Of a stretch of DNA of 64,000 nucleotides, positions 1-64,000 are shown piece after piece. Made by a program: the position numbers and the translations under genes. Each line of letters starts with the position of its first letter. Positions within the stretch are counted from its first letter, which is position 1. This DNA is from Candidatus Poribacteria bacterium (GTDB lineage: Bacteria > Poribacteria > WGA-4E > WGA-3G): positions 135,858-199,857 of the forward strand of contig PYJC01000173.1 of the NCBI GenBank assembly GCA_003635255.1, read 5' to 3'. The notes beneath the pieces were generated by a model, which saw nothing but the letters and a program-made list of their open reading frames with translations, ran no database searches and was not told where the DNA came from.

Positions 1-202
1 GGTTCGTTTTATCCAGATATGCGGATAGCACTTTCGCATCCGCTTACTGTCTTGCATGATTTTCCTCCAACTTTTATGGATATAGAGCAAGGTATAGGAA
101 TCATAATAACATAGGAGACAGCAGATGTCAAGAGTAAACCTAACATCCAACAGAGCCATTTAGTTTTACATATTCACTTTATATATATGGATATGTCTCC
201 CT

Positions 203-273
203 CTGTAGGAGCGAGTGTTTTTGCTGGAGGGTCTTTGCTTGGGTGTTTCTGCGTATTTCTTGTCGCTCGCGAT
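203..273. repeat. 71-bp dispersed intergenic repeat, copy 1
   Basis: CTGTAGGAGCGAGTGTTTTTGCTGGAGGGTCTTTGCTTGGGTGTTTCTGCGTATTTCTTGTCGCTCGCGAT; identical to 47195-47265; ends carry GAGCGA/TCGCTC inverted repeat. Confidence 0.9.
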
Positions 274-358
274 ATTGTGAAAAAACGTTAACATCTATGA
301 ACGAAAATCAAAGTCAAAACCGAAAACTAAATCGCTCTGCGGCTAAAAACAATTTCAC

Positions 359-387
359 TTGACAAAAGATACCATATCTATTAGAAT
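359..387 (+). promoter_or_regulatory. candidate sigma70 promoter TTGACA-N17-TAGAAT upstream of the helicase
   Basis: TTGACA at 359-364, 17-nt spacer, TAGAAT at 382-387, about 70 nt upstream of ATG 458. Confidence 0.4.
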
Positions 388-457
388 TATTTATAACATG
401 ATGCCGCAAACGTTTATACACTACACGGAGCGGTGCTCGGATGCAAAGGGGAGTTGA

Positions 458-2926
458 ATGCTTTATAAAGGGTTAGAATTGGATCGGTTTCAGGAGGAAG
501 CGATCGCGGCAATTAATCGGGATACCTCGGTTATTGTCACCGCACCGACGGGGGCAGGCAAAACCGTTATCGCAGAGTACGCTGTCGAAAAGTGTCTTGA
601 GGAAAACCGCCGCGTTATCTATACCGCACCGATCAAAGCCCTCAGCAATCAGAAATATCGGGACTTTTATGCTGAATACGGTGATAAAATTGGCATCGTT
701 ACCGGCGACGTGGTGCTAAATCCGTATGCCCAAGTGTTGTTGATGACGACTGAGATCTTCCGGAATACCATCTTTGATGATATTGAACGGTTACAGGATG
801 TCTCTTACGTCATCTTTGACGAAATTCACTATATTAACGATATTGAGCGCGGGACCGTCTGGGAAGAGAGCATTATCTTCGCGCCTCAACATATCAAATT
901 TGTCTGCCTGAGCGCCACAATTCCGAACATCAACACATTCGCGGAATGGATGCAAAGTGTACGGGATATTGACATTGAGACCGTTGAAGAACTCAAACGA
1001 CCTGTCCCTTTGGAGCATCATCTCTATTTTAAAGATTACGGTATTGGCGATGTAAAACATATCGCTGCGCTTCGGAGCAGAGCACAGCGCCATGGACGTA
1101 AACCCAGAAAACCTGATCCGCGTAATAAGAAACCTGTAAAGGGGCTTCCATCTGATTTTATAGAAACACGACTTGTTCCACATCTCCGGCGTGAGAAGAA
1201 ACTGCCCTGCCTCTATTTCTGCTTTAGTCGGAAGGGATGTGAGGCAAACGCTTCCGCGTTGGTGTTCGGATCGCAGTTGCAATTGCTAAATAAAAAGCAG
1301 AAAGCAGAGATTCTACGCCAATTTGACGAACTCTGTGTCCAGTTCGATATCGTTGAAGAAAAAAAAATTACCGAATTCCGTAGACTGGTGAGTTGTGGGA
1401 TCGCCTATCATCACGCCGGTATGTTACCGACGCTTAAAGAGGTCGTAGAAAGGTTGTTTACCTCCGGGTTAATTCAACTCCTCTTTACCACAGAAACATT
1501 TGCTGTCGGTATTAATATGCCTGCCTGTTCTGTCGCTTTTGATAGCCTTGAGAAATTTGATGGTATCGAATTTCGCTATCTCAAAGCACGGGAATATCAC
1601 CAGATGGCGGGACGTGCCGGCAGACGCGGTATTGACACAATCGGTTACGTTTACGCCCAAATTATACCCGAATACGCCGATTCAGGTGAGATTAAAGGCG
1701 TTGTTGCTGAAAAGATAGAGCCAATAGAGAGTCAGTTTAACCTCTCCTATTCCAGTATTCTTAATCTTTATCAGAAATATGGCGATGATATATACGATGT
1801 CTACACCATGAGTTTAAGCAATCATCAGAACCGTGTACGTGTAGCGAATCTCAACAAACAGATTGAGAAGAAAACAGAGAAAATTCAGACATTACCAGAG
1901 CCCGAATGCATCCACGATGGTATCGATGGCAGTGAGCAAATTCAGAAGCATTATCGCCACAAGCGGGATATCGAAAAAAAGATTCGGCGTTTGCATGTAG
2001 AGATAGCACAGGTCAAATCGGAAACCCGAAAGAAGAAGCAGGAAAAAGAACGCGTGAAAAGATTGAACGCTGTTCACAAAAAAATTATTCTTCTGCAAAG
2101 GGAGACCGAGCAGAGCCTTTGTGAGGGATGTCAGCACTTGCAAACATGCACAAACAGATATAAAGCGATCCGCAGAGAAGAAGAGCGACTTCAGAAACTT
2201 AAAAAGAGAACGACGATTATTGAGAACGATCCCAGGCAGCAGATAGCCGCGCGTCTTAAAGTACTTGAGGAATTAGGATATATTGAAGCACAAGCAGTCC
2301 TACCCCGTGGGAGTACCGCCTCACATATCTACGGGTATGAAATCCAGTTGACGCAATTACTCTTTAGCGGTGTTTTTGAAAAACTTACGGAGGACGAAAT
2401 TAACTGTCTCATGGTAGCAATCATCTCCGAACCGCGTAAAGATGGTTACTTTAAGCGTCTCAAGAATGAACGTTTATTAGACCTACTGTCCGCTGTCAGT
2501 TCTGAAATCTCATTTATCCAGTATTTAGAGGTCAAGCACAAGGTGACAGAAATTACACCTATGTTAGAACTCCGGCTTTGTACGGCGATGCTGGCATGGA
2601 GCCGTGGGTGTGAGTTTGATAAACTTGAGAAATATGCACATTTGGATGCCGGCGACTTTGTCCGAAACTTTCGACTCGTCATTGATCAACTCCGTCAAAT
2701 CCGCCGCGCCATGGCTGGACATACGGCCCTCGTCGATAAACTCAATCGGTGTATCGAAAAAATTAATAGGGATGTTGTTGATGCCGAGCGACAATTGCGG
2801 ATCGGGCAGGAAAGTCTCGATGAAACGACAGCAGCAGACGGTATTGATACCAACGAGTCGTTACCTATTGCGCCTGAAGAATCCGATGATGCAGAAACGG
2901 AAAGTGCAGTATTGCTGTCCTCGTAA
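458..2926 (+). CDS. Ski2/Mtr4/HelY-like DExH-box helicase
   Basis: APTGAGKT Walker A, DEIH box, SATIPN motif III, HQMAGRAGRRGID motif VI; C-terminal DSHCT-like region; CxxC pair in insertion. Confidence 0.9.
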   Translation: MLYKGLELDRFQEEAIAAINRDTSVIVTAPTGAGKTVIAEYAVEKCLEENRRVIYTAPIKALSNQKYRDFYAEYGDKIGIVTGDVVLNPYAQVLLMTTEIFRNTIFDDIERLQDVSYVIFDEIHYINDIERGTVWEESIIFAPQHIKFVCLSATIPNINTFAEWMQSVRDIDIETVEELKRPVPLEHHLYFKDYGIGDVKHIAALRSRAQRHGRKPRKPDPRNKKPVKGLPSDFIETRLVPHLRREKKLPCLYFCFSRKGCEANASALVFGSQLQLLNKKQKAEILRQFDELCVQFDIVEEKKITEFRRLVSCGIAYHHAGMLPTLKEVVERLFTSGLIQLLFTTETFAVGINMPACSVAFDSLEKFDGIEFRYLKAREYHQMAGRAGRRGIDTIGYVYAQIIPEYADSGEIKGVVAEKIEPIESQFNLSYSSILNLYQKYGDDIYDVYTMSLSNHQNRVRVANLNKQIEKKTEKIQTLPEPECIHDGIDGSEQIQKHYRHKRDIEKKIRRLHVEIAQVKSETRKKKQEKERVKRLNAVHKKIILLQRETEQSLCEGCQHLQTCTNRYKAIRREEERLQKLKKRTTIIENDPRQQIAARLKVLEELGYIEAQAVLPRGSTASHIYGYEIQLTQLLFSGVFEKLTEDEINCLMVAIISEPRKDGYFKRLKNERLLDLLSAVSSEISFIQYLEVKHKVTEITPMLELRLCTAMLAWSRGCEFDKLEKYAHLDAGDFVRNFRLVIDQLRQIRRAMAGHTALVDKLNRCIEKINRDVVDAERQLRIGQESLDETTAADGIDTNESLPIAPEESDDAETESAVLLSS

Positions 2927-3074
2927 GTTGCTTTCAGATCAGAAAATACTTGTAATATAAAATGATCTATATTAGAATGGTAGCATAAACAGATATAGAT
3001 ATTGGATATATAGATACACTGTTAAACGGTGTACAAAAAGATTAACATTCTGATAATAATTGAAGGAGAATTAC

Positions 3075-3617
3075 ATGGCAAATCAAGACTTCAATTTGGC
3101 TGGTGCCCTTACAGTGCGATCAGCTGCAAAAGAAGATGCAGCGCATTTACATTCATATTGTTTCCCTGAAAAAACCAAGACGCAGGTTACGAAAGAATTG
3201 GATGCCGATTTAGCAGAAGAGAGTCAAACACACCGACTTGTCGCGGAGGTCGGCGGATATCCGATTGGACAAATTTCCATAACGCGGAATGCCGTTGATC
3301 CTGAAATCGCAGAAATAGGCGATCTCGCTGTGTCCGCGCCTTTCCGTCCATTAGGGGTAGCTGACCACCTCGTGGCTGCCGCTGAGGCAGCAGCAGCAGA
3401 AGATGGCATAAACACCCTCGAAATCGAACTTCCCTCTTCAGAGGCGAATGTTATACAGAGATATAAGGATTGGGGTTTCACTGAAAAACCACTCGTTGTT
3501 CTCCAGAAAGCACTCGGAGAGACACCCGCAGAAGAAGAGGAAGACACAGATGAGGATGGAGAAGAAAACGAAGCTGCTGACACAGGTGGTGAGCAGCAAA
3601 ACCTGCTCGATTCTTAA
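3075..3617 (+). CDS. GNAT-family N-acetyltransferase with acidic C-terminal tail
   Basis: GNAT-like fold pattern (VAEVGGYPIGQISI...EIGDLAVSAPFRPLGVADHLVAAAE); start at ATG 3075 after GGAG; ORF track start 3060. Confidence 0.75.
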   Translation: MANQDFNLAGALTVRSAAKEDAAHLHSYCFPEKTKTQVTKELDADLAEESQTHRLVAEVGGYPIGQISITRNAVDPEIAEIGDLAVSAPFRPLGVADHLVAAAEAAAAEDGINTLEIELPSSEANVIQRYKDWGFTEKPLVVLQKALGETPAEEEEDTDEDGEENEAADTGGEQQNLLDS

Positions 3618-3845
3618 GAATATTAGCAGAATTTAGGCATCTCACTTTGTTATAGGCGCTTTTGTGAAGTGCCCTCGTTTTAGACGGCGTGTATCTGCAA
3701 ACTGTACCTATAAACAGGAGAATTTGCAAGAACCGCCAGCGGGAATTGCGGGGACAGTTGTCTCTACGAACTGTGAATCAAGCGAGGCTTGAACCGCGTA
3801 GGGAATGCAAGTGGCTCTCGTGCTGACCGCGTAAGGACATTGAAT

Positions 3846-4730
3846 ATGAAGAAAATCTGGCTCGCTTTTGCACTCGTCCTTTTTAGTATTGGATGCGGCA
3901 CCCAGAACGAAAACCTCGCGAAGGGCAAAGAATTGATTAAATCGGATAAACGGCGCAAAGAAGAACGCGCTGTCCGAGAATTTAAACTCGCGCTGCAGCA
4001 ACCGACTGATAACGCTGAAGCACACTATCTGCTTGGGCTTTATAACTCTCAGGAATTTTACGAGCCTCATACGACTGACTGGGAGGCGGCATCAATCGCT
4101 GAACGCGGCAAACAGATGTTCCTTGCGTATCAAGCAGAAAAAGGTAAATATCTCGAGAGACTCGTTTTTGAGACACTCCGCGATGATGACTTGGATATCC
4201 AAAACGCCGCACTTGATGCCCTAAAACGCGTTTATAAACAAGGTGACCAGAAACGGCTCCTCAGTCAGCTGCAAAAAGCAATTAAATCGAGCGACAATCG
4301 CGATAGACACAACGCACATTGGGTCCTCGGGAACCTTGGTAAAGATGAACCAGACACGATTGTACCTATCCTCGTGAAACTTCTGGAACACCGACGCACG
4401 GAAACCCGCTTGAATGTCGTCAAGGCACTTGGTGAGGTTGGAAGTGAAAAGGCTATTCCGGCACTCGCTGCAGTGATTGAATCCGGTTCTGCCAAGTGGG
4501 AACGCGACCGAGAGGAACCTGAGGTCCGTCAACTCGCTGTAGACGCTCTTGGAAAAATCGGTGGTACTGCTGTACCAGAGTTAGTCAAAATTGTACAAAA
4601 CAAAGGGTCATCGCTGCGCGTCGATGCGATACGCGCTTTAGCAGTCCTCGGCGACGAAAAAGTTGTGGAACCGCTCTTAGACGCTTTGAAAGAACAGAGC
4701 AGTCGAGATGTGGCGATTCCTCTTAATTAA
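3846..4730 (+). CDS. HEAT-repeat lipoprotein
   Basis: Lipobox-like MKKIWLAFALVLFSIGCG; repeated HEAT/PBS-lyase-type units (ALGEVGSEKAIPALAAVIES, ALGKIGGTAVPELVKIV). Confidence 0.8.
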   Translation: MKKIWLAFALVLFSIGCGTQNENLAKGKELIKSDKRRKEERAVREFKLALQQPTDNAEAHYLLGLYNSQEFYEPHTTDWEAASIAERGKQMFLAYQAEKGKYLERLVFETLRDDDLDIQNAALDALKRVYKQGDQKRLLSQLQKAIKSSDNRDRHNAHWVLGNLGKDEPDTIVPILVKLLEHRRTETRLNVVKALGEVGSEKAIPALAAVIESGSAKWERDREEPEVRQLAVDALGKIGGTAVPELVKIVQNKGSSLRVDAIRALAVLGDEKVVEPLLDALKEQSSRDVAIPLN

Positions 4731-4803
4731 ATCGAAAGTCGGACTCACACCTTTCGGCGCAGCTTGCAAGCCGAAACTTGCTATGAAATGGGAAGGAGAA
4801 AAA

Positions 4804-6237
4804 ATGGAAAGGTTCGACAAACTTCGCTACTTGATGTTTATCCTACCGCTTTTGGCAACGATCGTCGGACTCGGCTGCGACAATCAATATTACGATGAAC
4901 GTTTGCAAATGCAAGTCCAACAATTGGACAGCGACCTCAAAGACCGTTGGTCAACGAGTGGAGTCGTGGTCTTAGACACTACGCCGAATGGACCCGCGGA
5001 TAAGGCGCAACTTGAGAGAGGTGAACTCATCTCTTATGTTATCGCAGAATACCCTATCCGAAGTACTAGCGACTTTAACAACGCAATAAAAAACGGGTTA
5101 GATGAAGATAATAACTTCGTTCTCTACTTAAAAGATAAACCTCCGCTTCGTATCTCCCTTCGTAGACAAGGTGATAAAGTCGGATTGAGTGTAAAAGGCA
5201 ACGGTACCGTGCGTGTTGAAGGAATCCGTCCCGGGACACCTGCCGCGAACGCTGATATTCAAATTGACGACGTTGTTGAAAAGATTGTTGATGAACGCAA
5301 AATTTATAGCCTTGATGATTATAAGAAAACGATCCGGAAACTCACTAAACAGTCGGTCACATTCCGAACCACTGAGTTGATAGGTGTGAAAATTGCCGCT
5401 GTGAGCGCACTTGGCGATTTGGGGGATGTCCGAGCAATCGAACCGCTGGTGGATATTTTCAGGAATAATACAGAACTTTCGCTTCGGAAAACGTCAATTA
5501 GCAGTTTACAACGTCTCGTTGAATTGAGCGTTCTCAACCAACTTTTCCAGCAATTTCAGCGCGCAAATGTAAACCAACTGCCTGCTGATAGCCTTCAAGC
5601 ACAGCATCTGGAGTCCGCTGCAATCCTCGGTTTACTTACCGTAGATCGAACTGAAAACACTGCGACCCTCAAAGCACCATTCGGAACACAGTTCAGACAT
5701 AGATCCGAAGCACTCTACCAGAAAATTAACGAAGGGCAGCTTGCAGAACTTGCCCAGGAATACATTCAAATCGGGGTGGAACCGGAACAAGAAATTCGGC
5801 GTGCCTGTCTCGCTATACTCGGAACTCTTAAACCGGTCTCTGCGATTGATGCGCTCGTCGCTGTTCTCGAAAATCCAACAGAAATTCCCGGTATCCGTTT
5901 CCAAGCGGGGATAGCACTCAGGCAAATTGGTGAACCCGCTGTTGAGGCACTCATCGCGGCTTTTGAAAGCGGGGATACCAGCACTAAAGACATTGCCGCT
6001 TCCGCGCTCGGCGGTATCGGAGGCACTCAGGCGCGGGATCGTCTGATTAAGGCATTGGAAAACGCCAGTGAATCCGCAATTCAACTCACGCTCGTTGATG
6101 CAATCGCCCAAATCGGGGACGCGCCTTCAATACAAGCACTTGAACGCCAACGGCAGCAATACCAAGATGATGATGACAGCGGTATCCGCATCTTTTTAGA
6201 TGAAGTCTTCAAAAGTTTGGCACAGAAATCAATGTAA
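4804..6237 (+). CDS. PDZ plus HEAT-repeat lipoprotein
   Basis: MERFDKLRYLMFILPLLATIVGLGC lipobox; two PDZ-like segments (TPNGPADKAQLERGELIS; IRPGTPAANADIQIDDVV); C-terminal HEAT repeats. Confidence 0.8.
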   Translation: MERFDKLRYLMFILPLLATIVGLGCDNQYYDERLQMQVQQLDSDLKDRWSTSGVVVLDTTPNGPADKAQLERGELISYVIAEYPIRSTSDFNNAIKNGLDEDNNFVLYLKDKPPLRISLRRQGDKVGLSVKGNGTVRVEGIRPGTPAANADIQIDDVVEKIVDERKIYSLDDYKKTIRKLTKQSVTFRTTELIGVKIAAVSALGDLGDVRAIEPLVDIFRNNTELSLRKTSISSLQRLVELSVLNQLFQQFQRANVNQLPADSLQAQHLESAAILGLLTVDRTENTATLKAPFGTQFRHRSEALYQKINEGQLAELAQEYIQIGVEPEQEIRRACLAILGTLKPVSAIDALVAVLENPTEIPGIRFQAGIALRQIGEPAVEALIAAFESGDTSTKDIAASALGGIGGTQARDRLIKALENASESAIQLTLVDAIAQIGDAPSIQALERQRQQYQDDDDSGIRIFLDEVFKSLAQKSM

Positions 6238-6275
6238 TTTGTCCGGAGGCTCGCGTAACGGGGTGTGGGCTGCTA

Positions 6276-7112
6276 ATGAAAATTGGACTCATTTCAGACT
6301 TACACACAGATGTTACGCCTCTGAACAAAGCTCTCGTCCCACATCTTGTTGAGGCTGTGAAGACAGCACAACTTGATGTATGCGTACTTGCAGGGGATAT
6401 CGCACGGCATTTAGTTCAACTCTCTGAAACACTTAACGCCTTTCAGACCGCAGATTTAGGGTGCCAGATACTATTTATCCCCGGCAACCATGACATCTGG
6501 GCAATTGAGACCCCTAACGTCACAAGCGAACAGAAATGCGAAATTATTTCAAAACTCTGTGATGCGTGTGGGTTTCACCCGCTCATGGACCGCCCCTTCA
6601 TCAAGGAGCAGATCGGTTTCTGTGGGACTATCGGTTGGTACGATTACAGTTTCGCACCCGATGGATATGACTTCTCCGATGCTCAGTATGCCGAGAAAGA
6701 ATTGATGGGTGCCGTCTGGAATGACGAGCGGTATGCGAAATGGTCGGAGACAGATTGTGTCGTTGCCCGACGTTTTGAGGCGGAACTTAACGCACAGATC
6801 GCTGCCATCAGAGATGATGTCTCTCGTATTATTGTTGTTACGCACCATGTCCCGTTCCGAGAATGTATCCGATATAACGGCGAATTGCCGTGGGATTTCT
6901 TTCGGGCATTCATGGGAAGTAAAGGCTTGGGAACGCTCTGTTTCGAGGAACAACGTGTCACGCACACCCTCTTCGGGCATACGCATCAGGCACTTGATAT
7001 GAAAATACGTGGTATCCGTGCTATCTGTGCACCTATAGGTTATCTACACGAGAAACCCACAATCGGCTTGCAGGCTTATGCTACGCAATGTTTAACCTGC
7101 TTTGAGGTCTAA
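6276..7112 (+). CDS. metallophosphoesterase
   Basis: ISDLHTD, LAGDIA, PGNHD, THHVPF, FGHTHQ motifs. Confidence 0.9.
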   Translation: MKIGLISDLHTDVTPLNKALVPHLVEAVKTAQLDVCVLAGDIARHLVQLSETLNAFQTADLGCQILFIPGNHDIWAIETPNVTSEQKCEIISKLCDACGFHPLMDRPFIKEQIGFCGTIGWYDYSFAPDGYDFSDAQYAEKELMGAVWNDERYAKWSETDCVVARRFEAELNAQIAAIRDDVSRIIVVTHHVPFRECIRYNGELPWDFFRAFMGSKGLGTLCFEEQRVTHTLFGHTHQALDMKIRGIRAICAPIGYLHEKPTIGLQAYATQCLTCFEV

Positions 7113-7118
7113 TATAAG

Positions 7119-7230
7119 TAGCACTTACGCATCTCCTTTTAAAGTCCCCTTGATAAGGGGGATTTAGGGGGTGTTTTTGATAGGGTGTTTCTTAAAAATA
7201 CCGAAATTACTGCTCTTTGCGTAAGTCCTA
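7119..7230. mobile_element. MITE-like element (TIR TAGcACTTACGCA / TGCGTAAGTcCTA)
   Basis: 13-bp TIR with one mismatch at 7119-7131 and 7218-7230; flanked by direct repeat ATAAG (7114-7118 and 7231-7235). Confidence 0.6.
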
Positions 7231-7268
7231 ATAAGAAAATTGAAGGAATCCAGAAGAAAGGAATTACT

Positions 7269-7628
7269 ATGGAAATAACTTTAACCAATAGTAATGATGC
7301 AGGCGCGCTTGAATTTCCCTGGGGCGCGATTAAATGGCTCTGCAACGATCAGATTGATCCGGAAGCCGAGATGACCTTCGGTGTCGTCTATATCAATGCT
7401 GGCGAAGGGAATCCTACGCATTACCATCCGAACTGCGAAGAACTTATCTATGTACTCTCCGGTGAGTGCGACCACAAATTGGGAGAGGAAATCATCCCGC
7501 TCAGACCAGGGATGATGTTGCGTATCCCGCGTAATGTCAAACATAACGCCGTCAACACCGGTTGGCAACCCGTGACGATGATTATCTGTTATTCGGACGC
7601 TGACCGACAAACCGTTTTTGAAGAGTAG
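7269..7628 (+). CDS. cupin-domain protein
   Basis: Cupin motifs (GEGNPTHYHPNCEELIYVLSGECDHKLG; LRPGMMLRIPRNVKHNAVNTG); ATG 7269 preferred because upstream in-frame sequence lies in a repeat element. Confidence 0.85.
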   Translation: MEITLTNSNDAGALEFPWGAIKWLCNDQIDPEAEMTFGVVYINAGEGNPTHYHPNCEELIYVLSGECDHKLGEEIIPLRPGMMLRIPRNVKHNAVNTGWQPVTMIICYSDADRQTVFEE

Positions 7629-7766
7629 GAGGGATTTGTAATCCCGATCCTATCCTACTAAATCGTCTGTGAACAAAAGGATATTTGTAGGAGGGATTTG
7701 TAATCCCGATCCTATCTTAAGAAAAGCGTTTGTAGGAGGGATTTGTAATCCCGATCCTATCCTACG
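7626..7766. repeat. three copies of hairpin repeat GTAGGAGGGATTTGTAATCCCGATCCTATCCTAC
   Basis: Near-identical units at about 7626-7658, 7686-7718, 7731-7765; GGGATT-TGT-AATCCC core stem with outer GTAGGA/TCCTAC. Confidence 0.9.
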
Positions 7767-7783
7767 CAAGGTAAAATTAAAAA

Positions 7784-8473
7784 ATGTCCAAAGAATCCCG
7801 CTGCAGTGTCAAAATCTGTGGCATTACCTCTAACCATGATGCGCAACTTGCAGCTGACGCGAGCGCAGACTATATCGGTGTGTTGGTCGATGTTGCTGTG
7901 TCTGAGCGAACACGCTCCGCTGCCGAAGCCTCCGAAATCGCAAAATCGAGTCCAATCCCTCCAGTCATTCTACTCTACAACCGAACAACATCCGATATCC
8001 AAGAAATCGTATCACAGGTTCAACCGTTTGCAGTGCAGCTCCTCGGGCAGGAACCTCCACAACAGGTTGAAGAACTTAAACGCACTGTAACGTGTCAACT
8101 CTGGAAGTCGGTTTATCTACCCGCAGGTAGACCGGAGAATGTCGATATGCCTACTGTCCGAGCAGAGATGCAAGCCTACCGGGACGCCGGTGCAGATTTC
8201 CTCTTGTTTGATAGCGTTGATCTGAGTGGTGAGAAGCCGAGGTACGGCGGCACAGGCAAAACCTGTGATTGGAATGTCGCTGCTGAACTCATTGCCGAAA
8301 GTCCACTACCGGTATTCTTTGCAGGTGGGATTCGTCCAGAGAATGTCAAAGCCGCGATTGAGACAATCCGTCCACACGGTATAGATCTCTGTTCGGGTGT
8401 TGAAGCATCTAAAGGCATCAAAGATCCACAGAAGTTGGAGCAGCTGATGGAACAGATCGCGCAAGCCGATTAA
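7784..8473 (+). CDS. trpF: phosphoribosylanthranilate isomerase
   Basis: VKICGITSNHDAQLAADASADYIG N-terminus, LLFDS, PVFFAGGIRPENV, IDLCSGVEASKGIKDPQKL: typical TrpF motifs. Confidence 0.85.
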   Translation: MSKESRCSVKICGITSNHDAQLAADASADYIGVLVDVAVSERTRSAAEASEIAKSSPIPPVILLYNRTTSDIQEIVSQVQPFAVQLLGQEPPQQVEELKRTVTCQLWKSVYLPAGRPENVDMPTVRAEMQAYRDAGADFLLFDSVDLSGEKPRYGGTGKTCDWNVAAELIAESPLPVFFAGGIRPENVKAAIETIRPHGIDLCSGVEASKGIKDPQKLEQLMEQIAQAD

Positions 8474-8619
8474 AAAGGTCGAAATCACTGCTATAAAGTG
8501 AGTTAACAGAAATTATTCCAATTTACGTTTTATAGTGAAGCCCATAAATAAATGAACATCTTTGTAGCATGATGCACGTCGCATCTGGGCGAGTACGCCG
8601 CAAAACTTTTAGTTTGTGC

Positions 8620-8652
8620 CAGTCTGAATGCCTGTTATAGGCATTCAGACTG
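8620..8652. terminator. perfect 13-bp hairpin (possible terminator or repeat core)
   Basis: CAGTCTGAATGCC-TGTTATA-GGCATTCAGACTG. Confidence 0.5.
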
Positions 8653-8750
8653 TTTGAGAGTGCCCAATTAACTATAGGTTTTACTACAAAATAAATTATA
8701 GGACATGATACCTATGTCTGTTCTTGATTTGTCAACTAAGGAGGTTTTTT

Positions 8751-9506
8751 ATGAACAATCGTCTTGTCTGTAATATACGGACTTTCAACAATCTTCTTCG
8801 GTTAGCTACCATTGTAGCACTTGTTTGCGGGATGTCTATTATCGGTTTTTCCACCGCGTTCGCTGATGCCCATGAAACTGAAGGCGAAGCGATGGAAGAA
8901 AAACCGATGGCGGAAAAACCGAAGATTACAGGATGGTTCCAGATTGATGTCGATAGTTTGGGCACCTATTTTTTAGTTGGGGCAAGCCATCCGCTCAGCG
9001 GTGGCATTTCATTTGATTCTAACATCTATGTTAACGACCACTTGGGCGAGTTTGATATGGGTATTTCATTCCCTGTGATCGCGAATGACAGCATGGCACT
9101 GCTGCTAACACCGATGCTCGGCGTTGGGTTCAATTATACCAGTCCAGACGGGCCCTATGCCTTATACCCACAAATCTTTGCGATCCTACCCGCGGGTAAA
9201 ATCTTCGGTTTCCATTGGTCAATCAGTACAATCTCTTCCATATTTGATGACGAAAGCCTTAATGAACTCTACAACCGGACTTACGTTACTTATGCTTTAA
9301 ACGAAACTATCGCAGTTGGTCCACAGTTTGAAACAGTCCTCGGTCTCGGCGACGGTGGCGGACTGTGGGCTATGAACTTCGGTGGACGTTTGAACATCGG
9401 CTATGGTGAGAATAACACGCTCGGCTTATATGTCGGGTATGAAACTAAAAAAGAAGAAGATGAAACCGGACTTACCGGGAGAATGAATTTTACGCGTAGA
9501 TGGTAG
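8751..9506 (+). CDS. outer-membrane beta-barrel/porin-like protein (paralog of 37721-38446)
   Basis: Signal peptide, Ala-Glu-rich linker, GWFQIDVDSLGTYFLVGASH, C-terminal aromatic RMNFTRRW typical of OMPs. Confidence 0.65.
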   Translation: MNNRLVCNIRTFNNLLRLATIVALVCGMSIIGFSTAFADAHETEGEAMEEKPMAEKPKITGWFQIDVDSLGTYFLVGASHPLSGGISFDSNIYVNDHLGEFDMGISFPVIANDSMALLLTPMLGVGFNYTSPDGPYALYPQIFAILPAGKIFGFHWSISTISSIFDDESLNELYNRTYVTYALNETIAVGPQFETVLGLGDGGGLWAMNFGGRLNIGYGENNTLGLYVGYETKKEEDETGLTGRMNFTRRW

Positions 9507-9526
9507 GCATACTTTCCTATCAATCC

Positions 9527-9562
9527 GTAGGCGCGCTTCAAACAGATGAGAAACGCGCCTAC
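9527..9562. terminator. terminator-like hairpin
   Basis: GTAGGCGCG...CGCGCCTAC followed by T-rich stretch, just downstream of the 8751-9506 CDS. Confidence 0.5.
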
Positions 9563-9597
9563 ATGTTTTATTTCCTATAGCGCGTTGGAAGGAGCGG

Positions 9598-11802
9598 ATG
9601 ATAGATTTATCAAAGCCTATTGTGGCATACGTGATCCTAATCCTTGCTTTCTCTGTAAACGCCGTCAATGCCCAAAAACCGCTACCCTTAACCTACTTGA
9701 CAGAACCTATCCAAATTGATGGTCTGAGCGATGAACTGGGATGGCAGCGGATTGAACCCCTCCCTATGGTCATGTACAAACCCACTTATAAGGGTGAACC
9801 CACCGAGAGCACTGAGATCCGAATTGCTTATGATAAGGATTATCTTTACTGTTCAGCGCGGTGTTATGATACGGACCCTTCTGGGATTCGTGTGAACTCT
9901 CTTTATAGGGATAGATCGAGCAAGGATGATAAATTTGGAATCATTCTTGATACCTTCAACGACAAGAAGACTGCCCTATCATTTTGGACAACTCCCGCCG
10001 GTATTCGCGGTGATGAAGCCGTCTTTAATGACGGCAAATCTGATAATAAGAACTGGGATACTTATTGGGATGTCGCCACGGTTCAGAATGAAAAGGGTTG
10101 GTTCGTTGAAATGCGTATCCCATTCTCCAGTCTGAGTTTTCAGGATGAAGCAGGTCGGGTGACCATGGGATTAATCGCTTATCGAAATATTGCCCGAAAA
10201 AACGAGCGCGTTGTCTTTCCAGACCTGTCTCCGGAGCGCGGGATTGATACACCATCGCGAGCGCATCCTATCGTTTTGAACCAGGTTTACAGCCAAAAAC
10301 CCGTTTACTTCACACCTTACGCCATCGGCGGACTCGAACAAACACCCACGTTAAACGATACTAAAACGGCTTACCATCTCGAAAATGAGTTGGCGAGAAA
10401 TGTTGGACTTGATATTAAATATAATATCACCAGCAACCTCACCTTGGATACCACACTCAATCCTGACTTTGCCCAGGCAGAAGCCGATGATCAGCAAGTT
10501 AATTTAAGCCGATTTTCGCTATTCTTTCCGGAGAAGCGACAATTTTTTCAAGAACGTTCCGGGATATTCGCCTTCAATTTCATTGATCGTGCGCGCCTTT
10601 TTCATAGCCGTCGGATAGGCATTCAGGACAATGAACAAATCCCGATCATCGGTGGCGCGAGGCTCGTTGGACGCATTGGCGATTGGGATCTCGGTTTTCT
10701 TGACATGCAAACCGCACGTAAGGAAGACATTCCGAGCGAAAACTTCGGGGTGCTACGCCTGCGTCGGCAAGTTCTGAATCCATATTCCTATGCTGGGGTC
10801 ATGCTAACAAACCGTATTGATGAGGAAGGTAATTACAATTTCGCGTACGGAATTGACAGCATTCTTCGACTTTTTGGAAAAGAATATTTGACACTTAAGT
10901 GGGGACAAACTTTTGAAGATCAAACCGTTCAAGAGCAGGCATCCAATTTTTTTGATACAGCGATGTTTCTCGCAGAACTCACCCGGCGCACCGATGTTGG
11001 ATTCGATTATGAACTCGTCGTAGCGCGGAGAGGCGAGGACTTTTCACCCGGGCTCGGATATACAAAACGAAAGGATTTTACGCAACTCCAGTGGGGAGCG
11101 CGTTATGATTGGCTCATGAAAAAAGGCACCCCAATTAGACGCGTAAGTCCGTTACAATTTAAAGGGTTCATTGTGCTCCGTAATGAAGATAGTTCTGTGG
11201 AATCCGCGCAACTTGACTATGACATAGATATGGAGTGGAAGTCTGGTGCAGTCGCGACAGTGGACCTTCAAATGGATTATGAGGACCTCACCGAAGATGA
11301 GGATTTTCCGAAAGACACAGTGGTGCCAGCGGGCAGTTACACCACCTTTGAGGCCAAGGGCGAATTTGATATGCCCAGTAAAAAGTTGTTCCGTACAGAT
11401 TTCGGTTGGTCTTTCGGCGGTTTTTATGACGGATGGCGACTCGAATGCGGTGTTAAACCAACCTGGAATGTGTCCCGACATTTAGAAATGATTAGTGAGT
11501 ATGAAGTCAATGTTATCCGTTTTCCGGAACGCAATCAGGGATTTAATGCCCATGTTGTTCGCCTGCGCACCCGCGCAGCTCTGAACACACACATCTCTCT
11601 GAATGCATTTGTGCAATACAATAGTGCTAATGATCGGTTCTCAACAAATATTCGGTTTCGATATAATTTCCGTGAGGGAAATGACCTCTGGTTAGTCTAC
11701 AATGAAAATCTCAACACGGACAGAGAAGATAAAGTCCCAAGGAAACTATTGACAAGGGGCCGCACAGTGTTACTAAAGTATACAAATACCTTTGGCATAT
11801 AA
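9598..11802 (+). CDS. CBM9-like plus DUF5916-type outer-membrane beta-barrel protein
   Basis: PIQIDGLSDELGWQ... TEIRIAYDKDYLYCSARCYD; NPDFAQAEADDQQVNLSRFSLFFPEKRQFFQER signature. Confidence 0.8.
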   Translation: MIDLSKPIVAYVILILAFSVNAVNAQKPLPLTYLTEPIQIDGLSDELGWQRIEPLPMVMYKPTYKGEPTESTEIRIAYDKDYLYCSARCYDTDPSGIRVNSLYRDRSSKDDKFGIILDTFNDKKTALSFWTTPAGIRGDEAVFNDGKSDNKNWDTYWDVATVQNEKGWFVEMRIPFSSLSFQDEAGRVTMGLIAYRNIARKNERVVFPDLSPERGIDTPSRAHPIVLNQVYSQKPVYFTPYAIGGLEQTPTLNDTKTAYHLENELARNVGLDIKYNITSNLTLDTTLNPDFAQAEADDQQVNLSRFSLFFPEKRQFFQERSGIFAFNFIDRARLFHSRRIGIQDNEQIPIIGGARLVGRIGDWDLGFLDMQTARKEDIPSENFGVLRLRRQVLNPYSYAGVMLTNRIDEEGNYNFAYGIDSILRLFGKEYLTLKWGQTFEDQTVQEQASNFFDTAMFLAELTRRTDVGFDYELVVARRGEDFSPGLGYTKRKDFTQLQWGARYDWLMKKGTPIRRVSPLQFKGFIVLRNEDSSVESAQLDYDIDMEWKSGAVATVDLQMDYEDLTEDEDFPKDTVVPAGSYTTFEAKGEFDMPSKKLFRTDFGWSFGGFYDGWRLECGVKPTWNVSRHLEMISEYEVNVIRFPERNQGFNAHVVRLRTRAALNTHISLNAFVQYNSANDRFSTNIRFRYNFREGNDLWLVYNENLNTDREDKVPRKLLTRGRTVLLKYTNTFGI

Positions 11803-11922
11803 TGTGAGCCCCAGCGTCGAGTCATTTATCCGAGAATTCCCTCAAGGTTCTTTTACCTGTCGGACAAATTCGTAACCCTTATAATTCAGGGGCATTTTGT
11901 TTTATCTATTCACTTTATCCGT

Positions 11923-11948
11923 AAGGCGAGGTCTTCTAACCTCGCCTT
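11923..11948. repeat. palindromic hairpin AAGGCGAGGT-cttcta-ACCTCGCCTT
   Basis: 10-bp perfect inverted repeat followed by T-rich sequence. Confidence 0.7.
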
Positions 11949-11975
11949 ATTTTTATTTATAGTAAGTTCTAAAAA

Positions 11976-12091
11976 TATAGTAAATCCCGAAAATATGTTT
12001 ACACTTTAGAAAACAGCAAACTTCCCCATTGCAGGCGGGGTTTGAAACCCCGCCTGCAATGAGTGTATAGTTAATTATGGGATTTACTATA
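11976..12091. mobile_element. MITE-like palindromic element, TIR TATAGTAAATCCC / GGGATTTACTATA
   Basis: Perfect 13-bp TIRs at 11976-11988 and 12079-12091 enclosing a perfect 17-bp inverted repeat at 12027-12061 (CATTGCAGGCGGGGTTT g AAACCCCGCCTGCAATG). Confidence 0.65.
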
Positions 12092-12117
12092 AATATACAC
12101 TTTCGGTCCCCCCGGTA

Positions 12118-12554
12118 GGTGCGGTTTCCTAACCGAACCATAGGTGTCAATTTGGCGGTTTTTCCGTTAATTTTTCGTTGGAGCTCTCTACAATGCCGCC
12201 CCTACGGGGCTGAGCTCTGTGAGGTCGCGTTTTTCTACAGAGATACCATCCCTACGGGATTCAAGAAGTTCCATGCCTGGTAGAGTTTTGCTTGGTGTCT
12301 TGCTTGGTGTCTTTGATGGGGTGTTTCTGCGTATTTCTGCGGATTTCTTCACGGTTTTTTAACCGAACCGGATTCTACACAAAAACCTTGAAGACTTCAA
12401 AAACCTCTTCAGTCCTGTAAGGACGGCATCTTTGTAGCAACGCGTGTCCAACAAAACCTAAGCCCCGTAGGGGCGGCATTTGAAGAGACGCTGCTGCAAA
12501 AACATCGTGAAAATCCCTAAATTAACACCTATGGTGCGGTTTCCTAACCGAACC
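12118..12554. repeat. 437-bp composite noncoding repeat bounded by GGTGCGGTTTCCTAACCGAACC hairpins
   Basis: Hairpin 12118-12139 repeated at 12533-12554; adjacent inverted ATAGGTGT(C/T)AATTT; interior has several CCCTACGGG-type palindromes. Confidence 0.7.
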
Positions 12555-12928
12555 GATGCTAAGTGTATAAGTAATTACAGGATCCGCTATAACAGAAAAA
12601 ATTATTTGCTTGGGTAGATTGGAGGCTTGCCGAATGTGCATTTAGTTTTCGTGATTTCCTCGATTTTCGGAGGGAATCGCGGGATAAAATCAGAATCGGA
12701 GACCCTTCTATAGTTGTAAATCAGTGCCTGACGAAATATTTTTTTCACGTGATGTAACGTTTTGACAAAAAAATGTGTCTTTAATTAATATTGTGGTGAA
12801 ATGTGCCTTTATAATACTATAATAAAAAATTGTGTGGACTGCATTGCCCAAAGTCCGAGACTCAGCACTTAATGAGATGTTTCAGTGGCCGTCAATGCAG
12901 CTGAATCTGTTCATGAAGAGAGGACTCC

Positions 12929-14302
12929 ATGGAGAGAAAAGACGATGTTCGATTGATCCAGGACGTTTTATCAGGCGACGACTCAGCATTCGGCATTTTA
13001 GTTGAAAAATACCAAAAAAGTGTTCATGCCCTCGCGTGGCGGAAAATCGGTGATTTCCACTATGCAGAAGATATCACACAAGATACCTTCCTCCGCGCGT
13101 ATCAAAAACTTTCAACGTTGAAAGATCCGAGCCAGTTTCTTAGGTGGTTGTACGTCATTGCGAATCGGCTTTGTCTGAATTGGCTGCGCACAGAAAAAAA
13201 ATATGAGAAGCAATTGCAATCATTGGAGGACACACCTATGGAAGAAGTGGCGAAATCTGCTTATGCGCGTTACGTCCTGGAACAGCGCGAAACAGAAGCA
13301 ACTGAACAACGTTTTGAGATCGTCGAAAAACTTTTGGAAAAATTGCCGAACGGTGAACGTACAGTGATGGTACTCTATTATCTTGGCGAAATGTCAACGA
13401 CAGAGATTAGCAAATTCTTGGGGGTGTCAGTAAAGGCAATAAGGCTTCGACTCCATCGCGCCCGAAAACGGTTACAAGAACAAGAGGAACTCTTGGTCCA
13501 AGAAGTTCTTGGTGGCGTGCAGATACCATCAAGTATAAAGCAGAACATCATGAGAGAAGTTGTTGACATGAACCCGACACCTTCTTCAAAAATGGAACCG
13601 TCCTTCCCGTGGGTGGCTGTTGGAACTGCTTTGGTCGTAGGAACCCTATTGATCCTCAGTGTCAGCAACCAATACCTTGCAGATTTTCAGAAACTTTACA
13701 ATACTTACTTTGGGCGCAATGATGGAAAGGATTTCGCTGCTGATTTTACCATAACACTCGGAACCCATAGGAGTGGTGCTGCTCTTTTAGATGCACTGAT
13801 CGAAAAAAAATGCCAGATCAGCCTATGGTCCATGCAAGCCCTTGGAAATCCGGATTTTCCGGTGGTGGCAGAGGAAACAACGGTTGATATCGTTGTTGTT
13901 TCTATGCTGGAGATGGGGTTTGCTGAGGGTGAACTCGCCACCCTTGATACCATTTATGAGCGCGCAAAACAGATGGGACTTGAAACTTGCCCGGTTGAGA
14001 CTGCCCCGCAGCTGCGTCTGTCATTTCTCGACCAGCAACACTGGGCAACCGTAGGGAGGCTGGGGAAGTTTTTCGTCGCGAGTGAACCGTTTGTTCTGAC
14101 ACCTGATGGCTTCCCTAAGATTTTCAGTGTCGTGCGGGGTGATATATTCCCGCACCCTGAAATCGGTATCGGTCTATGGCTGATTGCAAATGGCACCGTT
14201 GATGCCGAAGATGCGGAACGCCCTGATAGATTGTTTAATGCATCCGATGAGGATCGTGACCACAGAGGTCGTTTTGCATTCGTTATTCCCAAAAATAAAT
14301 AA
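12929..14302 (+). CDS. ECF-type RNA polymerase sigma factor fused to a TM segment and C-terminal extracytoplasmic domain
   Basis: Sigma2 (YQKSVHALAWRKIGDFHYAEDITQDTFLRAYQKL) and sigma4 (GERTVMVLYYLGEMSTTEISKFLGVSVKAIRLRLHRARKRL); TM VAVGTALVVGTLLILSV; about 190-aa C-terminal domain. Confidence 0.85.
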   Translation: MERKDDVRLIQDVLSGDDSAFGILVEKYQKSVHALAWRKIGDFHYAEDITQDTFLRAYQKLSTLKDPSQFLRWLYVIANRLCLNWLRTEKKYEKQLQSLEDTPMEEVAKSAYARYVLEQRETEATEQRFEIVEKLLEKLPNGERTVMVLYYLGEMSTTEISKFLGVSVKAIRLRLHRARKRLQEQEELLVQEVLGGVQIPSSIKQNIMREVVDMNPTPSSKMEPSFPWVAVGTALVVGTLLILSVSNQYLADFQKLYNTYFGRNDGKDFAADFTITLGTHRSGAALLDALIEKKCQISLWSMQALGNPDFPVVAEETTVDIVVVSMLEMGFAEGELATLDTIYERAKQMGLETCPVETAPQLRLSFLDQQHWATVGRLGKFFVASEPFVLTPDGFPKIFSVVRGDIFPHPEIGIGLWLIANGTVDAEDAERPDRLFNASDEDRDHRGRFAFVIPKNK

Positions 14303-14457
14303 GGCACAGCCCTAATTATGCGATAAGGAAGACAACTTGCGTTATTTTTAACAACTATTTGTATCGCGCATTATCGGCAAGGTTTTCTGTATGTGATTCT
14401 CGCAACAAATTTTTTAACTAAAACTTTCAAATCAGAAATTAGGAGCAACTATTGATA

Positions 14458-15747
14458 ATGAAATTACTACAACTGGGGTTTTTAGGTATCGCTTTACTTG
14501 TTCTAATTGGCAACAGCGTGGCTCAAGATTTTAGCATCTTAGGGCCAAGCACAGAGATAATTGAAACTGGATTTGACAACCGAAGCCTCGCTATGGGCAA
14601 GACCGCAATCACGACTGCGAGAGGAAGCAGTGCGATCTTTTCAAACCCATCAATCCTCGCTACGTTCTCTGAACCAGAGGTCCAGATCGGTGGAAAACTC
14701 CTATATGGTACTGTTGCGGATGAGAGAATTACCGCAAGTGAACGCTACGATTCTTATGATGCCAGGTATCCCCCTTTCCCAAACCGATCCTATCTCGCAC
14801 TTGCAGCGCCCTATCAGTTACCTGACACACAATTAAAACTTGTGCTTGGTGTTGGATACCAACGAAATGAGGGGGTAAAAACGGAAAAAACATCGGTTAG
14901 GCACAGGGAAGAATGGTCAGAGACCAGAGGGGACATCGTGAACATTCGTGTTACAGAAGAAAGAACCGACAGAAGGCGCGGTCATTTAAGCACACTCACC
15001 CCAGGGGTTGCCCTTAATTTTCAAGACAGATATTATTTAGGTGCAACCGTCAACCGGACTATCGGGGCGATTATTTCTACATACGAAACGCAATCTTCAG
15101 ATTCTAATCGGAAACTTGATATTGAAGAAGAACAATCGGCACTATTCCTAAGGCTCGGGGCTTTTGCTGAGCTAACGCCTGAACTCTCTGTCGGTCTGAT
15201 GTACCGTCCAGAATTTGATTGGGAATTCGGGGAAAGAATCTTAAGACTCTCTGAGGACGGTGAACTTGATACAGAAAGAGATACAGACCGCCTTGAGTTA
15301 ACGATGCCCACCATGTGGGGAATTGGCGTAGAATACGAGGCATCTCCTGAATTAATTGTAGCAGCGGAAGTCCAATACCGTCCGTTTTCCGATCTTCAAT
15401 GGAGTGGGACCGCGGATATTGTTGACCCACCGATTATTGACGACGGTTTTAATGTGGCTGTTGGCGCAGAATATTTAGGATTTGACTATCCGATGCGTAT
15501 CGGGGCCTTTCGAGACCTGATTCCCTTTGTAGATGAAAACGACACGGATCCAGTACACCTTATTGGAATTACTGCTGGTATTGGTTCTATCGGCGAGGAC
15601 GAAGACTTCTCTTGGAATGTTTCGGCACTCTTCGCCAGATGGGAACGGGTCAACGATGAAGGACAGAAGTATTCAGAAGACCTCATTCGCGCCAGTATCT
15701 CCGCGACTTATCGTTTTAATGTGAATCTTGGCTCCTTCAGAAGATAG
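14458..15747 (+). CDS. outer-membrane transport/PorV-FadL-like beta-barrel protein
   Basis: Signal peptide; FDNRSLAMGKTAITTARGSSAIFSNPSILA; beta-barrel-like repeats to C-terminus SISATYRFNVNLGSFRR. Confidence 0.6.
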   Translation: MKLLQLGFLGIALLVLIGNSVAQDFSILGPSTEIIETGFDNRSLAMGKTAITTARGSSAIFSNPSILATFSEPEVQIGGKLLYGTVADERITASERYDSYDARYPPFPNRSYLALAAPYQLPDTQLKLVLGVGYQRNEGVKTEKTSVRHREEWSETRGDIVNIRVTEERTDRRRGHLSTLTPGVALNFQDRYYLGATVNRTIGAIISTYETQSSDSNRKLDIEEEQSALFLRLGAFAELTPELSVGLMYRPEFDWEFGERILRLSEDGELDTERDTDRLELTMPTMWGIGVEYEASPELIVAAEVQYRPFSDLQWSGTADIVDPPIIDDGFNVAVGAEYLGFDYPMRIGAFRDLIPFVDENDTDPVHLIGITAGIGSIGEDEDFSWNVSALFARWERVNDEGQKYSEDLIRASISATYRFNVNLGSFRR

Positions 15748-15822
15748 GTGCAAAAACCGTTGTCGTTCCCAATCCTGAGACAAACAGCAATGTGTGTCTA
15801 AAGTTTGCATCCGGGTATGTAG

Positions 15823-15841
15823 GGGCGAGGTTTCCTCGCCC
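15823..15841. repeat. palindrome GGGCGAGG-TTT-CCTCGCCC
   Basis: Perfect 8-bp stem with 3-nt loop. Confidence 0.8.
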
Positions 15842-15931
15842 GCATTTCAAGGTGCGTCCAATTGTTTTTAATCTCACTATAGTCGCTGAGACAGGTTCAA
15901 CGGATATTAAGCATAAAAGAAAGACATTTCC

Positions 15932-17116
15932 ATGAAAAAAACGCTGTTTTCCATTTCTTTAGTGTTATTTCTGGCTTCAGCACTCTATTTAACCAACACG
16001 TTTGCCTACCAAGAAAATCACAGCCGCTACGTTGAGCATAGATATGCTGTCTACAGCATAGCGTTCAGCCCGGATGGGCAAACCCTCGCAAGTGGGAGTG
16101 CTGATAAGACAATCGGCCTATGGAGCACTACGACGGAAAAGCAAACAGGATTCAGATCTTCTACCACTGGAAGTGTGGACAAGACAATTAACCCATGGAA
16201 TGTTAGGAAAAATGGTCTCATCACCGGCGGAACGGCAGCTACATCGTCAGATGGTAACGTATCGAATACAAAACATCTAAAGACGCTTGTTGGGCATAAG
16301 TATACTGTCCATTGTGTAGCGTTCAGCCCCGATGGCAAAACCCTCGCAAGCGGCGGCGAAGACAACACTATCATCCTATGGGACACCACCACAGGAGAAC
16401 ACACAAGAACGCTCGCCAGACCTACGGGACCCTTCGTCGGACCCACAGATACACTTTTCGGACATACAGATACCGTCTATAGCGTCGCTTTCAGTCCGGA
16501 TGGGCAAACCCTCGCAAGCGGGAGTGAAGACAGCACAGTTATCCTATGGGACATAACCACAGGAGAACACATAAAAACGCTCGCCAGACGGACGGGTCCC
16601 TTCGTCGGACCGACAGACCCCCTTGCTGGCCATACGGATACCGTCTATAGCGTCGCATTCAGTCCGGATGGAAAAACGCTCGCAAGCGGAAGCGCAGACA
16701 ACACAATCATCCTGTGGGATGCAACGACAGGACAATACAAGGAAACTCTCATAGGACACAAGAGAGCCGTCTACAGCATAGCGTTCAGCCCGGATGGGCA
16801 AACCCTCGCAAGCGGAAGTTGGGACAGAACAATCAAACTATGGGATACTGCTACGTGGAAATACAGGCATACGCTCATAGGACATGAGAAGGTTGTCTAT
16901 TGCGTTGCGTTCAGTCCGGATGGACAAATTCTTGCAAGCGGCAGTGCTGACAAGGCAATTATCCTATGGGATACCAACACAGGAAAACACGTAGAGACCC
17001 TCGTTCAGCATAACAAGTCTATCTATGGTGTAGCGTTCAGTCCGGATGGACAAACCCTCGTCAGTGGCAGTGCTGACAAGCGTATTCGCTTTGAAACGCG
17101 TTCTATCATCAAGTGA
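15932..17116 (+). CDS. secreted WD40 beta-propeller protein without CTD or dockerin
   Basis: Signal peptide; multiple GHxxxVYSVAFSPDGQTLASGSxDxTIxLWD repeats. Confidence 0.9.
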   Translation: MKKTLFSISLVLFLASALYLTNTFAYQENHSRYVEHRYAVYSIAFSPDGQTLASGSADKTIGLWSTTTEKQTGFRSSTTGSVDKTINPWNVRKNGLITGGTAATSSDGNVSNTKHLKTLVGHKYTVHCVAFSPDGKTLASGGEDNTIILWDTTTGEHTRTLARPTGPFVGPTDTLFGHTDTVYSVAFSPDGQTLASGSEDSTVILWDITTGEHIKTLARRTGPFVGPTDPLAGHTDTVYSVAFSPDGKTLASGSADNTIILWDATTGQYKETLIGHKRAVYSIAFSPDGQTLASGSWDRTIKLWDTATWKYRHTLIGHEKVVYCVAFSPDGQILASGSADKAIILWDTNTGKHVETLVQHNKSIYGVAFSPDGQTLVSGSADKRIRFETRSIIK

Positions 17117-17250
17117 AGAAACCGCGTCTCTGAATCTTCACAACTTATCGTTTCAATATGAATTTCAGAATATAGTTCAACAGATAGGAGCGATTTTTTT
17201 TCACGCTTGCCAAAGTTCAAACCAGAGTCCTAAAAAAGGAGATTTTTACC

Positions 17251-19674
17251 ATGAAGACAATTACAACGTTATTTGTGCTTCTGATCATATTCTCACTAAA
17301 CACCTTTGCCCAAGATATTCCATACACTGTCCTTGAAGGGCATCCGAGTACTGTCTATAGCGTCGCGTATAGTCCGGATGGTCAGACGCTCGCAAGTGGC
17401 AGTTGGCGTACCATCTACTTCTGGGATGCCAACACAGGCGAACTCCTCCGCACACTTCGAGGGCATACGGGTGCTGCCTATAGCGTCGCGTATAGTCCGG
17501 ATGGTCAGACGCTCGCAAGTAGCGGTTATGACCCATTGAACCGCTTACGGGACGATCCCATCTACTTCTGGGATGCCAACACAGGCGAACACCTCCGCAC
17601 ACTTGAAGGGCATCGGGATGTCAGAAGTGTCGCGTATAGTCCGGATGGTCAGACGCTCGCAAGTAGCAGTGCGCGCACCATCTACTTCTGGGATGCCAAC
17701 ACAGGCGAACACCTCCGCACACTTGAAGGGCATCGGGATGTCAGAAGTGTCGCGTATAGTCCGGATGGTCAGACGCTCGCAAGTAGTAGCAGTGCGCGCA
17801 CCATCTACTTCTGGGATGCCAACACAGGCGAACACCTCCGCACACTTGAAGGGCATCGGGGTGTCTATAGCGTCGTCTATAGCGTCGCGTTTAGTCCGGA
17901 TGGTCAGACGCTCGCAGGTAGGGGTATGGACACCATCTACTTATGGGATGTAAACACAGGCGAACACCTCCGCACACTTGAAGGGCCTAGGCGTGCTGTC
18001 TATAGTGTAAAGGTTGGTCCGGCTGGTCGGACGCTCGGGGGTGCTGTCTATGGTGTCGCGTTTAGTCCGGATGGCCAGACGTTGGCAAGTAGGGGTGTGG
18101 ACACCATCGACTTATGGGATGTAAACACAGGTGAACTCCTCCGCACACTTAGGCATTGGGATGTCTATAGCGTCGCGTTTAGTCCGGATGGTCAGACGTT
18201 GGCAAGTGGCGGTAGGGAAACCACTATCCGCTTATGGAAGTTCTCTTCCACACGTGTTAGCATCACTCCCAATCCGGTGGTGTCGCCGGGTATTGGGGAA
18301 CAATTAACTGTCAATATCGGCATTGTCGCAGGTGAAAATGTAGGGGGATATCAGGTTAGTTTAGAATTTAATGCAAATGCAAATGTCCTCCGCTATGTTG
18401 AGGGTGCTAATGGCGACTACTTACCTCCTGGTGCCTTTTTTGTGCCTCCTGTTGTATCGGAGAGCGAGGTCCCCTGGGTGAAGAAAAAAATAGTAACGCT
18501 TGGTGCGACATCTCTTACTGGAGTCAGTAACGGCGATGGCACACTTGCGACGATAACGTTTGAGGTGCTTGATGTTAAAGAATCTTTTATAGACCTATTT
18601 AACGTAATTCTCACGGACGATGAAGGTGAACATTTACTCCACTTCTCACCTCGCCGGACAAAGGTTGAAGCGTTCACGGTTGTAACGTCCTCTTCTGCGA
18701 TTGTCAGCCTTGCCCCTACCTCGGTGCTTTCGCCAACTATCGGCGAGCAATTTACTTTTAACGTTGACATCGCTGGAGGTCAAAATGTAGCAGCCTCTCA
18801 GTTGACCTATGACTTTGATGAGTCAGCTCTCAAATATATATCAACGAGTCGAGGCGACTATCTTGCTGGAGGTGTGGGTAACGGTGATGGCACGCTTGAA
18901 ACTGTAACGTTTGAAGTTCTTAGTGTCAAAAAAGCATCTACAGTCAGTGTTTCCGGTTATCTTGTCGCGCCAAATGGGGTTCGTTCTATCCCGACTTTTG
19001 AAAGTGCAGAGGTGATTGTGCCACTGACGGGAGATGTGAATCGAGATGGTTCCGTGAACATCTTGGATCTGGTGTTGGTCGCTTCAAGTTTCGGGCAGTC
19101 AGTCCCAGAAGAGGGAAATCCAGCAGATGTGAATGAGGACGGTATTGTCAATATCGTGGATCTTGTTAAAGTCGCCGGTGCGCTTGGTGGCGAGGCAGCT
19201 GCACCGTCAGCGTGGAATCTTGACTTGGAGGACACGTTCACAAGGGAGCAAGTCCAACAGTGGCTCTTCGAAGCCCAGCAACTGAATCTAACAGATGCAA
19301 CTTCACAACGCGGCCATCTTTTCTTACAAAACCTCTTGGCAGCGTTGACACCGAAAGAGACAGCACTCTTACCGAACTATCCAAACCCGTTCAACCCTGA
19401 AACATGGATACCGTATCAGTTAGCGGAACCTGCAGACGTGACGGTAACCATCTATGCGGTGGATGGTGCAGTCGTAAGAACTTTGAAGTTAGGGCATCAA
19501 CCTATTGGTATCTATCAAGGCAAGGGGCGTGCGGCGTATTGGGACGGTAGAAACGCACTTGGTGAGCCTGTTGCAAGTGGCGTATATTTTTATACATTGT
19601 CCACGGAGTCCACACGCGACTCCGTTACCGCAGGCGAATTTACAGCAACGCGTAAAATGTTGATAAAGAAGTGA
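17251..19674 (+). CDS. WD40 - two cohesin-like modules - dockerin-like - FlgD-Ig/sorting CTD secreted protein
   Basis: WD40 repeats; cohesin-like SITPNPVVSPGIGEQL...YVEGANGDYLPPGAFF and SLAPTSVLSPTIGEQF...; dockerin GDVNRDGSVNILDLVLVASSFG...DVNEDGIVNIVDLVKVAGALGG; CTD LLPNYPNPFNPETWIPYQLAEPADVTVTIYA. Confidence 0.9.
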   Translation: MKTITTLFVLLIIFSLNTFAQDIPYTVLEGHPSTVYSVAYSPDGQTLASGSWRTIYFWDANTGELLRTLRGHTGAAYSVAYSPDGQTLASSGYDPLNRLRDDPIYFWDANTGEHLRTLEGHRDVRSVAYSPDGQTLASSSARTIYFWDANTGEHLRTLEGHRDVRSVAYSPDGQTLASSSSARTIYFWDANTGEHLRTLEGHRGVYSVVYSVAFSPDGQTLAGRGMDTIYLWDVNTGEHLRTLEGPRRAVYSVKVGPAGRTLGGAVYGVAFSPDGQTLASRGVDTIDLWDVNTGELLRTLRHWDVYSVAFSPDGQTLASGGRETTIRLWKFSSTRVSITPNPVVSPGIGEQLTVNIGIVAGENVGGYQVSLEFNANANVLRYVEGANGDYLPPGAFFVPPVVSESEVPWVKKKIVTLGATSLTGVSNGDGTLATITFEVLDVKESFIDLFNVILTDDEGEHLLHFSPRRTKVEAFTVVTSSSAIVSLAPTSVLSPTIGEQFTFNVDIAGGQNVAASQLTYDFDESALKYISTSRGDYLAGGVGNGDGTLETVTFEVLSVKKASTVSVSGYLVAPNGVRSIPTFESAEVIVPLTGDVNRDGSVNILDLVLVASSFGQSVPEEGNPADVNEDGIVNIVDLVKVAGALGGEAAAPSAWNLDLEDTFTREQVQQWLFEAQQLNLTDATSQRGHLFLQNLLAALTPKETALLPNYPNPFNPETWIPYQLAEPADVTVTIYAVDGAVVRTLKLGHQPIGIYQGKGRAAYWDGRNALGEPVASGVYFYTLSTESTRDSVTAGEFTATRKMLIKK
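17558..17860 (+). repeat. 120-bp tandem repeats encoding WD40 blades
   Basis: 17558-17666 is identical to 17678-17786 (109 bp); third partial copy from 17801 shares the first 60 bp. Confidence 0.95.
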
Positions 19675-19751
19675 AAGTAGCTTTACTTCGTGAAAACAGG
19701 GGCAGAAATACCATTATTTCTTCAATACCCTTACTTTTGAGGTGAAGGAAA

Positions 19752-20216
19752 ATGAAACCGAATTCTCGACTCATGACACCGGTTGGCGGAATTTTGGCAC
19801 TTGTTTGCTTCTTTCTGCCCTGGATCAAGATGGATTGCTCTATAAAGATGTGGGGCGAAAAGTTGAACAGTGAAATTGTTTTTATATCAGGCTTTGAACT
19901 TGCTACGAAGCAGCAAGTGAATCTGATTACGCTTGCTTTGATTGCGGCTCTGATAATCGTTGTAGTAAGTCTTTATATGTTAAAAGAACAGACACCTTGG
20001 AAATCCAAACTGCCGGTTTTTATCAGTAGCGGCGTTGGACTTGGATGTCTCTTATTTGAGTATATTCATCTTAATATGGGTATCAATACGCCAATAGGTA
20101 AAGTCACCCTTGAAGAGTTAGAAGCCACGCTCCAAATTGGGGCATTTGGAACAACTATCGGATTTATTCTTGCGATCGTTGGTGTATGGAAGTCACCTAA
20201 CTCCGACGATGGGTAA
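19752..20216 (+). CDS. small hypothetical membrane protein
   Basis: Several hydrophobic segments; ATG with GAAGGA-type RBS. Confidence 0.6.
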   Translation: MKPNSRLMTPVGGILALVCFFLPWIKMDCSIKMWGEKLNSEIVFISGFELATKQQVNLITLALIAALIIVVVSLYMLKEQTPWKSKLPVFISSGVGLGCLLFEYIHLNMGINTPIGKVTLEELEATLQIGAFGTTIGFILAIVGVWKSPNSDDG

Positions 20217-20237
20217 GATAATAAGGAGAAAACAAGA

Positions 20238-20684
20238 ATGAAAAATGACGATAACGCTGTTGTCAATGAGGAGGATCCGCAAAACCTACCGACCATTGGG
20301 GGAGTGCGATTAGTGAACGAACCTGTTGCTCCACATGAGGAACCGCAGACGGTAATCAATGACCCTGATAGTAACGGAACCTCAAACGGTGGAGACAACC
20401 TTGATACTGGTGATTGGGTAACCAATGACCCTGATAGTAATGGAACCCCCAGAATAGTATATCATATGAATATGATCGGTATAATAACAATAATCTTCGG
20501 CATTTTTGTTGGTGTTTATCTGCTTGTGCAGTTCAGTCAACCTGTGCAAATGTTTTTTGCTCAATCAGATGGAGAATTGACTTTTGATGAGGTTGTAGTA
20601 GCATTTGGTGCAGCGATGATATTCATCGTCCCAGGGGTTATTTGTATAGGTATCGGTAAGATTATTAAATTGTTGGATACATAA
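20238..20684 (+). CDS. hypothetical membrane protein with repeated NDPDSNGT motif
   Basis: AAGGAG RBS; NDPDSNGTSNGG/NDPDSNGTPR repeat; two TM segments. Confidence 0.6.
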   Translation: MKNDDNAVVNEEDPQNLPTIGGVRLVNEPVAPHEEPQTVINDPDSNGTSNGGDNLDTGDWVTNDPDSNGTPRIVYHMNMIGIITIIFGIFVGVYLLVQFSQPVQMFFAQSDGELTFDEVVVAFGAAMIFIVPGVICIGIGKIIKLLDT

Positions 20685-20738
20685 ACTCTATGCGTTGGAA
20701 CGGAAATATTGATAAGAAAGTAGCAGGAAAACTTCTTC

Positions 20739-20912
20739 ATGAAACACAGATTTTTTGCGCTTTCACTGATTTGGGTTGCAGTATTTGCTTTTTCCGTAAA
20801 CACCTCAGCTCAAGACTATACGCAATGGCATGTACTGCCACCGGAAATTCGGTCCACTCCCAGTCATACTGGCTTTACTATAAGCAGAAATACAGAAACC
20901 CTACATTACTAA
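20739..20912 (+). pseudogene. 57-aa truncated N-terminal remnant of a WD40-array gene
   Basis: MKHRFFALSLIWVAVFAFSVNTSAQDYTQWHVLPPEIR... stop; QDYTQWH-LPxE matches mature N-termini of 22041 (QDYTQLNLPEGA) and 28329 (QDSPQWHLPEGA) products. Confidence 0.6.
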
Positions 20913-20930
20913 AATGAGGAAATAAACCCA

Positions 20931-22016
20931 ATGAAAATGATCTTCTCTCTAATCTTGACTTTTCTGACACTCGTGTTTCTACCAAAAGTCTTCGCGCAAA
21001 GCGATGCTGATTCACAATTACCCACTGGTGTCAAGGCATACATTGAATGTAGTGGAAAAATAACCGGCAATATCCAGTATTCGCCCGAAGGAAAAGAACT
21101 CGCCGTGGCAAGTGATATGGGGATTTGGCTCTATGATGCGCGGAACGGTGCGGAGGTTGCACTGCTTTCGGGACATAACGGAGACGTGCTGCATATCGCG
21201 TACAGTCCAGATGGCAAAATGCTTGCAAGTGCGGGACGTGACGAAACCGTCCGCTTGTGGAATCCAAAAACGGGTGAAAACTTGGCAATCCTTGCAGGGC
21301 ATGATGGACTTGTGAATGGTGTTGCCTTCTCACCGGATGGTAAGACGCTTGTCAGTGGGAGCGGTGATGCGACAGTGCGATTGTGGTCCGTCGAAAAAGA
21401 ACAACAAATCTGGTTTGCGAAAACCCCACAAGCGCAACAACAAGGAATAACGGACCCAATAATACGTGAGGCTTTTGATCTTCCACCTTTGCCTAACAAA
21501 AGTCCGTTTGAAAAGCTCATGTTTCAGTGGGTACTCACAGTTGCCTACTCACCAGACGGTAAGACGTTAGCAAGCAGCGGTAGCTCTGATGGCACAATCC
21601 AGTTGTGGGACGTGGAAACTGGCAAACAGCTGAGAACCCTAAAAGGGCATACAGAGATGGTGAACACCTTAGCATTTTCGCCTGATAGCACAACGCTTGT
21701 CAGCGGAAGTAAGGATGATTCGCTCCGGGTTTGGAATCCCAATACTGGCAGCGTGTTACGGAAACTATCCGGGCACAGCAACGATATAAGATCTGTGGTG
21801 TTCTCCCACGATGGTAAAATGCTGGCAAGCGGAAGTAAGGATTCCTCTGTTCGTCTATGGGATGCAAAGACATGGCGTTTCTTGCCGACCCTACGTGGAC
21901 ACTATTTTGGCGTTAGAGGCGCATCTTTTTCACCTGATGGCAAAACTGTTGTGTCCGCAGCCGACAGCAGGATCCTTTTCTGGGACTGGAAAAAACTTGA
22001 GAAAACACAGAAATAA
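20931..22016 (+). CDS. secreted WD40 beta-propeller protein without CTD or dockerin
   Basis: Signal peptide; ITGNIQYSPEGKELAVASDMGIWLYDA first blade; further WD40 repeats; ends after last blade. Confidence 0.9.
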   Translation: MKMIFSLILTFLTLVFLPKVFAQSDADSQLPTGVKAYIECSGKITGNIQYSPEGKELAVASDMGIWLYDARNGAEVALLSGHNGDVLHIAYSPDGKMLASAGRDETVRLWNPKTGENLAILAGHDGLVNGVAFSPDGKTLVSGSGDATVRLWSVEKEQQIWFAKTPQAQQQGITDPIIREAFDLPPLPNKSPFEKLMFQWVLTVAYSPDGKTLASSGSSDGTIQLWDVETGKQLRTLKGHTEMVNTLAFSPDSTTLVSGSKDDSLRVWNPNTGSVLRKLSGHSNDIRSVVFSHDGKMLASGSKDSSVRLWDAKTWRFLPTLRGHYFGVRGASFSPDGKTVVSAADSRILFWDWKKLEKTQK

Positions 22017-22040
22017 AAAGGTGAAAGGAGATATGAAGGG

Positions 22041-25000
22041 ATGAAAAAGAGAGTACGCTCTATATGCCTAACGGTTTTGCTGGCGGTAACTTTATGTTTA
22101 CCCAACGCCTTTGCCCAAGACTATACACAGTTGAACTTGCCCGAAGGTGCTATAGCGCGCCTCGGTAAAGGAACAATAAAAGATATAAAGTATTCACCAG
22201 ATGGCAAGATGATTGCGGTAGCAGGTTCTTTGGGGATATGGCTCTACGATGCTGAGAACAACTATCAAGAGGTTGCACTCCTTACTGGACATAAGGATGA
22301 TGTCAACAGTATAGCGTTTAGTCCCGATGGAAACACACTCGCAAGTGGAAGTGGCGACGCTACCATAGGTTTGTGGGATGCGAACACAGGACAACACATA
22401 CGAAAACTATCAGGACATACAAGACAGGTCAATGGCGTGGTATTCAGTCCAGATGGTACCACACTCGCAAGTGGAAGTGGAGATAGTTATTATGACAACA
22501 CCGTCGACAACACTGTCCGACTCTGGGATGTGAATACTGGTAGACACAAAGCAACACTTGAGCATCCATTCTATGTTGGAGGTCTGGCGTATTCACCCAA
22601 TGGAGATATACTTGTTAGCATAACAAGGGATGGGTTGTACCTGTGGGATGCACATACCAGCATCCACATAAAAACATTTTCTTCTTCCGGTTGGGACTCC
22701 GTAAGGAGTGTTATGTATTCCCCAGATAGCCAAACCATCGTAAGTGTGGGCGATGGTTTGGACTTGTGGGATGCTGATACTGGAAACCACATAAAAACAC
22801 TTGACTATACTGGCTACGCTGGTGCTACGTATAGCCCTGATGGACGCACAATCGCCGGTACAAATTATTGGTCTGAAACGGTGAGGTTTTGGAAGGCACA
22901 CACAGGGGAACGCCTTCACACAGTCGCTAAACGGAAACCAGGGGAACCCAGCATAACATATTCACCTGATGGACAAACGCTAGCTTGTTCGGAGGGGCAA
23001 GGAGTGCGTTTATGGCATATAGATATGGTCGAACACAAAGAAGTAGCACGTCTTACCGGGCATACAGATTCGGTTAATAGTGTTGCCTTCTCTCCTGATG
23101 GTCAGACGCTGGCGAGTGGGAGTTCGGACGAGACCGTGAGGTTGTGGAATGTCAACAAAAGAACACATGTGCGAACCTTTAAGCATGGGACTTCAGTCAG
23201 CAGCATCGCCTTCTCTCCTGATGGTGATATGCTTGCAGGTGCTGCGGAGGCTTACAGCATCAAGTTATGGAATGTTAATAGAGGTTCGCTCAGTTATAAT
23301 CTTGAGGCGTTTACGTCTTTCTACAGTGTTGCATTTAGCCCCGATGGCAGGCTGCTTGCCTGTGGGGGTAACACCATCTTGCCTATAGTATGGGATGTCA
23401 ACAGGAGAAAATTCATCTACATCCCTGAACTCGATGTAACTTCGTTCTTAGCACCCTATGTTTCTAGCATAGCATTTAGCCCGGATGGCAACACGCTCGC
23501 AAGTGGGAGTGATGATAAGACAGTGCGCTTGTGGAACGTGCACACAGGACAACGCATCTACACGCTCACAGGGCATACGAATGATGTCAAGAGTGTTGCA
23601 TTTAGTCCCGATGGCAACATACTCGCAAGTAGCAGTGATGACGACACCATCCGTTTGTGGAACACAAAGACAGGCAGGCATATCAGAACGCTCACAGGGC
23701 ATACAGATTGGGTTAATAGCGTAGCGTTTAGTCCGGATGGAAGCACGCTCGCAAGCGGCAGTGATGACGCGACAGTGCGCCTGTGGAACGTGCACACAGG
23801 ATCACATATCGTCACGTTTGAAGGGCATACAGATTGGGTTAATAGCGTAGCGTTTAGTCCGGATGGCAACACAATCGCAAGCGGCAGTGATGACGCGACA
23901 GTGCGCCTGTGGAATGTTGAGGCTTTTACATATAAAGAGGCGGCACTTATTACAGGACATTCGGATTATATAGATAGCAATAGCGTATCTTTTAGTCCCG
24001 ATGGCACCACGCTCGCAAGTGGCAGTTCGGACGACACTATCCGATTATGGGATACAACCACCTATGACCCCCTAAAAACATTTACATCGGATGAGTTGTC
24101 TCTCAGAAGTTTGGCGTTTAGTCCCGATGGCACAACACTTGCAAGCATCGGAGGTAATTGGTACACATGGTACTTAGTTCTATTGTGGAATGTGCACACG
24201 GGCAGATATATTAAACTCACTGGACATACTGATGATGTCAATAGCATTGCGTTTAGTCCCGATGGCACCACGCTTGCAAGTGGTAGTTGGGACAATACTA
24301 TCCGATTGTGGGATGTGAACACCGGGGTACATCTCCGGACGCTCGTTGGACATACGTCTTCGGTCAATAGCGTTGCGTTTTCACCTGATGGCAACACAAT
24401 CGCAAGTGGTAGTTGGGACGATACTATCCGATTATGGAACACAAATACAGGTGAACATATACAAACACTCACAGAGACCACGGGAATCGTAGCATTTAGT
24501 TCTGATGGGCAGATGCTCGCAAGCACAGGCGGGAGGACCATCCGCTTATGGGGTGCAACAACAGGCACCCATCTCCGTATACTTCATACAGGGCATACGG
24601 GTAGTGTCAACAGCATTGTGTTTAGTCCTGATAGTCGCATCATCGCAAGTGGTGGCAGTTGGTCGGATCCCACTATCCGCTTGTTGAACCCTACAACGGG
24701 TGAACACATTCAAACGCTGACAGGGCATACATCTGGAGTCGAAAGCGTGGCGTTTAGTCCGGATGGCACGACCCTCGCAAGTTGCAGCAACGACGGCACT
24801 GTACTGCTGTGGGAAATTAATACTTCTCCGACGACACCCACGCAACTGCCAGAGGATGTCAATGCGGATGGTATTGTTAATATTATTGACCTAACACTTG
24901 TCGCCTCCAACTTCGGGGAGACAGGAGAAAATGTCGCAGATGTCAATGAGGATGGCGTTGTGAATATCATTGACTTAACACTTGTCGCTGCAGCATTTGG

Positions 25001-25460
25001 AAATATAGCGGCTTCTCCGGCATTATGGAGTGTCAATCCTGACAATATGCCCTCAAGCGCAACCGTGGAAAAATGGCTACAACAGGCACGTCAACTTAAC
25101 CGAACAGGCCCCGATTTTCAACGGGGTATGCTTGTGCTGGAAAATCTATTGAAGGCATTGACACCAAAAGAGACTGTACTCTTGCCCAACTATCCGAACC
25201 CATTCAACCCAGAAACTTGGATACCGTATCAGTTAGCAGCTCCTGCGGATGTCACACTCACCATCTACACCGCAGCAGGTAAAATCGTTCGTAGATTAAC
25301 GTTAGGTCAAAAACCTATCGGTCTCTACCAGAATAAAAGCCGTGCGGCGTATTGGGATGGTAAAAACGAAGTCGGTGAGTCTGTTGCGAGTGGTTTGTAT
25401 TTCTATACATTGACGGCAGGTGAATTCACGGCAACGCGTAAAATGTTAATACGGAAGTAG
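22041..25460 (+). CDS. large WD40 - dockerin-like - FlgD-Ig/sorting CTD secreted protein
   Basis: Signal peptide, many WD40 repeats, EDVNADGIVNIIDLTLVASNFGETGENVADVNEDGVVNIIDLTLVAAAFG, LLPNYPNPFNPETWIPYQLA CTD. Confidence 0.9.
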   Translation: MKKRVRSICLTVLLAVTLCLPNAFAQDYTQLNLPEGAIARLGKGTIKDIKYSPDGKMIAVAGSLGIWLYDAENNYQEVALLTGHKDDVNSIAFSPDGNTLASGSGDATIGLWDANTGQHIRKLSGHTRQVNGVVFSPDGTTLASGSGDSYYDNTVDNTVRLWDVNTGRHKATLEHPFYVGGLAYSPNGDILVSITRDGLYLWDAHTSIHIKTFSSSGWDSVRSVMYSPDSQTIVSVGDGLDLWDADTGNHIKTLDYTGYAGATYSPDGRTIAGTNYWSETVRFWKAHTGERLHTVAKRKPGEPSITYSPDGQTLACSEGQGVRLWHIDMVEHKEVARLTGHTDSVNSVAFSPDGQTLASGSSDETVRLWNVNKRTHVRTFKHGTSVSSIAFSPDGDMLAGAAEAYSIKLWNVNRGSLSYNLEAFTSFYSVAFSPDGRLLACGGNTILPIVWDVNRRKFIYIPELDVTSFLAPYVSSIAFSPDGNTLASGSDDKTVRLWNVHTGQRIYTLTGHTNDVKSVAFSPDGNILASSSDDDTIRLWNTKTGRHIRTLTGHTDWVNSVAFSPDGSTLASGSDDATVRLWNVHTGSHIVTFEGHTDWVNSVAFSPDGNTIASGSDDATVRLWNVEAFTYKEAALITGHSDYIDSNSVSFSPDGTTLASGSSDDTIRLWDTTTYDPLKTFTSDELSLRSLAFSPDGTTLASIGGNWYTWYLVLLWNVHTGRYIKLTGHTDDVNSIAFSPDGTTLASGSWDNTIRLWDVNTGVHLRTLVGHTSSVNSVAFSPDGNTIASGSWDDTIRLWNTNTGEHIQTLTETTGIVAFSSDGQMLASTGGRTIRLWGATTGTHLRILHTGHTGSVNSIVFSPDSRIIASGGSWSDPTIRLLNPTTGEHIQTLTGHTSGVESVAFSPDGTTLASCSNDGTVLLWEINTSPTTPTQLPEDVNADGIVNIIDLTLVASNFGETGENVADVNEDGVVNIIDLTLVAAAFGNIAASPALWSVNPDNMPSSATVEKWLQQARQLNRTGPDFQRGMLVLENLLKALTPKETVLLPNYPNPFNPETWIPYQLAAPADVTLTIYTAAGKIVRRLTLGQKPIGLYQNKSRAAYWDGKNEVGESVASGLYFYTLTAGEFTATRKMLIRK

Positions 25461-25462
25461 TT

Positions 25463-28312
25463 TTGCAGTTAGGGTTTATGAACATAAAGAGGAGTAAACC
25501 TATGCTAAGTCGGGAACAAGGATTCACGAACTATTTAATCACAGTTTTTCTTTTCCTATTCGTAATAACATCTGTTTCCAATGCAGATGACCTAACTGTA
25601 ACTTATGCATACAGTCTCTATTCTGGAAGTGAATCGGTGGCTTTTAGTCCGGATGGAAAATACATTGCAACGGGCGATGGAGATGGAGATGTAGGTTTCT
25701 GGGAAGTCGGAGATGATGAACCAATTGACTATGTAAACCTCGGTGGTGAGGTCCAAGGTGTCGCCTTCAGTCCCGATGGAAGGCATCTCGCCGCCGAAGG
25801 CAGCGATGGGAATGTCATCGTATGGCTCTTGGATGTAGCCACCAGAACCACTGTTAGCGGTACGTATGTTCATGATGATGCTGACAATATCAACTCAATT
25901 GCCTACAGTCCAGATGGGAATTATGTTGCGGTAGCCGTTGATCTCCAATGGGCATTTCTATGGGATTTAAACAGCGGCAGCGTGTGGGGATGGGGGAAAT
26001 TGGGTGCGTCTGAAGTCTATGATGTCGCCTTCAGTCCCGATGGAAGGTATCTCACAACGGGAAATGACAATGGCGATCTTACACTTTGGGAAGTATCCAG
26101 TTGGTGGGATGACGACGTTACTTCAACAGATTATAAACCGGGTGGAAATGTTCGCTCTGTCGCTTTTAGTCCTGATGGCAGGTACCTTGCTGCCGATGGG
26201 TACGATGGGAGTAGCACCTATGTCAATATCTATAATGTGGACACCGGTAGAGTTGAGTGGCAGATAAATTCCGGTAATGTTTATGCCATTGCTTTTAGTC
26301 CAAACGGTGAATATATCGCACTCGGAGATAACGATGGAGTCATCACTTTCTACAGCATCGGTACGAACCCAACACATGTCGGAGAGATTACGGCAAGCGG
26401 CGAAGTGCTTGATTTGGCGTGGAGTCCCAATGGCACTTTAATCTCGGACGGTAGAGATGTTTGGAATGTCACCCAGCCAACTCCTGACCCACCTGATAAT
26501 ACGGATACAAACCAAGATCCAGATGTCACAGTCAGTTTTTCTCCATCTTCTGTGCAATCACCTATAGTTGGAGAACGGTTGACACTTTCTCTGACCATCA
26601 CCGACGGGAAAAACGTGGCAGGTTATCAGGCAACAGTACAGTTTGATACGACTGCCCTCAAGTATGTGCAAAGTGCAAACGGTGATTACCTGCCAGATGG
26701 GGCGTTTTTTATTCCACCAGTCGTTAATGGCAATAGTGTTACACTTGCTGCAACGTCTCTTGCAGGCGAGAGCAACGGTGATGGCACGCTTGCTACTATC
26801 ACCTTTGAAGTCCTCGCTGTCAAAACCTCCACGCTAACATTATCGGACGTCCTATTGACCGACAGTACAGGCGGGAGCTCTCGTCCACAAGTAGAAGTAA
26901 CACAGATAGCCAAAACCTCCCCGGATTCACCAAACATTGTGTTTGAATCTCAAACGGTTTACGATAGCGGGCCCCTCGTTGGCTGGAGTAGAGGAAACTC
27001 AAATGGTGTTGCCGAAGTTGGAGAGCGCATCGAACTCAAAGTGCTCTTGAAAAACAGTGGGGCAACTACCGCTGAAAATGTCAAAGCGGTATTGACAACC
27101 AGAGATACATCTGTGCGCATCCTTGACTCTTCGGTAGATTATGGGGATATTCTCGCGGGGTTCACCAGTCCACCGCTTTTACCTACCATTGATCTTAGCG
27201 AGCAGACCTTTAAAATTGAGGTCCCAGACACTGCAACCCCACACGATGTTACCCTGACACTCTATGTTACCGCTAACAACGCAGGCCCCTGGACCCTCCC
27301 GATTATCCTTTCCGTCGTCGATCAGTCCAAGATCCAATTAGCGTTTCCTGATGATTTTATATCCGAGGAAGCGTTTGGCACACACACAACCTACTTTACG
27401 TTAAAGGTGCAATATCCGACCTTAACGGACATTCCAGATGCTGCGGTTTCTTACGGCAGTTGCAATATAATACTTCGCATTCCGGAACAGACGCAAGCTT
27501 TTATATTTCCGATCCAAACACAAGGTGAGAAAACCCAGAGTATAGTAGAGGATGTCCTAATTTCTGTCGTAAAACTCACCCCTGGAATTTCAGATATTTC
27601 AGAGGGCATTACAGCAGCCTTTAAAGCTCTTGATCTCATACTATTCTTTGCAGAAGTTATTGAGTCGATAGGTCTTTCAGAGTATGATCTAAAAATTGCG
27701 CTGCCTACCCCGTTGGGTGTTGGGCGTGGACACCCGGATACAATAATTGATTATGTCGTCCTCTTGAAAAACGAAGTGGCTTCCCTAAGAAGTATAGACA
27801 TTACAATGGAGCAAGCATATAGCATTGGAGAGTCCAGTGACCGTTTTGAAGTTGATCGGAAATTTACATGGAATTTTGGTGAAGGTTTGGCTGCCCCTAC
27901 TACCCAACCTATTGCGCTTTCGGAGTATCCTGCCTTTCAATTGCTACCGCTGGAAGTTCAGGGCTATCTCCTCCGTCACTTTTCGGTATTTACGAGTTTT
28001 AAGGCGTTGCGTGCTCTCAAGGAAACATCACTCCTACCCAACTACCCGAATCCGTTCAACCCAGAAACGTGGATCCCGTATCAATTGGCAACCCCAACGG
28101 ATGTGAGCATCTCAATCTATGCTGCGGATGGAACGTTAGTTCGCACGCTTGACATAGGGCATCAGTCTGGTGGTATCTATCAAAGTAAAAGCCGTGCGGC
28201 GTATTGGGATGGCAGAAATGAAATCGGTGAGTCTGTGGCGAGTGGCGTGTATTTCTACACGTTCACAGCAGGCGATTTTACCCAGACGCGACGGATGCTG
28301 ATTTTGAAGTAA
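25463..28312 (+). CDS. WD40 - cohesin-like - CARDB/Ig-like - sorting CTD secreted protein
   Basis: WD40-like repeats; VTVSFSPSSVQSPIVGERLTLSLTITDGKNVAGYQATVQF cohesin-like; SLLPNYPNPFNPETWIPYQLATP CTD; no dockerin seen. First ATG alternatives at 25480 and 25502. Confidence 0.85.
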   Translation: MQLGFMNIKRSKPMLSREQGFTNYLITVFLFLFVITSVSNADDLTVTYAYSLYSGSESVAFSPDGKYIATGDGDGDVGFWEVGDDEPIDYVNLGGEVQGVAFSPDGRHLAAEGSDGNVIVWLLDVATRTTVSGTYVHDDADNINSIAYSPDGNYVAVAVDLQWAFLWDLNSGSVWGWGKLGASEVYDVAFSPDGRYLTTGNDNGDLTLWEVSSWWDDDVTSTDYKPGGNVRSVAFSPDGRYLAADGYDGSSTYVNIYNVDTGRVEWQINSGNVYAIAFSPNGEYIALGDNDGVITFYSIGTNPTHVGEITASGEVLDLAWSPNGTLISDGRDVWNVTQPTPDPPDNTDTNQDPDVTVSFSPSSVQSPIVGERLTLSLTITDGKNVAGYQATVQFDTTALKYVQSANGDYLPDGAFFIPPVVNGNSVTLAATSLAGESNGDGTLATITFEVLAVKTSTLTLSDVLLTDSTGGSSRPQVEVTQIAKTSPDSPNIVFESQTVYDSGPLVGWSRGNSNGVAEVGERIELKVLLKNSGATTAENVKAVLTTRDTSVRILDSSVDYGDILAGFTSPPLLPTIDLSEQTFKIEVPDTATPHDVTLTLYVTANNAGPWTLPIILSVVDQSKIQLAFPDDFISEEAFGTHTTYFTLKVQYPTLTDIPDAAVSYGSCNIILRIPEQTQAFIFPIQTQGEKTQSIVEDVLISVVKLTPGISDISEGITAAFKALDLILFFAEVIESIGLSEYDLKIALPTPLGVGRGHPDTIIDYVVLLKNEVASLRSIDITMEQAYSIGESSDRFEVDRKFTWNFGEGLAAPTTQPIALSEYPAFQLLPLEVQGYLLRHFSVFTSFKALRALKETSLLPNYPNPFNPETWIPYQLATPTDVSISIYAADGTLVRTLDIGHQSGGIYQSKSRAAYWDGRNEIGESVASGVYFYTFTAGDFTQTRRMLILK

Positions 28313-28328
28313 AAGGAGAACCTTTTTC

Positions 28329-31295
28329 ATGAGAAATACATTTTTTTCAATTTTACTGATTGGATTTGTGATATTTGCTTTTGGATCAAACACCTTCGCC
28401 CAAGATTCACCACAATGGCATTTACCTGAAGGCGCAAAAGCGCGTCTCGGTAAAGGAGAGATAACAGGGAATGTAGCGTATTCACCCGATGGCACACGTC
28501 TGGCGGTTGCGAGTTCTATCGGTGTTTGGATCTACGGTGCCCATACTACCAAGACACTTAATCTTCTTACCGGACACGGGTCTCCGATTACGAGTGTGGC
28601 GTTCAGTTCCGATGGACAGACTATCGCAGGTGGAGGTTGGAGCGAAACTATCAGTTTATGGGATGTGGAAACCGATAGCCTTCTACATACACTCAGCGCG
28701 CAGGAGGATATTGTTAGCGTGGCGTTCAGTCCCGATGGCAAGACACTCGCCGGTTCAAATGTTGACGGGAACCTCTATACGTGGGATACCGACACAGGAG
28801 AAGACCTATGGGTGCCTACGGTAAATCAAACGACGTTCAGCGGAGACTTGCCTGTGTTGGAGAACATATCGTTTAGTCCCGATGGTAATATCTTGGCCAG
28901 TGGGAGTTATACTGACGACACTGTCCGTCTGTGGGATGCGAAAACCGGTAGCCTCCTGCACACACTTACTGGACATACGGATTATGTTAATAGCGTTGCG
29001 TTTTCCCCCGATGGAAACACTCTCGCAAGTGCGGGTAGGTCTCTTGACCATATCCGTCTGTGGGATACCGACACAGGCGATCCTCTACGCACGCTCGCTG
29101 GACATCGGCATGCCAATAACGTAGTATTTAGTCCTGATGGCAAGACGCTGGCAACTGCTAATGGAAGCAGGTTTTTTCTGTGGGACGTAGAAACAAGGAA
29201 CCTCCTTCACGCACCCATCCCACCCAACTATGATTTGTCTATCAAGAGTGTAACATTCAGTCCTGATGGCAAGACGCTGGCAAGTGCCAGTGGGGATAGT
29301 CACCAAAGAATCAGTCTGTGGGATACCAACACATGGCAAGTGAAGACATATTTTGACCATACGGGTGCTATCAAGAGCGTCGCATTCAGCCCCGACGGCA
29401 AGGATTTTGTCTGTGGAGGTCGTGACGGAAAACTTTATTATCTGAGGAATATCGACCTAAGGGTGCCTCTGAGAACACATATTGATCTTGTGTCGAGTAT
29501 CTACCTGTATGGCATCATAGGTGTAGCATTTAGTCCCGATGGCGAGGTGCTTGCAAGTGTCTACGGGAGTGAGTCATCTAATAGTCCGGAGCGGATCATT
29601 CTGTGGGATCTTAGCACGTGGGAACTTAAAATACTCACTGGGCATTCGGGTGAGGTTAATAGCGTCAGTGTCGTCTTTAGTCCTGATGGAAAACTATTGG
29701 CAGGTGGTGGATCGTCTTGGGAGTCGAACGTCTATCTATGGGATACAATGACCGGTGAACTTTTATACACACTCCCGACAGGTGAGGGGCGTGTCTATAG
29801 TATAGCATTTAGTCCTGGTGGAAAGCTACTGGCAGGCGGTGGTCGGACGGGTACTCCGAATAATCCTTCGCTGTGGCTATGGGATACGACCACCGGTAGC
29901 CTTCTGCGTACACTTGGTAAGGGGGGGGATTGGTCCAGAGGTATAGCATTTAGTCCTGATGGAAAACTACTGGCAACTGGTTCTCATGTAGAAATCCTTC
30001 TATGGGATACCAGCACATGGCAACATTTGAAAACACTTAATCGGCATGATTTCGGGTCCCGTTCCAACGTAGCATTTAGCCCTGATGGTCGTACCTTAGC
30101 GAGTGGGAGTGGAGGGGCTAGAATTGATTTATGGGATATCAACACAGGAGAACGTCTGAAAACACTCATTGGGCATACAGATCTTGTCACAAGCGTAGCA
30201 TTTAGTCCCGATGGTCAGACACTTGCAAGTGGCAGTTCTGATGGCACAGTGCTATTGTGGGAACTCACTCCTTCATCTTCATCTATAACCGTCAGTCTTT
30301 CACCTGCTGTTGTGCGGTCACCGGCTATCGGTGAGCAACTCACATTCTCCCTCAATATCAGTGAAGGGCAAAATATCGCGGGATACCAAGCTACCGTGAC
30401 GTTTGACACGACAGCACTCAGTTATGTTCAAAGTGCCAATGGTGATTATCTGCCTGCAGGTGCATTCTTTATACCTCCAGTTGTTGAAAGCAATAACATC
30501 CAGCTTGCAGCATCTGCGATTAATGCAGAATCTATGGGTAATGGCACGCTTGCCACGATTACATTTGAGGTGGTTGCTGTCAAAGGTTCTACCGTCCGTT
30601 TATCTAACGTGTTATTGACCGATATAACAGGTGGCACAGCGACATCGGAAATAGAAAACGCGGAGATTAGCACCCCACAACTCCCCGAAGATGTGAATGC
30701 TGACGGTGTCGTGAACATCATTGACCTAACCTTGGTTGCATCTAATTTCGGGAAAACTGGATCAAACGCTGCGGATGTCAACAGCGATGGTGTAGTCAAT
30801 ATCATCGACTTGACGCTCGTCGCTGCCGCGTTTGGTAATGCTGCCGCTGCGCCGGAAATATGGAGTCGCGATTTGGAGGTCGCGCCTACACGGGCAGATG
30901 TAGCAGCATGGCTAAACGAAGCACGGAAACAAAACTTATCTGATCCTGATTTTCAGCGCGGTATCGTCGTCTTGGAACAACTCTTGGCAGCGTTGACCCC
31001 GAAAGAGACGGTATTGTTGCCGAACTACCCAAACCCATTCAACCCAGAGACATGGATACCGTATAGATTGGCAAAATCAGCGGATGTGAGCATCTCAATC
31101 TATGCTGTAGATGGACAGTTGGTTCGGACGTTAGACTTGGGACATCAATCTGTGGGTATCTATGAATCCCGGAGCCGCGCGGCGTATTGGGATGGTCGGA
31201 ACGCACTTGGTGAACCTGTAGCAAGTAGTGTGTATTTCTATACTCTCACGGCAGGCGATTTCACCGCTACGCGTAAAATGTTGATACGGAAGTAA
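28329..31295 (+). CDS. WD40 - cohesin-like - dockerin-like - sorting CTD secreted protein
   Basis: Signal peptide; WD40 repeats; ITVSLSPAVVRSPAIGEQLTFSLNI cohesin-like; EDVNADGVVNIIDLTLVASNFGKTG dockerin; PNYPNPFNPETWIPYRLA CTD. Confidence 0.9.
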   Translation: MRNTFFSILLIGFVIFAFGSNTFAQDSPQWHLPEGAKARLGKGEITGNVAYSPDGTRLAVASSIGVWIYGAHTTKTLNLLTGHGSPITSVAFSSDGQTIAGGGWSETISLWDVETDSLLHTLSAQEDIVSVAFSPDGKTLAGSNVDGNLYTWDTDTGEDLWVPTVNQTTFSGDLPVLENISFSPDGNILASGSYTDDTVRLWDAKTGSLLHTLTGHTDYVNSVAFSPDGNTLASAGRSLDHIRLWDTDTGDPLRTLAGHRHANNVVFSPDGKTLATANGSRFFLWDVETRNLLHAPIPPNYDLSIKSVTFSPDGKTLASASGDSHQRISLWDTNTWQVKTYFDHTGAIKSVAFSPDGKDFVCGGRDGKLYYLRNIDLRVPLRTHIDLVSSIYLYGIIGVAFSPDGEVLASVYGSESSNSPERIILWDLSTWELKILTGHSGEVNSVSVVFSPDGKLLAGGGSSWESNVYLWDTMTGELLYTLPTGEGRVYSIAFSPGGKLLAGGGRTGTPNNPSLWLWDTTTGSLLRTLGKGGDWSRGIAFSPDGKLLATGSHVEILLWDTSTWQHLKTLNRHDFGSRSNVAFSPDGRTLASGSGGARIDLWDINTGERLKTLIGHTDLVTSVAFSPDGQTLASGSSDGTVLLWELTPSSSSITVSLSPAVVRSPAIGEQLTFSLNISEGQNIAGYQATVTFDTTALSYVQSANGDYLPAGAFFIPPVVESNNIQLAASAINAESMGNGTLATITFEVVAVKGSTVRLSNVLLTDITGGTATSEIENAEISTPQLPEDVNADGVVNIIDLTLVASNFGKTGSNAADVNSDGVVNIIDLTLVAAAFGNAAAAPEIWSRDLEVAPTRADVAAWLNEARKQNLSDPDFQRGIVVLEQLLAALTPKETVLLPNYPNPFNPETWIPYRLAKSADVSISIYAVDGQLVRTLDLGHQSVGIYESRSRAAYWDGRNALGEPVASSVYFYTLTAGDFTATRKMLIRK

Positions 31296-31352
31296 AGCTT
31301 CCCATAGGTTAGGCGGTTTCGCAGCGAGGCTATATACATCCGAAAGGATAGG

Positions 31353-34300
31353 TTGAGGTATGAAGGATTTTTTATGAAATTTGCACACGTTTTTTTTACA
31401 GTCGCTGTCTTTTTCGGTTTTTTACCTGCTAACTTTGCACAGGAACCGACAGTTCTTAGACACGGCGGCTCCGTTCAAACAGTGAAATTCTCGCCAGTGG
31501 ATAACTCACTGATTGCAAGTGCCAATGACAATGGCACCATCAAATTATGGAATTTGCAGGACGACACCGTGACAACGCTCAGAGGACACAGCCGGAAAAT
31601 TCATTCGGTGGCATTTTCCCCAGATGGGCAACGCCTTGTTAGCGGCAGTGATGATTGGACTTTCAGATTGTGGGATGTTCAGGCAGGTGCACACATCGCG
31701 ACCCTTGAACATATTATAGGTCGAAATCGGTCCGCTGTCATTGAGGTGGCATTCTCACCGGATGGACAACTTCTTGCTACAGCAGGTCTAAATGTAAAAC
31801 TCTGGAAGGTCAGCACACAAAACGAAATCGAGACACTGCAACACAACGATTGGGTCGTGGCGTTAGCGTTCTCCCCGAATGGTGAACTGCTGGCTACGGG
31901 AGATAACCAGGGGAATGTAAACATTTGGGACATTCAAGAGCGAAAAGTTATCGCCAAACTTGAAGGGGACACCGTCAGGGTTGATACACTCGTTTTTTCC
32001 CCTGATGGCAGAACCCTCGCAAGTGCTGGTTATCACGGGTTAATCAAACTCTGGGCGGTTTCTGATTGGGCACTCCTCGGCACCCTTCAGAATAGAGGAA
32101 CGGTGTATACCCTCGATTTCTCCCCTGATGGAAAAGCACTTGCCAGCACCGGACATGGGACGGTAACTCTCTGGTCGGTCGAAAATGGGGAGGAAATCGC
32201 TTCCTTGATGGGACATTCCGCCTGGGTTTACGGGGCTGCGTTCTCCCCGGACGGAAAAACCCTCGCCAGTGCTGGCGATGATGGGCTTGTCCGGGTCCAG
32301 AATATAGAATCACATCTGCAAACACTGCAACAACGAGAGACGGTGCGATTGATCTATTTTCTACCAGTTAATCGCCAACCGCAACGAGATATTGACACAA
32401 AACTGGATACTTTAATGCGGGATGTCCAGGAATTTTACACAGAACAGATGAACGCTCACGGTTTCGGCAGGAAAACCTTTACATTTGAAACCGATGCTAC
32501 TGGAAAGGCACTGGTGCATCATGTAAACGGAAGATTCACCGATGGGTACTACAATAACGAGACGCTTGACAAAGTGATAGAAGAAATTGAAGATCGATTC
32601 AACCTTTCAACAAATCTCTACTTAATTTCCATAGATACCGGCAGTGAAAAGATTGATGTCCAATGGTGTGGTCGCGGTGGAATCCATGGGACTACCGGAG
32701 GCGTAGCAATTGTTCCTGCCTCTGGAAGTTGTTTCGTTGGAGAAAACGGCATTAAGACCGCTGCACACGAACTCGGACACGCCTTTGGACTCGACCACGA
32801 TTTCCGAGACGATGCCTATCTGATGTCCTACGGATTAGACCCCAACCAATTGTCATATTGTGCCGCTGAGTGGCTAAATGTACACGGCTACTTCAACAAC
32901 CATCAGACATCTTTCAACGAACCTACAACGATGACTATGCACACGCCTATTGCATTATCCCCTAACGCAACCCGGCTCCGTTTTGAAGTCAGAGACACCG
33001 ATGGACTCCATCAAGCACTGCTGATTATGCCTACGGATACAAGCGACCCAGCAGATGGCGTTAAGCTGCACAGTTGTAAAGCACTAAATGGTGAAATTAA
33101 ACAGGTTGAATTTACAGTAGCACCCACAACCGAAGTGACACTTCGGGTCATGGATGTAAACGGTAACTTCACACAAGAAACCTATCCTCTCACACCGAGT
33201 GATATGGCACATGTTGACGTGAATATGGACGGTATAATTGATGTGGCCGACTTGGTCCTCGTCGCCTCAGATTTCGGCACAACCGCCGTTCGCGGGGCGA
33301 TACCGAACCCAGATGTCAACAATGACGGTTTTGTGAATCGTGAAGATCTCTTGTTAGTTGTTGAGGTGTTAGAGTCTGATGAAAGCATACTTATGGTGCC
33401 GACTTCAACCACCACAATCAGCCTTTCACCTGCTATCGTATCATCCCCTGCTATCGGTCAACAACTGACCTTTTCTGTCAAAATCGCCGACGCTGAAAAC
33501 ATCGCAGGTTACCAAGCCACCGTTTCATACAATACCTCTGCACTTCGATATGTCGAAAGTGCTAACGGCGATTACCTGCCTTCCGGTGCGTTCTTTGTTC
33601 CACCCGTCGCTGAAGGCAATACCGTAACACTCGCGGCATCCTCACTCGCCGGTGAAAGCAATGGCGATGGCACCCTCGCAACACTCACATTTGAAATCGT
33701 TGCCATCAAAGCCTCTACCGTCCGATTAACCAATGTGCTATTGACAGACGGTTCCGGTGGCAGTTCAGTCCCAGAAATAGAAAACGCTGAGATTACCGAA
33801 CCCCCACAACTGCCGGCGGATATCAATCAGGACGGCGTTGTGAATATTATTGACTTAACCTTGGTCGCATCTAACTTCGGGAAGACTGGATCAAACGATA
33901 CGGATGTCAACGGTGACGGTGTCGTCAACATCATAGACTTGACCCTTGTTGCTGCCGCATTTGGGAACACAGCTGCAGCACCTGAATTATGGAGTCGCGA
34001 TTTGGAGATTGCTCCTACAAGAGCAGCAGTAGAGCAGTGGTTGAGCGAAGCACGACGGTTGAACCTAACAGACCCCACTTTCCAACGTGGTATCAGCGTC
34101 TTGGGACAACTTTTGGCAGCGTTGACACCAAAAGAGACTGCGTTATTGCCGAACTATCCGAACCCCTTCAACCCAGAGACGTGGATCCCTTATCAGCTCG
34201 CCAAGTCCACAGAGGTGACGCTGACGATCTATGCTGTTGATGGACAAGTGGTGCGGACGTTGTCTCTTGGACATCACCCCGCGGGTGTGTATCAATCTCG

Positions 34301-34424
34301 GAGTCGTGCAGCGTATTGGGATGGGAGAAACCAACTCGGTGAACCTGTGTCAAGTGGTGTCTATTTCTATACCCTCACCGCAGGAGATTTTTCTGCCACG
34401 CGGAAAATGTCAATAACGAAATAG
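31353..34424 (+). CDS. WD40 - metzincin-like protease - dockerin - cohesin-like - dockerin - sorting CTD secreted protein
   Basis: WD40 repeats to about aa 320; HELGHAFGLDHD at 32766-32801 with downstream Met-turn-like LMSYG; two dockerin-like segments; cohesin-like TTISLSPAIVSSPAIGQQL; PNYPNPFNPETWIPYQLA CTD. Confidence 0.9.
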   Translation: MRYEGFFMKFAHVFFTVAVFFGFLPANFAQEPTVLRHGGSVQTVKFSPVDNSLIASANDNGTIKLWNLQDDTVTTLRGHSRKIHSVAFSPDGQRLVSGSDDWTFRLWDVQAGAHIATLEHIIGRNRSAVIEVAFSPDGQLLATAGLNVKLWKVSTQNEIETLQHNDWVVALAFSPNGELLATGDNQGNVNIWDIQERKVIAKLEGDTVRVDTLVFSPDGRTLASAGYHGLIKLWAVSDWALLGTLQNRGTVYTLDFSPDGKALASTGHGTVTLWSVENGEEIASLMGHSAWVYGAAFSPDGKTLASAGDDGLVRVQNIESHLQTLQQRETVRLIYFLPVNRQPQRDIDTKLDTLMRDVQEFYTEQMNAHGFGRKTFTFETDATGKALVHHVNGRFTDGYYNNETLDKVIEEIEDRFNLSTNLYLISIDTGSEKIDVQWCGRGGIHGTTGGVAIVPASGSCFVGENGIKTAAHELGHAFGLDHDFRDDAYLMSYGLDPNQLSYCAAEWLNVHGYFNNHQTSFNEPTTMTMHTPIALSPNATRLRFEVRDTDGLHQALLIMPTDTSDPADGVKLHSCKALNGEIKQVEFTVAPTTEVTLRVMDVNGNFTQETYPLTPSDMAHVDVNMDGIIDVADLVLVASDFGTTAVRGAIPNPDVNNDGFVNREDLLLVVEVLESDESILMVPTSTTTISLSPAIVSSPAIGQQLTFSVKIADAENIAGYQATVSYNTSALRYVESANGDYLPSGAFFVPPVAEGNTVTLAASSLAGESNGDGTLATLTFEIVAIKASTVRLTNVLLTDGSGGSSVPEIENAEITEPPQLPADINQDGVVNIIDLTLVASNFGKTGSNDTDVNGDGVVNIIDLTLVAAAFGNTAAAPELWSRDLEIAPTRAAVEQWLSEARRLNLTDPTFQRGISVLGQLLAALTPKETALLPNYPNPFNPETWIPYQLAKSTEVTLTIYAVDGQVVRTLSLGHHPAGVYQSRSRAAYWDGRNQLGEPVSSGVYFYTLTAGDFSATRKMSITK

Positions 34425-34652
34425 TATCAAATGACCATAGGATAGTTGGAGGGCTGATGTTTATTAGCTTCCCAGCGATGGTTTCTCAGTGGTTGCGTTG
34501 GGTTCGCTGGCACCATCTTTGAGAAATGATGCGCTTAGCGATAAACATGCCTAATCGCGGATGTCAAGCGCATTTTAGGGTTTTCCTTGATGAACAGGAC
34601 GAAACATGTTATACTTTCATCAGGACGACCTTGAATAGAAACAGAACTCTTT

Positions 34653-35768
34653 ATGTTAGACATCAAAACGCTTCTCGCGGATTTAGATACGCGCATCCAC
34701 CAGTTTCATGATCGCAGTGCGAAGTGGTTGTTAGAGAACACCGATAACCTGAAAGGACTGCTTGAAATCATCGCCAGCGACCTCGTTGAACATCTCGATT
34801 TTAGTCGCGTCGAGATCCAGAACACGACGTTTATCCCTGACGATCTCCGGCAACAGGCATCTGATCTGGTGTATCTGTTGCCGTTCCGGGACCAAGATAA
34901 GACGAAAACCGCTAAAACCGTGCTGATTTACATTCTTGTAGAGCATCAATCCACGGTAGACCCACTGATGGGTTTGCGGTTGCTGTCGTATATGTGTCAT
35001 ATATGGAACACACAGCGCCGTGCATATATGCAGGGCGAAGTGCCGCTGAGCGACTGGCGTTTTCAACCCATTATCCCTGTCATCTTTTATACAGGTGAAC
35101 AGCGATGGGTGCGTCCGCCTTCGCTGGAGACGGTGATAGATTTACCGGAGGCACTGCGTCATTTTCTCCCAAGATTTGATGTGCTTTTGCTGGATGTCAA
35201 GCGTGAACCGGATGAGAGGCTGTTAAGGTCTGACCATCCGTTTGGTTGGTTGCTGACGGTGCTGAAAGCGGAGGATTATGATCCGGAAGATTTCGTTCGG
35301 GTATTGGAGCGTCTTAGGAATCATCTGCGGGGTCTTCCGGATGCGGAGGGTGCTGTGTGGCAACAGGTCATCTACTATCTGTATCTATTCATTTTCCACC
35401 GCCGTTCTGCTGATGAACAACCGGTATTAGCAGACATAGTTGCCGAGACGCATCCGTATTTAGGTCTTTCAGATGAGGAGGCAAAACTCATGCAAAGCAT
35501 GGCAGAACATTACTTGGAGCGAGGCATCGCACAAGGCAGACAAGAAGGCAGACAAGAAGGCAGACAAGAAGGCAGACAAGAAGGTGAAAAGAGAGGTACC
35601 ATAGAAAGCATCCTCGCATTGCTCGATATGCGATTCGAGACAGATGCTGTCGCCGCATTACGACCCGCTCTTGAAGCTATAGACGATTTGCAAGTCTTAC
35701 GGGAAGTACTACTTGAGGTGCCGGAATCTGAGAACCTTGAAGCCTTCAGGCGAACACTCAGCCGTTAA
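34653..35768 (+). CDS. Rpn-family (YhgA-like, PD-(D/E)XK) putative nuclease/transposase
   Basis: FVEHLDFSRVEIQNTTFIPDDLRQQASDLVYLLPFRD...IYILVEHQSTVDPLMGLRLLSYM...; C-terminal GRQEG repeats. Confidence 0.85.
   Translation: MLDIKTLLADLDTRIHQFHDRSAKWLLENTDNLKGLLEIIASDLVEHLDFSRVEIQNTTFIPDDLRQQASDLVYLLPFRDQDKTKTAKTVLIYILVEHQSTVDPLMGLRLLSYMCHIWNTQRRAYMQGEVPLSDWRFQPIIPVIFYTGEQRWVRPPSLETVIDLPEALRHFLPRFDVLLLDVKREPDERLLRSDHPFGWLLTVLKAEDYDPEDFVRVLERLRNHLRGLPDAEGAVWQQVIYYLYLFIFHRRSADEQPVLADIVAETHPYLGLSDEEAKLMQSMAEHYLERGIAQGRQEGRQEGRQEGRQEGEKRGTIESILALLDMRFETDAVAALRPALEAIDDLQVLREVLLEVPESENLEAFRRTLSR
35535..35582 (+). repeat. four exact tandem 12-bp units GGCAGACAAGAA inside the Rpn-like CDS
   Basis: Read directly; encodes (GRQE)4. 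Confidence 0.95.
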
Positions 35769-35790
35769 GGGTGGGGTCTATCAAAATGTT

Positions 35791-37200
35791 CTATTCCAGC
35801 AAATAAACGTGAATCGTCCTATCTTTCGCACGTGAGAAGGCAGGCAGTGTTTTTACGAGATGTCCGCGTTGGCGAATCCAACTGCGGACATTTTCATTTG
35901 CATCAAAGACATTAAAACTTGCTACGTCCACGACAAACCATAACCGATCTTTCCCCGAATTTTCCCATTTTTTTTCAAATACTTCCTGATTGTCTAACAA
36001 CTCACCGATGTAAATAGGTGTTAATTCGGGGAGATAGTACCTACCCATCTCAGGTTCAGAAATTACCACTTTATCGTTAGGTTGCTTCTCCGTTTCGATG
36101 GCTGCAAAGGCTTCCCGCCATTTCGGTCTTCCACCGTTTTCAATTTTAAAGTAGAGATAGGTCTGTGAGAGTAAGGCTACCACTAAAATACACGGCACAA
36201 GTACCACTCTTTTTTCCTCTGATTGCGGCCCTGTCCCCCTCCAGACAACCCGTTCACAGACAACGCCAGCAAAAATAAAATAGGCAGGTGTTGTCCAGAA
36301 TAGGTAATAGCCAGCGACGTTTTGAAACTGTGAGGCTATGAGAAAAAGTACTAACGGGATACCCGCATAACAAAATAAAAAGCGTGTCGACCTATGAGAT
36401 AATGTCGTAACGAAACCGAAGAAAGCAGCAACGGCTATCGGCACACTCACACCGTCGACGAGCGTTAGTCCGATATAGAGCGGGCTACGTTGCCATTCGT
36501 TGCGGCCCCACCCGGAGAAGATATAACCGCGCACCTCTGGAAGTGCCAAGGCGAACACTGGCATCGCAAACGGGATGAAAAAGATGAGCAAATTGATCCA
36601 GCGTTTCCTGTTGGCATTTTCTAATAGACAGATTATTGCATAGGCTCCTAACGCTGGAACGATCACAACTGACAGCGTGTGCGACAGTATGAGACAGAGA
36701 CAGCAGGCAAGGGCTGCGATTGTCAAAAGGGTCGAATCGCGTTCGAGAGATAGATAGAAAAACCACGCTGTCAGAACCGCAAACAGAAAGGTAAAGACAG
36801 GGTAACGCGCATTCTGTGACCAAAACAGGTGCCAACTTGAACATGCCACGAATGCGCTACTGAGAAGTCCGACCTGCCAATTGAAAAGGGTTCTGCCTAA
36901 CCCGAAAACCGCTGGAATAGAAATGACCCCGATTAAGCACGGAATCAAGCGACTCCCCCATTCGCTATTGCCGCCGAGAGCGATTGATAGTTTCACGACA
37001 AGGTACGGAATCGGATTCGGAATAGACTGTAAACTATTGAGTGAAAGGTTTTGCGCATCTCTCACTGTGAAAACCTCATCAATCCAAAAACTCCACTGCC
37101 CCAAGTCCCAAAATCGTAGTGCTATTCCAAATATCGCAACGATACCCAAAAGCACGATTTGCATCTTTTTTGGGCAATCTTTTGTTGAAAATTTCAGCAT
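35791..37200 (-). CDS. GT39/ArnT-like membrane glycosyltransferase
   Basis: FWDLGQWSFWIDEVFTVRDAQ (Asp-Glu motif), multiple TM helices, SRLIPCLIGVISIPAVFGLGRTLF. Confidence 0.8.
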   Translation of the reverse strand: MLKFSTKDCPKKMQIVLLGIVAIFGIALRFWDLGQWSFWIDEVFTVRDAQNLSLNSLQSIPNPIPYLVVKLSIALGGNSEWGSRLIPCLIGVISIPAVFGLGRTLFNWQVGLLSSAFVACSSWHLFWSQNARYPVFTFLFAVLTAWFFYLSLERDSTLLTIAALACCLCLILSHTLSVVIVPALGAYAIICLLENANRKRWINLLIFFIPFAMPVFALALPEVRGYIFSGWGRNEWQRSPLYIGLTLVDGVSVPIAVAAFFGFVTTLSHRSTRFLFCYAGIPLVLFLIASQFQNVAGYYLFWTTPAYFIFAGVVCERVVWRGTGPQSEEKRVVLVPCILVVALLSQTYLYFKIENGGRPKWREAFAAIETEKQPNDKVVISEPEMGRYYLPELTPIYIGELLDNQEVFEKKWENSGKDRLWFVVDVASFNVFDANENVRSWIRQRGHLVKTLPAFSRAKDRTIHVYLLE

Positions 37201-37206
37201 TTTTTT

Positions 37207-37268
37207 AAGAGTTTGCCTCGCAGTGAGAATTATCAGTTTTAAGAGTTTGCCTCGCAGCGAGAGTTATC
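37207..37268. repeat. 34-bp-period direct repeat AAGAGTTTGCCTCGCAGNGAGARTTATC
   Basis: Copies at 37207-37234 and 37241-37268. Confidence 0.85.
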
Positions 37269-37720
37269 CATTATCGGTTAAACGCTTGTGATGTTTACGT
37301 TACTGACAACTAAAAGTGAGCGAAGCGAATGCACTGACAACTGATAACTATTAATTGGCACGCGTTTTGCTTTAAGCGAAAATAGGTGCAAAGTAAGTAT
37401 CGATGAAAACCGATTGTTTTTATAAGTGAAAATCACTATATCACAAGTTGATATCAGCGTCAAGCAACCTATTTCCTTATAGAAACTTTAGACTGACATG
37501 ATTGCACCGTGATTGTACGTTGCGCAAATGATTACATAATCCCGTAAGTGCGTTTTAGTGGCGCATAAAGGCGTTTTTAGCAGGCACCCCGTTTAAAAAG
37601 TAAGTCAGAGGGCTTTTAACAACAACCCTCAATTAGACAGGTGCAGCGTTAGGCTTAACCTGAAACCCGATTTTGATAACGAAAAAAATCGGCGTAAAAC
37701 CCCAAGAGGTAAAATAAAAA

Positions 37721-38446
37721 ATGAAAACGTATACATTTTGGTTAGTTCGTTTATTGGTAATAGTTTCGATTTTCGCAGTGGGTAGTGTTCCGATGGTTTA
37801 CGCGGACGCTCATGAAGCCGGTGAAGAGATGATGGCAGAAGAAGAGGAGGCATCAGGTGCTTCCGGATGGTTCCGAACCGATACTGACAGTTTAGGAACG
37901 CAGATTTGGGTGGGTGCCAGCCATTCCCCAGATTTTCTCGGTGGTCTCTCCTTAGATACCGATATTTATGTCGTTGGAACGTTCGGTGAGTTAGACATCG
38001 GACTCGGTATTCCAGTCGTTGATAGTGATACGTTATCGCTCAGTTTCCTCCCGATGGTAGGTATTGGATTTGACTATGCCGCAGCAGATGGTCCCTCTTC
38101 TTTGATTGCCCCACAGCTGTTTACCTATCTCACCGCCGGTTCCATCTATTTTGAATCGTGGATCCAAGGGTTCTTCAATTCGCCTTTTGATTATGGTGAC
38201 GATTCAATCTATACGCGGGACTTTGTCCTATTGTCAATCAACGATACCATTGCTGTCGGTCCCCAAGTAGAGGTAACAATCGGTTTGGGCGATGACGGTG
38301 GCCTCAGTAGTATGGTCGTTGGCGGTCGCGCGAATGTCGGTTATGGTGAAAACAATACGCTCGGTGTTTTTGTCGGATTTGAAACCCAAAAAGGGGACGA
38401 TGAAACGGGAATTACTGGCAGAATGACGTTCGTCCGCACGTGGTAA
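37721..38446 (+). CDS. outer-membrane beta-barrel/porin-like protein (paralog of 8751-9506)
   Basis: ADAHEAGEEMMAEEEEASGASGWFRTDTDSLGTQIWVGASH...; GYGENNTLGVFVGFETQKGDDETGITGRMTFVRTW. Confidence 0.65.
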   Translation: MKTYTFWLVRLLVIVSIFAVGSVPMVYADAHEAGEEMMAEEEEASGASGWFRTDTDSLGTQIWVGASHSPDFLGGLSLDTDIYVVGTFGELDIGLGIPVVDSDTLSLSFLPMVGIGFDYAAADGPSSLIAPQLFTYLTAGSIYFESWIQGFFNSPFDYGDDSIYTRDFVLLSINDTIAVGPQVEVTIGLGDDGGLSSMVVGGRANVGYGENNTLGVFVGFETQKGDDETGITGRMTFVRTW

Positions 38447-38470
38447 AACATAAGAATAGGTTGCTATTAT

Positions 38471-38503
38471 CGCGAACCGGGGGCAGATGCCTTGCGGTTC
38501 GCG
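38471..38503. terminator. hairpin CGCGAACCG...CGGTTCGCG
   Basis: 9-bp perfect stem downstream of the porin-like CDS. Confidence 0.45.
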
Positions 38504-38601
38504 GTGAACATCCTCTATCTTCCAACGGCATATTTAGGTGGGTCTCGTGAATATCCAAGTGCCACCGCTGCCGTTCACAACACGACAGTTTTTAGGATGA
38601 A

Positions 38602-40002
38602 TTGACACAAAGGAGATATTTCCGAATGAAAAGAAAGGTTATCATAACAGTTTTTGTGCTTACCTGCCTACTGAGCCTAAACGCTTTCGCCCTAAATGGG
38701 TTAATAGATGATGAAGGCACGCTCAAAAAGGTTGAAGATTCCAAATATATGGGCGACACACTATGGGTGCTTGTCGCTGCGTTCCTGGTTTTCTTTATGC
38801 AGGCAGGATTCGCTATGGTGGAGTCTGGTTTCACACGTGCCAAGAACGCTGTCAACATTCTCATGAAAAACCTCATGGACTTTTCAATGGGTTCCATCGC
38901 TTACTGGGCAATCGGTTTTGCTATTATGTTTGGTGCCGGCAATGCGTTCATGGGAACAAGCGGTTGGTTTGTTCCTTCTCAAACCCTTACAGAAGGCGCA
39001 GCAGCCAGTACAAGTGTATTTAGTGCATTAGAGTGGAGTTCGGTCCCGACTTATGCAGCGTGGCTCTTCCAACTCGTATTCGCCGCAACCGCTGCCACGA
39101 TCGTCTCTGGAGCAATGGCGGAGCGTACACAGTTCAAAAGTTATCTAATTTACAGCCTTTTCATCACTGGTATCATCTATCCCGTTGTTGGACACTGGAT
39201 TTGGGGGGGTGGATGGTTACAGAATATGGGTATGTCGGATTTTGCGGGTTCAACAGTCGTCCATTCTACAGGCGGTTGGCTCGCCTTGACAGGTGCCATC
39301 GTCTTAGGACCTCGTATGGGTAAATACGATAGCGACGGAAACCCCAGACCGATTGCTGGACACAATCTCCCGCTCGCCGCACTCGGGGTCTTTATCTTGT
39401 GGTTAGGTTGGTTCGGATTTAACCCCGGTAGCCAAATGGGTGCCGACGCAGCTGAGATTTCCAGTATTGCTATCACGACGAACCTCGCAGCCGCTGCAGG
39501 TGCGATTCTCGCAATGATTACCGCATGGATCATCCTCGGCAAACCCGATGCAGGTATGGCACTTAACGGTGCACTCGCCGGATTGGTCGCAATCACTGCA
39601 GGCTGTGCCTCTGTGACACCAACATCCGCTGCAATTATCGGTGCACTCGGTGGTATTGTTGTCGTCCTGAGCGTTCTGTTGTTTGAAAAACTTCGGATTG
39701 ATGACCCCGTCGGTGCTATCTCTGTACACGGGACATGTGGCGCATTAGGTACAATTCTCGTCGGATTTTTCGACAGCTCAAATGGTGTCTTCGCCGGTGG
39801 AGGATTTGGACTGCTCGGGACACAAATTGTTGGTGTCCTCGCTGTTCTTGTATGGTGCCTCGTTACTGGCTTTATTCTCTTCTACGGGATCAAAGCTGCT
39901 ACAGGTTTACGGGTTACAGAAGAAGAAGAACAGGCGGGACTTGATTACGAAGAACACGGCGCAAGTGCCTATCCTGACTTTAATGTCTCCGCAATACGCT
40001 AA
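38602..40002 (+). CDS. amt: ammonium transporter (Amt family)
   Basis: FFMQAGFAMVESGFTRAKNAVNILMKN; DFAGSTVVHSTGGWLALTGAIVLGPRMGKY; GWFGFNPGS; VHGTCGALGTILVGFF. Confidence 0.95.
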   Translation: MTQRRYFRMKRKVIITVFVLTCLLSLNAFALNGLIDDEGTLKKVEDSKYMGDTLWVLVAAFLVFFMQAGFAMVESGFTRAKNAVNILMKNLMDFSMGSIAYWAIGFAIMFGAGNAFMGTSGWFVPSQTLTEGAAASTSVFSALEWSSVPTYAAWLFQLVFAATAATIVSGAMAERTQFKSYLIYSLFITGIIYPVVGHWIWGGGWLQNMGMSDFAGSTVVHSTGGWLALTGAIVLGPRMGKYDSDGNPRPIAGHNLPLAALGVFILWLGWFGFNPGSQMGADAAEISSIAITTNLAAAAGAILAMITAWIILGKPDAGMALNGALAGLVAITAGCASVTPTSAAIIGALGGIVVVLSVLLFEKLRIDDPVGAISVHGTCGALGTILVGFFDSSNGVFAGGGFGLLGTQIVGVLAVLVWCLVTGFILFYGIKAATGLRVTEEEEQAGLDYEEHGASAYPDFNVSAIR

Positions 40003-40282
40003 GCAAATTTTCCAGGTAGCCTTCGGGCTACAAATCTAATAGGAATTGCCCACAGGAAGTTTCACTTATATCCCTGAGTTTTACTTCACTACTTGTGGGC
40101 GTTCCCGCTTTCTATTTGAATTCTCTTTCTCTCTTTTTGTGTCGAAATTATCGCTTGATGTGACTGTGATATTCTGCTAAAATTGCGAATTAATATCTCT
40201 TTATCGTAAAATGTAGGTCTTTACGAATAGGTGCGTTTCAATGAAGTTTAAGAATTTAATTCGGTAATATAATAACCCTTTC

Positions 40283-40329
40283 CTGTAGGAGCGAGTGTTT
40301 TTGCTTGGGTATTTCTTGTCGCTCGCGAT
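40283..40329. repeat. dispersed repeat, internally deleted copy 2
   Basis: CTGTAGGAGCGAGTGTTTTTGC...TTGGGTATTTCTTGTCGCTCGCGAT; same ends as 203-273. Confidence 0.85.
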
Positions 40330-40512
40330 TCCTAATGATTACCAGAATATTTAGTTAATCTTCATATAAGCGCACCGGAGTTAGAATGCAACCCGCGGGC
40401 AAACGTAGAAACACCCGCGATAACAAAAATTGAAGTGGCAGACAAAGTTGTCTGTCTTTACGGAAACAACAAAACAAGCGACATCTGCTTGTAAATATTA
40501 TGGAGGATTCCG

Positions 40513-41886
40513 ATGCAACAACGATGTGCATCACTGACAGGAAAAAAGCGATCTGTTTACACGCGAATTGGAACGCTAATTGTTATTTTATTGATTTGCG
40601 GCGTGCCGAGTTTGGCGATGGCGCAAGATGCAACCCCACCTGATTCAGGCGACACCGCTTGGATGCTTACTTCAACTGCCCTCGTGCTGTTTATGACGAT
40701 CCCTGGACTCGCACTCTTCTATGGCGGACTCGTGCGTGTCCAGAATGTGCTCTCTGTGCTTATGCAATGTTTTGCATTGACAGGGTTGATCACGATCGTA
40801 TGGATCGTTTGTGGCTATAGTCTCGCCTTTAACACCGCTGGCATGGAAGCAGGTAAAATCACGCTCACTTCTTTTGTAGGTGGGCTTGGCACTATGTTCC
40901 TACGCGGTATCGGCGTAGATACACTCTCTGGAACTATTCCCGAAACCGTTTTTATTACCTTCCAATTGACATTTGCGATTATTACACCTGCCTTGATCGC
41001 CGGTGCATTCGCTGAACGAATGAAGTTTTCAGCGATGTTGATCTTCTCCGTCTTATGGTCCGTAATTGTGTACGCACCGCTCTGCCACATGGCATGGTCA
41101 GGCGACGGTTCACTATTTGGTGATATTATCGGCGCGCTTGATTTCGCAGGTGGAAATGTGGTTCATATTAACGCAGGTATTGCAGCTTTAGTCGCTGCCA
41201 TCTTGGTCGGAAAACGGATTGGTTACCAGACAACAGCAATGCCACCCCATAGTTTAACGCTAACCGTCGTCGGCGCGTCAATGCTTTGGGTAGGTTGGTT
41301 CGGTTTCAATGCCGGTAGTGCCGTTGCCGCTGACGGCGCCGCTGGCATGGCAATGCTCGTTACGCAAATCTCAACTGCCACAGCCGCCGTTGCGTGGATG
41401 TTTGTGGAGTGGGGAAAACACGGTAAACCAAGTGCTTTAGGTATTGTAACAGGTGCCGTTGCTGGTTTGGTCGCTATTACGCCTGCTTCTGGCTCCGTCG
41501 GACCGATTGGTGCGCTCGTTATCGGACTCGTCTCCGGCGTCGTCTGTTTCTGGGGTGCTACGAGTCTGAAAGCAAAACTCGGTTATGACGATTCTTTAGA
41601 TGCATTCGGTGTTCACGGCATCGGCGGGATTGTTGGTGCCTTATTGACTGGTGTTTTTGTCGCTGCAGGCTTAGGTGGTAATGGATTGGCTGAAGGTATG
41701 ACAATAGGCACGCAGGTCTGGGCGCAATTGCTCAGCATCATCATCACCATCGCTTGGAGTGGAATCCTTTCGTTTATTATCCTCAAAATTGTCGATGCCA
41801 CAGTCGGCTTACGCGTTGAAGAGGATGACGAACGCATGGGGCTCGACCTCTCGCAACACAATGAACGTGGTTATAACCTGTCATAA
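40513..41886 (+). CDS. amt: ammonium transporter (Amt family), second copy
   Basis: IPGLALFYGGLVRVQNVLSVLMQ; DFAGGNVVHINAGIAALVAAILVGKR; GWFGFNAGS; FGVHGIGGIVGALLTG. Confidence 0.95.
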   Translation: MQQRCASLTGKKRSVYTRIGTLIVILLICGVPSLAMAQDATPPDSGDTAWMLTSTALVLFMTIPGLALFYGGLVRVQNVLSVLMQCFALTGLITIVWIVCGYSLAFNTAGMEAGKITLTSFVGGLGTMFLRGIGVDTLSGTIPETVFITFQLTFAIITPALIAGAFAERMKFSAMLIFSVLWSVIVYAPLCHMAWSGDGSLFGDIIGALDFAGGNVVHINAGIAALVAAILVGKRIGYQTTAMPPHSLTLTVVGASMLWVGWFGFNAGSAVAADGAAGMAMLVTQISTATAAVAWMFVEWGKHGKPSALGIVTGAVAGLVAITPASGSVGPIGALVIGLVSGVVCFWGATSLKAKLGYDDSLDAFGVHGIGGIVGALLTGVFVAAGLGGNGLAEGMTIGTQVWAQLLSIIITIAWSGILSFIILKIVDATVGLRVEEDDERMGLDLSQHNERGYNLS

Positions 41887-41915
41887 AAACAAGCACGGTT
41901 ACAACCGCACTACAG

Positions 41916-41957
41916 ATATAAGGGCGGACACGCTATAGGGTCCGCCCTTATATTTTA
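41916..41957 (+). terminator. rho-independent terminator-like hairpin after second amt
   Basis: ATATAAGGGCGGAC...GTCCGCCCTTATAT perfect 14-bp stem followed by TTT. Confidence 0.65.
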
Positions 41958-42162
41958 ACTAACTAATAACCCAAGCTGCTACTAACAAATTTTGGTGTTT
42001 TTGCTTGGGTATTTCTGTGTATTTCAACAACGTTTTTCGAGTATTTTCCTCACCCCATAGGGGTGATATGTCTATAGAAACGGTGTGTTTAAGCGACCGC
42101 ACTCCGTAGGAGTGCTATGTGTATAAATAGGCGGAAACTTGCGTTAACTAATAACTAACTAA

Positions 42163-44172
42163 TTATGCCGTCGTTACTCGCGCGACGATCTCTCCGTCAG
42201 ATAACCTATCTTTTTCCACAAGTAGATGCTGACTTGCGCCGATATTTCCATAAACTTCAGTAATCCATGCCGTCCCAAACGCACTACCGGTGTTGTGGAT
42301 AATCAACGATCGAGGCGCAACGAGTGTACCAGCAGTCAGGAAATCGCCGACTTGACGGATATTCGGGACCGGTAAGGTTTCCAAAAAGGCAGTATCGTTA
42401 CTATTATCAAATTCTGCCGCATCTACAACAACATTCTTGACATCTGTGAATCCCGCTGCCAGTAAACCCCATAACCCCGCTTCACCTATCCCAATCAGGT
42501 TCACTTCTGAAACATCACCTCTACCTGTAAAGCAGCGCAGTGCTGTCACAATGTCTTGCACGCGTAATGCTGCAGTAGTCCTATTGTAGGTGGTGAAATA
42601 ACCTGTGTCTTCGGATCTCTCATAATCGCCGTGCTCACCTGTTCCGAAAACATCAATGAGTAGCACCCTACGGTCAGCACTGAGTAAATCCGTGATAAGT
42701 GGTGACGGATCGCCAGTTTCTGAGTCGATTAGTTTTTCTTTCCCTTCTGGGTGAACGATAAGCACTATCGGATCGTGTCCTACCTGTGGTTCTGGGCTAA
42801 ATAGGATGGCAGGAATGGCATCACCGATACCTTTTCTACCGATAACAAGATGTTTCGCGGATAAATTCGTCTGATAGGTTGTTGGGAACGCGCCTTCAGG
42901 CTCAACAAGCGTTATACCCGTGATTTTCGGTATATCCAATCCCAAGGCATGTTGCAACCCGCTGCCCAATTCTGCGTTGAAAGTCTGAAGTTCAGCTGCA
43001 TTTGTCGGTTTCCGCTTTTCAATCGCTGCTTGACAGCGATTTACCCAAGCCGGTAGAAACGCCTCCTGTTTCAAAGCGTGTGCTGGCAGCTCGCGTTCTG
43101 AGAAGACTAATAGATCCTCATCAGGCTCAACCTCAAATGCAACCTCTTTAAACGCTGAAGCGTCTTCTGCTCCCAAAAACCATTTGGCGAACCAGGCATA
43201 AACCGCCTCGCGGCTCTCTTTGTTGTAGTTATGTTCTGCGTCTACCTGAACCTGATGCACCTTATCTTCGGCATCAAAGTGGGCATAGATGCTTCGGATA
43301 GCAGGATACTCAACTGTCGGTGTTTTCACTGTCCAGTCGCCAGTCGCGGAAACGAGTAGGAGTGGACGCGGTGCCATCAACGCGCCAATTTCGAGGTTGC
43401 TTGCATCTAAGCGGAGGTTCGGCGCGTTTTCACAGAGGCAGCCGCCTTGCATCGTCGCTGAGATCATATTAACAGGTGCCGAGACTTTGATACGTTCGTC
43501 AACTGCTGTCAAGATGAAGGTTTGTGTGCCACCACCCGACGCGCCTGTGCATCCAATACGCGCGTTGTCCACATCCGGTAGACCCTCTAAAAAGTCGATG
43601 GAACGCATACTATTCTGGAGTTGAAGTCCCATCGCGCTCAGTCCCCAGAGATCTTCCCGCGCACCACCATAGTTGTGTTCAATCTGTTTGCCGCTATCGT
43701 TATAACCGATCATGTCGTAGGCAAAGATGACATATCCCTGTTTCGCGAAGTTAATACAGCGACCCGGAATTGAACCGCGTTCAATATTTTCGAGTCTACC
43801 GCGTCCCCAGTGTCCATGCGGACTCACAATCCCCGGAAATGGACCTGATTTTCCGAGTGGGCGGTAGAGATTTCCGGTTGTGAAGAAACCCGGAAAAGGT
43901 TCAAAATAGACCTTTTCGATGCTATAGTCTTCCCGCTCGATTTTTCCGAAGATTTCGGCATTTAGCGGTGTAGGTTCGTGTGTCGGCACTAACCCGTTAG
44001 CAACGCGAATCTGCTGGCGTAACGCTGCAGCTTTTTCAGTCCATTCCGCTTTGGTATAACCCGGGAAGGTGTAAGGTGTGTTGAGGTCACGTGAAGTGCC
44101 ACCGCGTGCGTCGTTAACACCCTGCGAAGCCTCAGTAAAAACATGAGCAAGTTCGTGGTGTTGTTCAGCCAT
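42163..44172 (-). CDS. alpha/beta hydrolase (acetyl-xylan-esterase-like/dienelactone-hydrolase-like)
   Basis: GIVSPHGHWGRGR; IGCTGASGGGTQTFILTAVDERI (GxSxG-like GASGG nucleophile region); AEHNYNKESREAVYAWF histidine region. Confidence 0.75.
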   Translation of the reverse strand: MAEQHHELAHVFTEASQGVNDARGGTSRDLNTPYTFPGYTKAEWTEKAAALRQQIRVANGLVPTHEPTPLNAEIFGKIEREDYSIEKVYFEPFPGFFTTGNLYRPLGKSGPFPGIVSPHGHWGRGRLENIERGSIPGRCINFAKQGYVIFAYDMIGYNDSGKQIEHNYGGAREDLWGLSAMGLQLQNSMRSIDFLEGLPDVDNARIGCTGASGGGTQTFILTAVDERIKVSAPVNMISATMQGGCLCENAPNLRLDASNLEIGALMAPRPLLLVSATGDWTVKTPTVEYPAIRSIYAHFDAEDKVHQVQVDAEHNYNKESREAVYAWFAKWFLGAEDASAFKEVAFEVEPDEDLLVFSERELPAHALKQEAFLPAWVNRCQAAIEKRKPTNAAELQTFNAELGSGLQHALGLDIPKITGITLVEPEGAFPTTYQTNLSAKHLVIGRKGIGDAIPAILFSPEPQVGHDPIVLIVHPEGKEKLIDSETGDPSPLITDLLSADRRVLLIDVFGTGEHGDYERSEDTGYFTTYNRTTAALRVQDIVTALRCFTGRGDVSEVNLIGIGEAGLWGLLAAGFTDVKNVVVDAAEFDNSNDTAFLETLPVPNIRQVGDFLTAGTLVAPRSLIIHNTGSAFGTAWITEVYGNIGASQHLLVEKDRLSDGEIVARVTTA

Positions 44173-44186
44173 TAGTAACTCCTCTA

Positions 44187-44595
44187 TTAGTGAGATGGAT
44201 CTGATTTGGATAATTGGAGCTCTTCGTTTCTGAGTTTCACACTTTCGGTTTCAATGGCGAGTTCAGTGTCAGGTATAAGTTCTTTATCTTTTAGCGGTTC
44301 GATTGAAAGCCGACATCCAAGTGCTTTCAAAATAGTTACAAAGGTGTCAAGATGCGGTGCTTCTTCGCTTGAAAGGATTTTCGACAACGTCTCTGGAGCA
44401 ATACTGGTTCGTTTGGCAACTTCTGCAACCCCGCCTTGTGATTCTATAACTGCCTGGACCGCACTCACCACAGCAGCCGAATTCCCGAACACTTGATAAT
44501 CTTCCATTACTGCTTGAAGAAAGCCAATTGCTTCTTCTCGGTCAGCGGAAAGTCGTTCGATTAAGTACTCTCGCCAGTTTCTCATTTCTCTCATC
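44187..44595 (-). CDS. HigA-like antitoxin (XRE HTH), module 1
   Basis: GGVAEVAKRTSIAPETLSKILSSEEAPHLDTFVTILKALGCRLSIEPL; downstream of the RelE/HigB-like ORF. Confidence 0.85.
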
Positions 44596-44929
44596 GCTGT
44601 GTCTCCTTGTATTCGCACCAGTAGGTTTTTGCGCGTGCAATATCGCGCCTCTGCGATGACTTGTCCCCGCCGCAGAGCAGCAGCACAATTGTGTTATCTA
44701 CCTCACCAAAATAGACCCGATAGCCTGCCCCGACATGAATACGGAGTTCAAAAACACCGTTACCGACAGAGCGGTAATCCCCAAAATTGCCCTGTTCAAG
44801 CAAAATAAGTCGTGCTTCGATTCGAGTCTGTGCTCTTTTATGTCGAATTGAATCAAACCATTCAGTAAAAAGCACCTGTCCATTTTGCATCCGATATGCT
44901 TCTATTTTTCGTGGCTGTGTGTTACGCAT
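44591..44929 (-). CDS. RelE/ParE-superfamily HigB-like toxin, module 1
   Basis: FTEWFDSIRHKRAQTRIEARLILLEQGNFGDYRSVGNGVFELRIHVGAGYRVYFGEVDNTIVLLLCGGDKSSQRRDIARAKTYW. Confidence 0.9.
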   Translation of the reverse strand: MRNTQPRKIEAYRMQNGQVLFTEWFDSIRHKRAQTRIEARLILLEQGNFGDYRSVGNGVFELRIHVGAGYRVYFGEVDNTIVLLLCGGDKSSQRRDIARAKTYWCEYKETQR

Positions 44930-44974
44930 TAATGCTTTCTTTCGGGCCGCGGCTCTGTAATGACCAAAGCCGCC

Positions 44975-45379
44975 TTATTTGTTATCGCTGGACAATACCA
45001 TTTCAGATTTGATGTCCTCTATCGGGGCAACCGAAGTATCTACGCCCGCGTGCGCTGCGCCACAGTCCTCAGTTTTTAGGGGTTCGATTGAAAGTCGGCA
45101 TCCAAGTGCTTTCAGAATAGTTACAAAGGTGCCAAGATGCGGTGCTTCTTCGCTTGAAAGGATTTTCGACAGGGTTTCTGGTGCCATAGCGGATCGTTTG
45201 GCGACTTCCTCGATTCCACCTTGCGATGCTATAAACGTTTCGAGGGACAACAGAAGTACAGCGGTATCACCATCAACTTGGTATTCTTCCATTGCGAATT
45301 GGATATAGTCAAGTGCTGCATCCCAATCAGCGGCAAGTTGTTCTACTACGATCTCTCGCCATTTTCGATACTTTCTCAT
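44975..45379 (-). CDS. HigA-like antitoxin (XRE HTH), module 2
   Basis: Paralog of module 1; shared SKILSSEEAPHLxTFVTILKALGCRLSIEPLK. Confidence 0.85.
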   Translation of the reverse strand: MRKYRKWREIVVEQLAADWDAALDYIQFAMEEYQVDGDTAVLLLSLETFIASQGGIEEVAKRSAMAPETLSKILSSEEAPHLGTFVTILKALGCRLSIEPLKTEDCGAAHAGVDTSVAPIEDIKSEMVLSSDNK

Positions 45380-45714
45380 CCCTGTTCCTCCTTGTGTTCT
45401 AACCAATAGCCTTTTGCACGTTGGATGTCCCGTATCTGCGTTGACTTATCCCCGCCACAGAGCAAAAGGACGATTGTTCTATCCATTTCACCAAAATAGA
45501 TACGATAGCCTGGTCCAAAGTGGAGACGTAACTCAAACACACCCCCACCAACAGAGGCACAATCACCAAAATTCCCTTTTTCAAGCCGGTCAAGTCGTCC
45601 TCGAATTCTGGTTTGTGTTCTTGTATCTTGAATTGCGTTAAACCATTCCGTGAAAGGTTCACGTCCGTTTTTCGTTCGGTAAGTCTCTATTTCTCGTGGA
45701 TGTGTGTTGCGCAT
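45376..45714 (-). CDS. RelE/ParE-superfamily HigB-like toxin, module 2
   Basis: Paralog of module 1 toxin (GNFGDCASVGGGVFELRLHFGPGYRIYFGEMDRTIVLLLCGGDKSTQIRDIQRAKGYW). Confidence 0.9.
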   Translation of the reverse strand: MRNTHPREIETYRTKNGREPFTEWFNAIQDTRTQTRIRGRLDRLEKGNFGDCASVGGGVFELRLHFGPGYRIYFGEMDRTIVLLLCGGDKSTQIRDIQRAKGYWLEHKEEQG

Positions 45715-45876
45715 TAATAGTTTCTTGTCGAGCAGTAGATATTATATTTGAAGTCTACAGTACACGAAAAGTACTATAACAAATCTGACAGCCTTTGTCA
45801 AATTAGAACTATTGGCTTCAGACTAAAATTGTTTGATTTTCCGAACATTTTATGATACAATACAATCAAAAAGGAT

Positions 45877-47163
45877 ATGCAAATGAAAATTCTGGTTGTC
45901 GGGCAGGGCGGACGCGAACACACGCTCGTCTGGAAACTTGCACAAAGCCAACGCGTCGAAAAAATCTATTGCACACCCGGTAATGCTGGCATCGCACAAA
46001 TCGCAGAATCTATCCCTATGCCAGACCAATTCACCGACTTGGCAGACTGGGCAGCATCTGAGAACATCGCGCTAACCGTTGTCGGTCCCGAAGCACCGTT
46101 AGCTGAAGGGATCGTTGATGTGTTCAGGGAACGCGGTCTGAAAGCATTTGGACCCGATAAACGCGCAGCGCGCTTGGAAGCGAGCAAGGATTTCGCTAAA
46201 CAACTGATGCTCAAAAACGGAATCCCGACAGCAGAGCACCAAACGTTTACGGATGCCGAAGCAGCGATGGCTTATATCGAAGATCGCAACGCACCGGTCT
46301 TCGTCAAAGCCAATGGACTCGCTGCAGGAAAGGGAGTTATCCCCGGACGTACCTTCAAAGAAGCATTGGAAGCCGTCACAACTATTTTGGTCAATAGGAC
46401 ATTTGGCGACGCAGGCGATAGCGTTGTGATTGAAGAAGAATTGATCGGCGAAGAAGCCTCTTTTACTGTCTTGACGGATGGTACACATTGTCTCCCGTTT
46501 GTCTCTTCACAGGACCATAAAATGTCGCATGACGGGGACACCGGAAAAAATACGGGCGGCATGGGCGCATACTCTCCAGCACCCGTCATCACACCAGAAT
46601 TGCACAACTATGTCATGAAGCGTGTTGTTTACCCCACTGTCAACGGCATGGCGGCTATCGGCAGTCCATTCAAAGGTGTCCTTTATGTCGGATTAATGAT
46701 TACAGATACGGGACCGAAAGTCCTTGAATTCAACTGCCGTTTTGGGGATCCAGAGGCACAAGTCCTCTTACCGCGTCTCAAAAGCGATCTGGTGCCTTTG
46801 TTGATGGCGTGTATTGACGGAACGCTTGCACAATACGCTGACGTGGAATGGCACGACGAGGCAGCGGCATGTGTCGTTATGGCTTCCGGTGGGTACCCTG
46901 ACCCGTACGAAACAGGTGAGGTGATCACCGGACTTGAAGATGCGGATGCGATTGAAGGTGTTACCGTCTTTCATGCCGGCACAAAACAGGATGGCGCAAA
47001 CATTGTCACGGCTGGCGGTAGAGTGTTAGGTGTTACGGCTATCGCGGGTGGATTGCATGCTGCAATTCAACGCGCATATCAAGGGGTCTCTACGATTCAT
47101 TTTGATAAGGCACATGCACGGAACGACATCGGATATCGGGCATTAGAAAAGTTACAAAAGTGA
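45877..47163 (+). CDS. purD: phosphoribosylamine-glycine ligase
   Basis: MKILVVGQGGREHTLVWKLAQS; YCTPGNAGIAQ; VKANGLAAGKGVIPG; GAYSPAPVITPEL; NCRFGDPEAQVLLPRL. Confidence 0.97.
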   Translation: MQMKILVVGQGGREHTLVWKLAQSQRVEKIYCTPGNAGIAQIAESIPMPDQFTDLADWAASENIALTVVGPEAPLAEGIVDVFRERGLKAFGPDKRAARLEASKDFAKQLMLKNGIPTAEHQTFTDAEAAMAYIEDRNAPVFVKANGLAAGKGVIPGRTFKEALEAVTTILVNRTFGDAGDSVVIEEELIGEEASFTVLTDGTHCLPFVSSQDHKMSHDGDTGKNTGGMGAYSPAPVITPELHNYVMKRVVYPTVNGMAAIGSPFKGVLYVGLMITDTGPKVLEFNCRFGDPEAQVLLPRLKSDLVPLLMACIDGTLAQYADVEWHDEAAACVVMASGGYPDPYETGEVITGLEDADAIEGVTVFHAGTKQDGANIVTAGGRVLGVTAIAGGLHAAIQRAYQGVSTIHFDKAHARNDIGYRALEKLQK

Positions 47164-47194
47164 TTATGTGATGCGATTAGGGCGTTTAGTTCTT

Positions 47195-47265
47195 CTGTAG
47201 GAGCGAGTGTTTTTGCTGGAGGGTCTTTGCTTGGGTGTTTCTGCGTATTTCTTGTCGCTCGCGAT
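47195..47265. repeat. 71-bp dispersed intergenic repeat, copy 3
   Basis: Identical to 203-273. Confidence 0.9.
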
Positions 47266-47332
47266 CTTCCGATCAACATGGTTAGAAATCCCAAAACTGA
47301 ATAGTCCTATAACAGAGTAACAGGACAAAGAT

Positions 47333-47851
47333 ATGACACCTGAACTCACCTATAAAATCGCTAAGTGTTGTTTCCCACAAGAGAATGACCCGATTACCGG
47401 CTATTTCAAGGAAGAGGGGACGATCGCTGTCCATCACACGACTTGCAATGCCGTGCAAGACCTACGACCCGAACGGTTATTAGCAGTCACGTGGGATGAG
47501 ATTCAGGCAACCGAGAGGTCAGCGGATCCAGTTGAAATCGCGCCTGAATTCGCTGAACTGGATGAAACCGATTATTTTGTTTTGAAACACCATCAAGAAT
47601 TCGGGATGGACTATTCTATTGTTGTCGCTGAAACCTTGAGGATTCCGCTTGAGGAGATGCACCAGCGACATCGAAAATTGAGAGAACTCGGCGGCTTGAA
47701 ACGCGTTGAAGGACGCATTATCCAATATCGTAAGAATATCGCCAAAGGCAAATGGATTAAGCACCGCAATCATACCTACTACGAACTCACATCGGAAGGT
47801 AAAACGTGGATTCAGGTTTTTGAAAATAAACAAATTGTATCGGGAACATAG
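47333..47851 (+). CDS. RelA/SpoT RIS/zinc-finger-like domain fused to DUF2250-like winged-helix domain
   Basis: IAKCCFPQENDPITGYFKEEGTIAVHHTTCNAVQDLRPERLLAVTWDE resembles the RelA/SpoT C-terminal CC/RIS motif; C-terminal wHTH-like RIPLEEMHQRHRKLRELGGLKRVEGRII. Confidence 0.7.
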   Translation: MTPELTYKIAKCCFPQENDPITGYFKEEGTIAVHHTTCNAVQDLRPERLLAVTWDEIQATERSADPVEIAPEFAELDETDYFVLKHHQEFGMDYSIVVAETLRIPLEEMHQRHRKLRELGGLKRVEGRIIQYRKNIAKGKWIKHRNHTYYELTSEGKTWIQVFENKQIVSGT

Positions 47852-47870
47852 ACCCACAAATCTATAAAAC

Positions 47871-47962
47871 AGGACTTACGCAGCGTCCTTTGCTGGCGAG
47901 GTTTTAAACCTCGCCAGCGGCGTGCGGACCGTAGGTCTTCATCAGCAAGTTGCGTAAGTCCT
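47871..47962. mobile_element. MITE-like element, TIR AGGACTTACGCA / TGCGTAAGTCCT
   Basis: Perfect 12-bp TIRs, inner palindrome GCTGGCGAGGTTT t AAACCTCGCCAGC (47892-47918), flanked by 7-bp direct repeat ATAAAAC (47864-47870 and 47963-47969). Confidence 0.75.
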
Positions 47963-48043
47963 ATAAAACCTATCCTTGTTCCTAAGAAATATAATTGCCG
48001 AGATATATCCATCAAAAGAACACAAAACTGGGAGGGCTGAACC

Positions 48044-49246
48044 GTGTTAAATCAACTGTTGAATTGGCGGATTGACGCACAGCGGCGTAAAAATCGGATG
48101 CGATCTGTCATCTTATTATCTCTTATCCTACACATGATTATCGTTATTGTCTATCTGTTCCTCCCGTTAAATCAACTCGCTGAGGAAGATACGGATGTCT
48201 TTGCTGTTGATCTGCTTGACGATCTGGATGCCCCTAAGAAACGGAAGCAGAAACCCAAACCGCCGCTCACAAAAAAACTGCTTGATCCGAACCAAAAACT
48301 CGCCAGAGATGCAATGGATCGGAAGATTGAAGCCGCTCGAAACAAGATAGATGAAGTCGTCAAACTCAGTCCGCGCGTTGTCCTCGAAGACGTCGAAGTC
48401 AACAAGGCACCGTTGAGTGAGGTCATTCCAGATGTCATGACGGATGCCCAATTGCGCGATGCGGAAGCCTCAAACCTCAGTCGGTTAGTCGCACAACCCG
48501 GACGTACCGACGGTCGCGGTATCGTTACCGGTAGAGTCCGAGCAAAAGGCGATGGAATGGGACGGTTCCGTGGGGACGGACAGGGTGGCGGTGATGGACT
48601 CCTCGGTGGTGGCGGAAAATCCGGCACCTCTGACCGTCTGGGTATCATCGACTTCCTTAATGAATTCGGCGGTCCTAAAGATGTCGTCTATTGTCTGGAT
48701 GTGTCGGCGAGCATGCAAGCAGCTGGACTCAATAAACTGGAATTAGCCGTTAACTCCATCAAAGACTCTGTGCTGATGCTCGGTGATGAAAGCACCTTAA
48801 ACGTAGTAACTTTTTCTACACTGGCGAAAGCCATGCACAGGGAAATGCTACCCGCGAATGCCGCAAATATAGAACGGACCTTGAGATATTTGGACAGATT
48901 CACACCTGAACGTATTGAGTCCAATCGTGGAACTAACATTCTTGCGGCACTTGAAAGCGCGCTGACACTTGATTCTTCTGTTATTGTTTTGGTGACAGAT
49001 GGACTTCCGGTGACAGTGAGTGGCGGGCGTTTTATTGAGACAAACACACAAAAAATTCTTGACACTGTGCGCGAGCAGAACCGCAATAACGCCGCTATCT
49101 ATGTCGTCGCACTTGAGATTGACTTGAAACGTTCTCCGGGAGCGCATCTACTCGTCTCTCTCGCTGAAGAACACAACGGAAAAATAAAGGTTATTGGGAC
49201 ACCACAGTTGGCTGAATTAACTGAACCGGATGGAACAATTGAGTAA
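48044..49246 (+). CDS. von Willebrand factor A domain protein with N-terminal TM anchor
   Basis: GTG start after GGAGGG; TM segment; VVYCLDVSASMQAAGLNKLELAVNSIKDSVLML (DxSxS MIDAS), VIVLVTDGLPV. Confidence 0.85.
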   Translation: MLNQLLNWRIDAQRRKNRMRSVILLSLILHMIIVIVYLFLPLNQLAEEDTDVFAVDLLDDLDAPKKRKQKPKPPLTKKLLDPNQKLARDAMDRKIEAARNKIDEVVKLSPRVVLEDVEVNKAPLSEVIPDVMTDAQLRDAEASNLSRLVAQPGRTDGRGIVTGRVRAKGDGMGRFRGDGQGGGDGLLGGGGKSGTSDRLGIIDFLNEFGGPKDVVYCLDVSASMQAAGLNKLELAVNSIKDSVLMLGDESTLNVVTFSTLAKAMHREMLPANAANIERTLRYLDRFTPERIESNRGTNILAALESALTLDSSVIVLVTDGLPVTVSGGRFIETNTQKILDTVREQNRNNAAIYVVALEIDLKRSPGAHLLVSLAEEHNGKIKVIGTPQLAELTEPDGTIE

Positions 49247-49271
49247 TCAAATCGGAGATTGGAGTCGAAAC

Positions 49272-50078
49272 ATGAATCAAAAATCTGCTGCAGGTATGAT
49301 CCAGCAATTTAAATTAGATGGCAAAGTGAGCCTCGTCACCGGGGCGAGTCGCGGGATTGGACTCGCAATGGCGGAGGGACTCGCAGGGGCTGGGTCTGAT
49401 CTCGCTATTGTAGGACGGGAAATAGACACATTGACACCCGTCGCTGAACGGATTGCTGCAGAAACCGGCAGAAAAATCCTTCCAATTCAGGCTGATGTCA
49501 GCAACCTCTCGGAAATTGACACACTCGTTGGGCAGACTGTGGAAACCCTTGGTAGACTTGATGTACTCGTCAATAATGCCGGGGTCAATAGACGCAACCC
49601 CGCAATGGAGTTCACCGAGGAAGATTGGGACTTCGTTACGGACGTTAATCTGAAAGGCGCGTTCTTTCTCGCGAAAGCCTGCGGTAATGTCATGAAGGAA
49701 CAGCAATCAGGGAAGGTCATCAATACCTTGTCGCTCACTTCAGCAATCGGGCTGCCGACGAGTGTCGCATACACGGCAGCGAAGGGGGGGCTGCTCCAAT
49801 TAACAAAACTGCTCGCCGTGGAATGGGCGGAGTACAACATTCAAGTGAACGGCATCGCGCCCGGTTTCATCAGAACCGAGATGACTGCCCCCGCACGTGA
49901 AGACAACCGAAATGAATGGATACTCAATCGGACACCCGCGTATCGGTGGGGTGAGCCTGAAGACTTGGCGGGTTTGACAATTTTCTTCGCCTCTAATGCC
50001 TCCGACTTTGTCACGGGTCAGATGGTCTTCGTTGATGGCGGATTCATGGCGGGTAGCGACTGGAGGCGGCGTTCCTAA
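49272..50078 (+). CDS. SDR-family oxidoreductase
   Basis: VTGASRGIGLAMAEGLAGAG; NNAGVN; SVAYTAAKGGLLQLTK; NGIAPGFIRTEM. Confidence 0.9.
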   Translation: MNQKSAAGMIQQFKLDGKVSLVTGASRGIGLAMAEGLAGAGSDLAIVGREIDTLTPVAERIAAETGRKILPIQADVSNLSEIDTLVGQTVETLGRLDVLVNNAGVNRRNPAMEFTEEDWDFVTDVNLKGAFFLAKACGNVMKEQQSGKVINTLSLTSAIGLPTSVAYTAAKGGLLQLTKLLAVEWAEYNIQVNGIAPGFIRTEMTAPAREDNRNEWILNRTPAYRWGEPEDLAGLTIFFASNASDFVTGQMVFVDGGFMAGSDWRRRS

Positions 50079-50079
50079 G

Positions 50080-50316
50080 ATGGGAAAAGATAACAATCCA
50101 GGGCAAGACGAGAACCTTGCAGCCCTAACACAAATCCAACAGATTCTCCACGAATTCCAGATTGAAGATGTTTCGCTCTTTGACCACGAGCCTGTCCTAC
50201 GGATACAGGTTTCGGATGCCCAATTTGCGCGTGCCCTCCAAGTGCGGGAAACTTTGGTTGAACGGATAAAACCGCTCGGATACCGATTCGTCTCAATTGA
50301 TTTGGATGAATCATAA
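50080..50316 (+). CDS. 78-aa LarE C-terminal-domain-like protein
   Basis: QIQQILHEFQIEDVSLFDHEPVLRIQVSDAQFARALQVRETLVERIKPLGYRFVSIDLDES resembles the LarE C-terminal region without the PP-loop ATPase domain. Confidence 0.55.
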   Translation: MGKDNNPGQDENLAALTQIQQILHEFQIEDVSLFDHEPVLRIQVSDAQFARALQVRETLVERIKPLGYRFVSIDLDES

Positions 50317-50513
50317 AAGTGCTATGAACGGAAAGCGTCAGCGTCCTTACAAACTCAACGAAAAATTTGATTTTCACCGCAGAGTATGGTATAATTTTAA
50401 AGCAAAATTCGTAAGTAAACGCTTGACGGAATCTGACGTTCATGCTCAAGGACCCGAGGAAAAATGGGAGGGCTGAGTCAAATTAAGAAACGACGCGAAA
50501 TGTAAGGAAAGCG

Positions 50514-51578
50514 ATGCAGAAAACTGGACAGGATCTCTCACCAACAAAGCACCTTGTCACGACATACCTCAGCGAGATTAAAAGTAAGGTTGATGCCTGT
50601 ATCTTTGATTTCCTCCCAACCGTTCATCAACACCCGGATGTACATCAGTTGTATCAGATGATGTTAGACTACCCACGCCGTGCAGCGAAAGGGTTGCGTC
50701 CCGCGCTCTGCATGCTTATCTGTGAAGCCTTCGGAGGAGATCCACAACGCGCCATCAATACCGCTGCTTCACTTGAACTCCTCCAGAATTGGCTCCTCAT
50801 CCACGATGACATTGAAGACGGATCCGAACTTCGCAGAGGTGAGCCTTGTCTGCATCAGAAGCATGGGATTCCGATGGCGATCAACGTTGGAGACGCACTC
50901 CACTGCAAAATGTGGGAGATGCTACACCGAAACACCGAGATTCTTGGACACGAACTCGCCTTCCGCATCCTTTCTGAGTTCATACAACTCAGTAACCAAG
51001 TCGTTGAGGGACAACATATTGAATTGAGTTGGGTTAGCGGTAACCGTTGGGATCTGGATGAAGACGATTACCTAACGATGTGTATACAGAAGACGGCTTG
51101 GTATACCTGTATCACGCCGTGCCGTGTCGGGGCAATCATCGGCGGCGCGAGTGAGGCAGAAATAGATGGACTCGTCGAACTCGGTAAAGAAATCGGGGTC
51201 GCTTTCCAGATTCAAGACGATGTGCTGAATCTCATCGGTGATGTCGGTAGGTACGGCAAAGAGATCGCCGGTGATATTAGTGAAGGTAAACGGACCCTCG
51301 TCCTCATCCATCTTATCAATGCCTGTACCGCTGCCGAAGCACAACAGGTGATTGACCTTATGGCACGTCCGCGCGACGAGAAGACAGAGGCGGAGGTTGC
51401 GAGTATCCTTCAATTGATGCAAAAATATAAATCTATTACCTACGCACAACAACGATCTCAGGCACTGTTACGGGAAGCTGCTGGAAGGTTTAATAACAAT
51501 TTTGCCCATCTGCATGATGGGCGCGCAAAGCAACTGTTTTTATCTTTAATCCATTTTTTCGTTGAACGGGAATATTAA
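50514..51578 (+). CDS. polyprenyl diphosphate synthase
   Basis: LLIHDDIEDGSELRRGEPCLHQKHG (first Asp-rich motif), FQIQDDVLNLIGDVGRYGKEIAGDISEGKRTLVLIH. Confidence 0.95.
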   Translation: MQKTGQDLSPTKHLVTTYLSEIKSKVDACIFDFLPTVHQHPDVHQLYQMMLDYPRRAAKGLRPALCMLICEAFGGDPQRAINTAASLELLQNWLLIHDDIEDGSELRRGEPCLHQKHGIPMAINVGDALHCKMWEMLHRNTEILGHELAFRILSEFIQLSNQVVEGQHIELSWVSGNRWDLDEDDYLTMCIQKTAWYTCITPCRVGAIIGGASEAEIDGLVELGKEIGVAFQIQDDVLNLIGDVGRYGKEIAGDISEGKRTLVLIHLINACTAAEAQQVIDLMARPRDEKTEAEVASILQLMQKYKSITYAQQRSQALLREAAGRFNNNFAHLHDGRAKQLFLSLIHFFVEREY

Positions 51579-51584
51579 ATACTT

Positions 51585-51815
51585 GTCAGTTATCGGTTTT
51601 CAGTTGTCAGTTAGAGTAGTTTGCAGTTTTCAGCTATCACTTGTCAGTTAGAGAGGTATCTGATTAAACCATACCCCTCTTTAACCAAAAACCGATGCCC
51701 GATGATCCGTAAAAGAAGTTTTGATAATCACAAAGTCTCTTTTTCTCACTGCGAAGCAAACTGAAAGATTTTTTTCGGAGAAAAAAATCGTACTGACAAC
51801 TGACAACTACTAAAA
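51585..51815. repeat. inverted arrays of degenerate CAGTTATCAGT/ACTGACAACTGA repeats
   Basis: Plus-orientation CAGTTxTCAGTT near 51588-51650, reverse-orientation ACTGACAACTGACAACTAC near 51791-51812. Confidence 0.75.
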
Positions 51816-51827
51816 AAGGAGAATTCA

Positions 51828-52892
51828 ATGAACGATATTTCCTCTGGAAAATTGCGAGGCATCATGAAACTCGCCGATGCGAACGGTCGCTTCAAGATGA
51901 TGGCGATTGACCAGCGAGGCTCCATGGTACAGGCACTCGCAGATGCACTCGACACGGACAAAACAGATGTCCAATATGAAGATGTCGCTGCACTTAAAAC
52001 TTTGATTACTCGAGTCCTTTCCCCAAACGCCACCGCAGTTCTTACCGACCCGATTTACGGGCATCCCTATTCTATGACTGAAATCCCAAGGGATGTCGCG
52101 TTACTGCTGGCTTATGAAGAATCCGGTTATGTCAGCGAAGGTGTCGCGGAGAACGAACGCCTCTCCAATCCGATAGCAAATTGGACAATCGCGAAGGCAC
52201 AACGTGCTGGCGCAGATGCCATCAAACTCCTCGCTTATTATCATCCCGATGCTTCCGCGGAAACCCTCAAGCATCAGCAAGCCTTTGTACGTCATGTCGG
52301 TGATGAATGCGAAAAACAGGATCTACCTTTTCTCTTGGAATTAGTGAGTTACGCACTCGAAGGCACGGCTAAAAGTGTTGGGTTCGCAAAACAGAAGCCG
52401 GATCTCGTTATTAGAAGTGTTGAAGAGTTCACAGATCCAAGCTACAAAGTCGACATCCTGAAATTGGAATTCCCTGCCGACTTGAAGTACACAGCGGATT
52501 ATCAAGATGCAAGTTTTTATGCAGGGGAATCGGCGTATGAACTCACTGAAGTGAAGGAAGTTTGTCAGAAATTGGACGAAACTTCAACGTTGCCGTGGGT
52601 GATTTTAAGCGCGGGTGTAGATATTGAGGAATTTATTGAGAATGTTAATCTCGCAACGGGTGCTGGTGCCAGCGGTTTCCTCTGTGGACGGGCTATCTGG
52701 AAGGACGCTGTCCAATACTACCCGGATACTGACGCGGTTAATCAGTTCCTTGAAAACGAGGCGACAACGAATTTCAAGAACGCAAACGCTGCAGCGGAAA
52801 ACGCACTCCCGTGGTTTGAACATCGCCAATTCGGTGGTTCCGAAAACGTTCAAGTTGCCAAGCAGTCCGAAACATGGTATCAAGACTATTAG
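51828..52892 (+). CDS. tagatose-1,6-bisphosphate aldolase-like (LacD family)
   Basis: LADANGRFKMMAIDQRGSMVQAL; ADAIKLLAYYHPDA; DILKLEFPADLKY; LPWVILSAGVDIEEFIENV; GASGFLCGRAIWK. Confidence 0.85.
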   Translation: MNDISSGKLRGIMKLADANGRFKMMAIDQRGSMVQALADALDTDKTDVQYEDVAALKTLITRVLSPNATAVLTDPIYGHPYSMTEIPRDVALLLAYEESGYVSEGVAENERLSNPIANWTIAKAQRAGADAIKLLAYYHPDASAETLKHQQAFVRHVGDECEKQDLPFLLELVSYALEGTAKSVGFAKQKPDLVIRSVEEFTDPSYKVDILKLEFPADLKYTADYQDASFYAGESAYELTEVKEVCQKLDETSTLPWVILSAGVDIEEFIENVNLATGAGASGFLCGRAIWKDAVQYYPDTDAVNQFLENEATTNFKNANAAAENALPWFEHRQFGGSENVQVAKQSETWYQDY

Positions 52893-52919
52893 GTCGGTGG
52901 GATTGGCGAACGCAGAAAT

Positions 52920-53070
52920 AGTTATCGGTTATCAGTTTTCAGTTCGGTGTCTAGTTGTTGGTTATCCCTTGGTAATCGTCGTTACCGAATTGCGGTGCCA
53001 ATGGTTACCAAAAGACATCTGCGAATAGAAAACCTCTTAACTGACAACTGATAACTGACGACTGATAACT
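52920..53070. repeat. second inverted array of CAGTTATCAGT-type repeats
   Basis: GTTATCGGTTATCAGTTTTCAGTT near 52920 and CTGACAACTGATAACTGACGACTGATAACTGC near 53040-53071. Confidence 0.75.
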
Positions 53071-53531
53071 GCATTGTTGATTTTCTCAAGGATCATTTGG
53101 GCAATGCGGAGGGTCATTTCTTCGGAAACTCGCCCTCCAATTTCCGCTACCAGCACAACGATGGTCTGTTGAACGAACAGGAAATTCGCACCCGCCTGCC
53201 AGACCACATCCCCGAGTCCATGTTCATTATTCGGCGGAGGTTGATAGATAGAGTCGTATCCGCCCAATTTTAGCACGGTCTTTGCTGAGAGCCGGAATCT
53301 ACCTTCATCAGCCGCTGCGCATGCTTCGTCGTGCGACTCGAAAAACCAGTAATGAATGGCAACTTGCTGTGATGCCGAGTTGTTCAACCACCATCTGTCG
53401 CGCCAACCGAATTGCGCTATAGGTGGTTTTGGGGCTGTCGGAGAATAGAGTTTTTGTGCGGAAGCATGGCGTGCCGCTAAATCCGTCAGATCATCAGTTG
53501 TGAGTTGAATTGATTCAAACGTAAGTTCCAT
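53037..53531 (-). CDS. hypothetical protein
   Basis: 164-aa ORF with plausible composition; C-terminal residues encoded by repeat DNA. Confidence 0.55.
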   Translation of the reverse strand: MELTFESIQLTTDDLTDLAARHASAQKLYSPTAPKPPIAQFGWRDRWWLNNSASQQVAIHYWFFESHDEACAAADEGRFRLSAKTVLKLGGYDSIYQPPPNNEHGLGDVVWQAGANFLFVQQTIVVLVAEIGGRVSEEMTLRIAQMILEKINNAVISRQLSVVS

Positions 53532-53659
53532 AAGGATATAATAACATCTCTGAAACGTAATTTCAAATTAATTCAGTGACACCAGACTAAAGTCTAATGT
53601 GGGAGGGGTTTGGAACTCCGAATTACGAACGATTATAATTATGGGGACTATAAAAAATA

Positions 53660-53725
53660 AAGGTTTTTTCAAAACAAATCAACTAATAAAATAGCGAAGG
53701 TTTTTTCAAAACAAATCAACTAATA
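53660..53725. repeat. 37-bp-period direct repeat upstream of lptF-like gene
   Basis: AAGGTTTTTTCAAAACAAATCAACTAATA at 53660-53688 and 53697-53725. Confidence 0.9.
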
Positions 53726-53817
53726 GAAACAGGATTTCGGTCCCAATCCATATTCATAATAAAATCAATAAAATTGTTGAGGCATCTTGCAGAAAAATTT
53801 ACGGCTGCACCAGAGAT

Positions 53818-55005
53818 ATGAGAATATTAGCACGATATATACTTAAAGAATTTTTGCCACCTTTCATAATAGCACTGATCTGTTTCACCCTTATGCTCAT
53901 CTTCAACGACCTGTTTCGGTTGACGAAACTCTTTGTGCAGAAGGGCGTGAGTCCGCTATACCTCATTGAGCTGCTTATCTATGTGATGCCAGCAACGGTT
54001 GTGTTATCACTTCCGATGGCAATGTTGGTCGCTATTTTGCTGGCACTTGGAAGGCTCTCTACGGATAATGAGATCGTCGCGATGAAGGCGCACGGGATCG
54101 CTTTCCATCAACTCATGCTACCGCTTTTAGCGGTCGCTGCGGTGCTGAGCATTGTTGATCTTGTGTTGATAGACCATGCACTCCCACAGGCAAACCGTGC
54201 TTATGCGTCCCTCCAACGTGATATCCGTAGGCACAAACCCGCTTTCGTTTTAGAAGAAGCCACCGTCATGAAAGAGTTGGAAAACGAAGGTAAACTCTGG
54301 ATGTACGAATTTATGGACGTAGAGAGCGGTCGCATGCAGGACGTCAAAATCTGGGATAACATCTGGAGCGGACGACCACGATTCAGCCACGCACAAGAAG
54401 CGAGCCTCGGTTTTGAAGATGGCAGAGCGATGCTCACGCTTTACGATGGACTCACTTACGAGCCTGAAACCAGCAACTTAGACGATTTTCGTATAACAAA
54501 ATTTCAGCAACAACAACTCGCACTTCAGTTAACCGAAGATCTTGAACGCAGCGCATTTCAGAACCAGAACCCGCGTTCGATGCGCATTTCACAACTCAAG
54601 GCGTTCATTGGGACATTGAGATCCACTTTACATACCAGTACAAACCAGGACTACACCCGCCAGAAAATTCGTTCTGCCGAGGTTGAATACCACAAAAAAT
54701 TTTCCATCCCCTTTGCGTGCTTGGCACTCGGATTAATAGGTGTCCCGCTCGGATTGATGGTGAAACAGGGGGGTAGGATGCTCGGTTTCGGGATCGGCTT
54801 AGCCGTGATTGTGGTGTACTATTTGCTGCTCCAAGTCGGTCAGAATGGGGGGATAAACGGAATGTTACCGCCAACCCTCGCCATGTGGCTCCCCAATATT
54901 GTGATAGGTGTATTCGGGATCGGCTTCACTTTCTGGATGATCGCTGAAGGAAAAATCCGTGCTTGGCGCGACCGAGACAGCAAGGTCCCGCTTGTGGTTC
55001 GGTAG
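53818..55005 (+). CDS. lptF: LptF/LptG-family permease
   Basis: MRILARYILKEFLPPFIIALICFTLMLIFNDLFRL; ATVVLSLPMAMLVAILLALGRLSTDNEIVAMKAHGI. Confidence 0.85.
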   Translation: MRILARYILKEFLPPFIIALICFTLMLIFNDLFRLTKLFVQKGVSPLYLIELLIYVMPATVVLSLPMAMLVAILLALGRLSTDNEIVAMKAHGIAFHQLMLPLLAVAAVLSIVDLVLIDHALPQANRAYASLQRDIRRHKPAFVLEEATVMKELENEGKLWMYEFMDVESGRMQDVKIWDNIWSGRPRFSHAQEASLGFEDGRAMLTLYDGLTYEPETSNLDDFRITKFQQQQLALQLTEDLERSAFQNQNPRSMRISQLKAFIGTLRSTLHTSTNQDYTRQKIRSAEVEYHKKFSIPFACLALGLIGVPLGLMVKQGGRMLGFGIGLAVIVVYYLLLQVGQNGGINGMLPPTLAMWLPNIVIGVFGIGFTFWMIAEGKIRAWRDRDSKVPLVVR

Positions 55006-55085
55006 GAAAGCTGAATCTTAACCGAAACTACACACTGTTTTCAACCACACAAAATCTTAGAAATATTTGATGTAGGACGTACGCC

Positions 55086-56147
55086 TTGAAAATTCTTGAC
55101 CGGTACCTGCTTCGTGAATACCTCAGAGCCTTTGTTGTCGGCCTCTTATTCTTTATCGCACTGATTATCGTCGTGCGACTGTTAGACTACGACCTCAAGA
55201 AATTTGAGGATGATATTTCCTACACCACTGCTGTTAAGATCGTTTTGTATCAAGCCCCACGTCGGATTATGGAAATGGTGCCGATTGCCGGTTTTGTTGC
55301 TGTCTTTTTTACACTGGGACGGATGGTGAGGCGCAACGAATTCACAGCAATGAAAGCAGGAGGCATCAGCGTCTACCGACTCCTCGCGCCTATTTTAATT
55401 GTTACGCTCATTATTTGCGGAATTTTCGCCGTTTTTTACAATCGGGTTGCTTCCCCTGCCTTTCATGAAGCGCATCTCTTGCAAAATAAAGTGAGACCGC
55501 GACGCGGTAGGAACATTGTTTTTAAAGGCAAAGATAACCGGACCTTTTACTCCCAGCGGATCGCTTTGGACGCTAAGAAGATCAACCAGTTGACGATTTA
55601 TGAACATGACCCAGAAAACCGGCTTGATCGTATAACTTTCGCGAAGTCTGCGACTTGGACACCGACCGAATGGGAACTCACAGATGGATTCATTCGACAC
55701 TTTGAGCAAGGTGTTGAGGTCGATTATGAAACTTTCGACACCCATGTTATTGAGCGCCACGAAGACCCTGCCCGTTTTATCGGAAGTGAAAAGGATCCAA
55801 GGGCAATGACGATCAAAGAACTCCGCGAGCAGATCGCCTATAAACGTGAAGCCGGTCAAATTTCACGTAAGGAGCAGGTAAAATTGTATCACAAAACGGC
55901 TTACCCGTTCGCCGCTGTCGTCGTCGTGATGCTCGGCGCGCCAATCGCTATCCGATTCGGTAGGGCAGGATTTTTTGCTGGATTGGTCATTGCGTTTTTC
56001 CTCTCTTTCATCTATTGGGCACTCTCTTTCGCGACGCTTGAAGGCCTGAGTGAGAACGGTAAACTCCACCCATTTCTCGCCTGTTGGGGCGCGAATATCC
56101 TGTACGGTCTTGTCGGGAGTATCATGATCTGGCGCACGCCCAAATAA
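55086..56147 (+). CDS. lptG: LptF/LptG-family permease
   Basis: MKILDRYLLREYLRAFVVGLLFFIALIIVVRLLD; MVPIAGFVAVFFTLGRMVRRNEFTAMKAGGIS. Confidence 0.85.
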   Translation: MKILDRYLLREYLRAFVVGLLFFIALIIVVRLLDYDLKKFEDDISYTTAVKIVLYQAPRRIMEMVPIAGFVAVFFTLGRMVRRNEFTAMKAGGISVYRLLAPILIVTLIICGIFAVFYNRVASPAFHEAHLLQNKVRPRRGRNIVFKGKDNRTFYSQRIALDAKKINQLTIYEHDPENRLDRITFAKSATWTPTEWELTDGFIRHFEQGVEVDYETFDTHVIERHEDPARFIGSEKDPRAMTIKELREQIAYKREAGQISRKEQVKLYHKTAYPFAAVVVVMLGAPIAIRFGRAGFFAGLVIAFFLSFIYWALSFATLEGLSENGKLHPFLACWGANILYGLVGSIMIWRTPK

Positions 56148-56237
56148 ATAGACTTTGCGCGTTTCCTCTTAAAGTTCCCCTGATAAGGGGGATTTAGGGG
56201 GTTTAAAATATGGAAAACGCCGCTTTTTTGTGTCCAA

Positions 56238-56831
56238 ATGGCAGAGAAAATGCGCTCCTCAAAAATTGGTAACTTCTTCTTCAAAATCCGGAGTTTTACA
56301 CCGATCCCGTTTATCTTCGCACTCCTCTATTTCGCAGAACCTGCGTGGCACGCACTGGCGATTGGTGTACCGTTTATTGTTGTCGGTGAATTGCTTCGGA
56401 TATGGGCAGTCGGATATGCCGGTGCCTCCACCCGTGCAAGAACCCTCGGTGCCGCCCGTGATCTCGTCACTACCGGTCCCTATGGATATGTCCGCAACCC
56501 GCTTTATCTCGGTAATTTTTTGCTCAGTCTCGGCATCTGCCTTGTCGCAAATGTCTATTGGCTTGTTGCGATACTCGTAGTTGGCTATTTCTTCCAATAC
56601 CTACCTATTATTACGTTAGAAGAGGCATATCTACTGGAATCCTGCGGTTCGGTGTATCAGACCTACCGAGAGCAGGTACCGCGCTTTATTCCCCAATTTC
56701 ATTCTTACCCAGATGCCTCGCCTCACGATTTTTCTTTCGCACGCGCGATTAAAAGTGAAAAACGCACCTTGACAGCAATTATTTGTGTCGTCGGATTGAT
56801 TTTCACCAGACAAGTTATAGACATATTATAG
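56238..56831 (+). CDS. isoprenylcysteine carboxyl methyltransferase / phospholipid methyltransferase-like membrane protein
   Basis: GELLRIWAVGYAGASTRARTLGAARDLVTTGPYGYVRNPLYLGNFLLSLG. Confidence 0.85.
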   Translation: MAEKMRSSKIGNFFFKIRSFTPIPFIFALLYFAEPAWHALAIGVPFIVVGELLRIWAVGYAGASTRARTLGAARDLVTTGPYGYVRNPLYLGNFLLSLGICLVANVYWLVAILVVGYFFQYLPIITLEEAYLLESCGSVYQTYREQVPRFIPQFHSYPDASPHDFSFARAIKSEKRTLTAIICVVGLIFTRQVIDIL

Positions 56832-57033
56832 GAGTTCGGCAGCTTTTTGCTCGCGAGGCTTGTCCGTTCTGCCCGAACCTTCTCCAACAAACTATGGTTT
56901 ATAGTAAATCCCATAATTATTTGCACACACGGGCGGGATTGTAGCGGTTGGATCACCCGGTTCCCCTACGAAGACTAATACCATTTCTAAATGTTTATAT
57001 CGCATTAACCGCACCGTTTACCCAAGCCCGGTA

Positions 57034-57055
57034 GGTTCGGTTTCCTAACCGAACC
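57034..57055. repeat. palindrome GGTTCGGTT-TCCT-AACCGAACC
   Basis: Perfect 9-bp stem; same family as 12118-12139 and 12533-12554. Confidence 0.85.
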
Positions 57056-57461
57056 GGACATAACCAAAAACAGTAAATTCTTTTAAGAGGAATCATCAAT
57101 CAGAATTGGTATAAGAAGAGGTAATGTGGGGGCCTACCGCGAAGCGTAAACATATTTTTCGATCCTACTACAAAAGATAGTTCTTATTTTTTTCGATTTT
57201 TCTGAAATTATGCACCCTTTTCTACGACAAATTGTGTCATTAATAATTGAAATTCTCATTACTGGAGAAATATGCAGGCGCGAAAATAGGTGTTTGTAAC
57301 ACCCTGCTTCACAAATCAAGCAGTAAACTGGATGACGAGGATTTAATTCCACAAGTGGATATTTATGCCAAATGGTCTATGAATAATTCTGTCCACATGC
57401 CTTTTCTTGTGAAGCAGTTAAGTCTGTGATGTGATAACCTAAAGATAAGAAAGGAACCAGA

Positions 57462-58154
57462 ATGTCTAATCAGTTTCAATCTTCGTGGGACGCAGTGCGC
57501 GGATACTCCGTAGTTCTTCTTGCTTTGGCGTTCCTCCTGACAACGCTTGGTACAGAAGGCAGCATAACAACAGCATTAGGATTGATTTTCATCAGCAGTG
57601 CCTGGATCGGTTTCAGTATTTTACCACTGTTCGGTGAAAACAGAACGACATTTGTATTTGTGGCGAGTGTTATCTTAATCGCAGCAGGCATTGGCATCGG
57701 TGGATTGGGAATCGCGACACTTTTAGAAGTGCTATTTTCCGAGAACAAGATGTCCGTAGCAAATAACTGGGGGCTTGGAGTGGTATCAGTGTTAGCAAAT
57801 CTGGCAGTCTTGATATGGGGGATCGTGATTCTGAAAGTATCGCCTGATACCCCCTCGTTGCGTGCTGGCGTAGTGTCTCTTGCTATGGCGAGTGGATACC
57901 CTATCGGGGCTGGAGTTTTCTCAATTATACTGTCGATTGGTCAGGATGATCTTCAAATATTCACCTATGCCGTACAAGCGATGGCCGTACAAGCAATGAC
58001 AGCAATTTTGAGCGGTGGTGCGATCATTGCGTGGACGCTTGCAATCACACGGAAAGTGGTTCATGGCAAAGTTCGGTTCGTCGTGCCGGTTCTGGTCATC
58101 TGTGGAATTGGTGTCATCGGCGTAGGAATTTCGCATATTATAGACGCTGTATAA
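57462..58154 (+). CDS. hypothetical multi-pass membrane protein
   Basis: Multiple hydrophobic helices; AAGGAACC-type RBS upstream. Confidence 0.65.
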   Translation: MSNQFQSSWDAVRGYSVVLLALAFLLTTLGTEGSITTALGLIFISSAWIGFSILPLFGENRTTFVFVASVILIAAGIGIGGLGIATLLEVLFSENKMSVANNWGLGVVSVLANLAVLIWGIVILKVSPDTPSLRAGVVSLAMASGYPIGAGVFSIILSIGQDDLQIFTYAVQAMAVQAMTAILSGGAIIAWTLAITRKVVHGKVRFVVPVLVICGIGVIGVGISHIIDAV

Positions 58155-58495
58155 CGTGAGTTCGATAATAAAATGCGAATGTGGTTGCTGAACAGAAAAC
58201 AAATAAATACACCATTTTTCTGCTATGAAAAACTCAATACCAACACTAAAACTCCCGCGACGCATGATCTTAATCATCGTCCTCATCGGGCTTATCGGTT
58301 TTTGAGCGGAGTATTTGTGGGGCTGCTGCCGTGTCAGTATTGCGAAGAGGCGGTGCTACAATAGGCAAGTATCAGGTTTTGGGGGAACACCCTATCTATT
58401 GTCGGCTATATGATAAATAGTCGTCCTGTTTCAGTGCCCCACAAAGTTCATAATTTTTCCTTCATTACATAGGGCAGGACAGACATACCTTGTCC

Positions 58496-59449
58496 CTACA
58501 ATACTATCTGTGCCAATCCTGCGCGTTCTCGAAAACGATTGAACGTTTTCAGAATCCCTTGCTCCATCGTGTAGGCAGGCGTAAAACCCATCTCTTCAGC
58601 GATAGGTGTTGCATCGTAATCCCATGAGATGCCGAATACACCCGGCTCCAATGTAATCTCTGCATCCGGCACCAATGTCTTGAGATATGCCACACCCTCT
58701 TTGACAGGGCGGATCCCCCCTTTCACATTGAAGACACGTGTCTGCGTCGTTGGACAGGTACATGCCATAACGATCGAACGCGAGACATCCTCCACATACT
58801 GCCAATCCACTGCATCGTCGCCGAATGGACAGACATGTGATTCACCCATCGCTACCGCTTCGATCATCTGGGTCGTGAACGAACTCATTCCGCGTGTCCT
58901 ACCGACACCATAGACCGCAGTAAATCGGAGTCCGATTGAATCAACGCCATAAGCATCGAAATAGTGCGTTGCGTATTTCTCATTGAGGGATTTACACGCA
59001 CCGTAAATGAACTTCGGATAGTGCGGCGCGTCATTGAGGATCTGTTGGTGGTTGTAGTCTTCAGGGGCACCGAACACTGCGACGCTGCTTGCCCAAACGA
59101 CACGTTTAAGATTGAAGAGACGCACCGCTTCCAATATGTTGATTGTGCCTTCGCAGACGACCTTTAACGCTTGCGGTGGGTTCGCATTGCACGCCGGTAC
59201 CTGCCATGAAGCGAGGTGGATAACCCGATCAATTTCATGTGCTTGGACGGTGCGTAAGACGTGCGGAAGGTCGGTAATGTCGCCTTGCACGAAAGTGAAC
59301 CCTTCAATCTGTTCATCCGTGAGTACCATCTTTGGAATCGTCAGATCGTAAGCAAAATCGTAAACCACTACCTTTTCACCGGCGGCTAACAGGTCGCGGA
59401 TGACGTAAGTACCGATGCAGCCCATGCCACCGGTGAGTAGATATGCCAT
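58496..59449 (-). CDS. NAD-dependent epimerase/dehydratase
   Basis: YLLTGGMGCIGTYVIRDLLAAG; VIHLASWQVP; FIYGACKSLNEKYA; GLRFTAVYG. Confidence 0.9.
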   Translation of the reverse strand: MAYLLTGGMGCIGTYVIRDLLAAGEKVVVYDFAYDLTIPKMVLTDEQIEGFTFVQGDITDLPHVLRTVQAHEIDRVIHLASWQVPACNANPPQALKVVCEGTINILEAVRLFNLKRVVWASSVAVFGAPEDYNHQQILNDAPHYPKFIYGACKSLNEKYATHYFDAYGVDSIGLRFTAVYGVGRTRGMSSFTTQMIEAVAMGESHVCPFGDDAVDWQYVEDVSRSIVMACTCPTTQTRVFNVKGGIRPVKEGVAYLKTLVPDAEITLEPGVFGISWDYDATPIAEEMGFTPAYTMEQGILKTFNRFRERAGLAQIVL

Positions 59450-59524
59450 AATCGTCTTCTCCTCTCAAAGGGGCGCGATCACCGAACCGCGCCCTTCTGG
59501 CAAAGTCTATATACCGAACAGTTG

Positions 59525-59851
59525 CTAACTCGTTTGGAGAGGCGTTTCCACATTCACAAGGATATCGTCACCCTCTACTTTAACAGGATAGGTCGGCAGG
59601 CTTTCCTCACCTGGCCATACACATTCACCTGTTGTCACATCGAATTCCCACATGTGGAGCGGACACGTAACACAGTTTTTATCTAAAAAGCCGTAACTCA
59701 AAACGCCACCGAGGTGAGGACAGATGTTGTTCATAGCATAGTACTCACCCTCAACATTATAGATACCGATGAAAACGCCATCAACTTTCACACCGATACA
59801 CCTACCGGGCTGAATCTGATCGGTTGTCGCGGCTTTTATAAATTGTGACAT
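59525..59851 (-). CDS. Rieske [2Fe-2S] ferredoxin-like protein
   Basis: CPHLGG...CPLHMWEFDVTTGE CxH/CxxH Rieske motifs. Confidence 0.95.
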   Translation of the reverse strand: MSQFIKAATTDQIQPGRCIGVKVDGVFIGIYNVEGEYYAMNNICPHLGGVLSYGFLDKNCVTCPLHMWEFDVTTGECVWPGEESLPTYPVKVEGDDILVNVETPLQTS

Positions 59852-59942
59852 AATTTCTCCGTTTTTTCGCGTCTAATACGAAGCGTAAGATTAAAATCGC
59901 AACACTGTTTTCTGATGCGATTTTCTAATTGATGTCACATCT

Positions 59943-60746
59943 CTATGGAGATTGTGCATCATCCATCGGGTACAGACTACATCCGCCATCTACAAGAAGC
60001 ACTGTTCCCGTCATATAGTCTGCGGCGGAACAACATAAAAACAAGAAGGCGTTTGCCACCGAATCAAGCGGTTGCATAACGCCGAGTGGAATTGCTTTCT
60101 GTGCACGGGCACGGTAGATTGGATCCGTATCCCACTGTTGTTTTGCGAGACCCACACTAACAATACCGGGTGCGACTGCATTTGCGCGAATCCCTTTATC
60201 TGCCAATTCCCGTGCGAAGGAACGCATGAGCTGCTTCATTGCAGCTTTGCTTGCGTTATAAGGGCCAATCTCGGGCCACGGCACGTCAGCAACCCAAGAT
60301 GTCGTAAAAATAAGGTGTCCTTTGACACCATCTTCAAGCATTGAACGGGACGCGGCACGCCCTAATAAAAACGCCGTTCGGGCATTGACCACCATTGTCT
60401 CATCCCACTCTTCTGCGCTGTATTCTAACAACGGCTTCGGGATCACCATACCGATATGACACAGCGCGACGTGGATAGGTCCGAACCGTTCGCGCGCCGC
60501 ACTTACCAACATATCGGTTGCGTCAACATCTGTCAAATCCGCTTTGACATAGTTAATTTTTTCTATGTCAATTCCGTTTTGGCTGAGCCGGTCCATCGCC
60601 TGTTGATTCGGCAAGATGTCGTTAACCGTTAGGTTCGCACCGTGCGCCGTTAATTTTTCGACGATTCCAATCCCGATCGCTCCGCACCCACCGGAGATAA
60701 CGATGTGTTGTCCGATGAGTGCATCGGTACGGAAAGCCATTGTCAA
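59943..60746 (-). CDS. SDR-family oxidoreductase
   Basis: ISGGCGAIGIGIVEKLTAHG; YNASKAAMKQLMRSFARELADKGIRANAVAPGIV. Confidence 0.9.
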   Translation of the reverse strand: MTMAFRTDALIGQHIVISGGCGAIGIGIVEKLTAHGANLTVNDILPNQQAMDRLSQNGIDIEKINYVKADLTDVDATDMLVSAARERFGPIHVALCHIGMVIPKPLLEYSAEEWDETMVVNARTAFLLGRAASRSMLEDGVKGHLIFTTSWVADVPWPEIGPYNASKAAMKQLMRSFARELADKGIRANAVAPGIVSVGLAKQQWDTDPIYRARAQKAIPLGVMQPLDSVANAFLFLCCSAADYMTGTVLLVDGGCSLYPMDDAQSP

Positions 60747-60754
60747 ATCTCCTA

Positions 60755-62359
60755 TTATTTTCTCATCACTTTACCTTCACCACGCGGATCCGTACCACCG
60801 TCGTGGTGAGTTCCGTCATTCCATAAGCGGACACCGTGTCCGGGACCGCCAACGCCTCCACTAGCTGTGATTTCATGACCGAGTTCTCTCAACCCTGCAA
60901 GTACCTCTTCACCCGCCCGTGATTCGACTTGGATCGGTTCGGCACCATCGCTATGGAAGCGTGGTGCGTCCAATGCCTGCTGCATTGACACTTGCAAGTC
61001 CATGAGACTGACGCTGATGTTCAGCTGGTTATTCTGGATGGTCCTACCACCGGGGATACCATAGGTGGCAAAAGGTTTGCCGTCCCGTGTAGCGAGCATC
61101 GGACCCATGTTATGAAGTGGACGCTTCCGAGGTCCAACGGAGTTCGCAAGCCCAGGTCTCGGATCGAAACGTCCAACACCGTGTCCAAAGAGCAACCCCG
61201 TTCCCGGTACTGTCACCATTGAACCGAATCCTCCGCCGTGTGTCTGGGTTAAAGATACCATATTTCCATTGGCATCCGCAGTTGAGATATGACTTGTGCA
61301 GTTCATCGGTTCATGGTAGACGACTTCCCCAGGTTGAGGGGATCTCAGCCCGGCTTTCAGCTTTTCACTGAGTGTTGCAGTGAAGTTATCTGAGAGTTCC
61401 GTTTCGATGTCTATGTCAACGACATACGGATCTCCAAATCGGCGGAGTCTTTCGGGCCAGCAGACTTTCATCGCTTCAGCGAAAAGGTGGAACCTTTCAG
61501 TCACAGACATCTCTGCCACATCGAATTCCTCTACCAGTCGGAGCATCTGTAAGGTTGTCAGTCCACCCGCACCGAGAGGTGCTGTATAGACCGAGTAGCC
61601 TCGGTACTGAATCTCGTAGGGTTCGGTGATAAACGCACGATAATCCTTCAGGTCAGCCACGGTTAAGCATCCGCCTAATTCCTGAATGTGGTTTGCGATT
61701 GTTTCGGCGATTCTTCCCTCATAGAATGCAGGAGACCCACCTTCCGCTACCGCTTCTAAGGTTCGTGCAAGCCCAGGATTGGTAAGCACTTCCCCTTTCT
61801 TGGGAGGTCTACCGTTTTTGAGAAAGACGCGTGCTGTCTCTGGAAAGTCTTGTTTCCAGCGCTCAGCATTCCCGGCGATCCCACCCCGGTTCGCACTATT
61901 CGGCGCGTAGCCGTAGCGGGCGGAATTAATAGCCGGTCGTAGCACATCGGCAAGTGGCAGCGTTCCAAATTCCGCCAACGCCAAACACAAGCCAGCGACG
62001 ACCCCCGGCACGCCGATAGATAACGGACCGTGAACGTTTACGCGTCCCGGTACCCGATACCCCGCAACTGTATCTGGTGCGTCTTCAATCGTGAACATGT
62101 CTTCGGAAGCGGCTGCGGGTGCCGCGGAGTTGTAGTCTATTGCGATGACATCTTGCGTTTTACTACGATAGATAAGCACGCACCCACCGTAACCTGCTAT
62201 GCCGTTATGCGAAGGCTCCACGACCCCTTCTGCAAACGCCGCGGCGACAGCAGCATCAACAGCATTTCCACCGGCAAGAAGCATCTCGAATCCCGCCTGC
62301 GCTGTACGAGGATGCGGTCCTGCAACAGTGCCGTAGTCTGTTTTGTGTAAATTCACCAA
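60755..62359 (-). CDS. ggt: gamma-glutamyltransferase family protein
   Basis: HPRTAQAGFEMLLAGGNAVDAAVAAAFAEGVVEPSHNGIAGYGGCVLIY; CTSHISTADANGNMVSLTQTHGGGFGSMV. Confidence 0.9.
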   Translation of the reverse strand: MVNLHKTDYGTVAGPHPRTAQAGFEMLLAGGNAVDAAVAAAFAEGVVEPSHNGIAGYGGCVLIYRSKTQDVIAIDYNSAAPAAASEDMFTIEDAPDTVAGYRVPGRVNVHGPLSIGVPGVVAGLCLALAEFGTLPLADVLRPAINSARYGYAPNSANRGGIAGNAERWKQDFPETARVFLKNGRPPKKGEVLTNPGLARTLEAVAEGGSPAFYEGRIAETIANHIQELGGCLTVADLKDYRAFITEPYEIQYRGYSVYTAPLGAGGLTTLQMLRLVEEFDVAEMSVTERFHLFAEAMKVCWPERLRRFGDPYVVDIDIETELSDNFTATLSEKLKAGLRSPQPGEVVYHEPMNCTSHISTADANGNMVSLTQTHGGGFGSMVTVPGTGLLFGHGVGRFDPRPGLANSVGPRKRPLHNMGPMLATRDGKPFATYGIPGGRTIQNNQLNISVSLMDLQVSMQQALDAPRFHSDGAEPIQVESRAGEEVLAGLRELGHEITASGGVGGPGHGVRLWNDGTHHDGGTDPRGEGKVMRK

Positions 62360-62755
62360 TTTTTCCTTTCGCTGAAGGCTATTACAGGAAATTCTAAAGT
62401 TTTTTTACAGAAATGTCAAGTAATTCAGATATTGTATCTGCTTTCTTCTCTATTGACGATAAAATCTACAATTAGGTGTACTTTTTTCGTGAAATTTTAT
62501 GAAATTTTTAAAATATTTCGGTAATTCTATGTTTTCCCTCGGTCTGATAGGGGCAGTTTTGGGGCGTACTCGCCCAAATTTTACCCACACGCAGCAAACT
62601 GATAACCATTCCTCTGACTGCTGATGGCTGATGGCTGACTGCCGCTTCTGGTATTTTCGTTTGACATGTTGCCCTGAACCGTGTATAATACAGGAGGACG
62701 TATGTAAAGTCTCATCACACGTTAACAGTCAGAAATCGGGAAGCGAGAAACTATA

Positions 62756-63157
62756 ATGTCTCCTCGTAGGCAAGCACGCATCGTTGCGATGCAAATACTA
62801 TATCAAATTCAACTCACCGCCGCGCCTGTGTCAAGCGTTATGGAACGATTTTGGCAGAACCAAGAGACATCCACAGAACTCCGTCCGTTCGTAGTGGAAC
62901 TCGTCGAAGGCACCACTTCACATCTCGAAGCAATTGATGAATTGCTTCAGAACACCTCTGAAAACTGGAAACTCCATCGGATGCCTATCGTAGATTTGTC
63001 CATCTTACGATGTGCAACCTATGAAATTCTCCATCTCAGTGATATTGATCCAGCCACCTCGATTAATGAGGCGATTGAGATTGCCAAAATTTATAGCACC
63101 CCGGATTCACCTAAGTTTATCAATGGAATCTTGGATAGTATCCAAAAAAACACCTGA
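62756..63157 (+). CDS. nusB: transcription antitermination factor NusB
   Basis: MSPRRQARIVAMQILYQIQL; RMPIVDLSILRCATYEILHLSDIDPATSINEAIEIAKIYSTPDSPKFINGILDSI. Confidence 0.95.
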   Translation: MSPRRQARIVAMQILYQIQLTAAPVSSVMERFWQNQETSTELRPFVVELVEGTTSHLEAIDELLQNTSENWKLHRMPIVDLSILRCATYEILHLSDIDPATSINEAIEIAKIYSTPDSPKFINGILDSIQKNT

Positions 63158-63232
63158 ACGTGCCTAAACGCCTAAGGTAACAGACGCTGTATTGCATAAA
63201 ATAAAAGGATAGGGCTTGTATAAAAATCACAC

Positions 63233-64000
63233 ATGGTTAACTTAAAAACTTTAACGTTATGCCTGCTGCTCCTGCTTCCAATGCATGTAAACGCCGCACC
63301 AGAATTTGAATTTGTGAGCGAGTTCGGTGGGAAGGGAGAAGGTGAAGCACAATTCGCAGAAACCTTGTTCATGGCGTTTGGACCTGACAATGCTATCTAC
63401 GTGGTAGATACGGATAACTTCCGAATCCAAAAGTTCACTGAAATGGGAGGGTTTGTATTTGACATCCAGATGGAGACAGAGAGCGAATTTCGATTTATTA
63501 ATCCGACAGCTATCGCTGTTGGGACGGATAGTAGCATCTACGTAATGGACTGGATGTTCGTTCAGATTTCAGAGCCAAGTCAGCAGAAAATCGAGGGACC
63601 GAAAATCTTTAACTACGGTCCATGCGTTCATAAATTTGACGCACAAGGCGTATTTATTGCAAGCTACCCGATACAAGATTTCAGTCAGAAGATAGCACCG
63701 CTTGAGGCAGCTGCACCCGGATTGGATGCTGAAGGCAATTATGCACTCATTATCCCGCAAGGAAACACAAAACGAACGTTTCTCCTGACGGTAGACGCAA
63801 GTGGAAGTCTCTATATCTGCGATGGTGGTGTGATCTACAAACTCAGTTCGACGGGTGAACCCGTTTCCCACTATCCACTCGCGCAACCCGGAACACGGCA
63901 CCGCGTCCATCCAGTGGATATGACAATAGATAAAGTCGGGAATATATATGTTGTTGATGAAAAGGGGCATCGAGTCCTGAAATATAGTACCGAAGGGAAA
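63233..64000 (+). CDS. NHL-repeat secreted protein, truncated by window end
   Basis: ATG 63233 open to window end (256 codons); MVNLKTLTLCLLLLLPMHVNAAPEFEFVSEFGGKGEGEAQFAETLFMAFGPDNAIYVVDTDNFRIQKF. Confidence 0.8.
   Translation, partial: MVNLKTLTLCLLLLLPMHVNAAPEFEFVSEFGGKGEGEAQFAETLFMAFGPDNAIYVVDTDNFRIQKFTEMGGFVFDIQMETESEFRFINPTAIAVGTDSSIYVMDWMFVQISEPSQQKIEGPKIFNYGPCVHKFDAQGVFIASYPIQDFSQKIAPLEAAAPGLDAEGNYALIIPQGNTKRTFLLTVDASGSLYICDGGVIYKLSSTGEPVSHYPLAQPGTRHRVHPVDMTIDKVGNIYVVDEKGHRVLKYSTEGK

Follow-up and report, generated by a model that had tools for sequence, protein, structure and literature searches.

The 94-bp element at positions 47870–47963 of the window, the 64,000-nucleotide stretch of a Candidatus Poribacteria contig that was analysed, is very probably a type II MITE that combines the 13-bp ends of an IS701-like IS (ISPlag1/NF049921 group) with a gene-free, hairpin-rich interior and that was moved in trans by the DDE transposase of the full-length IS.

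Structure of the element and its target-site duplication

Direct reading placed the 12-bp ends, AGGACTTACGCA and TGCGTAAGTCCT, at 47871–47882 and 47951–47962, and the two 13-bp arms of the internal palindrome, GCTGGCGAGGTTT and AAACCTCGCCAGC, at 47892–47904 and 47906–47918, separated by a single t. Both the TIRs and the stem are perfect, as the initial annotation had stated. The inverted repeat of the element extends over 19 bp at 84%, of which the outermost 12 bp pair perfectly. The predicted RNA fold had a free energy of −53.8 kcal/mol (z = −8.3 versus shuffles), and the DNA fold gave z = −8.4 versus shuffles. The element is shorter than 500 bp and contained no ORF of at least 80 aa, confirming that it encodes no transposase.

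ATAAAAC is directly repeated at 47864–47870 and 47963–47969 and had been read as a 7-bp TSD. The repeat is real, but the TSD reading was wrong. Sixty-seven candidate TIR pairs of the same genome (no more than two mismatches over the two ends of a pair combined; a few of the pairs overlap) were used for flank statistics. A 5-bp flank match one base outside AGGACTTACGCA was observed in 37/67 pairs, whereas a 7-bp match in the annotated frame was observed in only 5/67. The 7-bp TSD was dropped for the 5-bp TAAAA on these statistics.

The base skipped between TIR and TSD was C or T on the left in 67/67 pairs and A or G on the right in 65/67. A pyrimidine preceded all 123 exact TIRs of the genome, and the counts were identical with and without Y in the search pattern. 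In subfamily A1 the skipped base tracked the orientation of the element, with C at the CCATGATAAC end in 12/14 cases. This Y/R pattern and its link to orientation indicated that the skipped base is part of the element. The full ends are YAGGACTTACGCA, 13 bp long; the element is flanked by the TSD TAAAA, and the 7-bp match is a coincidence. The annotated MITE-like element of 92 bp was upheld as a MITE, with its extent corrected to 94 bp once the outer C (left) and the outer A (right) were counted; it belongs to subfamily A2. MITE TSDs were 83% AT, and an exact TSD was missing in nearly half of the pairs.

Table 1. Positions in the window of the MITE, its parts and a second copy.
Feature	Position	Strand	Evidence
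MITE, 94 bp	47870–47963		sequence, inverted repeat, TSD frame, subfamily comparison
Left TIR CAGGACTTACGCA, 12 bp perfect plus outer Y	47870–47882	+	sequence, genome-wide TIR counts
Right TIR TGCGTAAGTCCTA	47951–47963	−	sequence, genome-wide TIR counts
TSD left copy TAAAA, 5 bp	47865–47869		pair statistics; single TAAAA at empty site (G015, L230)
TSD right copy TAAAA, 5 bp	47964–47968		pair statistics; empty site
Central hairpin cargo GCTGGCGAGGTTT t AAACCTCGCCAGC	47892–47918		fold; copies genome-wide inside and outside this MITE
Second copy, type B interior (CCCCTAAATCCCCCTTATC..), one TIR mismatch	7119–7230		TIR to TIR 7120–7229
TSD ATAAG of second copy	7114–7118 / 7231–7235		flank reading

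Copies, orthologous sites and interiors

The genome of the window has 5,377,724 bases (5.38 Mb) in 178 contigs and is 82% complete. Exact AGGACTTACGCA was found 59 + 64 = 123 times, and the reversed-pattern control was found 0 times, indicating that the TIR is not a chance string. The TIRs were mostly arranged as inward-facing pairs, 70–180 bp apart. The further TIR pairs expected from the annotation were therefore present genome-wide (123 TIRs, 67 candidate pairs), and the genome holds at least several dozen copies of the short element. At one locus (L084 3091–3142, G000:C90), two ends pointing in the same direction are separated by 40 bp and accompanied by partial type B interiors, an arrangement that looks like the insertion of one MITE into another.

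The ends were found in 54/60 related genomes. The 36 genomes counted as congeneric (own included) all contained them, with 9–435 exact copies each. They also occurred in several genera of the same order and were rare outside the order among the related genomes counted. Carriage by phage or plasmid was rejected: viral contigs did not contain the end pattern of this subfamily, and no plasmid match to the element was found.

An empty site in a relative, which the MITE reading predicts, was found. The orthologous site of genome G015 reads CACAAACCTT TAAAA TCTATCCTTG (beginning TCTATCC), unbroken, with one TAAAA only and without the element. At this site the sequence of the window is CACAAATCTA TAAAA C–element–A TAAAA CCTATCCTTG. 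The element was also absent from the orthologous regions of G027, G013, G032, G020, G004, G005, G010, G014, and G029; the flanks of the orthologous regions were 84–92% identical. In G026, the same intergenic region holds a different element with similar ends (L248). For the second window copy, G005 has an orthologous insertion with the same TSD ATAAG, G013 is empty, and G004 carries at this spot a MITE with the same ends, another interior, and its own TSD, TATGA. The states of these sites indicated that insertion happened more than once and that the insertions differ in age.

At least four unrelated interior types were found under one pair of ends, together with several further single ones. 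Interiors A1/A2 contain GGCGGGGTTTnAAACCCCGCC or GGCGAGGTTTnAAACCTCGCC, B contains AACCCCCTAAATCCCCCTTATCAGGGGGACTTTAAG, and C contains TAGCATAGGCTGTTAGCC. The A hairpin was counted 34 times in the genome. Most are in this MITE, several stand alone, and five lie within another MITE-like repeat, whose ends resemble TATAGTAAATCCC; one of these five is in the window.

The element lies between two + strand ORFs, one for a DUF2250-domain protein ending at 47851 and the other for a VWA-domain protein starting at 48044. This position, the many copies outside ORFs, and the strong predicted fold (z about −8) would suit a structured RNA or a terminator/attenuator between co-directional genes, kept for its hairpin. 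We consider such a function very unlikely. The element had no Rfam match; no terminator-like site and no T run were found at the hairpin; orthologous sites in close relatives lack the element; and only the ends are conserved, with unrelated interiors in sister copies and TSDs present. No promoter was found at the element either. The element may have a secondary effect on mRNA, and an effect on the neighbours is possible, though unsupported. Of the 67 MITEs, 18 lay inside an ORF of 150 aa or more, compared with 77% of random positions, ORFs being a crude proxy here.

Further repeats were observed alongside the MITE. A second MITE-like element at 11976–12091 of the window, unrelated to the MITE at 47870–47963, has perfect 13-bp ends TATAGTAAATCCC...GGGATTTACTATA and carries the same central hairpin, GGCGGGGTTTGAAACCCCGCC, at 12034–12054. 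Other copies of it were seen at four loci (L212, L214, L217, L221), and a lone further end lies at 56900–56912. The core hairpin GGCGrGGTTTnAAACCyCGCC also occurs without either end pair (L181 1070–1090, L222, L219, L180). A ~23-bp repeat, GAAGAAAyACCCnAGCAAAAAC, was found at 100 places within one mismatch in the same genome (control 0). It sits in the loops of many different hairpins, including interiors of this MITE (L004, L009, L028, L080, L093), and at 40297–40318 of the window it lies inside a GAGCGA..TCGCTC palindrome. This nesting resembles the small dispersed repeats of cyanobacteria, which are very small mobile repeats.

The core hairpin GGCGGGGTTTnAAACCCCGCC occurs in this MITE, in the TATAGTAAATCCC-end family, and alone, and the ~23-bp repeat occurs inside hairpins. 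These observations raise the tentative idea that the IS701-like 13-bp ends act as a general vehicle that repeatedly captures unrelated palindromes, in a nested modular hierarchy with cargo hairpins moving between transposon families. If so, Poribacterial genomes would hold nested mobile palindromes that exchange cargo between transposon families.

IS elements with the same ends

A candidate autonomous partner was found in genome G048, where exact ends lie 1,086 bp apart around one long ORF. Its product of ~340–350 aa scored 405 bits against NF049921 'IS701 family transposase' (cut-off 250) and 82 bits against another IS701 model, NF033540, below the cut-off of 150. A search with this product recovered ISs with the same ends in many Poribacteria, in Latescibacteria with copy numbers in the dozens, and in Chloroflexi. 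Exact TIRs were present at both IS ends at loci L162, L183–L190, L192–L196, and L200. A 5-bp TSD in the MITE frame was present in 59 of the 85 IS copies for which both ends were exact and flanks were available. The IS TSDs were 76% AT, versus 83% for the MITE TSDs. Another TIR pair in G048 (L168) was rejected as an IS and attributed to chance: the ORF that it encloses is unrelated and runs on the opposite strand, and the right end has two mismatches.

On plasmids, the 12-bp ends recur with 0 mismatches, together with 5-bp TSDs, in ISPlag1 of Planktothrix and in its relatives from Nostoc, Moraxella, and Paraburkholderia; the TSD of ISPlag1 is TTCAA. A Nodularia IS has the same ends and no visible TSD. 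ISs with identical ends were thus found across Poribacteria, Latescibacteria, Chloroflexi, Cyanobacteria, and Proteobacteria. Phyla whose transposases share only ~50–70% identity have the same 13-bp ends, so a single short end signature can serve to detect this group of ISs, together with its MITEs, in any genome. Dozens of IS701-like copies with identical ends lie on one Latescibacteria chromosome (OY282377.1; most of L274–L334), which looks like an expansion.

The expected IS with the same ends was therefore found: it is IS701-like, of the ISPlag1/NF049921 group, with identical ends and a 5-bp TSD. Classic IS701 elements are 1400–1550 bp long and make a 4-bp TSD (De Palmenaer 2008, PMC2266710). 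The partner IS is ~1088 bp (~1.09 kb) long in Poribacteria and makes a 5-bp TSD, and by this length and TSD it is IS701-like, of the ISPlag1 group, and not a classic IS701. BLAST of the MITEs against the 85 IS copies gave matches of ~19–20 bp at the ends and one isolated, weak 23-bp internal match (E 0.007). This confinement of similarity to the ends made the element a type II MITE.

The own genome, in an assembly that is 82% complete and in 178 contigs, yielded no intact IS701-like gene bordered by these ends. A decayed remnant of ~70 aa, without TIR, lies at C54:27709–27918. The master IS may have been lost from this genome, or the assembly may lack the part that contains it; ISs of high copy number are located at the ends of contigs here. 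The sister genomes G003, G046, and G047 contain many TIRs, yet no IS match was found in them.

Movement by a transposase of another family, such as DDE_Tnp_4 (IS5-like) or PF01609, whose ISs are located at contig ends, is very unlikely. A single DDE_Tnp_4 fragment was found in the genome, and it directly adjoins a AGGACTTACGCA end. Its homologues in G004 and G017 (80–94% identical) lack these ends, and the fragment was rejected as the partner on this ground. PF01609 transposases were rejected as well, since none of the listed loci carries these ends as its own. At the locus of the fragment (L066 3000–3250, G000:C58), the single AGGACTTACGCA end abuts the C-terminal part of the DDE_Tnp_4 transposase. 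Short length, palindromic sequence, intergenic position, and high copy number would also suit an IS200/605-derived palindrome or a REP/REPIN-type element mobilised by a RAYT (Y1) transposase; this origin is extremely improbable given the defined 13-bp TIRs, the 5-bp TSDs in 37/67 pairs, and the existence of a DDE-type IS that shares those ends. Y1-type elements are not known to make a TSD.

Probable movement in trans and comparison with known systems

As judged from shared ends and flanks, an IS701-like transposase almost certainly moved the element. The DDE transposase of a full-length IS would bind both MITE ends in trans, excise the MITE, and insert it into an AT-rich, mostly intergenic target via a 5-bp staggered cut, which repair would turn into the TAAAA duplication. 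We infer mobilisation in trans, since the own assembly contains only a decayed transposase remnant. Such action on these short ends would be the standard reading of shared ends and TSD length. The ends, the TSD, the multicopy state, the empty sites, and an autonomous IS that matches the MITE in its ends and in the length of its TSD are apparent in the sequences compared, and from them we infer movement by an IS701-like transposase, sufficiency of the short ends alone, and timing.

This MITE family is a textbook kind of element, a gene-free 'parasite of a parasite' of ~70–180 bp. A very abundant Poribacteria repeat is now tied to a named transposase group, and its 5-bp TSD and empty sites provide a ready insertion marker in an uncultured phylum. 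In the literature searched, of which coverage was incomplete, no description of IS701-derived MITEs or of Poribacteria MITEs was found, and the TIR string was in no relevant paper.

ISAba11 is ~1.1 kb long and has a 5-bp TSD. It belongs to the IS701 family (PMC7326120) and has an IS701-type transposase like that of the partner IS, a likeness drawn by description. Bacterial type II MITEs are shorter than 500 bp, have no ORF, possess TIRs and TSDs, and show IS similarity restricted to the TIR (PMC10969869). The window MITE has all these features, and the interiors of its family are unusually heterogeneous. MITEAba12, of 111–114 bp with a 9-bp TSD, was assigned to ISAba12 by its ends and TSD length, and its TSD is kept in about 40% of copies (PMC6382973). 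The same logic was applied here, with the TSD kept in 37/67 pairs; the IS is a different one, and the lengths are non-uniform. ISPlag1 and the other IS701-like ISs of NF049921 have the identical 12–13-bp ends YAGGACTTACGCA and the 5-bp TSD of the window MITE. The ISPlag1 copy has ~1.3 kb between its ends, compared with ~1.09 kb in the poribacterial ISs, whereas the window MITE has no gene and shares almost nothing with these ISs beyond ~19 bp at the ends.
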